Origin: Vitis vinifera
Lineage: Eukaryota > Streptophyta > Magnoliopsida > Vitales > Vitaceae
Direction: 5' to 3'
Assembly (NCBI RefSeq): GCF_030704535.1
Contig: NC_081813.1
Coordinates: forward strand, 528,501 to 592,500
Length of the DNA stretch: 64,000 bases
In this document: piece after piece, positions 1 through 64,000 of the stretch
Layout of the letters: the number at the start of each line of letters is the position of its first letter
How positions within the stretch are numbered: position 1 is the first letter of the stretch
Made by a program: the position numbers and the translations under genes
The notes under the pieces: generated by a model
Told to the model about the DNA's origin: nothing
What the model saw: only the letters and a program-made list of their open reading frames with translations
Database searches by the model: none

Positions 1-502
1 GCCTCTATCGGGTTTTCTGGGCCCGGATTCCATTTCCAATATGTTGCATGATCGTACAAATACTTGGGTGGGCCACCATGCAGTAGAGTGGGTCCAACAT
101 GTGTTATGGTTGCTGACATGCTGTTGCATTACCATGAGAGTCCCCATATATATATATATATATATATGATATATGGAGCGATGGTTCTTTCTGTTGGGCC
201 CACCGTACTTGCTAATCAAATCTCAAAATCAGTTTCAGTTATCACACTCTAAAAATAAAAATGATAAAAACTATATAAAGTTAAAATAAATTAAATATTT
301 GTTCCGAAAAAATAAAGAATAAAATAAAAACCCTGCATGTCACAATATGGCAGGTACAGCCGGTATGGCAGGTGTGGCAGTTCAAGTGCTGTTTTCTATT
401 TTTCGAAGTTCGATCCGAAAAATTACAAAAAAAAAAAAAAAAAAACTATTTATTTCCTAAAATGTAAAAATATTTTCTTATTATTTTTTCTTTCCTCCGC
501 AG
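1..502 (+). other. Intron of CIP7-like gene (5' part off window)
   Basis: No coding exon is visible here. The stretch ends in a T-rich tract and a splice acceptor AG at 501-502, directly before an exon that opens in mid-protein, so it is read as intron sequence. It holds an (AT)n microsatellite at about 147-168 and an A-run at about 427-444. The acceptor is clear; where the preceding exon lies cannot be seen. Confidence 0.7.
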
Positions 503-3500
503 TGAAGCTTGTAGCAAATTCTTTTCATTGTGCCAAAGGCGGCCGGACCTCATCAGCACCGCAACATGGAAGGGCGGCGCCGACGACCGAGCCGTCAGGT
601 CATCTTCCGGGTCGGACATGTCCATAGATGAGCCGCCCGAAAACAAACAGCCGGCGGCCCAAGAGCCTGACGTGCCGAAGCCCTCCACGTGTCAGCCAAC
701 CAAGTCCACCACCCTCAACTTCCCTGGTCGACGTAGCCTAGGCGAGAAGGAGAAGGAGAAGGAAGGCGACGGTGGTCCCGAGAAAGAGACTCCGACTCCG
801 ACTGAAACGTCGTCAGCGTCTTCAATTCAGGGGAGTCAACCCGCGAGGCGACTCAGCGTGCAGGACCGAATTAACCTCTTTGAGAACAAACAGAAGGAGA
901 GCTCTACTAGCGGTAGTGGTGGAAAAGTCGTGGTTGGGAAGTCCGTTGAGCTGAGGCGGCTTTCTTCTGACGTGTCATCCGCTCCGGCGGTGGTTGAGAA
1001 GGCTGTTCTAAGGAGATGGAGTGGGGCCAGTGACATGAGCATTGATTTGAGCTTCGAAAAGAAGGATACGGAAAGCCCCTTGTGCACGCCTTCTACTTCT
1101 TCCCTTCCGCAGACCAAATCTTTGACCGATACAGCAACTCCAAATAGTGCCGAACCCAAGGGTGTTTTCCCCCCTAGACCCTGTGATTCTGGGTTCAAAG
1201 ATCCATCGAATAGTGGGACTGGGTCGGTCTCAGTCCGGGCTGACGACCATCAAGCAGTTTCTCAAACCCAATTCAGATCTTTTCAGGGTAAAGCAGAGAA
1301 GCTTGGTTTTACCAATCATTCGGCTTTGCAAGAGAGGTTGAAGGGTTCCTCTGGAGGTGAAGATCACGGTGTAAATAAAGATCAGGTAGCTTCTGAGATA
1401 CAGTCAAAAGTTGTATCTGATCGGGCTGAGCCCGCAGGATTGAAAAACCAGGGCTCTGCTCTCACTCAGTTTGGAGTTTCTTCCAATAGAGTGGATGATG
1501 CTGGAAGTAGAGATCAGGCAATTGCTCAATCGGGTTTTCGGGGCTCTCTGAGACAAGCTGTAGAGGTTGCTCCGAATTCTAAGGATTTATCAAGTTCTCA
1601 GGCTCATTCCAAATTGCCCTCCGGGCAGCTGGAAGGTGGAATTGGTTCAAAAGTTAGGGAAGCTTCTTTGTCTGTAACAAAAGTGTCTGTGGTTGATGAA
1701 CTGACTCCTCAGCCCCAGTGGAAGTCCTTTGTAGGAGAAATTGAGGAAGAGGAAAAGAGAGATTTGGCATCGTCAGACAAGAAACCCACAACAGTGGACG
1801 ATTCTACACTGCAGAGAATGAAGTTCCAGAAGCAGGTTTCTGGTCCTGAACAGATCAAGAAGTCACAAGTAAAGAGGGATGAGAGCAGTTCCTTTTATGG
1901 GAATACTAAGCCTGCTTTTGCTGGTAAAAGGGGCTCAGATAATCAAGAGAGCTTCACTTCGTTCTCAACTGCACCTATAGAACAAGTTCAGAGGGTAAGG
2001 CAGTCTAAAGGAAATCAGGAACTCAATGATGAGCTGAAAATGAAGGCAAATGAACTTGAAAAGCTTTTTGCAGAGCACAAGCTTCGAGTTCCGGGAGATC
2101 TGTCCACCTCTTCAAGGAGAAGCAAGCCTGCCGACATGCAGGTGGAACCAGTAGTAAGTTCCCAGTACAGAAAACCCACAACTGAGATTGATTCTGCACA
2201 ATTTCCTGACAAGAACATGATGACACCTGTGGGGAGTTCCAGTAATTTGGCAAAATTCAATGTTAGTCCAGTAATGAAAACGGTAGATAATGAAAATTAT
2301 GGAGATACTCTCAGGCAGAATCTCTCTGAGCTTGGTTTTTCAGATGATTCTAGAGGAAAATTCTATGATCGGTATATGCAGAAAAGAGATGCAAAACTGA
2401 GGGAAGAATGGGGTTCTAAGAGGGCAGAGAAGGAGGCCAAGATGAAGGCTATGCAGGATACCCTTGAACGCAGTAGAGCGGAGATGAAGGCCAAATTTTC
2501 ATTATCAGCAGACAGAAAGGATTCAGTATCCAATGCTCGTAGACGTGCTGAGAAACTCAGATCGTTCAATATGAGATCCGCTATGAAGAGGGAGCAGGTA
2601 TTCTTTATTTTGATCATCTTATGAAGAAATAAGTTATATGATTATTAATTGGTAGATTTGGATGCTTTTTTTTTTTGAAAATTTTATGGTCAGTTTATTT
2701 ATTTTTTCCAAGTATCACTTGTAACTGGCAAATCATTGGTTTTCTTTTTGACAGTTGTCAATTGATTCCATTCAGAGTGAAGAGTATGAAGATGAATCTG
2801 CATTTCTTGAACAGAAGCCTTATGGTCAAGATAAATTGTTTAGTGAGGCAGCTTTTGGAGATAGTGCATCTAGGAGCACCCAAACCAAGAAGTTTTTGCC
2901 TAACAGGAATTTATCTTCAGCCACCCCTCGCACCTCAGCAACACCAGTTCCACGGTCATCTGCAAAAGCTCTCAATTCTAGTTCTGGGAGGCGAAGAGCG
3001 CAATCAGAAAATCCCCTTGCACAGTCTGTTCCCAACTTCTCTGATTTCAGAAAGGAAAACACAAAGCCTTCTTCTGGAATCAGCAAAGTAACACCGCGAT
3101 CGCAGTTGAGAAGCATTGCCCGCACCAAGAGCAACAGTGATGAGATGACTCTTTTCAAGGAAGAGAAGCCAAGGCGATCTCAGTCCTTGAGGAAAAGCTC
3201 TGCTAATCCTGTAGAGAGTAAGGACTTGTCTGACTTGAACTCTGATGGTGTGGTTCTGGCACCATTAAAATTTGATAAAGAGCAGACTGAGCAAGGCCTC
3301 TATGACAAATTTTCTAAGAATGTGGAGTCAAAGCCTTTTCTTAGGAAGGGCAATGGCATAGGTCCTGGTGCTGGAGCTAGTATTGCTAAGTTGAAGGCCT
3401 CAATGGCATCTGAGGCTTTGAAAAATGAAGAAGAATTTGATGAGTCTACCTTTGAGGTGGAAGATTCAGTGGATATGGTAAAAGAGGAGGAGGAAGAAGA

Positions 3501-6425
3501 AGAGTTTGAAACCATGACGGCAGAAGATGGTACAGATATGGATAATGGAAAACCAAGACTGAGCCATGAATCTGACAAATCAGGTAATTCTGAGTCTGAA
3601 AATGGTGATACTTTAAGATCTCTATCTCAAGTGGACCCTGCCTCAGTAGCTGAGTTGCCTGTGGCAGTTCCTTCGGCATTCCACACAATAGGGTCTGTGC
3701 AGGAGTCACCAGGGGAAAGCCCTGTGTCATGGAACTCTCGCATGCATCATTCTTTTTCTTATCCAAATGAGACCTCAGATATTGATGCGTCTGTGGACTC
3801 TCCAATTGGAAGCCCTGCATCTTGGAATTCCCATTCACTTACCCAAACAGAGGCTGATGCTGCTCGGATGAGAAAGAAATGGGGAAGCGCTCAAAAACCT
3901 ATTCTCGTTGCCAACTCTTCCCACAACCAATCTCGCAAGGATGTGACAAAAGGGTTTAAACGGTTATTAAAGTTTGGAAGGAAACACCGTGGGACAGAGA
4001 GTCTGGTTGATTGGATATCTGCTACAACTTCTGAAGGAGATGATGATACTGAAGATGGACGTGATCCTGCCAATCGTTCATCTGAAGATTTGAGGAAATC
4101 GAGAATGGGATTCTCTCAAGGTCATCCATCTGATGATAGCTTCAATGAAAGCGAGTTGTTCAATGAACATGGTAACCTATATGTTTCCTGATCTTTCAGT
4201 ATTTGAGCATCTTTTTTTAAGGCTGCTTACATCAAATCAAGATTTAATTTGTTTTAGTAGAAATGTCTACAGCAATTTGCTACTTTTTTGAGTTTATATT
4301 TTTTTGAAGGATTGTGATGCATGTCCACACCTTCTTTCCTAGATATGAAAAATTATTATATTCATAGACATTTTTGAACAAGGTCTCTCCAAACTCGTCT
4401 TTAGTTTATGGGATAATTTTAATTTATATGATTTAGTTCAATCAAAGGTGTTGTTTAGAAGAATGATCTCAATAGATCAAGTTCAGTGTCTGCAGCCTTA
4501 ACTTCAACTCCTCTTCTCTATGAGGGAGTTGCTTAGGCTGCAAAGGTGCCATTTGGTGGTTCCATGAGCCCAAATGACTGTTTAAATCTCTACCATTCAA
4601 TTTTTGAGTTCATTCGGAGGTCCAACTGGGATTCCTAATGTTGCTGCAGCAATTAATCTAGGAAATGATTTGAGAACAAAAGAATCTCTGCCATTCAATT
4701 TTTAGGTTGAGTTGGAGGTCCAACTAGGATTCCTAACGTTACAAAAGCTGAGGCTTATCTATGAGTTGATTTGAGAACAACTGTAAAATCTTTGTTGTGC
4801 ATCTCTCTCTCTTTCTCTCTCTCTTGTTTTCTTCCTTTGGGAAATTTCTGCTTATCAGAAACTGTTCTCAGTTTAAGACATCCTTTTCTTTTTCCTTTTC
4901 ATATTCTACCCTTAAGCGAAAAGAAAAAAATCTAGCAAGCTTCTTTTTCAACAACTTTTTGTTTCTCAGGTTCAAACTTAAAAGAATGTTGTTTTATTTT
5001 ATTTGTGCTTTATTTTTCTGTTTTAGTTTCCTTTTTATGCCTATGTTGTAGAGCAAGATATATGTCTAGATTTACAAGTTGAAAACTCAGTGCTGCTTTT
5101 TTCTTACAGTTCAAGCCTTACATAGCTCTATCCCAGCACCTCCTGCAAACTTCAAACTGAGGGAGGATCATCTATCTGGAAGCTCTTTAAAAGGTGAATG
5201 CTTATCTATTCTTGTTCAGTAGTTTGTCCTTGCCTTGTTGACTGTAGCTTTATGATTGCTTTAACTCTTAAGAAACACTGCAGTTGTGTGCAAAAAAGAC
5301 ATCCCATTCTGTAATTTTGTGGCAGGGATGGTATTTCTTACCTGACCTGACAAATCGCATGGGGTTGATGTCTGCCTTTCCAGCCCCATCTGGTTAGGTT
5401 CTGATATCCTCCTCTATGTCTCATTTATGAGTTAAATCTGGTTCATGTCGACCCTATCATAAGCACATTCTCTAGCATCACCAATTACAATATGCATCAG
5501 CTTAGAAGGGCACTCAAATGGCAACATGATTATCCTGGGAACTGCTGTAGGTTCGAGATAAGTAGTCCACTGTCATTGATTCAACATGTAAATACTTCAA
5601 ACCACACTTTAAAAACAAACTTCATGATTTGGTTATAACAGTACCACTGTTAATAGAAGGCCCACATTAGATTTAGAAAACAAATGCCAATTGCTTCCTT
5701 TTCAGTCAAGATCTCAGGTCCTAAACACTTGTGTATGGTGCAATGATTGGTAGTTATGGTATTGCCAGTGGTAAAAATGGTTCTTCCTAAGGGAAAAATG
5801 CATTGTTCTATTACAATCTGTTGCACCTTATACATTGCTTTGGACCTAAGTTACTATTCCTACCTAGCTTGTGATAGTGATTTATTATCCAGTATTACAA
5901 TAAATTAATATTGATATTTGGATAACATGGAGAAGAAGTGGGAATGGAAATTTGGTTTTGGGATTGAGTTTGTTCACCTTTCCAATAAGGACGGGGCTTT
6001 GGTCATTTGTGAAATTGTAAATGTTTGAGCTCAACCTGACTGGAATGACTGCCACCTTTGTATCTAGTTACATTGGCATGATTGAATGGGTTCTAACCAA
6101 GACAGCTAGGGTTTTTGCCACTCAGCAAACTTTTTTGAACCCAATATTATTATATGGCTGTTTAACTGCTGCCACCCCTATACCAAGTCTATGGTTGATG
6201 CAATTGAATGCTTCCTTTCTAACTGCATATCTTGGCCTTTGGAATTGACAATTTTACTTGTATATTGTAGTCTTTTGCATATATCTGATATAAATATATT
6301 AAATCTAATATTACATGTAAATGATCAATCATTTGTTCTTTTCTGGTCTAAATTTTACAGCTCCACGATCATTCTTCTCACTCTCATCCTTCCGGAGCAA
6401 GGGAAGTGACTCAAAGCCCAGATAA
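503..6425 (+). CDS. COP1-interacting protein 7-like, 3' part (5' exons off window)
   Basis: Plant-only CIP7-like protein; the family is tied to COP1 light signalling, and its biochemical role is poorly known. Exons read by eye: 503-2597, 2755-4171, 5110-5193, 6361-6425 (TAA), all joining in frame, about 1,220 residues. The first visible exon opens with [17 protein letters not shown], a conserved internal segment of the family, so the N-terminal domain is encoded to the left. Further family marks are [29 protein letters not shown], a Lys/Glu-rich coiled-coil stretch near the end of the first exon (about 2365-2510), the block [21 protein letters not shown], and the terminal [13 protein letters not shown]. 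The apparent Met at 528 is a TTG codon inside the exon, not a start. Much of the protein is Ser/Lys/Glu-rich and probably disordered. The exact paralogue is not certain. Confidence 0.9.
4172..6360 (+). other. Last two introns of CIP7-like gene
   Basis: Introns 4172-5109 and 5194-6360 flank an 84-base exon. Both are T-rich with plausible acceptors (TTCTTACAG and AATTTTACAG). I see no transposon or RNA gene in them. Short open frames here (for example 4797-5051 and 6021-6248) do not resemble proteins I know. Confidence 0.55.
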
Positions 6426-8410
6426 CTGCCACTGAGAAAAACCCAGAGCTCTGAATGTCTGGTTCATCATCAATGGTGGGGTGTAAAGGATGATATATAT
6501 ATATATATATATATAAATAGAAAATGCTTGAGGTAGGCACCATACAATCATATATAAAAGACCTACAATGCCATCTTGTATACTCCATGGATCTGTCAGG
6601 CCTTCCTCACAATTTAGTCAGTTATTTCTGATAGTTGTGTTGAAATATGTTGTATATTGTATTGAGCAAAAAGTCGCCAATTGGTGTGACATCATTGTGA
6701 TTTTGGTAGTCCAGGGCATTCTTTTTCTCCTCTTCATTTGCTCTTTAGCCTTGTGTGATGTATATCAGAAGTTGAACTATTGTTAGAATCAGAAATGTTG
6801 ACAGTTTTAAGAAGAGTGATGTGATTATGCGGAGTATAAGCTTGTAAAATATGGCTACTCTTTGTCCTATCATCATCATCATCATCATTGTCATCTTCTT
6901 GACTGCTGCTATTTTTCTTGGCTGTGATCTTGGTTGGACTTGTGGCCATGGAGAAACAACACATTTACTTCCTATTATTTGATTTCTGAGATTAAAGACT
7001 TAGATAAGGGCATGTGCTATTTGTTCATTCATGTCAAATGACAGGTGAATTCAGTAACTAGTGGCTGATGAGCAATATCAAATTATCCATTTTCTTTTAT
7101 GTCTTCTGTTTGCAACTAGGAACACTTGAAGGCCATGTTTGAAATGTTGGAGTAGAGAATGAGAATGAGTATTGTGTTGGAATTGTTTTTTGGAATGGGA
7201 ATAGAAACAAAAAATTCGTTGTTATGGAAACCAAATCAATCTGCTGTATTGTTGTTTTTGTCTTATTTTCATTCCTATTCCATGTAGTCCAAGGGAATAA
7301 GGAACTAGAGCAAGAAATTCATTCCATTTTTGATACGTTATTGCCTCTGGATTATTTATTAAAAATGAGAATAGGAATGAAAAATCAATTATCATGGAAA
7401 TGGAAATCAGCTCTTTTAGGGATTTTGATTCTTTTACTTCTATGCATTTGGTCTAGGAGAATAAGTACTAGAATGAAGATGAATCATAATATTATGAAGA
7501 GAAAAAAAAGTTACAATCTCAACAAAAGTGAGTTTTGGTTTTCACGAGTATGCCATTTTTATTCCTATTATTGTTTCTAATAAGTAATCTAAATGCAGTA
7601 ATAAATGTGAAATAGAATGAATAGGTTCCTATTCCTCGATACCAAACATGCCTAGAAGAATTCAAAGTAGGTGAAATTTTCACTTTTAACTGCCAAACCT
7701 TTTTGGTTTGTCCTTACATAGATTATGTTCATCATGTTCTTGTCATTTGCAGTTCATTGTCTGATTCCATTCATCTGGTTCCATGGTTTGGCTAAGACAC
7801 AACAAACTTCCCCTCTTGGACACTAGGACACAGTCATTTACATGAAGGCAATGAAGAAGAAAACTTCCCCAAAGTCCAAGAGCAACATGAAAATTAAAAT
7901 AAGTTGCCGGACATATGACCATATCTTGAATCAAACATTCAAACTCCATCACCATCTTCTGTACTTCCTATGAATGACATTTGGGTTGACATTGGTTCTT
8001 GAATATAGAATATGAGGTCAGATACATATTAGACTATGCTCTGTTTACTTTTATCACAGGCCGGCTATGATCATAGGGAAAAATGATTGGATCAACATCC
8101 GTTTGATTCAAGAGAAATGATCAGTTTTTTAATCATATTCTGCAATAAAATATAGTGTTAAATGGTTTTCCAACTTTTCATTTTCGAAGAGAAAGCACAT
8201 AGAAGCTTTGTGGAAAGCCCCCCGGAGAGAAAGACAACTCTGTGAGGCTGGCTGTGTTTGATGACTTTGATTTTTTATTAGGCGAAGGAAACAAAGTTCT
8301 ATGTATACTAAGCCTCCAAATCTGTCATAAGGTTCTCATTGTTTTACTCTCTTCCATTTCATGTCTGTGTTCTCTTTTCCACAACTGACCCCCACAAGTT
8401 TCCCATATCC
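6426..8410. other. Intergenic, CIP7-like to ABCB
   Basis: Contains the CIP7-like 3' UTR, an (AT)n run at about 6493-6515, a CAT-rich run at about 6870-6892, a candidate MITE at about 7131-7652, and the ABCB promoter and leader. No other gene is recognisable. The TTG-initiated extension in frame with ABCB at 8339 is treated as leader because an ATG in good context follows at 8411. Confidence 0.5.
7131..7652. repeat. Candidate non-autonomous DNA transposon (MITE-like)
   Basis: The ends carry imperfect inverted repeats: GGCCATGTTTG on the left and CCAAACATGCC on the right. The interior is AT-rich and contains two related halves: the segment around 7195-7310 (AATAGAAACAAAAAATTC, then ATGGAAACC) resembles that around 7365-7470 (AATAGGAATGAAAAATCA, then ATGGAAATGG). 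No target-site duplication is clear, so the class is uncertain; a hAT-like MITE is the best guess. Confidence 0.35.
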
Positions 8411-11400
8411 ATGGCTGACTCCTCCTTTGAGACAGACTTCTCTCTCTCTGGCCGCTCCGGCAACTATCGCCGACGCCACCGCCCTACACCCGTTAGATCC
8501 AACCATGCATCTAGTTCATTCACATGGTTCAGCCCTCTTGACATGTCTCAAAATTACTATCCAAGAAGACTCAGACACCACCCTTCTCCTGCCAGCCCTT
8601 TTTCCACAGACAATGACTTGTCATGGCAAGGTGAGCTTTCATGGCAGTTTGAGCCTTCTGGGTGGCAAGATAACCGCAATCTAGGTGCAGTGTTGAGCCC
8701 TTGGATTGCCACCCCTTCTTCAGATAGACACCAGTCGTTCCAGAGGTCAGCCAATGACTATTATCTTTCGCGTACTTATGGTGGTTTCCAGAGCTTTACT
8801 AATCCATATTATGAGTATTCTGGCTATGGTTCAGTGCCATCCAAGAGGCTTGAGCTCCAGAGCTATGTTGATGGGGATCATGGAAGTTCATTTTTTGGAA
8901 GGCACTACACTTCTGGTGAGTATAGCAGGTCTCATGGATTTCCTAACTTGGGATCCATCAAGGAGGGGAGTCCTGGACATCATGGTCCTTTGGCAGACAA
9001 GGATGAGCTTAGTTTGATCAAATACACCTCCCCTGAGGAGTCTGAACTCCAAATAAGCCTGTTTGAGACTGATCTGGGTCATCACCAGCATGAGGATCCG
9101 CGCTGGTTTTCTGTATCCCACGCTTACATGGATGTTGAGGATAACAGCGTCAATGTCAGTCATCATCATCATGATGGTGGGCATCGTCATATAAAGCAGG
9201 AGGTGGACAATCTTGACAATGGACTGCATAGTTTTAGTCCTAGTTTTGAGAAACATGGCCATCACGGCCATGGCTATCATGACCATGGAGTTTGGAAATC
9301 AACCAGTCATCATTATGATACTGATGAGGGGTACAATGACAACGACCAGGATTCTGCATACGATGAAGATGAAGACGACGAGGATGATGGAATGGCACCA
9401 AGGTCAGTGGGGTTGTTCAGCTTATTCAGGTATTCAACAAAGTCGGATATACTTCTTGTCATCTTGGGCTGTTTGGGAGCCCTGATTAATGGAGGATCTC
9501 TTCCTTGGTATTCTTTGCTCTTTGGTAATTTTGTGAATAAGATTGCCAAAGAACCAGACTCAAACGACAAAACTGAGATGATGAAAGATGTTCAACAGGT
9601 AAGAGTTCCTTTGTTTTTCATTAGTTTATGAATTCCCATCAGTTATAGTGATATTCCTAGTACAATTTCTAAACTGATCTTTATGTCTTTAACTTTGAAC
9701 ACTAATCAATTTTCTTTTCTTGTTCGATATATAATCATCAGATAAGTCTGCTTATGGCTGGACTAGCAGCAATAGTGGTGGTTGGAGCATACATGGGTAA
9801 GAGGAAAATGACAATTTACATTTCCTTTCATTGGGAATTTTTTATGTCAATTTCAAATATAAATCTGTTCTATAGATATCGTTCTGATTACTGGGTTGGC
9901 AGAGATCACTTGCTGGAGAATTGTGGGGGAGCGTTCATCTCAAAGGATAAGAACAAAGTATCTAAGAGCGGTTTTGCGCCAGGATATTGGCTTTTTTGAC
10001 ACACAGATCAGCACAGGCAATATTATGCATGGAATTTCAAGTGATGTTGCACAAATCCAAGAAGTGATGGGGGAGAAGGTTTAACTCTAATCCCTTCTTG
10101 CCTTAATGCGCTAGCTTTTCATTTAGTATTTTGATTAGTTCAAATTCATTACTTTGATTTCAAGTCTTCCCCTAAGGACTAGTAAGCCTGCAAAGTGTTT
10201 CTGTATTGAATTGCAGATGGCTCACTTCATCCACCATGTATTTACCTTCATCTGCGGTTATGCGGTTGGGTTCTGGAGGTCATGGAAGGTATCTCTAGTA
10301 GTCCTCTCAGTCATCCCATTGATGATGTTCTGTGGTATTGCTTATAAGGCCATTTATGTCGGTTTAACTGCAAAAGAAGAGGTGAGGCACAGAGAATAGT
10401 ACAAAACTAACCAAGTTGAATCTCATAGGGACTGTGTAAAAATTTAACTATGGTGTTTTGTTTTAAGGTTTCTTATAGGATAGCTGGCAGTGTAGCTGAG
10501 CAGGCGATCAGTTCAATTAGAACTGTGTTTTCTTTTGTTGCTGAGGATCATCTGGCTGAAAGATATGCAGAATTGTTGCAGAAATCAGTGCCCTTTGGGG
10601 TGAAGCTCGGGTTTGCAAAAGGTGCAGGCATGGGAGTAATCTACCTAGTTACTTATTCAACATGGGCATTGGCTTTCTGGTATGGATCCATCTTGGTTGC
10701 TAGAGGAGAAATTTCAGGAGGTGCAGCCATTGCCTGTTTCTTTGGAGTCAATTTAGGTGGCAGGTAATGCCTTCTTCCAAATGCACCTGAAATTTTTGTG
10801 TTTTCTGCATTCATTTCTCAATACATTTTCAATGCTGTAACTCTTTGCACAGAGGCCTGGCATTGTCATTGTCATATTTTGCTCAATTCGCCCAAGGAAC
10901 CGTAGCAGCAAGCAGGGTGTTTGAAATTATTGATAGAGTCCCTGAGATAGATCCCTACAGCCCAGAAGGAAGGAAGCTCCCAAGTATCAGGGGAAGGATA
11001 GAGTTCAAAGGTGTTACTTTTGCATACCCGTCTCGTCCCACAGCTGCAATTCTCCGGTCTCTCAATCTAGAGGTTCCATCTTCAAAGACCCTTGCTTTGG
11101 TTGGTTCCAGTGGAGGTGGCAAGTCCACCATTTTTGCCCTTATAGAGAGGTTCTATGACCCTGTAAAGGGTAAGCTGATCACCATCTTATAGTACTAGGA
11201 TAGACTGATAGACTGATAGGGAAGAGGCCAATGTTTGGTTAGTTTCATTCCTAATGGTTGAATTCTAAATGTTTTCTCAGGAATCATTACCTTGGATGGT
11301 CATGATATAAGGACCCTGCAAGTGAAGTGGCTTAGAGGTCAGATAGGCATGGTAGGCCAAGAGCCAGTCCTCTTCACCACCAGCATTCTCGAAAATGTGA

Positions 11401-14400
11401 TGATGGGGAAGGAGAATGCCACCAAGAAAGAGGCCATTGCTGCTTGTGTTGCTGCCAATGCTCACAGCTTCATCTCTGGCCTTCCTCAAGGCTATGATAC
11501 TCAGGTGCAAACCACACAAACATTCACATCAGCATACATAATTGCAGTCTTTTAACTCTTTAACAACTCTTACTTATATGATGCCTAATTCCTGGCAGGT
11601 TGGAGACAGGGGAACCCAACTCTCAGGAGGCCAGAAACAGCGCATTGCGTTGGCTCGAGCTCTGACCACAGATCCCAGGATCCTCCTCCTAGATGAGCCC
11701 ACCAGTGCTCTAGACCCTGAGTCTGAGTCAGTAGTCCAACAAGCCATTGACAAGATCTCTGCTGGCCGGACAACCCTTGTCATTGCTCACAGACTAGCAA
11801 CTGTAAGAAATGCGCACACCATTGTTGTTCTTAATCACGGTGCAGTTGTTGAAACTGGTAACCATCATAAGCTCATGGAAAAATCCGGGGCCTATTACAA
11901 TCTTGTCAAGCTTGCTTCTGAAGCTGTATCCAAGCCTTTGTCAAAACAAGATGGTAGTATTATTAAGGCCACTAAGCTTCCCTCTTATGAGAGGTCAGTT
12001 TATGAAGTGTCAAAATCAAAGTACATGAATGAAGCCTCAAGATCAAAGTACTTAACATCGATGCAAGAACAATACAAAGAAGAGGAGGAAGAAAAGCCAG
12101 AGCCAAAGCCTGGGAAAGTTCTAGTTTCAGAGATATTTAAGTTGCAAAGGCCAGAGCTTCTGATGCTTTTACTGGGGTTTCTCTTGGGCATGCATGCTGG
12201 TGCAATTCTCTCCATTTTTCCCTTTATTTTAGGCCTAGCCCTTCAAATATACTTTGGCGATGACACATCCAAAATGAAAAGAGAAGTGGGTGTGCTCTCT
12301 TTAGTAATTGTTGGGCTTGGGTTTGGGTGTGTAATAACCTTGGTAGGCCAGCAAGGTTTCTGTGGCTGGGCAGGCACAAAGCTTACCAAGAGGGTGAGAG
12401 ACCGCTTATTCAGATCCATACTAAAACAAGAACCGGGTTGGTTCGATTTCGACGATAATTCGACTGGAGTCCTTGTCTCTAGGCTCTCCATTGATTGTGT
12501 CACTTTTCGATCAGTTCTTGGTGACCGCTTCTCAGTCCTACTAACGGGGTTGAGCTCAGCTGCTGTTGGTCTTGGGATATCATTCTTTCTTGATTGGAGG
12601 CTAACTCTCTTGGCTGCAGCTCTCACTCCACTCACCCTTGGGGCAAGCTACTTCAGCTTGATTATCAACGTCGGACCAAGATTAGATAACAGTTCTTATG
12701 CCAGAGCTAGCAACATTGCTGCTGGGGCAGTCTCAAACATAAGAACAGTGACAACATTCTCAGCGCAACAACAGCTAGTCCACACCTTCGATCAAGCCTT
12801 ATCAGAGCCAAAGAAGAAATCAGTGAAAAGGTCACAAGTCCTAGGCCTAGCTCTTGGATTTTCCCAAGGGGCCATGTATGGAGCTTACACTCTAACCCTT
12901 TGGTTTGGTACTTATCTTATTAAAGAAGACAAAGCAAACTTTGGTGATGTGTTCAAGATCTTCCTCATTCTTGTGATGAGCTCATTCTCAGTTGGGCAAT
13001 TAGCTGGTCTGGCACCTGACACTTCCATGGCTGCGACTGCAGTTCCTGCTGTTTTCAGCATCATCAACCGCAGGCCGATGATCAGCAGTGATGGAGAGAA
13101 AGGTAGGAAGGTTGAAAGATCAAAACCAGTGGATGTAGAGCTGAAAATGGTGACTTTTGCATACCCTTCTAGGCCAGAGGTGACTGTGTTGAGGGAATTT
13201 TGTCTGAAGGTGAAAGGTGGCAGCATGGTGGCATTGGTAGGGGGAAGTGGGAGTGGGAAATCAACAGTGGTATGGCTGATACAGAGGTTTTATGATCCAA
13301 ACCAAGGGAAGGTACTGATGGGAGGAGTTGATATTAAGGAGATGAATGTGAAGTGGCTGAGGAGGCAGATAGCTTTGGTGGGTCAAGAGCCTGCATTGTT
13401 TGCTGGGAGTATTAGAGAGAATATTGCTTTTGGAAACCCTAATGCTTCATGGGCTGAGATTGAAGAAGCTGCTAATGAAGCTTACATTCACAAGTTCATC
13501 AGTAGCCTCCCTCAAGGTTATGAAACACAGGTACCATCTCTAATCCATTCAAGTATGCATTGGTTCATTAAAGACAGTTTTTCCAAATATATAAACTTCT
13601 CATTGAAGAATTAGTATTCTTACATTTTTGAAAGAAGATCCTTGTCTTGATTTTTCAACACTATGTTTCATTCTTGAAAAATTCGAGAGAAAGAAAATAA
13701 AGAAAAAAAAAATTGAAATATAGATTTAAAATTAATAAATTATTTTTACATTCTTTTTTAAATTGATTTAACTTATTTGTCCTTATTTATATATAAAAGA
13801 TTAAATAATTTTAAAAGATTAAATTTTTTTAATTATATTCGAATTTTTATATATAATTTTTCATGCTTTTTGTAAACCAAACATGGTAATCAACTGCAAA
13901 TTGATTCCATTTTGATCCAGATATTAAAGCTGAAACTCAATCAATGCTTATTTCCTTTATTTATTGAGCCTACATTCAAACCCATGAAGGATTGCCAGTG
14001 AAATTGGGTATTAGGGTTGTAACCCATTACCAAATGAAATTAAATTAGTAGCTTAACAATGGATTAGCATACCATCTATTGCAGATGTGACCCGCCTCCT
14101 ATTTCCTTTGAAATGCAGGTTGGTGAGAGTGGGGCCCAGCTATCTGGTGGCCAAAAACAAAGAATAGCAATAGCAAGGGCCATATTGAAGAAATCCAAGG
14201 TGCTACTCCTAGATGAAGCAAGCAGTGCGTTGGACCTTGAGTCAGAGAAGCATGTCCAAGATGCCTTGAGGAAGGTGTCCGAAAGGGCCACAACCATAGT
14301 AGTTGCCCACAGGCTTTCTACCATCAGAGAAGCCCATATGATTGCAGTAGTTAAAGATGGTGCAGTCACTGAGTATGGCAGCCATGACACCCTCTTGGCT

Positions 14401-14466
14401 TCCCATCTCAATGGTGTCTATGCTAGCTTGGTTAGGGCTGAGACTGAAGCCAGTGCTTTTTCTTGA
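8411..14466 (+). CDS. Full-size ABCB (P-glycoprotein-type) transporter with long N-terminal extension
   Basis: ATP-driven membrane exporter, architecture TMD-NBD-TMD-NBD; plant ABCBs move auxin, lipids, alkaloids or xenobiotics, and the substrate here is unknown. Exons by eye: 8411-9598, 9742-9796, 9876-10078, 10217-10381, 10468-10763, 10853-11169, 11281-11504, 11599-13530, 14119-14466, giving about 1,575 residues against roughly 1,250 for usual plant ABCBs. The excess is a cytosolic extension of about 330 residues with a His-rich stretch (about 248-305) and an acidic run (about 317-327). TM1 follows [22 protein letters not shown]1: Walker [10 protein letters not shown] (about 719), LSGGQKQR (about 824), Walker [16 protein letters not shown]2: Walker [10 protein letters not shown] (about 1364), LSGGQKQR (about 1468), [12 protein letters not shown]. 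Both sites look competent. The start was chosen as the first ATG in frame with the extension. Confidence 0.93.
13531..14118 (+). other. Last intron of ABCB gene
   Basis: 588-base AT-rich intron between the NBD2 Walker A exon and the NBD2 signature exon. Contains the phrase CCAAACATGG at about 13878, a common edge motif of plant MITEs, but I could not define a partner end. Splicing as given joins LPQGYETQ to [12 protein letters not shown], as expected for the family. Confidence 0.6.
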
Positions 14467-16051
14467 TAGAAATCAACCCATTTAAACATCGCCAAAATTG
14501 ACTCATTACCTTTATTACAGAGAAATTGAACTTCATCTTAATATAGTGATTGTAAGGTCTATATTCCATGTCATGTAGGGAGGAAAAGTTTCTAGTGTTC
14601 ATTATCCGCAATGCTTCTAAACTGGTGGGAATTTTTTAAATTCGTGAGGGTGGTATGGGCCAAAAATAGATAATATCCAGCCAATATTGATAAAATTGTT
14701 TAGTAAAAAAGTATTTAGAATCAATGTTTGACATCTCTCAAAAATTAGATGTTCCTATTTGGTATCCATAACAAGTGATGCCTTTAAACTAATTGAATTT
14801 AAAGCCTTAATGATGTTTTTGAACTAATTAAACGTATTTTAAAGCCCTGAAGACATGAACAATATCAATTCAGGATTATTAAGTCTTTGTGCTATGATTC
14901 TATCAATTTTTATGATTGTAAGTTTCTTAACCAATTTTAAATTAACAAATTGAGAAAATTTTAGTTTAAATGACATTAAATTATTAGTCATAAACTTTCA
15001 ATTTTGTTATGTTATAGGAACATAATTATAACATGTTCTAAATGTTCTTTTTCTCCTTTTTTTTTTGGTTTCTGGTTTTTGTTTTTGTTTTTTTTTTCTA
15101 AAAGGAATGCCAATAGAAGAGCCAAATTTCAAAGGAAGTGAATGTGACTCTACAAACATTCTCCAACATGGCCCATAGGTGAGGGTTGAGGAGGCATACA
15201 AGAAGGCTCACCTTTCCAATGGCTCCATTCCCTCTACTCGAAAAGGGAGATGCCACCAGGAAGAGACCCACAACTTTCTCACCAAAATAACCCTCTAATA
15301 CTCTAAGGAAACCTCCCACATAACCTTCCCATACAGGGTACATTCAACATTTTGCATGGCACTCATGGCCCATATGCCTAATTCTCCCATGTAAATACGT
15401 TCTCTTACCTTTGAAGCCAAGTGAAATTGATGGTTACGTGCCTGGCATGCAAAGCTAAAGAGGTTGTGGTTCAACGATGGAGAAACTACTATCAAACTTG
15501 TCCTGTTCTCCACCATCTTTGCAACACTTGTTTCTTCCTTCTCTTCTCAGAGTGGTCTCTTCAGTTGCCCTTTTTCTGCTTCCTCCAGGTATTTATCACA
15601 TATTTCAATTGGGTTTTCTCCATTTTATTGTCTTCAATTATCTTATTAGTATTTTGATTCACCTGAACTGCTACTGTTACATTTCAAAAGGAAATTACTA
15701 GGAATGTTACCTTAGGAAAAGGAAGATTAGAGTGGGAAAATGATTGGGTTTTGGGGTTGTTTCATGGAAATTGGATGAACCCATTGAAATTACAGAGGGT
15801 TTTCAGAGTTCATTTCTTAAAATTCCATGTTTAGAACAATGGGTTTATCCAATTTTTCCTGGGACATTCATGAGGCTAAACCCTAAATAATTTTGAGGGT
15901 TTTGGGTCAAAAGATCAGGTAACTGATACTACTATTTGGTATTGCATTGGTTCTGTAAAATACAGATGATCTGGGTAAACTTTCTGGATTTGTATCAGCA
16001 AAAAATCTTGGTCTAGACAGATTTATTTTTGGAAAAGAGAGGGCAAAGGGA
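14467..16051. other. Intergenic and leader region, ABCB to CORD
   Basis: Holds the ABCB 3' UTR, about 600 bases of AT-rich DNA, then a less AT-rich stretch (15100-15590) that probably includes the CORD promoter and a 5' UTR exon. A good donor (CCTCCAG|GTATTT) lies at about 15588, suggesting a leader intron ending shortly before the ATG at 16052. Open frames on both strands at 15007-15700 look like chance. Confidence 0.4.
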
Positions 16052-18726
<2,675 letters not shown>

Positions 18727-20235
18727 TTCAGCAAAAGGGGATGACTTTAGGATTGTAAGTTTCTTTCTTGCAAAGGAATAACTTAATATTTAAGGCAATC
18801 TGCATTGCCAAGTAATGATAACTTAAGCCAAACAGAAGCTACTGTAAGTTTGGCCAAACATGTTTGAAATACAAATATGTTTTAAGTTATTTGTGTACCA
18901 GAACAAATAAGGCCATTGAGGCTAATTTCAATAAAAGCTTGAGAATTCATTCATTCCCTTGATATTTTCTGTCATTGCACTATGTTCTGATCAAGTAAAG
19001 GGCAGATTGTTACTTCCTTTCCTCTGGGGGAATGCCCAATGTGCCTCTTTTTCTCTCATCCAGCATTACCCAGAAGAATCAGATAACCAGTCAGCCCCAG
19101 CTGTTTGGAGAACTAGACCAAAGTATTATTGGGTTGAGATGGTCAGCTGCCTAATATTGAATTCAAGCTTCAAAGACAGCTAGTAACTAACTCACCTGCG
19201 TTGTCTTCTGTCCTGCTTGATCATTCTAAGGTTTCGGTTATAGGGGATAGGATCCAAGTGGGAGAGCCAGGGCACATGTAAAATCTCAGATCCAGGTGCT
19301 GATTGATCCAGCATGTGCCCTGCTTCTCCAGCATGGTTTAGCTACCCCAAGTAGGTTACTTGAGCGTCATAACAACACTTGGTTTTGCAATTGCCTCAAT
19401 GAAAGAATGTCTCAAAACCCGAAACAAGTCCTGCAGCTAAGACAAAGGGATCATGGTTAAGTCACAGGATTCACACAAGTTCTGCTATAGTGTCATTATG
19501 GAGGAAAAGTTTACTTATATTCTATAAGCCATGATGATTAGCTTACATGGAACCAACCAGTGAGGTCGGCCAGCATTTTTTCTTGTATGGTTGAGGGTGG
19601 GTGGTTGGTCCAGTGGCTGGACTCATAAAATCAAAGTGTTCTTTAAGCAAATCCAAGATGCGTGTGGAAAACAAATGAACTTTGGCTGAGTGACTGTTGA
19701 GGTTTGGCTGCCAAAAAGGCAGTCCATGAGGTGGTGATAGTACAATCAATTTCAAGGAAGAAATTTACCAGATGCCGACATAAGGTATTCCCTCAACCAA
19801 AGGCCGGTCACCCACCATTGACCTATTTGGAGATCTAAGAGGGCTGGAAGTTCTAAATTTATAATGCCGGCCTGCCGCTCAACAAAGGTATTCAGATGGC
19901 TAAATTGTTTATTCATACAATTATTATCATACCATAGTTCGTTCAATCATCTTAGGTGACAGACAGAATGTTTCAATTTGGAATGGCATTGGAAAGGGGA
20001 GCAGATGAAACCGAAAAATATTAGCAGTCAAGATTCCAATTCATATATTTTCAATCCACACTTACACAAGAAGTACCTCACTCATTTGACGAAAACAGCA
20101 GCAAACAATAATAACCATCTTGCTATCTACAAAATGTTGCTAAAATTTACGTGTACCAGTCTTTCAAACTCTTTTATATGAATCTATGTCCATCTCGAAA
20201 GAAGCATCATATGACATCCATTGAGTACAGAAGCC
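18727..20235. other. Intergenic between CORD and AlkB genes, hosts MIR164
   Basis: CORD 3' UTR, a miR164 hairpin at 19242-19348, and the far downstream flank of the AlkB gene (convergent to CORD). Outside the hairpin I see no protein gene; short frames at 18959-19183 and 19543-19755 have no recognisable similarity. The primary miRNA promoter should lie to the right of the hairpin, between 19350 and 20235, since the precursor is on the minus strand. Confidence 0.6.
19242..19348 (-). ncRNA. MIR164 precursor hairpin
   Basis: The minus strand carries a 21-nt sequence at 19330-19310 that begins UGGAGAAGCAGGGCACAU and ends GCU, a miR164 variant (usual form ends ACGUGCA). It sits on the 5' arm. The opposite arm (19279-19258) reads as its near-complement, AUGUGCCCUGGCUCUCCC, with one small mismatch zone, giving a clean duplex. 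The loop is about 30 nt (19280-19309). A basal stem is visible from AGGGGATAG at 19242-19250 pairing with CTACCCC at 19342-19348. miR164 directs cleavage of NAC-domain mRNAs (CUC1/2, NAC1, ORE1) in organ boundary formation, lateral rooting and senescence. The plus-strand transcript would not give the canonical mature sequence. No folding program was run. Confidence 0.92.
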
Positions 20236-23185
20236 TTAATACTGTCTGAATGTCAGGTTCAAACGGCCAGGACGGAGATTTGTTTCTTTCAACAGGACCT
20301 GAGGAGAAGTATTTGGGAGAATGGAAGCTACCCCATGAAAAATACGTCTAGATTCACCCCCGAAGATCAAAACATCTCCTGATTCCAATAAAACTTCGTC
20401 TGCATTGAAAACATCTCTCTGATTACTATATAAGAATTTTGCAGAGTCGCCAATGGAGAAGGAGACCACTGGTAGTCCTTTCCGAAGAGTCTCTTCTGTT
20501 TCGTCTCTATCCTGAATGGGATAAAGCAGATGATATCAATGAGTTCGCTAAGTGCAGCAAGGTTACAGAGCAGTGATGTATTTGTCAAGATAAGCCAATG
20601 ATTTGTCTAAAATGCATCCAACAAGGTGAATATGATGACATACTGCTTGTTACGAACCTGATGGAGACCAAGACGACCACTAGTTGTGTAAAAATTGACA
20701 ATACAGATGTCTGGTATCATCCAAGGAAGTTCTTTTTCCACCTTGCTTGCTTCAATTTTTTCTTTTGAAAGAAGTGCTTGTGAATCTTGGATTGCTTCTT
20801 TAACCAAATGAAAAAATTCATCAGGAATAGGAGGTGGTTTAGCATTATCAACTGGTCGTTCATCTTCATATTTGCCCGTCTCAGGGTCCCAATTCTTTCC
20901 AAGGCACATCATCTGCAAATTCAGTTTACCTCCATCTCGATAACCAGGTTGGTAGAAGCCTCCAGATCCCAGACCAAGTTCTTGACATTTCTTTACTATT
21001 TTAACCTAGAAGCATATAAATGGTCACGACAAGGTCAGCAAACATGTAATCAAAGAAAAATGGAAAGAGAGATAGCCAAGCCATTTCTTTAGCATCTGAA
21101 ATCTTTTTTATTGAGCTAAACTAATTAGGAAGTGATAGATAGAAATTAAACAATATGGGTGCTAGTGTGTTGGTTGAAAAGGATTCGAAGGTCTAATCTA
21201 TTGGCTTGAATATGGGCCAACACCAACACAAAGAACAAATGTTCAGATTTCTTACTGACCAAAGAGGGTGTCTCGTTACCACTATTCTGGTATAGTCCAG
21301 AAATTTGCTGACATATTTCTCTGACTTCAACTATCTACAGATGACCTTTTGACATGAAATTTAGAAGCCAAATAATGGTGATTTGTTCTATTAAATGTCT
21401 CTAAGAAATGGCAGGTAGGTTATCATATATACCTGGAACTCAAAATTTTGCTACATGTCAATGAAAGGAAACTTCAGTTACATTCTTGGCATTTAAAGGG
21501 GAAGGACTTAACAAATCATACTATAAAAAGAAATGAGAAACAAATAGCAGTACCTGATCACTGGAGGAAATGTAACCCTTCAGAAGAACCATTCCAGACC
21601 TTATCACGTCTCCTTTTAGCCCTTCTTCAGCCCGCTTGCTTTCTCTTCGCTTTTCTCTATTCTTTGAAAGTAAAGGAGCTTTTAGGACTATGGAAGTTCC
21701 AGTTTTCACTGGGCAGATATCAAAAGGCTCAACTACCCCTGGATGCTCAGAAAGCTCTATATTTCCAGTGCCTATGGTCTTGCTAAGAGAATTTTTCTCA
21801 AATTGGGGTCCTTTGTTCTGGAAAGGCATACTGTTAATACCATATTTAATTGGAGTCTGAATCTGAGACTCATTCTGCAGGTTTTTAGTATTTTCTTTGA
21901 GTGAGAGATCATACAATGGGGGAAGGTGATTCTCATGGGCTGAATCTGAAGCAGATGAGCACCCAGATGGTTGTGAGCTACTGCTTGCTGTCTCTAGTGG
22001 ATTTTGTCCATGCTGATTTATACCCATATGGGAAAGTCCTTCGCTATTACCAGATGACGGCCGATCCTGCTTGTAAGAATGCCCTAATGTGAGTTCATGC
22101 TCAGATTGCCTTGAAATACTACCTGGTGACGGCTGCTTTGGAGCTTCCCTTCTGTTAGGGGGTGTTCCATCCTTGCACTCAAGAGCATCATTAGTCGAAT
22201 GTCTACCAGCTCCAACCTGTAGTTTGGAAAAGAAACAATGCCCATGAAAGCCCATCTGTAAATCTTCACCTTGCTATCATCTATAACATATAGCAAAGTA
22301 AGCAGTACAAAAATAGACAGAAAATAACAAACTTGGCAATCAATGTTAGTTAATACGAAAATTTTCTTCTAATTGCTTTTCTATCTGAACCACAGGACAT
22401 CAAACCACGATGGAAAGAGTTGTAAAACACAAAATCATGCCCCCAAATTTGATGTTTTTTAACTATCAATTTAACCCAAAACACTTAATCCCCTAGGTGA
22501 TGAGCTGATAAAGTATATTAAACTAATTAACACTTAGGCTAATGGCCTCAACACCCCTAGTTACGTCCAACCTCTTCTTATACACATGTTCAAATGATTT
22601 GGAATAAACAAGTGGTGATGTATGAACCCAAGACCTTCACGAAATTAACGGTTCGTTTGGCAACATTATCAAGTACCGTTCTGAAAAAAAAGTCTTTGAG
22701 AACAGTTCTTAAAAATAATTCTCAATTGTTTTCAGGAACCAAACAGTTTTCTAGGATTATTTCCCATGAAAGTACTGCATCCTTATGCACAATGCAAAAT
22801 TTTTCAGTGTATTTTTCGCATTAAAAGCACTGCCAAACGGACACTTAAGCTGCTCGTGAGGAATGGTTTTAGCTTGATATATATAGTCAGAAACAAGATA
22901 TGTAATGACACATTTCCACATTCAGACGCCATGCATGTAAAATTCTACAATTCCTACACTAATATCCACGCCTGAAACACACAAATCATAAAAAAAAAAT
23001 CATACAAGATCACCAAAACCAGCAACTGCCCAATTCAAACGGCACCGTCTCACTACGCGCAAGATCAGAACAAATTGAGAGGGATTCAATTTTCTTACGG
23101 GTACATAACGAAGTGAGGTTCCGACCCCAGACCGCGAGGATCGTCCCCTGTATCCTCCGGCCCTTCGAGCACTACCCCGGTTCAT
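20236..23185 (-). CDS. AlkB-family 2-oxoglutarate/Fe(II) dioxygenase (ALKBH1-like plant clade)
   Basis: Oxidative demethylase fold of the AlkB family; substrate (DNA, RNA or other) not predictable here. Exons by eye, in transcript order: 23185-23099, 22216-21554, 21005-20658, 20511-20236, all phase 0, giving about 457 residues. The iron and 2-oxoglutarate residues are intact: H365 and D367 (LHQ|D, split by the last intron), H425 (IFHGV), R449 and R455 (RLNLTFR). Before the core lies SGMVLLKGYISSSDQ joined to VKIVKKCQELGLGSGGFYQPGY, typical of the plant clade that includes, from memory, At3g14140, At3g14160 and At5g01780. The N-terminus is Arg/Gly-rich (MNRGSARRAGGYRGRSSRSG), perhaps nucleic-acid binding, followed by about 220 low-complexity residues. 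The start is the only upstream ATG that splices in frame. Confidence 0.9.
22217..23098 (-). other. First intron of AlkB-like gene
   Basis: About 880-base intron. It holds a candidate MITE at 22650-22843 and, left of that, a segment at about 22480-22640 that looks like transposon-derived sequence common in plant intergenic DNA. Removing it joins SLRYVP to VGAGRHS in frame. No intermediate exon was recognised. Confidence 0.55.
22650..22843. repeat. Candidate MITE (hAT-like) in AlkB intron
   Basis: About 195 bases bounded by inverted ends: GGTTCGTTTGGCA on the left, TGCCAAACGGACAC on the right (shared core CGTTTGGCA). AT-rich interior without coding capacity. A target-site duplication could not be fixed by eye. 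Confidence 0.45.
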
Positions 23186-24395
23186 GTTCCTTTCCCGGAG
23201 AGCGAATCAGAGGATCGATTTGGCGTCAAGAAAACGGCAGAGATGCGATGGGGTGTGACGCAGAAGAATGGGAAGTGATGTAGAAGAAATGGAGTGACAA
23301 CAGCTTTACTCTTTCGATTGGGTATTTATTAGTAATATGGTGATGCTTCAGATTCCCTTTCCTCTTAACTTCCGGTCCACGTTTCCTTCGGGGAATTTCT
23401 ATGTTTGGTCCTCAGGAAAATTTAATGGAAAATGCAAAGTAAAGAAAATAAAGAGCAAAATAAAAGGAAAGAAAAAGTAAAAATAAATAAAAAATAAAAT
23501 TAAAGATGATAGATTTTTTTTTATTTCCTACTTCAAACTCATTTTATTTATTTTAACTTATTAATATAAATATAAAAATTAAATAATTTTAAAGTGTATA
23601 AATTTCTCATTAATTTTAATTATATTTAATTTTCTTTAAAATATTTTATAGGATAATCAAATATGAGAAAATCATTTTTTTAGCATTTTTTTTTCTTTGT
23701 ATTTTTCGGGAACCAAACATAAAAAAAAATGCCAAGAAAACAAAAATGAAATGGTGAAAAAGTAAAAATTAAAAATAAATATAAAGTTTATAAATTATTT
23801 TAAATAAAATATAAAAATAATTTATTAACTTTAAATTTATTTTTATTTTTATGTTATTATTATTATTTTTTTCTTTTCCTTGAATTTTTTATTAAACAAA
23901 CACAACTTTAATATGTTTTTTCTTTTTTCTATTACTTTCCTAAAACCAAACATAGTCTTAGTTTTCAATCTTCTAAAACGTGGCAAGAAGAAAAAAGAAA
24001 AATGTTTAGTTTTTAGTTTTTAGTTCTAATTTGGTTAACTTTCTATATGGTTAAACACCTGATTAAACTTCATCGATTGATCATAATTCTCAAAAAGAAA
24101 AATGTTTTGTTTTTAGTTTTTAGTTCTAATTTGGTTAACTTTCTATATGGTTAAACACCTGATTAAACTTCATCGATTGATCATAATTCTCCCATCGTCA
24201 TTGATTAAACATGAGATTAAATATGTATATTGTTCGTTTTAAGTCATGGAATCTCACCACTTTAAAAACAAGTCAAGAGTTTGTTAGATATATAACATAT
24301 GATACCAAAGATACTACTTTCTTTGTATAAATACTGTTGAATACAAAATTTTAAAATATATTTTTTATGTTTCAAAATTTTCTTTTAGTGCCCTA
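23186..24395. other. Intergenic, AlkB promoter to copia element
   Basis: The first 200 bases are the AlkB 5' UTR and promoter (minus strand). From about 23400 the DNA is very AT-rich with several AACCAAACATA-type phrases (about 23709, 23945), probably eroded MITEs that cannot be delimited. A 100-base tandem duplication sits at 23992-24190. No gene seen. Confidence 0.45.
23992..24190. repeat. Two-copy tandem repeat, unit 100 bp
   Basis: The block starting near 24001 (AATGTTTAGTTTTTAG) is repeated exactly 100 bases later at 24101 (AATGTTTTGTTTTTAG) and runs to 24190, where the copies part. Across the aligned span I count about one or two differences, so the duplication is recent compared with its surroundings. 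Confidence 0.9.
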
Positions 24396-24915
24396 TGTTA
24401 GATTAATTTTTGTAATTAATCTATAATTTGGGCCACACATGTAAATAATTAAAATGTGTGTGCTATCATTTAATTAAGTCTAAATATAGTGATCTAATTA
24501 ATAATTGATTAATTGGCTTAAGGGTATAATTGTCATGAGATTATTGTGTAGATACCATTAGACAATTATTATTTCTATGAGGGGCAGAAATATAATTGTG
24601 ATAAAATTAAAACTGCCCTAGCGGTTTATAAATAGGGTTATGGTCCCCATTCTACGACTGCGCATTCCAATTTCTGAAAATCCTCTCAGAGAGAAATTGA
24701 CACAGAATCTAGTGGCTAGAATTGGAAGACCATCTCAAAAGGTTTTCTTCCTATAAGGTTTCTCCTTCAATGGATTCAGATATGCTTCCACTATTATTTT
24801 TTTATTCATTGTTTTTAATCAGGAGATTCCAGTATATATGAAATTAGGGTATTCACCTTGTTAAATATTCCAGTATATATGAAATTAGGGTATTCATCTT
24901 GATTGATTTTAAACA
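24396..24915 (+). repeat. 5' LTR of copia element (520 bp)
   Basis: Starts TGTTAGATT and ends TTTTAAACA. Holds a TATA box (TATAAATA, 24627-24634), the likely element promoter. Near the 3' end a unit with the phrase CCAGTATATATGAAATTAGG occurs twice. Confidence 0.93.
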
Positions 24916-24959
24916 AGTAGTATTAGAGCCTACTCCTTGATTAATTCTTTGAGTTATTA

Positions 24960-24964
<5 letters not shown>

Positions 24965-25022
<58 letters not shown>

Positions 25023-25095
25023 ATGGATTAAGATTTATGAAATATTGAGTTGATAAATTTTATTTATTTATTTATTATTATTATTATTATTATTT
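24965..25095. repeat. (AT)n and (TTA)n microsatellites in copia leader
   Basis: About 56 bases of uninterrupted AT at 24965-25020, and TTTA/TTA repeats at about 25062-25095. Both lie between the 5' LTR and gag. Confidence 0.9.
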
Positions 25096-28000
25096 AATAG
25101 CATTTTATGATATTAATATTTAAGTTATTGATCTAGCATTTTAAATAGGCTAATTAAAGCGGAAAATCACCAAAGTGACATCTTTCGTGTAGATTAGTCT
25201 GTTTGGGGTGTTAGATATTTGTGTGTATGTGATTCATGCGGGTATTGACTGGCCCAAAGGAAAGTTAATATTTGGTCAAATTGCATACATACCTGTGGTG
25301 ATAAATATGTGATAATTATAAAGGTAACTTAATGTGAATAATAAATCAATCCAAAGATAAATTTATTATTTGACATAACTTATCATCAATGTTTGATCAC
25401 TACAACAAGAGTACCACTTACAGTTAATATTATTGTCCAAAGACTTGATATTAATGTTGTGCTAGGTATCTTGAAATGTCATAATTTGCTTTTAAATTTA
25501 AAGATTATGTGTTTAATTGCTTATTTTATGTGAGCATGATGGTTTATTTGATTCATTTTATTTTGTTCTCGATTCAGCTTTTATATCAACTACTTCTATA
25601 TCTGCCAACATCAATAATGTCCCTATGTTAAATGGGACTAATTTTAAGGACTGGAAAGAGAATATGATGATTCTCTTAGGCTGCAGGGATATAGACTTAG
25701 CCTTGAGAATGCCCAAACCCGATGAACTCAACGAGGAAAGTACTCAAGAGGATGAGGTTTATTGGGGTAAGTGGGAACGTTCAAATAGGCTAAGTCTTAT
25801 TATCATGAAGCGCGGCATTCCAGAAGCTTTCAGGGGTACGGTAACCGATGAGGTTACTAATGCCAGTGACTTCCTTGCGGAAATTCAGAAACGTTTTGCC
25901 AAAAACGATAAGGCTGAAACGAGCACGCTTTTAGCAAGCTTGATTTCAATTAAGTATAAAGGCAAGGGTAATGTTCGGGAGTACATCATGGAGATGTCTC
26001 ATCTTGCTTCAAAACTTAAGGCTTTGAAACTCGAGTTATCTGATGATTTACTCGTGCATTTGGTTCTCATCTCTCTTTCTGCACAATTTAATCAATTCAA
26101 GGTCAGTTATAACTGTCAAAATGATAAATGGACTCTTAATGAGCTCATTTCATTTTGTGTGCAAGAGGGAGAGAGATTGAAGCAAGACAAGACCGAAAGT
26201 GCTCATCTGGCTAGCACTTCCAAGGATAAGGGCAAACGAAAGAATAAGGATAATAAGGTTGCTGCTTCTAATGGTCCAGAATAAAAGAAACAGAAAGTTG
26301 AGGTAACATGTTTCTTCTGTAATAAGCCTGGACATACTAAGAAGGAATGTACCAAGTATGCTGCTTGGCGTGTTAAGAAAGGTATGTTTCTTACTTTGGT
26401 CTGTTCTGAAGTTAATTTAGCTTCAGTATCTAGAAACACATGGTGGTTAGATTCTGGTGCTACTACTCACATTTGTGTTTCTATGCAGGGTTGCTTGAGT
26501 TACCGAAAACCAAGTGATGCTGAAAGATGCATTTATGTCGGAGACGGTCAGTCGGTAGAAATAGAGGCAATAGGGCACTTTAGATTATTATTGAAATCTG
26601 GTTATTTTTTGGATTTAATAGATACTTTTGTTGTACCGTCTTTCAGACGGAATTTAATTTCAGTTTCTGTTTTGGACAAATTAGGTTATTGTTGTTCATT
26701 TGGAAACAATAGATTTACATTATCTATTAATTCAAATGCTGTAGGAACCGGTTTACTTAATGTTTATGATAATCTATATTTGTTGGAAACTGTTCCGTCC
26801 TATAATGAAACCTTGCATGTGGAATCACGAGGTACAAAATGTAAATTGAATAAAGATAATTCGGCCTCATTGTGGCACAAACGCCTAGGTCATATCTCTA
26901 AATCTAGAGTTGAGCGACTTGTGTCCGATGGGATTTTGGATTCACTTGACTTTTCAGATTTTGATATTTGTGTTGAGTGTATTAAAGGAAAACAGACCAA
27001 AACAAAGAAATTAGGTGCCAATAGAGCTACAGACGTCTTAGAATTAACTCATACAGATATTTGTGGACCATACCCTACAGCATCTTGGAATGGTCAATAG
27101 TACTTTGTAACATTCATAGACGACTATTCAAGATATGGCTACCTATTTCTTATACATGAGAAATCACAATCATTGGACGTGTTCAAAACATTTAAAGCAG
27201 AAGTTGAGTTACAACTCAACAAAAGAATAAAGAGCGTCAGATCTGACCGTGGTGGTGAATACTATGGTAGATATGACGGATCAGGTGAACAACGTCCAGG
27301 ACCATTTGCTAAATACCTAGAGGAATGTGGGATCGTCCCTCAATACACCATGCCAGGATCACCTAGCATGAATGGTGTAGCAGAAAGACGAAACCGAACT
27401 CTTAAGGACATGGTAAGGAGTATGATTAGTCATTCTACTTTACCCGAAAAACTCTAGGGTGAAGCACCCAAAACGGCAGCTTATATCCTGAATCGGGTGC
27501 CAACTAAAGCGGCTGCTAAAACGCCTTATGAGCTTTGGACGGGTCGAAAGCTCAGTTTAAAGCATTTTCATATTTGGGGATGTCCAGCTGAAGCGAGACC
27601 TTATAAGCCTCATGAAAAGAAATTGGACTCTAAAACAGTTAGCAACTACTTTATTGGCTATGCAGGGCGATCAAGGGGTTTTAAATTTTATGATCCTGCT
27701 ATTAGGTCAATTTTTGAGACGGGAACTGCAACTTTTTTTGAGGATGTTGAGTTTGGGGGGGAGAAATCAGGCTAGGAATATTGTCTTTGAGGAGGAAGAG
27801 GGATCTACTATTGCTTTTGATAATGTACAGGTTTCACTACCTATCATTGATCAAGAAGTAAATTTGGATCCTCAACCAACAGACAATATTGTTCAACCCT
27901 TAATTGCAAATGAGGACATTGCTCCTGAAGAACAAACTCAACAACCTCAAGAAAATATGCCATTAAGGAGATCCACTAGAGAGAGGAGAAATGCAATTTC

Positions 28001-30063
28001 GGACGATTATATCGTATATCTCCAGGAACGTGAGGTAGAAAGTGGAATGATGGAAGATGATCCAATCAACTTCCAACAAGCCATGAAAAGTTCCAACTCT
28101 CATAAATGGATTGAAGCCATGAATGAAGAGTACAAATCTATGCAAGACAATAAAGTTTTGGAACTTGTCCCATTACCAGTTCGTACGAAGCCCATTGGTT
28201 GTAAATGGATATTTAAAACCAAGCGGGATTCAAATGGTAATGTAGAAAGATATAAAGCACGTCTTGTAGCTAAAGGCTTTACTCAAAAAGAAGGAATTGA
28301 CTTCAAAGAGACCTTCTCTCCAGTTTCTACGAAGGACTCTTTCAGGATAATCATGGCACTAGTTGCACATTATGATCTTGAGTTACATCAAATGGATGTT
28401 AAAACAGCGTTTCTCAATGGTGACATTGATGAAACAATTTATATGGTACAACCAGAAAATTTTGTGTCCGAAGACTCAAAGAATATGGTTTGTAAATTAA
28501 CTAAATCCATTTATGGGCTCAAGCAAGCTTCTCGTCAGTGGTACTTTAAGTTTCATCAAATTATTGTCTCATATGGTTTTGAGGCAAATCTTATGGATGA
28601 ATGTGTGTATCACAAATTCAGTGGGAGTAAGTATATTTTCCTGGTTTTATATGTCGATGACATATTGCTAGCCACAAATGATATTAGCATATTGCACGAC
28701 ACCAAGAGATTTTTATCAAAACATTTTGAGATGAAAGATCTTGGTGATGCCTCCTTTGTCTTAGGAATCCAGATACACCGAGATCGTTCTAGGGGTATTT
28801 TAGGATTGTCACAAAGGACCTATATTGATAAAGTCCTCCAAAGGTATGCAATGCAAAATAGCAAACCAGGTGATACCCCTGTCGCTAAAGGAGACAAATT
28901 CAGTCTTAATCAATGCCCTAAAAATAGTTTAGAAAGTCAAGAAATGCAGAAGATTCCTTACGCTTCGGTTGTGGGAAGTCTAATGTATGCTCAGGTATGT
29001 ACACGTCCGGATATTGAGTACATTGTTGGCATGTTAGGCAGATATCTAAGTAACCCTGGAATGGATCATTGGAGAGCAGCCAAGAGGGTTATGAGATATT
29101 TACAGAGAACAAAAGAGTACATGCTTACATATAGGAGATTGGATCAGTTAGAGTTCATTGGGTATTCCGACTCCGACTTTGCTGGATGCCAAGACAGCAA
29201 AAGATCCACATCAGGCTATATTTATCTGTTGGCTGGTGGAGCAATTTCATGGAGGTCTGCCAAACAGACACTCGTAACTTCATCCACCATGGAAGCAGAG
29301 TTTGTAACATGTTATGAGGCATCCAATCAAGGAATATGGCTACGAAATTTTGTCATTGGGCTGCGTGTTCTGAATGGTATTGAAAGACCACTGAAGATAT
29401 TTTGTGACAATAAATCAGCAGTTTTATATTCCAATAACAACAGGAGTTCTACAAAATCAAAATACATTGATATCAAGTTCCTAGTTGTAAAAGAAAAAGT
29501 ACAGAGTGGACAGATATCCATAGAGCATATTGGAACAAACTCCATGATAGCGGATCCGCTTATAAAGGGATTACCACCCAAGGTCTTTCATGAGCACACT
29601 GCTCATATGGGTGTTGTCTCATTTGAGGATATCCAAATTTAGTGGGAGTTTATATTATTCATTGTATATTGCTCTATGTTATGTTTAGACATTATCTATA
29701 CATTTGGATTGTGTTATGCAGAAATAAAGTATTCATTTCATTGCACTCTGTTAAATTATGCTAAAGATTTGATCTCAATAAAGTTAAGTAGGACTAGTTG
29801 GAAATAGGCATGAATAGATCACATTGCATGTAATTTCCATGTTATGCACTCATGATTGATCTATGTCATTTAGCTGTGCAGATATATGTGACCATTGTTT
29901 GGTCTAGTAACGATTGATGTAACAAAGGCCACCTTGATCCTATGTCAGTATAGTTAATGGACGAGATTGTTCAGATATACCCTAAGGACATGATAGCAAA
30001 TTTTGAGCTCATAAGGTTAAGCACATTTATTTGATTACATATGCATGTGGCCCAGTGGGAGAT

Positions 30064-30624
30064 TGTTAGATTAATTTTTGTAATTAATCTATAATTTGGG
30101 TCACACATGTAAATAATTAAAATGTGTGTGCTATCATTTAATTAAGTCTAAATATAGTGATCTAATTAATAATTGATTAATTGGCTTAAGGGTATAATTG
30201 TCATGAGATTATTATGTAAATACCATTAGACAATTATTATTTCTATGAGGGGCAGAAATATAATTGTGATAAAATTAAAACTGCCCTAGCGGTTTATAAA
30301 TAGGGTTATGGTCCCCATTCTACGACTGCGCATTCCAATTTCTGAAAATCCTCTCAGAGAGAAATTGACACAGAATCTAGTGGTTAGAATTGGAAGACCA
30401 TCTCAAAGGGTTTTCTTCCTATAAGGTTTCTACTTCAATGGATTCAGGTATGCTTCCGCTATTATTTTTCTACTCATTGTTTTTAATCAGGAGATTCCAG
30501 TATATATGAAATTAGGGTATTCAACTTGTTAAATATTCCAGTATATATGAAATTAGGGTATTCACCTTGTTAAATATTCCAGTATATATGAAATTAGGGT
30601 ATTCATCTTGATTGATTTTAAACA
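30064..30624 (+). repeat. 3' LTR of copia element (561 bp)
   Basis: Same start and end as the 5' LTR. It is 41 bases longer because the CCAGTATATATGAAATTAGG unit is present three times instead of two. Confidence 0.93.
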
Positions 30625-30629
30625 CCCTA

Positions 30630-32171
30630 AAGAAAACTTAAAATACTACAAATTTGTTTTAAAAATCACTTTATTGTTTTTAAAAAAAACCTAATAAAAA
30701 CTATTAACATATTATGTTTTTGTTTTTATTGTTGGTTATTTTATTTTATTTTATTTTTATTCTGGTATAACATTTTTTTAAAATAATGATTTATTCTTAA
30801 TTAAAATTTTGAGGTTGTCATTTAATTAATTAGACCGTCACATGTAAGTTTAAAAATGTTTTAATAAAAAAAAGTTACTTTCTTTTTTTTACAAGATAGA
30901 GTTGGATCAAAAAATTTTAAACTGAGTAAAATGTGTTGGTTATTTTTCGAAAAGTTGAGATTTTATTTTTTAGAGAAATTTTTGTTTCCAATATGTCGAC
31001 TCTGAAGCCTACATATACATCTTTGAAATTTCGGCCAAAGATTCATTATACAACTGTGAGGGCTGTGAGTGTAAAATCAAAGGCTAAATTGGGGTTCAGC
31101 CTAATTTCAGAAGCCTCAGAAGAGTTACTGAAATTATAGAAAAATTCAAGGACCAAACGGCAAATTAAACGACCAGGAAAGGCTGGTGTTCATGAAAACA
31201 ACCATCGCATTAAAGGAAGAGTCCAACTCGCCTTATATTTCCCTTCTCTCCCAAAACCCTATTTAGGGATTCTCTGTCTTTTTCTTTCATTTTCTTTAGG
31301 TTTCTCGCCCAGATCGGACGCTCTCTTCATCGTCGAAATTAAAGAAAGAGGATCGGAGGGAAGATCCGAAGAGGCAGAGGGAGACAAACGCATGAGAGGT
31401 ATTTCAACATCTATCTAGATCTATATCTTATGCTATCGAATTTTCGAGTCTATATGCCATATCGCAATTGGAAATTGTGAATTCTTTTTAGACAATTTTA
31501 TTGATGATAGTCTTCAGATGCGGAGATTGAATTGATAGAGTAATTTGATTTGCATGATTAGGGACTCTGAAAAGGCATAATGGTGCAATTTCAGGGCTTT
31601 GAATGACATAATTTGATTACGTTAATACTTTATGGGGATTCTAGGGGAAGAGCGTTGGTTTTTATCACGTATGATCATAATTTTGCGAATTATGTGCTTG
31701 TAAAAATAGCTGGATTCCTTTGATTTGTATGACAAATGGCAGAAACTGAGTGTCGACTATAAGGATAAAATCTTAAGATTTGTGTTTAGATTAAAATCTT
31801 TAGAATGTGACAAAAGTTGAGGCAATAATCCGATAATTGAAGAATTTGTTTCATTGGATTATTGGTATATTTCTTTCACATAGGATTCGCCAAGGACTTG
31901 AGACTGTGGATGGCAGGTCTAAAAAGGAATACTGTTACTATTGGTAAGCAGCTATTATAGAGAAATTCTGAATTAATGCTGCCTCTTGTTTCACGGGGGT
32001 TGTTATATGAACAATTAACAGATCACTGCCTGAAGTGTTTGTTACTGTACCTATGTTTGCATCTCAACTTGGGTCATATTTGACTTGTTTTCCCTTTCTG
32101 CCTATGCGATTTTGATGTTTGAGACATTGCATTTGATCTTGTATAGCTGAAGACTTTTGAAGAAGTAAAAG
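30630..32171. other. Intergenic and SEC22 promoter/5' UTR
   Basis: The first 570 bases are AT-rich with no gene. The SEC22 promoter lies around 31150-31260, with a telobox-like AAACCCTA at about 31255 and a pyrimidine-rich leader. A likely non-coding exon runs from about 31250 to the donor CATGAGAG|GTATTT near 31399, and the rest to about 32160 is probably leader intron. A possible small internal leader exon ends near 31943 (donor GTAAGC). Confidence 0.5.
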
Positions 32172-32773
32172 ATGGTGAAGTTGACGTTGATTGCTCGTGT
32201 TACTGATGGGCTTCCACTAGCAGAGGGACTTGATGATGGTCGGGATTTGAAAGATGCTGAATTCTACAAGCAGCAAGTGAAGGCCTTGTTCAAGAACCTC
32301 TCAAAAGGCCAGAATGAGCCCTCAAGAATGTCAATTGAAACCGGCCCTTATATTTTTCAGTATCCACTTGCATTTGTCTATCTGATGTGTTTTTTGTTGT
32401 ATCTTATTTGTAGAGTTGATAATCATTTTTCATTCTTGTGAAATTTCTGGTCTTGTTGGTAATATGTGCATTTTGCTCCATGGATATAGCTTATAAGTTT
32501 CCTATTAAACTTCTGTACGCTGTCTACAGTATCATGAATTATGAGACCTTGTTGAAAATGCCTTCTGCTTCATCATGCTTACCCAATGTGCACTGCTACT
32601 TTTGATCTTATTCACGCAGCCAATGTAATAGTTTCAAAGACTAATTTTATGCTTACACGTACCTTGCTAATTTTGGAAGTTAGATCTTTCCTAGAGAATT
32701 GACTCAGCTTGGGAAGCCTCTACCCTTTTTTCAGTCAAATGTGGTATTCCTGTTATTATTATTATTATTATTA

Positions 32774-32804
<31 letters not shown>

Positions 32805-34932
32805 CATCATTTTATTCAGGTGTACACCTGAATGTTAATGTTACCTTGACCAAAGTTCTCAGTTATATTATTGAAGGACGTGTTTGTTACTTGACAATGT
32901 GTGATCGCGCTTATCCAAAGAAACTTGCCTTCCAATACCTGGAAGATCTCAAGAATGAATTTGAGCGCGTTAATGGGAATCAAATTGAAACTGCTGCAAG
33001 ACCTTATGCCTTTATTAAATTTGGTGGGTTTTTATTTTTCCTTTCTATTCTCTAGCTAATTGTTATTTTGTCAATCTTGTTGTAGGTCTTGCTTTGCTGA
33101 GTTTGAATTTTTCCTTTTTCTTTTTGGTTGTGTTTTAAAGATACATTCATACAGAAAACAAAGAAATTGTACCAGGACACCCGTACTCAGCGTAATATTG
33201 CAAAACTGAATGATGAGCTTTATGAAGTCCACCAAATAATGACTCGCAATGTGCAGGAAGTACTGGGAGTTGGTGAAAAGTTAGATCGTAAGTTGCTATT
33301 TTTATTTTTAAGTACAGTACTTCTCTTGGATCCAATTGTTCCAGTTTTTCTTAATGATTTGTACAATGCATCTACTATATACTAAAGAGAAATGCCAAAA
33401 TATTCTATTAGGAGCTGCAAAATTTTAATATGAACTGAGAAATGGTTGCAATTTAATAATGCATATTTAAGTGCTATATAGATTCAGAGATTAGTATATT
33501 CCCATGATTGTGTCTCCCGGAGTGTATCTCAGCAGTATTTCCCTTTGTCAATCAATGGGTGGTACTAAGTTTGAGCCTTTGCAGTATTTAAGTGGTGTAG
33601 GGAGGGACAGGCCCATCTCACAAAGGGTTTGTTTTGCTGGAAATTGTAATAAAATGCTATCCTGTCAGTTCGTTATTAAAAAAACAATAAAAAATGTTGA
33701 ACAACCAATTTTTCTAGAAGTTTAAGCTTGTAGGTTTAGGGTGACAATGGATATCCTACTCTCCAACACCTTCCCTCGCAGCCTCCATTTTTGGGCTTAA
33801 TATATTGGGAAATGAACATGCAGTGGTAAGGTTTGAACACTTGGCCTCTAGCCAAACAAAGCTGTGATACCGTATTGAACAACCAATTTTCCTAAAAACT
33901 GAAGCTTGCAGGATTTAGGTTCACAATGTATATCATGCTCTCCGACTAAAGTATTGTCTCATGATTGCTTGCTTGAATTCATTAGCAATTTTACATTCAT
34001 CACACACTTCTAGCACATTCTGGTGAAATATTCTCTACTTTTGGCTTGATGACAACATTGATTAATTGCTTAGGTTGCTAACTATGCACAGCCTCTATGC
34101 CTGCTTTTTCGAAGCATGGATTCTCTGAAATTACTTTGAAATTGCTGTTGCAGGCATGGGGTATGACCAATTAGCGGGCACCTCAACCTAACTACCCTTT
34201 GGCCACATATTTGAGCATGTCTGGGTAGAGGTTGGAGTAGAAGTTTGTGACCTTAAATCATATCATGTTAACACCAACTCAATTGCAGTCACCCTATTTT
34301 CTCATGTGATTTTGTTCCCATGTGACACTCTGCTGGTTGCCTATTTTTTTATGCCTATCTCCTCCTGTTCATAGATATTTTTGATATGTTAAGTTTCTTG
34401 TTTAGTACTTATTTAGCATATCCTGTGTAATAAAATTCTTTCTAATTTCAATGTTGCAGAGGTCAGTCAGATGTCCAGCCGGTTGACATCAGAATCTCGC
34501 ATATATGCTGATAAGGCAAGAGATCTAAATCGACAGGTTAGTTTTATCAAATTATTCAGTGGTCCACATGAGATCCATCCTGTTCCACCTTTTGGGAATG
34601 TTACTTTCTGTTGATGAGGGATTTGGCTTTGGCATGGATGTTCTCATCATCATGCTCAACCTGTGGTTTTCATGACCCTCATTTGCGATCCATGAGCAGA
34701 AGAGGAGATATGCTTGCTTTTGTTTTTCTTATGTAGGCTAAAGCTGGTTCAATTATGCCTCTACAATTCGATGTTTGAAATTTAGTATCTCCTGTAGTAC
34801 ATATAACTGGGATCCACATCTTATGAGCTAATGTGACTATAACTGTAGGCTTTGATTCGGAAATGGGCTCCTGTTGCAATAGTGCTTGGAGTCGTCTTCC
34901 TCCTCTTCTGGATCAGAAAGAAGATTTGGTGA
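32172..34932 (+). CDS. SEC22 R-SNARE (vesicle-trafficking protein)
   Basis: ER-Golgi R-SNARE: a longin domain, one SNARE helix and a C-terminal membrane anchor, acting with Syp31/Memb11/Bos1-type partners in transport between ER and cis-Golgi. Exons by eye: 32172-32359, 32863-33023, 33141-33287, 34460-34536, 34849-34932, giving 218 residues, the usual length. The protein starts MVKLTLIARVTDGLPLAEGL and contains YIIEGRVCYLTMCDRAYPKK, the SNARE region LNDELYEVHQIMTRNVQEVL with RLTSESRIYADKA, and the anchor APVAIVLGVVFLLFWIRKK before IW-stop. Junctions split codons exactly as the protein needs (FH-YIIEG, KF-DTF, LD-QVS). It is convergent with KAS II, with about 1.1 kb between the stop codons. 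Confidence 0.96.
32745..32810. repeat. (TTA)n microsatellite in SEC22 intron 1
   Basis: About 60 bases of TTA repeat with a few interruptions, just upstream of the exon 2 acceptor, where it may serve as part of the U-rich intron end. Confidence 0.9.
33288..34459 (+). other. Third intron of SEC22 gene with repeat-derived DNA
   Basis: Intron of about 1.17 kb. Between about 33695 and 33945 the phrase GAACAACCAATTTT recurs (33700 and 33877), each followed by a related stretch with AAGCTTG and a TATC-rich tail. The intervening text resembles transposon-derived sequence, family not identified. No other gene. Confidence 0.45.
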
Positions 34933-36048
34933 TTCCACTGCCAGTGATGCGGTTTCTGAAACTTGTTGCACAAATTTCTGGCTTCCTATCCATCACGACG
35001 AGCTCTCTCTTGTGGCATAGCATTCCAGGCTTTGAAGACTTCTGATTGGGTGCCTTATTCACATAAAACTCCTCAATCATGTTTGAAGGTGACCTGCTAG
35101 TTTTTGCTTGTGGCACAGTCGAGTCACGAGGACTAGTGTTATAGGTGCCTCTTAAGAGCGGAAACAAATGTGGAATTTTGTAAGAGGCCTTCTTTATAAA
35201 GACCGCCAAGATATATTCACTAATATTAGAAAGATCTAATTTCATTTTTCCTTCATGCAGGTTCTCATTCATATACATACATTAGATATTGTTCATTTTG
35301 GTCTCTTCACTGTCTCATTAATCACTCCCAACAGAATTTCAATACACTTTTCTGATCACTTACAATCATGGTAGCTTTTGTAATAAATTAGGGAGAGATC
35401 AAATAGCCATGAATAGAACAGGGTTGGGTCAAAGCTCAAGGGCAAGGTGAACAAGGGCTCATCTTTACTAAGAACATGAATCCATTGCTTTGTTCTGCCC
35501 TGATAGTGATTTGATCAAGTTGGATACTGCTTGTGCCCTAAGGATGATAATAGCTCCATCCAACAATGGCCGCATCATATGCAACAACTCTACATTTTTC
35601 ACAACTTACAGATGAAATAGTCTATCAGATGGAAAGAAGCCTCCCATGCCCAGAAACAGCCAACATTGAGCTCTACTCCCAAGCAGTTTGATACGACTCC
35701 TAATGACCAGTTTAGGTATCTATTGGAAACCAGCCAACCATTCAAGGGGTTGCAATCAACAAACTGTGGCCAAGGCAATATGAACCTCAGTCAAATGTAT
35801 AGCATATATTCCCTACAAGATTTGAGAATGTTTATACAGCTTCCACTACTCGCCTGTTCTTACTCTTTATGAATGCGGTAAAGAAAACCAGCTAGTATAT
35901 ATCAATATCATGTTAAATCTAAGAAGAACAAGTGAAAAAAAATGAGGTCAGCAACTGTCTATGGCCTGTGATCTTAGTAACCCATATGTCGGCATAGCTC
36001 CTCTCTCAGAATTACAATGGATCTCTACAAGCCGCAACCACATTGCCT
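34933..36048. other. 3' flanks of convergent SEC22 and KAS II genes
   Basis: Contains both 3' UTRs. No third gene recognised. Short frames on both strands (34913-35278, 35666-35872) have no family signal. Confidence 0.5.
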
Positions 36049-39000
36049 TCACTTGTATGGGGCAAATAAGATGGATGAGTTGTGTCCTCCAAAGCCAAAT
36101 GAGTTAGACAGAGCCACCTTTATGTCCAACCGTTCCTTCTTAGAGCCCACGAGCAAATTTGTGTCCTGATTTAGAGTGTTTTCCATATCAGATGTAAACC
36201 TTAGAGCACATTTTGATAGGGTATGAAGCTGTGCACCTACTCTAATGGTATGTGTGTGCATAGATTATTCATGTAGTGAGGAACCAAGAAAAGCTTACCA
36301 CGCCTTGGTCAGGATTTTCAAGATTGATGTTTGGATGGACCCATCCAGTTTGTATTGCCTGCATTTGAAAGGAAAAAGCCAGTTTCAGAATTAAAGTATG
36401 AAATGGAAGGAAAAATACCTTCAATTATCCTGGGCAATTCCTGGCACCAAAAAGACAAACATAGATGCTTTCCATCAATTAGGGACCCACCTTTTGTTTC
36501 AAGCATGTCCATCAGTTTATTTGGTAAATCAAGTCCTTTCCCTCCTTGGGGAACGCTAATTTTAACGTTTTTTCTTTCATGCGGTTCCACAATTATCATA
36601 AATTCAAAAATTATGGAATCATGGTCATCAACCCAAGCACCAATGGGCAACCACATTTTCCCCACGATTCCAGTTCTGGATCCATGGGATATGGATATAT
36701 GAGAGGAAACACAATCCTCAACTGACTAGTCTCCTAGACTGATTGAAGAAAAACTGACTGGTCTTCTTGGTTCACACCCTTCTAGTAAGGACAAACAGAA
36801 TCTTTAGTAGGAAGTAAGACATGAATTGGAATAACAAATATACATAAGATGATGGCAATATCATGAGTTCAGAACTTCCATCATTTTGGTTTCATATGCC
36901 AAACATTAGGAAGTGAATGCATTGAAGGGAACTCATAAACGTGAATTAGAACAGCTAGCTAATACCAAAAGAAACCAATTACAGGTACCATGAAGCACTA
37001 GCATCCATCATAGGATAGGCTACAGAGAGTTTATTTTACTGTCTTCAACAGTGTGTGTACAACTCCTAATACAAGTTGTTTTTTAGATAAGTGAGCGCAA
37101 ATATATTAAGAGGCAAAAAGCCACAAAGCATACAAGAAGTATACATAGCAGCCTAAGCAAAAACAAAAGACCAATACACTCACCAACCCTGAAGGAACAG
37201 CAAGCCATTCCAAAAAACCTAAAAGTGAAGAGGACTCCTCTCCCATATACACCCTAGCCCAACTCCACAAGTTACAAACAAAAGAATTTTTCAGCTTCTG
37301 AATAGCTAAAGAGCCCCCCCACAAAGTCCCAACCAAAATTGCCTTTTTTGCTTGGGAAGCTACTTGGGGGAAGGTCCTCACTTTGGATAGGCTGCAGAGA
37401 AGAGGGTGGCAATTACCTAATCGGTGTTTTTTGTGTGGGTACGAAGAGGAAACGATCAATCATATATTAATACATTGTACAGTGGCAAAAGGGTTGTGGA
37501 ACATCATTCTTGCGTTGTGTGGTGTACAGTGGGTCTTTCCAAATTCTGTAAAGGAGGTTCTTAGTAGTTGGAAAGGCTCTTTTGTGGGGAGAAAAAGGAA
37601 AAAAGTGTGGAAGTCCATCCCGTTATTCATTTTCTGGACTATATGGAAGGAGAGGAACAGGCTAGCTTTTAAGGGGGGTGTGTTGGCTTATCAGAATTTA
37701 AAAACTTCGCTTGTATACATTATTCGGGGATGGGCTAAAATGTACATTGATATGGAGTCGAAATCCCTAATAGGTTTCTTGGAGTGGTTAGCCTCCAAAT
37801 AGGGTTTGGGTCGTGTTGTTTTTTGTTTGAGGGGATGGTAGTCTCGTATACTTCCTGTATGCCTTGAGGCTATTTGCCTTTTTATATATATCATTTGCTT
37901 ATAAAAAAAAGAAGCTAAAGAGCCCCTCCTGAAAGCTAATCTATTTCTCTCCTTCCAAACCGTCCAAAAAATACACAACGGAATGAAAGTCCAAATCTTT
38001 TTCCTCTTTTCCCCCACAAAAGGGCCCCTCCAACTAAATAACATCTCTTTAACTGTCTTTGGGAACACCCAATTAGCCCCAAACAAGGCCAGGACAATCT
38101 CCCAAAGAACCCTTACAACTATACAGTGTAAAAGAATATGATTTACATTTTCCTCTTCACAACCACACAAAAAACACTTGTTGAAGTTCCACATCATGTT
38201 TTGTTCAAATTATATGAGTGATTTCAGTATATTGTTTAGCAGAATTCAGATGCTGATTACCTTTACTGTTGCAACAGCTTCTACAGCACCGGAAGCTCCT
38301 AGTAGGTGACCAATCATGGACTTAGTTGAGTTTACTCTTAGCTGAAAAAAGAGAAATCAAATAAAAAATGATAACAGAATCATAATAAAATCTTACGAGA
38401 TATATAATGTAATTTCATATAACCTTGGGATTCTGGCCAAAACAACGAATTAGAGCTTGGAACTCTTTTAGATCACCAGATGGGGTTGATGTAGCATGTG
38501 CATTTATGTAATTGACATCTTCTCTAGCTACCCCAGCTTGAGCTAAAGCCTTCTCTATGCAAAGAACCACACCTGTCCCTGATTTTGGGAACAAAATCGC
38601 GAGTCATTAATTCAAATCTCAACCAGCCTTACAAAGTTTTTCCATGACTGTAGTAGCATTCTTCAAGATGAAACTTATTAGCCTAAAAGCCATGATTGCT
38701 CACCTTCTGGATGAGGTTCAGTCATGTGATAAGCATCACAAGTGAAGCTTCCACCCAAAAACTCTGCATAGATATTTGCACCTCTTCTCTGTCAAACAAG
38801 TAAGAAAAGGTATTTAAGCTGAAAGTACTCAGCCATATGAAGCAGCTTTTGAAAGAGCCTCTATGTTCAGTACATGTAAACAAAACTGAGTTGCAGAAAG
38901 TATACCTTTGCATGTTCTAGCTCTTCCAGCAGCAGGACCCCAGCTCCCTCTCCCATGACAAACCCATCACGATTCTGCTCAGTTAAAATCATACCTCATA

Positions 39001-42000
39001 TCAAGAATTGCATCAAGAGGAAGAATATAGAATCTTAGATTTGGATAACACGAGTATCCACCATCGTCACAATCATTCCAATGGTATCATGCAAGAATCT
39101 TAATGGTATCAGCTAATCTAGAGATTATATGCAATATTTTCTTGACCAAATCTTTCACTCTTAATCTTTCCTGATTTTGAAAAGCATATGGTTAAATTAA
39201 GCACATATCTTGACTCTCATCATGCTAATATAGCTTTGACTGGCAAACATTATTGCATTTAGGTTTTGACTGATAAACTTCTGCGTGTTTACCATGCTTG
39301 TTTATGGCCAGATTAACAAATTATATGTGGCAAATAGGGCAGAAACATATCAAGAGTCAGCTTTCTATTTCATGTTGTGGACCCAAGGTTGGCACACTTC
39401 ATGACATAAGAAAAAGGTTGACCAAGTAGAAGACTGAAAGTTTGAAATAATACAATATCCCATGGGCGTGAAGCTTTTGCTGGATCGCTATTCCTCTGTG
39501 AAAGAGCTCTGCATGCCACAAAACCTCCCAAACCTGCAATCAAATCATCACATAAAAATGATAAGTTTGTGAAGATGATTAACATAGACACATCCAGAAT
39601 GAGAAAGGCATAAATAATACCTATCGGTATAATTGCTGCATCAGAACCACCACAAAGCATCATGTCCTGCAAGTTTCCACATGTTAAAAAGCTCGTTTCT
39701 GAAAAATGTGCACTCTTGTTTTTTCCACATTTTAGTACTAGATACTGAATAAGCGGGAATAAGCTCCTACAAGAAATTCAGAATTTACATAAACTCGCAT
39801 CAATGTGTTGGTGAGACTAAATTGGGCCACCTACTGTTTCACCTCTGATGATATGGTTTGCTGCATTAAGTATACAGAAATTGCTTGTTGCACACGCTGT
39901 AGATATTGAGTAGTTTGGGCCCATCCATCCCTGCAGTTTAGCATTTAATAAAAACAAAAGATCATGTTTAACAAATTTGGAATACATCATAAATCTATCC
40001 TAATTTTCCAGCAACATTGACTGTGACTTACCAAATCCATTGCAAGCATAGCAGAGCCCATATTAGTTGTAGCAAAAGGCACACAGAAAGGGTTCATCTT
40101 CCTATATGAAATCCTTAGGGCTTCAATAGCATCATTAAAAACCTGTTTAAAATAGACCATTATGCCATAGGAAGTAAGCAGAAGAATACTTGAGTATGGA
40201 AATTGATGTTGATTCATGGATAAATCTGGAGTATGATGGTATGGTGTAAAACCAGTTCTGTGATGTCTCCCATATCTGTGGTTCACCTGGCACTCATTAA
40301 GAGGCTCTGTACCATCCTATTTTGTGCCAGGAGATCTTCAGAGCAGTGGCTAATAGAAGAAATTTGGTTTTCAAAGTGTCAATTGTCAGTTCTTGGCAAA
40401 CAATCTTTGTTTGTTCCTTACGTGCATGAAAGCTTAGACTTACCTTCATTCCTCCCATTGCAGAGCCTATCAAAACCCCACATCTAGCTTTGTCTAACTC
40501 GCTCATGACATCTTCAGTTACACCACCATCAGCCAGTGCTTTCTTTCCTGCAGTGAGCATATAAAGCATAAATTTGTCTGCCCTCTTAGAAAGTTTTGGC
40601 GCAACCCATCCATCTGTTGAGAAAGACTTGATTTCTCCAGCAATTCTCTGTTTAAAAAAAAATACATAAATAAAAAGTAGAATCAACATCTGGGACTGAA
40701 CCATCACTGCAAGGGTCAGAGAATTGGTAAGGACCTACCGTGGGAAACTGAGCACAGTCAAACGCCTCTATCTCACTTATGCCACTAACACCTTCAAGAA
40801 GATTATTGTAGAAAACATCCAGATCATGACCAACTGGAGTTACAACTCCCATGCCTGTCACAACAACCCGCCTTTGCTTCGTAAGAGGTTTCTTCTTTGC
40901 TGTGACTTCTGCTGCAGGCTTCACAGCCACTGCCATATTTTTGTCTAAAACCATAAAAAAAATGCACAGATCACAATTCGGCATGCATGATGAACATTAC
41001 CATCACTAACTACCACTAGCAACATGCAGCAGCTCACTAATTACTGAGCTTGTGTACCTGGTGGGGGGCAGGATGTGGGGTATTTGTACATCATTGTTAG
41101 AAAATAGGCGTTATTATGGTGCATTACACCACCTACATCACCATTAATTGGTTTAAGATATAGAAGTATGACTATAATAACTTATCTTCTTTCTCCACCA
41201 ACTTCCATTGCTTGAAATTCTGCACAATAATTAGATTCATGGTACCTGCTACTTTCTCTCCATAAATTCACAACAACAGAATTTAAATTCACAAGTCCTT
41301 ATTCCCATCAATTAATGAGTGGGGAAATTTCAAGCATTAGATTGAACAAGATAACCACCTTGCTTGTACATTAGATCTCAAACCTCAAAATCATGTACTA
41401 AGATAAACAAGGAAAAATTGTACAAACTGCATAGATATTAGGCCCCCTTCAAGAGCCCACATCCTTAAGCTAAACAAAAACAATTGAAATAGGCATCAAA
41501 CAAAATGAACTCAGTACCCTATCTAAATATACCCTGCAGAAGATCTAAGAGGATGGATCAGGTAAAGTACTAACAAGTCCAAAGTTCTTTGTAAACTATA
41601 GCAGAACCTGATAATTTCAATTATAAAAGAAAATGCATAAAAGGAATCAGCAATGATTGAAACAATATAACAAAATCCTGGCAAAAAATTCAGAGTCATT
41701 ACCAGAATGGGCAGCTCGATTCATGCGCCTTTGCCTGTGATTCATTGGGGAGGGCTTGGATCCGAAGAGTGAGAACCCATTGTCGCCAAAGAAGGCCAGA
41801 GATGAGGAGAGCCCTTTGGAGCTGGAATAGGCCTCGCAGGGCTCGAAAGCGAGACAAGAGCTCATCAGATTGTGGATACTGGACCCATAGAAAGATGAAA
41901 TCCAGCCACTTGAGAAATAATCAACACCACCATTGCTGCATTGTAGCCTTCGTTTGGCCCACCGACTCAGTCTCTTTGGTGTCTGAAACATTGACGATTT

Positions 42001-42087
42001 CAGAGGGTGGTCTTTCTCGCATGCCACTGACATGCAAGCTGCGACAAGCCACGTACAGAGAGGAGACGCAACAGAGGAAGCCGCCAT
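36049..42087 (-). CDS. Plastid 3-oxoacyl-ACP synthase II (KAS II)
   Basis: Condenses palmitoyl-ACP with malonyl-ACP in plastids, setting the C16/C18 ratio. Exons by eye in transcript order: 42087-41703, 40944-40739, 40647-40444, 40142-40032, 39930-39835, 39666-39621, 39533-39454, 38974-38906, 38788-38704, 38578-38424, 38341-38261, 36358-36299, 36165-36049; about 564 residues. Residues 1 to about 130 are Ser/Arg-rich, as in a transit peptide. Mature start region: [17 protein letters not shown], then [17 protein letters not shown]. Catalytic residues: C315 (STACATS), H455 ([11 protein letters not shown]), K486 and H491 ([12 protein letters not shown]); spacing matches FabF-type enzymes. The C-terminus [18 protein letters not shown] is diagnostic. 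One oddity: the RPWD motif is followed by Ile at an exon end where relatives usually have Ser or Lys. The last large intron hosts nested LINEs. Confidence 0.95.
37084..38196 (-). mobile_element. 5'-truncated LINE (L1-type), split by a later LINE
   Basis: The two parts, 38196 to 37927 and 37317 to 37084, read on the minus strand as the C-terminal end of an L1 ORF2: the zinc-binding domain [18 protein letters not shown], then [17 protein letters not shown], then LGFLEWLAV. The 3' end is a short A-run (T-run on plus at about 37080-37086). Only the last part of the element is present. The host-site duplication of this older copy was not found. Confidence 0.8.
37318..37912 (+). mobile_element. 5'-truncated LINE (L1-type) inserted in the older LINE
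   Basis: Encodes the C-terminal zinc-binding domain ([18 protein letters not shown]), then [16 protein letters not shown] and [10 protein letters not shown], followed by a short 3' UTR and an A-run at 37902-37910. A 14-base target-site duplication AGCTAAAGAGCCCC flanks it (37304-37317 and 37913-37926). About 600 bases remain. The same protein family as the older copy. Confidence 0.88.
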
Positions 42088-42480
42088 TGAAAAACCCAAG
42101 CCAAACCAAACAGACCCAGATAAATAATTCGACAACCCAGCAAGAATTACCAAGAAATACAATCAAAGCAGAGAAGAACCAATACAGCAAGCCTTGAAAG
42201 CCCAAACCAAGCAAACCCAGATAGAAAATTCACAGAGAAACGCAATCAAAGCAGAGGAGAGTCGCCATTAAACAGCCCAAGCCAAACTAAACAGACCCAG
42301 ACGGAGAATCAAGAACCCAGGAAGAACTAAGAGGAAATGCAATCAAAACCAACCAAACCAAACAGACCCAGACGGAAAATTTACAGAGAAATACAATTGA
42401 AGTAGAGGAGACTCGCTATTGAAAAGACCACGAATTCAGCCAGAATCTAAAAAAACAAACAAAAACCACGAAGACCCAGA
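42088..42480 (-). repeat. Imperfect tandem repeats in the KAS II leader
   Basis: Directly upstream of the KAS II start, three to four diverged copies of a unit of roughly 100 bases occur. Plus-strand marks of the unit are AACAGACCCAGA (about 42108, 42289, 42361, with AAACCCAGA at 42213), CAATCAAAGCAGAG (42161, 42244) and GTCGCCATTAAACAGCCC (42261), the last a copy of the start-codon context CCGCCATTGAAAAACCC (42081). Probably 5' UTR/promoter. Confidence 0.8.
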
Positions 42481-45400
42481 TGGGAAATTTAAGAAGGAAG
42501 GGAGTGAGAAGTGAGGAAATGGGTGGATTTCATATAAAGAAGAAGTGGGGTGATACGGGAGTTGGGATCAGAGGGAAAGAGCAGAAGGGAATCGAAGCGC
42601 TCATGGATGTGAAGCAGTTTGAAACACCTGGGATTTTCACCAAATCTGAGTGGTGTGAGATGGAGGATGGAGAGTGAGTATACAAAATATGCAAGAATAC
42701 AAATGGATGGATCTCTGATCACAAATATGTGTAACAAATAGGACTCCTGTACGTCCTTGTAAAAAGAGTCAAAAGACCCTTTACCAGTTTACCCTATAAT
42801 ATCAGGTTTTCACACAAACATTTTCTAGGGAAAATAAGAGAAAATTTACTATATTCTTTTATATAAGTAAGTCATAAATATTAACCCTTACATATGAATA
42901 AAGTAAAGTATGGCAGCAAAAATTAGAATGCTAATTTGTTTTTGGAAAACCAAAAATTTAATTATTATTCAAAAAATTTCCTTTTTGTTAAAAAAAAAAA
43001 ATTTGTCAAAATTTTTTTACTCTCATTTATCAAAATTTTACATTAAGAAACAATGTCCAAAATATTAATCTTGTCGGAAAATATTTTGGGACCCATTAAA
43101 AATTAAATTTATATATATATATATATATATATAAATGAATGAATAAGAGCTTGATATTTTAAGTATCAGGACTCAAGAACTATGAAGCAATGAAGATGTG
43201 GGTAGAATTGAACTACTTTTTGAGGTGCAATATGATGATCATATTTATTATCCAACAACTATGCAGGAGAATTATGAATGGAAGAAAGATTACAAATTCT
43301 AGCAAAATGACAGTGAGGGAGTGATTTGAGGTAAGGATTTAAGTGGGTTTAGTGATACCTTTGGCTTCATTTTACTTCTCACAAGTCACAACTTCCATTA
43401 AAGTGAGTCGGAGTTTTTGAAAATGAACTTTATTTGCTTTACCAAACAAATTAATTCCAAAAAACAAAAAACCCAAATCAATTTGTTTAAAGTGGTTTTT
43501 TTTTTCATCTGTTCTTCCTTCTTTTCCCTTTACAATTCATTTTTTTTTCCTCAGATGTAAAAGTCCATGAATTTATTCATATGCCCATGTTTTCTTCCAT
43601 ACCTAAATCTAGGAAAGCCCTAATTCTAATCCCTGAATCCATTCCTTTCATCCTTTTTAGGTGCCTGCTGCTTTTTTAAAAAATGGAAGGGGATAAATAT
43701 TAGGGTTAGTTTTTTTTTTTTTATTGATTTAAATATTTTTTAAAAAAAATATTAATTGATTAAAAGGGAAGAAAATATCCCAAATTTGTAAAACCAACAT
43801 CTCTCATTTTTTAACTTGAAAAATGACCAATTTTTGACATAAATACCCTTTAATATATTCACTAATTTATATATATGCTTTAAAAGAAAATGTTATTTTT
43901 ATAAGAAAAAAGTGAAAGTATTCTTGTCCAAAATTAGTAATTTTTTGAGTAAAAAAAGTGAGGTTAGATTCGTAATTTCATTTTTTTTTTCTCTTTTAAT
44001 TGATTATTCCTAAAAAAAAAAAAGGAAATCAGGATATATGAGTAAATTTATATATTCTTTTATATTTATGGTAAATATATAAAAGGGAGATCATTGAAAT
44101 GGGAGGTGTATATAAAATTCATAGCTTTAAAATTCGTGCGCATATCAATCCAAAGTCACCGGTCCTTGAAAATGCTTTCATCTATTAAACATGGAGCATC
44201 GTGACAGCAATCCAGACCATTGGAAGTATATTATAAATCTAAGCCGTTGGACGAGGGTATAAGCAAATAAAGCCAAAGTGACCAATTATGGAAAATGCTT
44301 AATACATTCCTTAAATATCCATTGAATGTGAGGACATTGATTAAAAAAGGATACCCATTTACTGTTGATCTAAAGCCTTAATAGGGTGAGAATGAGAGAG
44401 GACTTGTTCTTGAATTCCAAGGCCTAAGATCAAATGAAGCACTGCAACTTAAGAGAAAAGATGAAATTTTCATGGGTTTTGTTTGACAATTAAGCAATGG
44501 TTTTTATATGTTATCATTGAATTCTAAATGCCTTTTCTATGTCATTAATTAGGTTGAGGGATTTGTTTGTGGTTTCTCTATGATATTAGTTCGATACATA
44601 CAAAAAACGAGATCAATCAAGTCATGTCATATATACATTTTAAATGTTATTTTTTTGTATCTAAATCTAATCTTAGTCTTGCATTTGATATCATTTATAT
44701 GTATCTTGATCTCATAAATTTATATGTTCATTCAATGATCTAGATTTTATAACTGTTGGAGTTGGGTTTAGGTGTTCAAAGGGTTAACCCAACCCGACCC
44801 AATAAATGGGAGAAATAAGAGGAGTGAGAGTTTAAAATTATTAAAAAACTGTCTTTATTAAATAATAAAAAAAGTTTAAAGGGATTGTAAAGAATTCACC
44901 GAAATGATTTAATGATTTAAATAAATGGAGTTCCCCAAATATTGAACTTTGAGAAAGGTAGATTATAAATTAGTATGATAAAATTGTTAAAATGAATTAA
45001 GATGTTCAATGAAAAAAAGATTTCTTCTTCTTCATCTATTATTTTTGTTCTTACAACATAACAATCAAATCTCGATTCTTAGATTTTTCGAATAAAACAT
45101 CAATTTTTTTTTCTCTCATAGAGTTGTCTCCCCTTGAAAGACACTATAGAGAGAGGTCTTTTTTTTTTTTTTTTTTTTCTCCTTGAATACAAAATAAACA
45201 TGCATTCTACTTTCCAAGAAAAAAAAAATTATTTCTTGAAGTTTTTTTTGTTCTTCTCCATGAAAATGAAAGTCAAGGCTCTTATACTATGAAAAAATAA
45301 TTGTTCTCGTATTCGTAATTTCATTCGTGACTTAGACGAAAAAATTAATCAATGAAACAACTAATTGAGATTCTTGGATATTTCAAAAAATAACCCGAAA

Positions 45401-46427
45401 ATCTTATTTTTTATTAATAATATATTTTTAAAGACATAAGTTGCATTTTTGAGAGGTACTACTCCCATGCTTTAGTATTTTCCTTTATTTATTTTGGCTT
45501 GGATAAGATATTTAAGAAATATTGTTTTCATTGATGGCCTTTGATTCCTTTTGGGAAACAACTTTCCCTTCTCATAAGTTATACAAGAATCTTTGAATTG
45601 GTCAGTCATATGATCATCATATGACATTAATTTAGGGTTGGTATTGAACTATATTAACTAAGGCTGAGACAAACTTGTTGGTACACAGTAAAAAAGAAGG
45701 TGTCTCTATAGATTCCAAGATATAGATAAAATCATTGCAATGTGTTTTCATATAGATCACTCGAGACGTGTAAATATGTGTTTGGTGCGCAATTAACGAT
45801 TGAAGGCGATTTAATACTTGAGGCCGGTTAGGTTCCACTCTCATTGTGCTTGTTTAGGATAGTCTGTCTGCTACTTTGGATCCAGACAAATTATTCACTA
45901 AACCTTAGGCCCTCCTTTCAGATGACGATGAATATGAATGACTATAGGGAACAAAATAACAATGAGGGCTCATGAGACATAAGACATTAATTTTGAATTT
46001 CATTTTTTTTTTTTTTAAAAAAAAAAGATTAGGCATGAGCTAGACATTAAGGATTAATTAACTCTATTTTTATTGATTGATTTAATTATTTTAATCTTTT
46101 TGAACTTATTTTTCATATTAAATACAACAAGTAATTGATTAAGATGGAATTGTTACAAAATTAGTTTTTTTTTTTTTAATTTTAATGTATTTTTAAATAT
46201 TTTTTAGAATATCATGAGAGAGAATTTAAAATATGAAAAATATTTTGATATTTTAAAAAAAGAATGATATTTTTGTTAATCTTTCTTTGTATTCAAAATA
46301 TTTTACCCGTTTTTCCTCTCATTTGCAACGGTCGCATTTTTCATCAGACAAACCCATCCAAAATCTTTGACAGAACCTCTCTTGAAAAGAGGGATCTCAG
46401 AAGATCAAAGACCGAAAGAACTCATCA
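42481..46427. other. AT-rich intergenic, KAS II to CCCH gene
   Basis: KAS II promoter at the left edge and CCCH promoter at the right. Between them: (AT)n at about 43110-43132, T-runs at about 43700-43715 and 45160-45178, a palindromic CATATGATCATCATATG at about 45607, and otherwise unstructured AT-rich DNA, probably old transposon remains. No protein gene, tRNA or rRNA recognised. Frames such as 42480-42677 lack family signal. Confidence 0.45.
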
Positions 46428-49400
46428 ATGGCGCCTTCTGAGCAACTCCCTAATGTAGTTATGGAAGAGGATGATTACAGTGAAACCGAAGGATCCGACT
46501 CTGAAGATTCGAACGATTCCCAAGATGACCCAACATATGACATTTTTGAGGAAACTCAATCTGGGTTTTCAAATCTCTCAATGGAGAAGAAGTCAAAATC
46601 TCGGTTAGTGTGTGTTTATGCTGTTAATCAGATTTTTTATGTTGATTTATTGTCAAAACCTTTGTCTTTGTGTTGAAATTTATTTGGGTTTTTTCGCATT
46701 TGCAGTATTCAGAAAGAAATGGATATGGGTTTTGTGGAAGACCTGGATGACGTGGAAATAGTTGCGCCAGTGCTTGATGAGAAAGATGAGAAAAGCTTTG
46801 AGATGGTTCAAAAAATGATAGAAGGTCAGCGAGAGTTCCTTTCTAGGTGTTACCCTCTGTTTGGTTGCTGAGAAATCAAGGACAAGAAAGTAAAAGGAAG
46901 AAATGTCGATCTTTTGCTTATGTTGTTTCGGCTTCCAAAGAGAATTAAAACTCGATCAAGTACTTGTATTACTAGGAAAAAAAGCGTTTTCGTTTTCGTT
47001 TTTTCCCCTCCCATCAAATCCCAGATGATTAAAATCTCGCATTCAAAATTAATTTTCTCTTCTTTGCCTGCATTCTCAAAATCCCAACAGAGCAAAATTC
47101 CATTTGCAGAAGAAATCTCAAGTGAAGTAGTTGTACGTAAGGTTCAATTGGGTGGGGTATTTTGCTTTCTCAAATCCAAAATAATTAATAATCTAAGCTT
47201 CATTTTTATTTTTTTTTCATTTTCATTTTCCTACCATTTCTCATCAACCAAAAAAGCTCTATTACATATCTCTATATGTAAATATGACTTTTATGTTATT
47301 CCTTTGTGGTAGCTGGTCAGTTAGAGAAACTGAAAGTGGATCAATGCAAGGTTTATTTGAGGAAGAATGGATTGAGACTCACAGGCAATAAAGAGACACT
47401 GATTCAACGCATTAAGGAGCATCTAGGGTAATTTCATTTTCTTGTATTGTGATTATTCACTTCTCACAATTTTTTTCCCTTTCCTTTTTTAATTTTCCTG
47501 ACCTCCTATACCTTTCCTTAATTTTGATTCTGCTTCTCAGTATCATAAATGGTGGTGGTGAGAAGAAATACCCAGTCTCTAGCTTTGTCCTGAACTGTAA
47601 AGGTACACATTTAACTTGTATTTTTTTCTCATCAATTTGAAGGATTTAGTGATTTTGATATGACTTATGGGTGGTGTTTGGTGTTCGAGTAGAACTATCT
47701 TCGGATGTTTCATGTCATTTTAGTACAACTTCTGGGTTGTGTCCCATTCAAGATTTGGCATACTGGGTTCTGGTGATTCAGTAAAACATCTTAGGATCCT
47801 GCATACTACCGGGTTTTTTGGGCTTTGTCTCTATTGGGTTCTGTAATTGATTTCTTAGTAGCTGGTTTGTTGTGGGAGCATCATAAACTAGTTCACACAA
47901 TTACACAAAAAATATGCTTCAGTTCTAGGTTGCTCCTGGATCAAGTCTTGACCATCTCATCTGAAAACCAATTGGTATCCAATAAGGATAGGCTAAGCCT
48001 TTTATAGCATTTGACCACCATCATTTGGGTGACCACCATCATTTTGGTGATCCATACTCGGGTTTAAGAGCAGCATTGTTTCACCCCCAATAGTTGTGAA
48101 TAAGGTTTTATAGATATACATTTTCTTTCATGTCCAAAAATATTTTGGTTCAATTCTAGTTTGTGGTTGCTTTGAAGACTTCAAATATATGCCTTTTCTT
48201 TCATGTCTAAAATGGGGTGTGTTTGCAGGGGATGCTTGCACAGGAGATGTGGTTATGTTTGAACAAAATGTTTATGAAATGTAGGTGTTTTATCCATTTT
48301 GCAGTTGATCTATAACAATCTTGGGTTTTGCTTTTAACCGTATCCCCTTGATATAAGCTTTTTCTAACTTAGAATTTCCTTCACCCACTTGTTCTTCTCA
48401 GGTTCAATATAGCTTCTAGGAGTGCCAGTGGCCCTCCATGTGGTTCCAGGATTATTGCAGGCCACATTGTGAAAGACAGCTATGGTGCTGCCAAACAACA
48501 GCATACATTCACGGTGAGCTTAAAAGACGAATTGTATAAGCATGGCAGACTTGCTAAGAGATTATCATTGAGGTGTTAAGATTATTTACCTTTTTGAGGC
48601 CTATTGACCAGATTGAAGTCCTATGGAGCAAAGGCGAGAAACCGCTCCCCCCACTTCATCCCCTACTAATTAAGGGCCGAAACCTCTATCGTTTGAAGAC
48701 TCTGAGACAGGTTTTGTACCATATAAAACCGCTCCATTGTTATTCTTCTTTATCAACTATTGATATTAAGTGAATAACTGATCTTCAATCTCAACTTTAG
48801 AGATGGGAAGATGAAGGGGAGAGGCAGAAAGTTTTAATGGAAAAGCATTCCAGGGGTTCTCTTGCCAGGTCTGACAGAGAAGCAAGGATCCAAGAGAAGG
48901 AAATGCGCAAGAACAATAGGTATTTTGATGCATTTATCACATAACATGAACTGCAGCCAATTTATCTTTACATTCTGAGGCTGTGTATGTGTAGGCATTT
49001 GAAGGTTACCAGAAAAGCTGAGCTGAAGAAAAATGAATCTCAGTCGAATCCAACAAAGCCAGGTTTATCAGTTGATTCAGGAAAATTGGTCCAACCTCCA
49101 ACACAACAAAAGCAAAGCAGCAATCAGGATCAACAATATCCTCCACTTCAAAGGGAAAATTTATGTCCCAATACTTGCAAAGAAAACATTGGGGTTCCAC
49201 AAAATATGCTCAAGTTTCCTCAGGAAATTCAGCACAGTAAGCATGATGGGTGTTTTGCTAATAATCATAGCCATAGGGAACCATTGAGAAGCATGAACCA
49301 TTTTCCTCCAGTCATTCCATTACAGAGGGGCTATCCTCCAATGCCCCCTTCATGGGGCCACAACGACAAACAAGTATGCAGACATTATGCTAAAGGAAGA

Positions 49401-49457
49401 TGCTACTTTGGAGATAACTGTAAATTTTTGCATGATTTGAGAAAAGAGAATATGTGA
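46428..49457 (+). CDS. SAP and CCCH zinc-finger protein (ZC3H62-like)
   Basis: Probable nuclear nucleic-acid-binding protein, similar to the plant group called zinc finger CCCH domain-containing protein 62. Exons by eye: 46428-46603, 46706-46824, 47313-47427, 47541-47602, 48229-48280, 48402-48513, 48612-48710, 48801-48919, 48995-49457, giving about 438 residues. The N-terminus is acidic (SETEGSDSEDSNDSQDD). A SAP motif covers about residues 102-137 (LEKLKVDQCKVYLRKNGLRL). A central conserved domain includes SSFVLNCKGDACTGDVVMF, SGPPCGSRIIAGHIVKDSYG and VLWSKGEKPLPPLHPLLIKG. One CCCH finger closes the protein: C413, C421, C427, H431 (C-x7-C-x5-C-x3-H). The ATG is the first in frame and in good context. 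Function is inferred from domains only. Confidence 0.9.
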
Positions 49458-50389
49458 TCCAAGGAGTGAAATAGAGCTGATTGTACTACTGCTGGCATCC
49501 TGAAATATCTGTTGCTAATCCTCCAAAATGTCTATCTCAGAGATGGGGGTGGACATACTATTTACAGAAGGAAGGAAGCTGTTTTTGGAGACAACCACAA
49601 ACTTTTACTTGTTTGAGAGATTGTTATCAAAGGAGAGAATTCAAGTGGTTGTGCTGGTCTTCTGAAATTTCCATTGCTCATGGCATTTTGTGTAAATTGG
49701 GGGTTCCCTTTGGGACAGCCCTCTCTTATTCTCAGGTTTTTTTCTCTCGGAAGGCAATCTTCATTCCTTTGCAATCAACTTTAGCAACCAGAATTCTATT
49801 CTCATTTCATCCCATGTTTGATTGGTAATTGAATATGATTAAATCAAACATGAGAATAGAATAAATATTTATATACGAGATATATTAATTTTAATTTTAA
49901 AGTTAAGAAATATATATTTTATTTAACATAAATTTAAATAAATATTATTATAAAATATTTATTAATATTGAAATATAATATAATTTTTATTTAAAATAAA
50001 TATTTATTTTATTTAAAATAAATTATATTTTAAATATTCTTAATAGATATGATATTGGATATCATGTTAATCGGATCATATCGAGAACATATCTTGATGA
50101 TATTTTCTACAATCCTTCCTACTACTTCGCTAGATTCGTTTTATGGGCTTCTCCGTCTTTTGACTCCGACTCATTCGCCGAGGAATCAATGGCGTGTAAA
50201 GTTTTAAATTCCGAAACGACGCCGTTTTAACGTCTCTGGCCATGTCATAAGACTCTCATAACCATAATTGTCCACCCAAATGACGATCATACCCTTGTAA
50301 TGCTGACAAACAAGTCCACCATGTAAAGCACACTCCAATGATCAAGATAAGCCAATGACATTCAAAACATCTTTCAGTAGCGGCTCATC
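49458..50389. other. CCCH gene 3' flank to first HAOX promoter
   Basis: 49480-49700 looks like a decayed repeat of the CCCH exon end (see findings). 49840-50060 is very AT-rich. 50150-50389 is the HAOX copy 1 promoter, alignable with 58320-58510 upstream of copy 2; both hold the near-palindrome ACGACG[C/T]CGTTTTAAC. Confidence 0.6.
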
Positions 50390-51917
50390 TTTTCAATCAC
50401 TACTTCAGAAGCTCTCCTTCTCAGAATCAAAGGTATATATTCCTTTTTTCCTTTTATTTTTACTGATGATCAACATTATTTGATTCTCTTGTGAATTTGA
50501 ATATGTACGTATATAGTGGTGTTTTTTGCTGGTTCTAATGAACCCAGATAATTTATCAGCTGTTTTCATGTTTTTCGTTTGAAAGTTTTTAACCCTTAAG
50601 AAGATTTGATTTTTCCCCTTAGTAGAAGAGCTGAAAGGTGTGTTTTTGTCTTCTGATGGCTAGGCTATTTGGGTACCAATTGGAAGCAAGAGAATGGAGA
50701 TTTTTTATTTTTGATTTCTTCAACCTTCAAAATGATACAGCTGAACTTCTCACATGCTTATTTATAGAATCACTTGTGCAGAAAATGAGTGATAAGACCT
50801 TTTGTGGAGTATGTATTTCCTCCACATATCCAACGATAAGAGACCAATGTGATTGAACATCGAGTAAGGCTACATTATGGATTGGTTTCTTGTTGTTTTG
50901 ATACGTGGGGATAATATGCAGTTCACTTGCTGTGTCCTCTTACACCTTTTAGCTCTATCTTTGTGTCATATCCCACATAGAGGAAAAAGTAGACACATTT
51001 TAAAGCCGTGGCCCGGGCTAAAGCGGACAATATCTACATGGTTGAGAGTGGGTTGCTCAACCTTATCTATCGCCTCTTTACTCTTACTTTGGTAACTCGG
51101 CTCTTACCTCTCAAGTTTAGCTCGTTACATTGACATCCTGGCTTTTACCTTTTTGCTGATACCTTTCACTTTTGAGGTTTAGCAACCTACATTGTGGCTT
51201 TGCCTGTATCAATGATAAGTGGCAACCCTATAAGAAAACGAACCGAATGGGTTATGTGGCATAACCGTATATCACTAAAGCACTAAAAGCATGCAACTTC
51301 ATGTAATGTGGAGTTTTCTAAGTTCATAATCTCTTCAAATGGCATATGGCAAGACTAGTGATGTTTAAAAATAAAAGAGGCCAACGCATGGTCTTCATAT
51401 AAACATTGAAATTTTGTTCAACTTTTCATTTAAAGAAATACAGCTCAGGGATGTTTGGAAATCTAATGGAGTGATTGTTATGTTCAACTTTAGCTATGAT
51501 TCATCAAGTTATGAATTAGAAGTACACATGTTTGGGTCCCTTGCTATTCATGGTTCCATTTTCAGGATTGGAGCAATAGTTCTATTTTATTTTACCTAGA
51601 CCTTCTTATGTTAAGTTTTCTATGCTATATTATGCCTTTTCTATAGTCTCAATATAAAAAGAAGTTTGAGTTACTTTGGAAACTTGAATTTATCTCATTC
51701 TAATTTGATTCTATTGTATAGAGAAGTGAGTTTTTATCACAAAAGAACTATGAATTTTAAAAGGTTTTGAGTAGGAAATGTTGAATCATGGTTGCCAAGC
51801 ATCTTCTTAGTCTTTTCAAATTTATGCATGTGATGGCTACTTGAGATTTATGCAGTTGCATCTAGCAGAAGCTATTGAAAAGCTAAACATTGTTTACTGT
51901 CTGTGTTTCCAGTACTA
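50390..51917 (+). other. HAOX copy 1 leader exon and leader intron
   Basis: A non-coding exon ends at the donor CAAAG|GTATAT (50432/50433). The leader intron runs to the acceptor TTTCCAG at 51912, six bases before the ATG. The same arrangement is seen in copy 2, which supports the reading. No gene in the intron. Confidence 0.7.
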
Positions 51918-54900
51918 ATGGCAGCTGAACCGGTCAATGTGAATGAGTTCCAAGAACTGGCTAGACAAGCACTTCCAAAAATGTACTATGATTTCTTCGC
52001 AGGGGGTGCTGAGGACCAGCACACGCTAAGGGAGAACGTAGAAGCATTTAGTAGAATCACGTAATGTTCTTGACCTGTTATTCTTAAAGTGGCAAACAAA
52101 GCAAACAAAATAAAACATTTTACTATCTTTTATTCATGGCTTCAGGTTTCAGCCAAGAATTCTTGTGGATGTGAGCAAAATAGATATGTCAACTACTATA
52201 TTGGGTTATAAAATCTCATCACCCATTATGATTGCTCCAACCTCTTTGCAAAAGCTGGCACACCCTGAAGGTCTAGATACTCTTGCTAGAGAACGGACTT
52301 GAAATATATTATGCAATATTTAGTACACTTATATTTTGTGTTGATTTCAGGAGAGATTGCAACAGCCAGAGCAGCAGCTGCATGTAACACCATAATGGTA
52401 CTAGTGTATCTTGGTTTTATCGTATCAGCTTAGTCAAGATATTTGACTACTGAGTTATTTTTCTCTACAGGTGTTATCCTTTATGGCTACCTGCACTGTG
52501 GAAGAGGTTGCTTCCAGCTGCAACGCTGTCCGATTCTTGCAATTATATGTATTCCACTCTTCTTAAGCTCTTCTGAATTCAAATTTCTTTTGCAAACTTC
52601 CATTTTTCTTTAGCAACATCAATTTTCGCCTTTCTTTCTTGGTATTTTGTGATCCCAATTTTAGAATCTCAAGTTGGATTTGTTATCCATCTGCAAATAG
52701 GTATTTAAGAGAAGGGATATATCAGCTCAAGTAGTGCAAAAAGCTGAAAGATATGGATTTAAGGCTATTGTTCTGACTGTCGACACTCCAAGGCTTGGTC
52801 GACGGGAGGCAGACATAAAGAACAGGTGAAATATCATCTCCTTCTTTGACACTGTTTTTCTGTTAAATATGTGTTTGTTCCCTTGATAGTGCTATGATAT
52901 GCCTAATCTGATGGGATAAGACATTGGTTTAGTTTATAAGAAACTTTGTTTTCTATCATATTGACATAGTAGCAATATTCAATGCATAACATGGAAAAGA
53001 ATCTGCTCCAAAACTTTTGCAGAATGGTTTCACCTCAGCTGAAGAATTTCGAAGGTCTCCTAACAACTGACGTTTCCAATGTAAGTGGAACAACAAAAAA
53101 AAAGGAAACCAGTTCTGTGCATTTAAAATTTTCCTAGAAGTAATGTATGAACTTCTTTTTCTTCCACACCCCCCCACCCCCCCACCCCCCACGACCATTT
53201 TTTTTTTTTTTTTTTTCTGGGTATATGAATCTAACAAACAAGAGGCTTTTATACAACATTCTTAGCCCTTGAGTGAGGTATTTTTTATTTTTGGCTTTAG
53301 CTAGAAGCTGAAGTTGTAGCCATGATTTCAAAGAGCAATAATTGGAACAATGAAACGATCTATTTGCTGAAACCAATACTGATGCACAGGGTGTCCCACT
53401 CTCTGTTTCTCTCCTTCTGGTTGCCATTTTGTCAAATTAAAAATAGGAATACTCTTTTTATTTATGAAATGCATAAAGAAATATGTGAACACTGCATATT
53501 GCATCCAACTAAAGAGACCATATTTTATCTCAAACCATAGTTTACAATATATTTGATGGGCAGAGACCCATGTTAATGGTTTACCTGATTACTGAAATCA
53601 TGTTGTAATGCGTCTTAGCAAAAAATTATAATAATGATTTTGTCAAATTTATTTGGTTTTTAAAACTTTTGCAGGACAAGGGTTCTAGTCTTGAAGCTTT
53701 AGCATCGGAGATATATGATGCTTCTTTGTCTTGGAAGGTATATGCTGATAAACTAATTTGGTTACTGTATAGTATGTTTCCTGAAAAGCTCAGTGAGGCG
53801 TTACTCTGACCTTTTATTTCTAGCATGAACATATCACTTTAGGAAGTTGTGTGAATTCCCATAATAGAACAATTCTGTGGGTTAATTTATCTCGCCAGTT
53901 TACACAAAAGGTTGAGGCAGGAGCATAAGGCCATGAAGCTATTAGCTGCTCTTAATTTTAATTCTGGCTGGGTGGACACTTGAACCATGATTTTGAACTT
54001 AAAATGTACATACTGCAATACACCAAATATTGAGGTAATGTGCTTGAGTTTCTATTGATTTTAAGGAGTACATCATGAACTTTGCAGGATATAGAATGGT
54101 TAAGATCTATCACAAACTTGCCGATTCTGATCAAGGGGGTACTCACTTGTGAAGATGGTAAGCTCAAGGCTCTATTTTATGATGTTTGCACCATTTCATT
54201 TTAATTGTATTCCTCCAAAATACAAGCATTGATGCTTTTGTTTAGTGAAGCATTCTTCCATTGTCTTTTTGGTCTAACTCTTACCTCCCCCTGCCCAAGG
54301 AAAAACAATAATTCCCCTTTGGTACTACACTTGTCTTCTAATGTTTGATTGTTTCTGTAGGCCATCAGAAAATCCATTTAAATGCTGCCTTTGTGTTTTT
54401 TTTTTTCTTTAATAGTTGAGAGAGTTTAATCTTTGTTTATTTATTGTGCAATTTCCCCATGGTTGAACAAGATTATTGATTCTGTATAATGCCACTGGCA
54501 GCAATTAAGGCTGTGGAAGTAGGAGTTTCTGGGATTATCGTCTCCAATCATGGAGCTCGCCAGCTAGATTACGTTCCGGCCACTATTTCGGCCCTGGAAG
54601 AGGTGATTCTCTTTTTCTGCCTTTATGGAGTTGCTCTATTTTGCAGATACAGTGCTTAGATTTACAGGCTTATCAAGACCTTAATCACATGCATGTTTTT
54701 AACTATCCATAACCTTTTCAATATTTCGATATCCCTACTCTACAAGTGGCTGGTATAAATTTCTCAAAATTTTTATCCGTGAGCTCCAGGACTTGCTTCT
54801 AATTTCCACCATTTTCCTGAATCAATATTGATATAATGAGTTCCTCTGTATTTTCAGAACCTTAATGTGGTGTGTGGATATTAATATTTTATTCCTTGAT

Positions 54901-56764
54901 TGCAGGTAATAAAAGCCAATAGTAATAATAGGTGTGTAAAAATCCACACTTCTCTGTCTGGAAACTGAAATAATTAACAAGGATATATATTTAACGGTTT
55001 AGTTTGAATGAAACAATCTATTTTCCATTTTGTTTCTTCTAATCTGACCACGTCTTTACTTCCCATCTTATTCTGCTAATCCTCTGCCAAGACCAAAAAC
55101 AAAAATGGTAGCTTAATGTCACAAGATGCTTCAAATGACCCTCCCCATGGGCTTATATAGGAGGAGAGAAGCTTCTAGAGACCCTTGGAGACATCCACAC
55201 TTAGCCACTAGTGGGAAGAGTGTGGAAGGTTCTAGAAATGCCTAGAGAAGTCCACACAACTCTACACTATGGAAGAAGGCATGAGAAGGGTCCAAAGCTT
55301 TCTAGAGAAATCTAGAAGTCTCTTGTATATAAGCTTGTACATAGAATAGTGTAGGACATTCTAGAATATTCATGAATTGTAAGGAACCCTCCAAGGTTCT
55401 AGAGAGTTCCATTGGTGCCTATAAATAGGTGAGGGCCTCATTTGGCCAGGGCACCACCCAAATCACTTCCTAACCAAGCAAGTGAGCTTCCAAGCACTTG
55501 TAAAGGTTTCCTTGAGTTAGTGAAAGCTTCCATTCTTTAAAGAGTTGCCTACTAAGCTTCTTAAGCTTTCGAGTCGCGAGCATCTTAGCCTAGCAAGCTA
55601 AGCATTGGGAGCAAGGCTGACTTAGCAAGATCAAGCATCTTGACTTGTCTAAGTGCCGCACGAGCTTAGTGAACGACTAAGTCCATGACATTAAGCATTC
55701 ACAAACATGAGATAAATATAAATTCACTGATTGAGAAATAGGTAAATGCGCCCGCTCACCTAAATGCATGAGTCCAGAGTTTCTCAAACTCCATTGGTCT
55801 CCATCTTCATTTTAGCTTTGTACACTTTATCATGTGGTTTATACGCTGATATTTAAGTTCATGAAGCAATGTTGGTTAGCGAAATTCAGAAGAGAATGGA
55901 ATGAGCAGCACATATAGAAGCACTAATTGTGGTGACCATATGTATTACCTGGCATTTGGTTGTGGGTTAGGATTAAACAAGAACTCATAGCAATCTCCCC
56001 TCATTAAAAGCCTTTTCCTAGAATTTATGCAGGCATCTGAAAGTAAGAAATGAATGTTGACTGCATTTCCCATGGGATTTTTTTTTTTTTTTTAATTTAG
56101 TTACCAGTAGGGAGTATCCTGTTTGGCAAAGACAATTTCAGTTACCAATGGAAAGATATCTGATAAAGAAAGTGAGCATTCTTGTCTATCCTGGTCAGGT
56201 GGTTCGAGCTGTTGGAGGGAGGGTTCCTGTTCTCTTAGATGGAGGAATACGGCGTGGAACAGATGTCTTCAAGGCACTAGCCCTTGGTGCACAGGCTGTT
56301 TTGGTAAGGTTTTCTCCCCCAACTGTTCAATTGTCTGAAGTATGGGCTTTGTGCTGCACTTCTCTTTCATTGTCACCATCATTTTAACACATTGGCATCC
56401 TGCTATAATTCAGCACATAATTTCTGTCTCTGGGGGTCTAATCCTCATGGATATGCTGCAGAATACTGGGCTGAACCACTACAGTTGTATCCCAAACGAT
56501 GATTTAACCTCCCCATATTTGTTTTGTCCTGCTTGTGGCTCTCAGCTTTCATCCCTACTTATCTTGTTCATGTAATTCTTGCAGGTTGGAAGGCCAGTAA
56601 TCTATGGGCTGGCTGCAAAGGGAGAACATGGGGTGAGGCGGGTCCTTGAAATGCTGAAGGATGAGCTCGAGATCACCATGGCCCTCTCAGGCTGTTCCAG
56701 TGTGAAGGATATCAGCAGGAGGCATGTGAGGACGGAGCGAGACAGACTCCAGTCCATGCTGTAA
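51918..56764 (+). CDS. Peroxisomal (S)-2-hydroxy-acid oxidase, HAOX type (copy 1)
   Basis: FMN enzyme of the glycolate oxidase family, oxidising 2-hydroxy acids to 2-oxo acids with H2O2 release. Exons by eye: 51918-52060, 52146-52270, 52351-52397, 52471-52548, 52701-52825, 53023-53080, 53675-53737, 54088-54157, 54502-54602, 56199-56303, 56585-56764; 364 residues. FMN and catalytic residues kept: Y131, D159 (TVDTPR), K229, H253, R256 (NHGARQLDY). Spinach GOX Tyr24 and Trp108 correspond to F26 and M110, as in the HAOX branch (medium/long-chain 2-hydroxy acids) rather than photorespiratory glycolate oxidase. C-terminus SML is a variant peroxisomal targeting signal (PTS1). Intron 54603-56198 holds a candidate solo LTR. 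A polyadenylation signal AATAAA lies at 56864. Looks intact. Confidence 0.93.
53169..53216. repeat. C-rich then T-rich tract in HAOX copy 1 intron
   Basis: C7-A-C7-A-C6 at 53169-53190, followed by a run of 19 or so T residues from 53198. The copy 2 intron lacks the C tract at the matching place. Confidence 0.9.
55117..55690 (+). mobile_element. Candidate solo LTR in HAOX copy 1 intron
   Basis: A 574-base block starts TGTCACAAGATG and ends GTCCATGACA, so it has the short inverted ends TGTCA/TGACA common in plant LTRs. It holds a TATA box in CCTATAAATAGG (about 55419-55430) and many TCTAGA-type motifs before it, like a U3 region. TTAA occurs just outside both ends, but a full 5-base duplication is not evident. 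It is absent from the matching part of known plant HAOX introns as far as I can tell, and no coding interior is attached. Confidence 0.5.
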
Positions 56765-56959
56765 CTCGATGTTGTAAGTTAAAATTATATCCTGCAGAAG
56801 GATGGTTGAATAATCTGTACCACATCTAATAATGTGATGGAGTTTATGCATTCTACTCTTATTCAATAAAGGAAATTGGTTCCTTGATGCTCTACTGCAT
56901 GCTTCATTTAACATTATGCAGATAAGCATTTGTTCCCAAAGTCCTCTCGTATGAAAATA

Positions 56960-57180
56960 CGAAAATTATAGTTTTTACTTCGGCTTCAACTTCCTGCTGA
57001 GGCAAAAAACAATCTGGATTAGTTGTTCCTCTACCAAAGAAATGGGCTTGGTACATTTTCCAAGCCAGATGTTGTATTCCCATAGAAGAGTTGGATCTTT
57101 TGGTAATTGTAGCCACAGGGCACCATTAGGAAGGATGAACCATTTTCCTCACTAAACCAAACAAAACACCCCCCTTCCCC
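56960..57180 (+). pseudogene. Relic of the CCCH gene last exon
   Basis: Diverged but alignable to 49075-49330, the last exon of the CCCH gene. Best stretch: 57097-57150 (TAGCCACAGGGCACCATTAG, then GAACCATTTTCCTC) against 49268-49313 (TAGCCATAGGGAACCATTGA, then GAACCATTTTCCTC). Left of it, CAATCTGGATTAGTTGTTCC with CTACCAAAG matches CAATCAGGATCAACAATATCC with CACTTCAAAG. No open frame of useful length is kept. It marks the left edge of the duplicated block that carries HAOX copy 2. Confidence 0.75.
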
Positions 57181-57229
57181 ACTCTCCTGCCTACTCCATT
57201 TGTCCAGAGACTCCATTCAGACAAAACCA

Positions 57230-57375
57230 GCAACACCCATGTGTTAGTTCAGGGGCCTTCATCAAAAGAACTCCATAGAGAAAAGATGAGCCAATACCCA
57301 GGTTTGTAAGTTCAGTGCCATTCATCAGGATCCTCCATCTCTACAAGATGGGAAATGCCCAGGTAGCTAAAGTTC
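57230..57375. repeat. Short tandem repeat, unit about 62 bp
   Basis: Two full and one partial diverged copies of a unit marked by ACCCA(T/G)G, then AGTTCAGxGCC, ATTCATCA and CTCCAT: near 57235, 57296 and 57356. Confidence 0.6.
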
Positions 57376-58588
57376 AATGCGTACCTCTCCAGCCGTCTTT
57401 CCCATCCGGTGGTCTAACTTTCCATCTCATAATTGTTGACTTTACTATTTATGGGATAGCATAAAAGATAAGATAAGTTACGGCCCAACTTATCTATTTG
57501 ATGTTCAACTAAACATGAGACAACAATAAGATGTTATTCATTAATTAAGGTATATGGTAAATTTTTTTATATTCCTTATTTTGCAAAATAGAAAATTTTA
57601 ATTAAGTTTTAAATATTATAATCATCATATTATTAAACCTAATAAAATTCTCATATTTTATTTAATAATAAATATTAGAATGTAGTATAATTTTTACTTT
57701 AAATAAATATGAAACATTGAAAAATAATATATATTTTATTTTGGTTTTTTTTCATTATGTTATATTATTGCATATACTACATTAAGATTTCATATTTATT
57801 GGACATAATATTTAATTACATATTTTATTGAAAATGATATCTTAAAATCTTTGGATATATCTTTGGATAGGTATTTTCCATTCAAGAAAATGTGATGTTT
57901 TAAGATATATTTTATATCATATTCTATCCATTTAGAAATCATTCTTATCCGTTTTTTAAATTTTTGATAACTTTTAAATATTTTTTAATTGTTTTTTAGG
58001 AAGGTTTTCAAAATATTATAATAAATATAAAGAATAATTAAAAATAAAATTTATTTTAAAATATTTAAAAATGCGGAAAACAAGATAAGAATACATTAAA
58101 TTTCCAAATAAATATTTAATTTAGAAAATACTACATAATTGTTTTTTATTTTGGAGAACTTTTTTGAAAACATTTACAAAAAAGACCGTTAGTTCCCATA
58201 TATATCAATTGTGAAGTGAGGTTGATGATATTCTAGAAACCTGAAGGAGATGAATGATATTATCACAAACCTCAGGGAGGTAACTGATATTTTCTCTTCC
58301 TCCTGCTTCTCTTTGTTCGCCGCCTTTTCCGTGAGTCACTCGCCGAGGAATCAATCAACACGAAGGCTTGCAAAGTTTAAATTTCCAAACGACGTCGTTT
58401 TAACCTCTCTAGCCGATATAGCAGCCACCATTTGCCCTCGAAAATGACGATCATACCCTTGTAATGTTTACAAACAGGTACACTAGGAAAAGCACCAGCG
58501 ATCGGCATCATCCAAAGACATTTCTTTCAGTAGCAGCTCATCTTTTCATTCACATTCAGGCACTGCAGAAGCTCTCTCTGAATCGAAG

Positions 58589-58611
58589 GTATATTTACTT
58601 ATTTTTCTATT

Positions 58612-58653
<42 letters not shown>

Positions 58654-61600
58654 CTGATTATCAACATTCTTTTATTCTCTTGTGAATTTGAATGTGTATA
58701 TATATAGCGGTATTTTGTACTGGTTCTGATGAACCTAGATAAATTATCAACTGTTTTCATGTTCTTAGTTTGAAAGTTTTCAACCCTTAAAGAAGATTTG
58801 AATTTTTCCATCAATAAAAGGTGTGGTTTTGGCTTCTGATGGCTGTTAAAGTGAAGTTTATTAGCCTATTTAGGTGTATATTGGAAGAATATTGTGTAAT
58901 TGCAACTGAATGAGGAATTTTTTTTTTTTTTCTTTTCAACCTTCAAAATGATACAGCTGGACTTCCCCACATGCTTACTTATGGAATCACTTAATGCAGA
59001 AAATGAGTGATAAACCTTATGTGGAGTGTGCATTTCCTACACATGTCCAACAATAAGAGACCAATCTAATTGAACATGGAGTGAGGCTGCTTCAAAGTTC
59101 AAATGTTGGGACAACAATGTAGAATGGATTCTTATCTGAAGATGTGGTCCAAATTTTCGATTCAGCCCTAGTCCACTATCAATTTGGATTGGTTTCCTGT
59201 TGTTTTGATATGGGGGACATTATGCAGTCCACTTGCTGTGCCCTCTTTCACCTCTTAGCCCTAATCTTTGTTGTTCAATTGTGTCTTTTGCCTTGTTGCT
59301 CTTACTTTGGTAACTCTGCTCTTACCTTGACAACCCAGATTTTTACTCTTACTAATACCTTTCACTTTTGAATTTGAGCAGCGTACATTGTGGCTTTGCA
59401 TGTATCAATTATATGTGGCAACTATATCTCACCAAAGCACTAAACGCATGCAACTTCGTGTAATTTGGAGTTTCCTAAGCTCATAATTGTAGTGAATGGC
59501 AAATGGCAAGGCTAGTGATATTAAAAAATAATAAGAGGTCAACACACGGTCTTCATGTTAACCTTGAAATTAATATAAAATGTAACATTGCTCCTAAAAA
59601 GTTCAGTCTAGGCTGGATAAAGAACATGTCTCTATAATTCTCCGTTTTAGCCAAGCTTTGATCAGCAAACGGATCCTTAGTTGATGTCATCTTGACATCA
59701 TTCATAATCTTATCTTCCATGCTTATTTTTTATGCTTATGATTTGGTGCCATTGTGGGAACAGTCTAGTTATAATTTTTACAAAATTTCCTTTATACCAC
59801 TTTTGAAGTTCCTGGCTATTCCCTTGTTAATTTATCATCCCTAGAAACCTTTTCATATTTTACTTCTTTTATGTACTACCTTAAACTACTACTTCTTCAG
59901 CATAATTTTCTGCATCAAAGACCTTCGAATGCTCATTCTGAGGTAGCAAGGCAATTTTATCCTTACTAAAGCCTTCAGAACACCTAATTAGGGGTGGCAA
60001 GCCAGTTTCCACCTTTATGTACCTAAGTGAGGTGACAGCATACAGGCTAAAGGCCTTAGAATGCCTATTAAGTGGCAGTGAGGCAACTAACACCCTTATG
60101 TACCTAAGAAGAGGTAATAGGGTACAAACTGAAAGCACTCAAAAGACCTAACCAGAGGTGATCTGATATAACCCAGGTTCCCTTAATGCCTAATCCAAGG
60201 TAGAGAGGCAACTCAAGCCCTTTCAGCGGCTACTCAAGGCAGTCAATGAATCTGCCATTTTTCCATCTTTTAACCACTCTTCCTGAGTGCTTTAATGTCT
60301 TTTCTTGCTAGCTCTTCTTGAACTCTCAGTAATTCTTCTTTCTTTTTTCTTTTTTTCTTTTAGATAGCTAAATTTTTGTCTCCATAGGGACTTGAAGCCA
60401 AACCTTCCACAAACCCATAAAAAAGTAACATCAATCTCTAAAAATCTCTTCTTGGACTAGATAAATATTAGGTCCCAGTTACCTAAGCTTAACAAGGAAA
60501 GATCCTTGGCAGACACCATGCTGACAAATTGATATTCTTATTTTCCATGCTTACATCTTTGTGTTTACAGGATAATTTCCTTAGTACTTTTCTTACCTTT
60601 TTTAGTTTCCTATCATCCTATGTCATCTTGAAGTTTCCTATCTTTTTATTTTTGTTGCTAGGCTTTGTGTTTATTTTTGGTAATTAAGTCATGTTTCTTA
60701 TCTTTTTAAGCTTCCTATTTTATTTTCATGGTTATTTTTGGTTGTTAAGTAATTAAGAGAAAGGGAGGTTTCTTACCCTTTGGTTTTTCATTTTAGGTTT
60801 CTTTTGTAGGTTTCTTTGTCTCTTTAGGTTTTTCTATTTTACTTCATGTTTACCTTACCATTAAGCAATTAGTACAAGGTTCTCATTTTTTAGGTTTATA
60901 TTTTATGTTTTCGGGTTTCTTTATCTTTTCATCTTTTGTATTTTTTTCATATTAGGTTTCCTATTTTATCTTCTTGTTTATCCTTGGTAATTAAGCTGTC
61001 ACAATTTTTTATTATTTCTAGGATCATGAAAGCTACAAATACTTGATTATAGCTAGGGATCAAGGATTGATTGTTATTATTTGGTTTTCTTTATATTTTA
61101 TTACAATTTGAGTTTTCATTTTTTTTCTTGTTCTTATTTGATTTTTTTACTTTTTAATTGAGTTATTTCTGTGAAGGTGTTATCTTTTGGTAAGGTGACA
61201 TTGTTGTTGGAATAATCAACAACTGGTACGATAGTTCACTTGTTTACCTATAGGCCCAAGGAGCAGTTGAACTACTTTTCATTTTAAGAGATCACATTTA
61301 AGGGGTGTGTATAAATATAATGGAGTGATTATTTTGTTCAAATTTAGCTATGATTCATTTTATGAATTAAAAGTACACATATTTGAGTTTCCTGCTATTC
61401 GTGGCCCCATTTTTCGGATTGGAGCAATAGCTTTATTTTATTTTTCCTAGACCTGCTTGTGTTATGTTTTCTATGCTATGATGCCTTTTCTTTAGTTCCT
61501 ATATATAATTAAGTCTGAGTTGCTTTGAAACTTAAATTTATCTCATTCTAGTTTGCTTCTATGTTATAGAGAAGTGAGTTTTTATAGCAAAAGAACAACA

Positions 61601-61765
61601 AATTTTACAAGGTTCTGAGTAGGAAGTGTAGAATCATGGTTGCCAAGTGGAGCATCTTCTAAGCCTTTTCAAATTTATGCATGGGATGGTTACTTGAGAT
61701 TTATGCAGTTGCATATAGGACTAGCTGTTGGAAAACTAAACATTGTTTAATGTTCATGTTTCCAG
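58589..61765 (+). other. HAOX copy 2 leader intron with a 1.7-kb insertion
   Basis: The intron aligns with that of copy 1 on both sides but is about 1.7 kb longer. The extra DNA is about 59572-61268. An (AT)n run lies at about 58613-58651. See the separate entry for the insert. Confidence 0.75.
59572..61268. repeat. 1.7-kb insert with diverged internal repeats, unclassified
   Basis: Present in HAOX copy 2 and missing at the matching place in copy 1 (51414-51420). Contains about five diverged units of 60-85 bases at 59915-60255, each with a CCTTAGAATGCCTA-like and a GGCAACTxxxxCCCTTATGTACCTAAG-like part. Flanking these, two related segments occur (about 59591-59745 and 60440-60560, both ending TCTTxTTTTCCATGCTTA-like). 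The rest is T-rich. No transposase or other protein recognised; probably a transposon-derived piece. Confidence 0.55.
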
Positions 61766-61770
61766 TACTA

Positions 61771-64000
61771 ATGGCAGCTGAACCGGTCAATGTGAATGAG
61801 TTCCAAGAACTGGCTAGACAATCACTTCCAAAAATGTACTATGATTTCTTCTCTGGGGGTGCTGAGGACCAGCACACACTAAGGGAGAACGTAGAAGCAT
61901 TTAGCAGAATCACGTAATGCTCTTGACCCGTTATTGTTCAAGTGGCTAACAAAATAAAACACTGAACTATCCTTTATTTATGGCTTCAGGTTTCATCCAA
62001 GAATTCTTGTGGATGTGAGCAAAATAGATATGTCAACTACTGTATTGGGTTTCAATATCTCATCACCGATTATGATTGCTCCAACTGCTATGCATAAGTT
62101 GGCACACCCTGAAGGTCTAAATACTCTTGCTAGAGGATTATCTTGAAATGTGATATGCAATATTTAGTACACTAGTGTTTTGTGTTGATTTCAGGAGAGA
62201 TTGCAACAGCCAGAGCAGCAGCTGCATGTAACACCATAATGGTACTAGTGTATCTTGGTTTTATCATATCAGCTTAGTCAAGATATTTGATCACTGAGTT
62301 ATTTTTCTCTACAGGTGTTATCCTTCATGTCTACCTGCACCGTGGAAGAAGTTGCTTCTAGCTGCAATGCTGTTCGATTCTTGCAATTATATGTATTCCA
62401 TTTTTCTTAAGCTCTACTGAATTCAAATTTCCTTCACGAACTTCCATTTTTCTTTAGCAGCATCAATTTTTGCCTTTTTTGCTTGGAATTTTATGATCCC
62501 AATTTTAGAATCTCAAGTTGGATTTGTTATCCATCTGCAAATAGGTATTTAAGAGAAGGGATGTATCAGCTCAGTTAGTGCAAAGAGCTGAAAGAAATGG
62601 ATTCAAGGCTATTGTTCTAACTGCTGATACTCCAAGACTTGGTCGAAGGGAGGCAGACATAAAAAACAGGTGAAACATCATCTCCTTCTCTGATACCTTT
62701 TTTCATTAACTACATGTTTATTCCCTTGGTAGTGCTATGATATGCATAACCTGATGGGATATGACATTGGTTTAGTCTATAAGAAAAAAATTTCTTTTCT
62801 ATCTTATGGACATTGGATTTGATTCGAAAAACTATATTGATTTTGAATATAAAAGTCAAGTTTTATATTTGCAATATCTAGTGCATCACATGGAAAAGTA
62901 TCTGTTACCAAACTTTTGCAGAATGGTCTCACCTCGGTTGAAGAATTTTGAAGGTCTCATATCAACTGAAGTTGTCACTGTAAGTAGAACAGTTGAATAA
63001 TATCTTCCAGTTTTGTACATTTTAAATTTTCCTAGAAGTAATGCATGAGCTTCTTTGCCCTTTTATTATTATTTTTTTGGTGGCACGTGAATCTAACAAA
63101 CAAGAAGCTTTTATACAACACTCTTAGGCCTCATTTGATATATATATATATATTTTTGGCTTTAGCCTGAAGCTGAAGTTGTTAACCATGATTTCAAAGG
63201 GTAATAATGGGAACTATGAAATTATTATTAAACATCAAGAACTTTTTTCATGAACTAGAAATGAGCTTCCATGAGAGACAACATTGTCCCTACTTCAGTG
63301 CAAGGCTTTTTTAGAGCTTGTTTTTAAAATTACCCCAAACACATAAGAAACACTTATTGGACTTTCAAACACTAGACTCACCCCAATCCCAGCCATTCCC
63401 TTTTCAGCTTGAGCCAAGGCCCAGGGTTGTGATTAGGTTTCATGCTGCTAATTGTACACTTAAATCTGGGGAAGTTTTTCTTTCATACATGCATATGATT
63501 GCATGCCACTTAAAGAGCACCTACCTTACAATTTAATGGAAAATTTATTGCCACAAAAAAAGTTCCTTGTTCCAGGACCACCATTGGGTTTAAATGGTGT
63601 GAGCTTGTATATTTATGAAAATGATATATTTGCTGAAATAAATACTGCTGCACAAGGTCTCCCTCTCTCTGTTTCTCTCTTTCTGGTTGCCATTTGGTCA
63701 AATTAGAACAGGCATACTCTTTTTGCTTATGAAATGCATAGAGAAATATGTTAACACTGCATATTGGATCCAAAATAAAGAGACTGTTTTATCTCATACT
63801 GCAGTTTACAATAGATTTGATGGGTGGAGACCCATGTTATTTGATCTAAATCATGACCATCAACTGGTTTACGTGAATACTTAAATCATATTGTGATACT
63901 TTTTAGAAAAAAACAATAATAATGATTTTGTTAAACTGTTTTTTAAAATTTTGCAGGACAAGGGTTCAAATATTGAAGCTTTAGCATCAGGAATGTTTGA
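61771..64000 (+). CDS. (S)-2-hydroxy-acid oxidase, HAOX type (copy 2, cut by window end)
   Basis: Tandem copy of the preceding oxidase. Visible exons: 61771-61913, 61990-62114, 62195-62241, 62315-62392, 62545-62669, 62922-62979, 63957-64000 (continues off window). Exon lengths equal those of copy 1, and all frames are open, so the gene looks functional as far as seen. Differences include S18, S28, VLGFNIS for ILGYKIS, TAMHK for TSLQK, and LTADTPR for LTVDTPR. It keeps F26, M110 and Y131. The His and Arg of the active site, and the C-terminal targeting signal, lie beyond the window. The intron before the last visible exon is longer than in copy 1 (977 against 594 bases), mainly through extra DNA at about 63221-63620. 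Confidence 0.92.
63221..63620. other. Extra 400-base segment in a HAOX copy 2 intron
   Basis: Copy 1 passes directly from its CAATGAAACG (53348) to TATTTGCTGAAACC; copy 2 has about 400 bases between the matching points. Nothing recognisable is coded. It is either an insertion in copy 2 or a loss in copy 1. Confidence 0.55.

Follow-up and report, generated by a model that had tools for sequence, protein, structure and literature searches.

The MIR164 family dampens NAC transcription factors, and a variant at the 3' end of its microRNA raises the question whether the set of NAC targets changes with it. A first-pass annotation of a 64,000-nt stretch of the grapevine genome (C9:528501-592500, hereafter the window, whose own positions are used below unless a contig is named) had proposed a MIR164 locus with an ACAUGCU ending and a possibly shifted NAC target range. 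We asked whether this locus is a genuine microRNA gene, which member of the family it is, and what its ending does to its targets. Our results indicated that it is almost certainly an intergenic microRNA gene, vvi-MIR164b, with a real microRNA hairpin.

The mature 21-mer, TGGAGAAGCAGGGCACATGCT, was found exactly at 19310..19330 on the minus strand, on the 5' arm where it had been placed before, and it begins with the family sequence UGGAGAAGCAGGGCAC. Folding of 19230-19360 (minus strand) gave one stem-loop of -48.1 kcal/mol with a z of -3.79, and none of 200 shuffled sequences was equally stable. In a sliding control with 131-nt windows (step 50, both strands, n=2556), 4 were as stable as the locus, and 2 of these overlapped it. 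The precursor with its basal stem occupies 19244..19348 (minus strand). Its outermost pair is 19348:19244, so the end at 19348 in the earlier annotation was right and the start, given as 19242, was not. The 19-letter search pattern TGGAGAAGCAGGGCACNTG had 2 matches with up to 3 mismatches in the window, versus a mean of 0.04 in 100 shuffles, and these were the mature sequence itself (0 mismatches) and the complement of the star arm (3 mismatches).

Within this single stem-loop the mature sequence forms a duplex with few mismatches. Sixteen of its 21 nucleotides (nt 2-6 and 9-19) are paired with the other arm; nt 1, 7, 8, 20 and 21 are unpaired, and nt 7-8 form a 2-nt internal loop. In the computed pair list mature nt 19 pairs with 19278, which with 2-nt 3' overhangs gives a putative miR164b*, CATGTGCCCTGGCTCTCCCAC, at 19258..19278 (minus strand) on the 3' arm. 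The star arm had been estimated at about 19279-19258 and called near-perfect: the arm was right and the position one base off, and the description was slightly generous in view of the internal loop and the unpaired nt 1. Between the two, at 19279..19309 on the same strand, are the upper stem and the terminal loop.

The surroundings of the hairpin were judged by open frames of at least 150 codons. At lower coordinates the plus strand carries an ABC transporter frame (11542-13614) and frames with DUF936 (16052-16705) and DUF6857 (18115-18726). The hairpin starts about 0.5 kb past the DUF6857 frame, the last of them, and lies on the opposite strand; by this measure, and as far as shown, it is therefore intergenic. 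Farther along, plus-strand frames at 25517-29642 resemble a Copia-type retroelement by eye (gag-, integrase- and reverse-transcriptase-like). A blast of the phage collection returned no match, as expected.

To place the locus within the family, we searched the genome (495,616,077 bases in 21 contigs). The pattern TGGAGAAGCAGGGCACNTGC with up to 2 mismatches occurred at 13 places, and the reversed pattern at 0. Four places, on C7, C8, C9 and C14, were exact, and all four fold as a hairpin with the mature sequence on the 5' arm, the C8 hairpin having a long branched loop. Among these four miR164 hairpin loci, the C7, C8 and C14 copies end in ACGTGCA and only the C9 copy ends in ACATGCT. Four of the other nine places (C17, two on C19, and C14:29914252) lie antisense to NAC coding sequence, two (C1 and C18) lie antisense to NAC fragments, and one (C2) lies within a GRF-like gene; at C14:29925169 and on C16 no NAC gene was recognised.

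This genomic set was compared with the known grapevine miR164 members, as the first-pass annotation had suggested. In Table 1 of PMC2831844, MIR164A, C and D of Vitis vinifera are printed as UGGAGAAGCAGGGCACGUGCA (ACGUGCA) and MIR164B as UGGAGAAGCAGGGCACAUGCU (ACAUGCU). The mature sequence of the C9 locus is that of MIR164B, identical over 21 nt to the entry as printed (PMC2822795; correction PMC2831844), where no difference was found, and it is the sole such copy in the genome. Since the published set of three plus one matches exactly what the genome holds, the C9 locus is, by sequence and by elimination, vvi-MIR164b. This gene is thus already known from the grapevine catalogue, in print since 2009, and vvi-miR164b is cited as a miRBase entry in PMC6366190. 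The proposal of a MIR164 locus with the variant ending was borne out and could be narrowed to this member.

The C7, C8 and C14 copies (MIR164A, C and D) share nt 1-16 and 18-20 of the mature sequence, as well as its 5'-arm position, with the C9 copy. They differ from it at nt 17 (G, not A) and nt 21 (A, not U), so that exactly two positions separate the variant from miR164a (G to A at 17, A to U at 21) rather than the two or three 3' bases first supposed. Their loops are also longer than and different from that of the C9 copy. With blastn at 1e-5, the 3-kb C9 locus had no match to the C7, C8 and C14 loci, and the C7 and C14 loci matched each other. In the loop of the C14 precursor (C14:1476812), CACGTGCAGTTCACAAATTCTAATCTGCTCTG stands twice in tandem, a direct repeat in which the mature end is included.

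The one point in favour of a chance inverted repeat came from Rfam, where no match reached the gathering score in the window. With a relaxed threshold the locus scored 22.5 bits on the mature strand and 20.5 bits on the other strand with RF00647, whose gathering score is 64 bits, and it was absent from the listing of a larger search (E up to 0.5). The C14 copy scored 42.8 bits on its mature strand and 59.5 bits on the opposite one, the C7 copy 40.4 and 58.3 bits, respectively, and the C8 copy only 29 bits on its opposite strand. All four MIR164 loci thus fall below 64 bits, including the C14 and C7 paralogues with the standard mature form, so the gathering threshold does not discriminate here and the silence of Rfam is weak evidence against the C9 locus. 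What fails is the library model, not the hairpin or the mature sequence. A chance repeat is contradicted by the conserved 21-mer, for whose pattern the expectation in the window is 0.04 even when 3 mismatches are allowed, by the z of -3.79 and by the three paralogous hairpin loci. We consider this explanation refuted, its probability being vanishingly small.

Two further observations were made on these models. RF00647 scores the strand opposite the mature sequence higher (59.5 and 58.3 versus 42.8 and 40.4 bits), and its printed consensus, which starts with UGGAGAAGGGGAGCACGUGCA and ends with UGCACGUGCCCUGCUUCUCCAAC, resembles the complementary strand of a MIR164 precursor; reversed sequences may be among the members of the model. 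The mir-1253 model gave 22.8 bits at 19244-19344 on the plus strand, slightly more than the 22.5 bits of MIR164 but far below its own gathering score of 103, and this identity was rejected as a score that a long hairpin reached by chance.

Published expression of MIR164b in grapevine is low, with few or no reads. The corrected table of PMC2831844 lists 0 leaf reads and no precursor reads in the transcriptome; the original table (PMC2822795), partly withdrawn as unreliable, had 1 read. On the array of PMC2831844 the mature form gave a signal in leaf, inflorescence and green berry and the precursor (marked by an asterisk) in inflorescence, in rows that the table note orders by expected cross-hybridisation; cross-hybridisation of miR164a, c and d may account for the signal. 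Root levels of miR164a and miR164b are given there as significantly lower. In the copper study PMC6366190 vvi-miR164b is listed as not detected. According to PMC6794902, cold lowers its level in cultivated grapevine and tends to do the opposite in wild grape, and a NAC gene is given as its target.

The 0 leaf reads, the lack of detection in the copper study and the 2-nt internal loop in the mature/star duplex would suit a decaying and effectively silent copy, whose hairpin persists and from which little or no microRNA is made. We regard this as very unlikely. The mature sequence agrees with miR164a at nt 1-16 and 18-20, the hairpin is intact and stable, and the array did give signals for the mature form and, in inflorescence, for the precursor. 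In addition, the ACAUGCU 21-mer has reads in castor (PMC3722108) and tree peony (PMC5852092), and the keeping of a shared variant would not be expected in a dead copy.

An identical 21-mer has been published for six other eudicots: castor, tree peony, Fraxinus, chickpea, cassava and citrus. Castor rco-miR164d, citrus cj_MIR164f, mtr-miR164d (so named in Fraxinus), tree peony PsmiR164b and chickpea miR164_1 are, as printed, identical to the C9 copy in the mature sequence. Across five castor libraries the 21-mer had 2-147 reads versus 447-30783 for the other three members (PMC3722108), and in three tree peony libraries it had 2, 10 and 740 reads (PMC5852092). The 740/64 figure recurs in the PsmiR162b row of the tree peony table, possibly by a slip; that row also carries a miR160 sequence, which looks like a slip too. 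Likewise, a table in PMC9963618 puts UGGAGAAGCAGGGCACAUGCU under the name mes-miR159d (MIMAT0029191), again apparently a table slip. For Fraxinus, PMC9011107 pairs the 21-mer with both NAC021 and PSBO1. The 21-mer text also occurs in papers on cumin, common bean, soybean and Murraya.

The targets were compared by scoring sites for miR164a and miR164b with a penalty of 1 per mismatch and 0.5 per G:U pair, doubled at nt 2-13. The genome search for sites gave 39 places within 2 mismatches; 30 loci were scored and 2 more (L031 and L032) were read. At 3 mismatches there were 553 + 560 places versus 217 + 222 for the reversed pattern, and this level was left unused because it is mostly background.

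Four NAC genes in the same genome carry a miR164b site at a penalty of at most 5, with NAM domain matches about 0.3 to 1.1 kb upstream of the miR164-like sites. The penalties for miR164a and miR164b were 2 and 3 at the C17 gene (7.363 Mb), 3 and 3 at the first C19 gene (2.357 Mb; C19:2.36 Mb below), 2.5 and 1.5 at the second C19 gene (22.017 Mb; site AGCAAGTGCCCTGCTTCTCCG), and 4 and 5 at the C14 gene (29.914 Mb). The duplex energy was about 5.7 kcal/mol weaker for miR164b at the C17, C19:2.36 Mb and C14 sites, and equal within 0.1 kcal/mol for the two forms at the C19 22.017 Mb site. VvNAC05, a VIT_17s gene, is reported as a miR164 target in PMC4735847, in keeping with the site-bearing NAC gene on C17 of this grapevine genome if contigs are numbered like the chromosomes.

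These comparisons were extended to 44 NAC regions, namely the 4 preselected by their site and 40 picked by domain score, each of the latter spanning about 2.5 kb downstream of the domain. The 40 were drawn from the best 45 of 170 NAM domain matches (often two per gene), those 4 genes included; C19:25183170 was left out. At a penalty of at most 6, miR164a and miR164b had sites in the same 4 of the 44 regions, with 0/40 among the domain-picked ones; reversed microRNAs and antisense strands gave 0. A weak second match inside the C19:2.36 Mb gene passed for miR164a only (6 versus 8). Because both forms hit the same four of 44 regions, a shifted NAC target set is unsupported, and the change of range suggested for the variant did not hold up. 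Within this scope the NAC target set is unshifted and what differs is the strength of pairing.

Sites outside intact NAC genes were also read. The site in the GRF-like gene (L009, C2:2147995) had penalties of 4.0 for miR164a and 3.0 for miR164b and duplex energies of -33.1 and -33.2, respectively. It sits in an open frame, and GRF-type motifs (QLQ and WRC, recognised by eye) are present upstream of it; the exon that bears it had no Pfam match. GRF8 is listed as a predicted miR164a target in PMC10005052. Other places also lean to miR164b, for example L015 (4.0 versus 5.5 for miR164a) and L012 (4.0 versus 5.0). The place at C14:29925169 (L030) reads EHVPCFS in a short frame, and among the NAM matches listed none is nearer to it than about 11 kb. 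The C1 and C18 fragments (L008, C1:8372663, and L032, C18:14118083) align with the NAC gene at C19:2.36 Mb over 222 and 224 bases, at 83.8% and 82.6% identity. They keep the miR164 site region with an in-frame stop codon within the site and, on these alignments, look like decayed NAC copies. The site in the C1 fragment fits miR164b better than miR164a (penalty 4 versus 5.5).

A copy subfunctionalised through nt 17 and 21, preferring particular targets, would draw on the lower miR164b penalties at the C19 22.017 Mb NAC site (1.5 versus 2.5) and the C2:2147995 GRF-like site (3.0 versus 4.0), and on the similar lean of places such as L015 and L012. However, the NAC genes matched are identical for both forms (4/44), and at three of the four NAC sites miR164b has the same or a higher penalty and a duplex that is about 5.7 kcal/mol weaker. 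Even where miR164b is favoured, at these NAC and GRF sites, its duplex energy is within 0.1 kcal/mol of that of miR164a because only the terminal pair is gained, and 3'-terminal pairing is of little weight for cleavage by plant microRNAs. We therefore hold such a preference to be unlikely.

For an active vvi-MIR164b, which is the reading that we prefer, family knowledge suggests the following course. A Pol II transcript of the minus strand would fold into the miR164b stem-loop, DCL1 would cut the 21-nt miR164b out of the 5' arm, and AGO1 loaded with it would cut the mRNAs of NAC transcription factors at the conserved site that follows the NAC domain. Of this scheme, our analysis shows the sequence, the hairpin, the variant unique in the genome and the complementary sites in four NAC genes. 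A broader and rather doubtful reading is that ACAUGCU marks a MIR164 lineage of long standing, maintained separately at a low dose and in restricted tissues, that would mildly prefer mRNAs whose site lacks a C opposite nt 17 and has an A opposite nt 21, such as those of the NAC gene at C19:22.017 Mb and the GRF-like gene at C2:2.148 Mb.

In conclusion, it is mildly useful to know that the C9 copy and its three paralogues all lie under Rfam's curated threshold, and that two 3' differences change pairing strength while the NAC genes matched stay at 4/44 for both forms. MIR164b probably adds a small, tissue-restricted dose to that of the three ACGUGCA copies, without NAC targets of its own.
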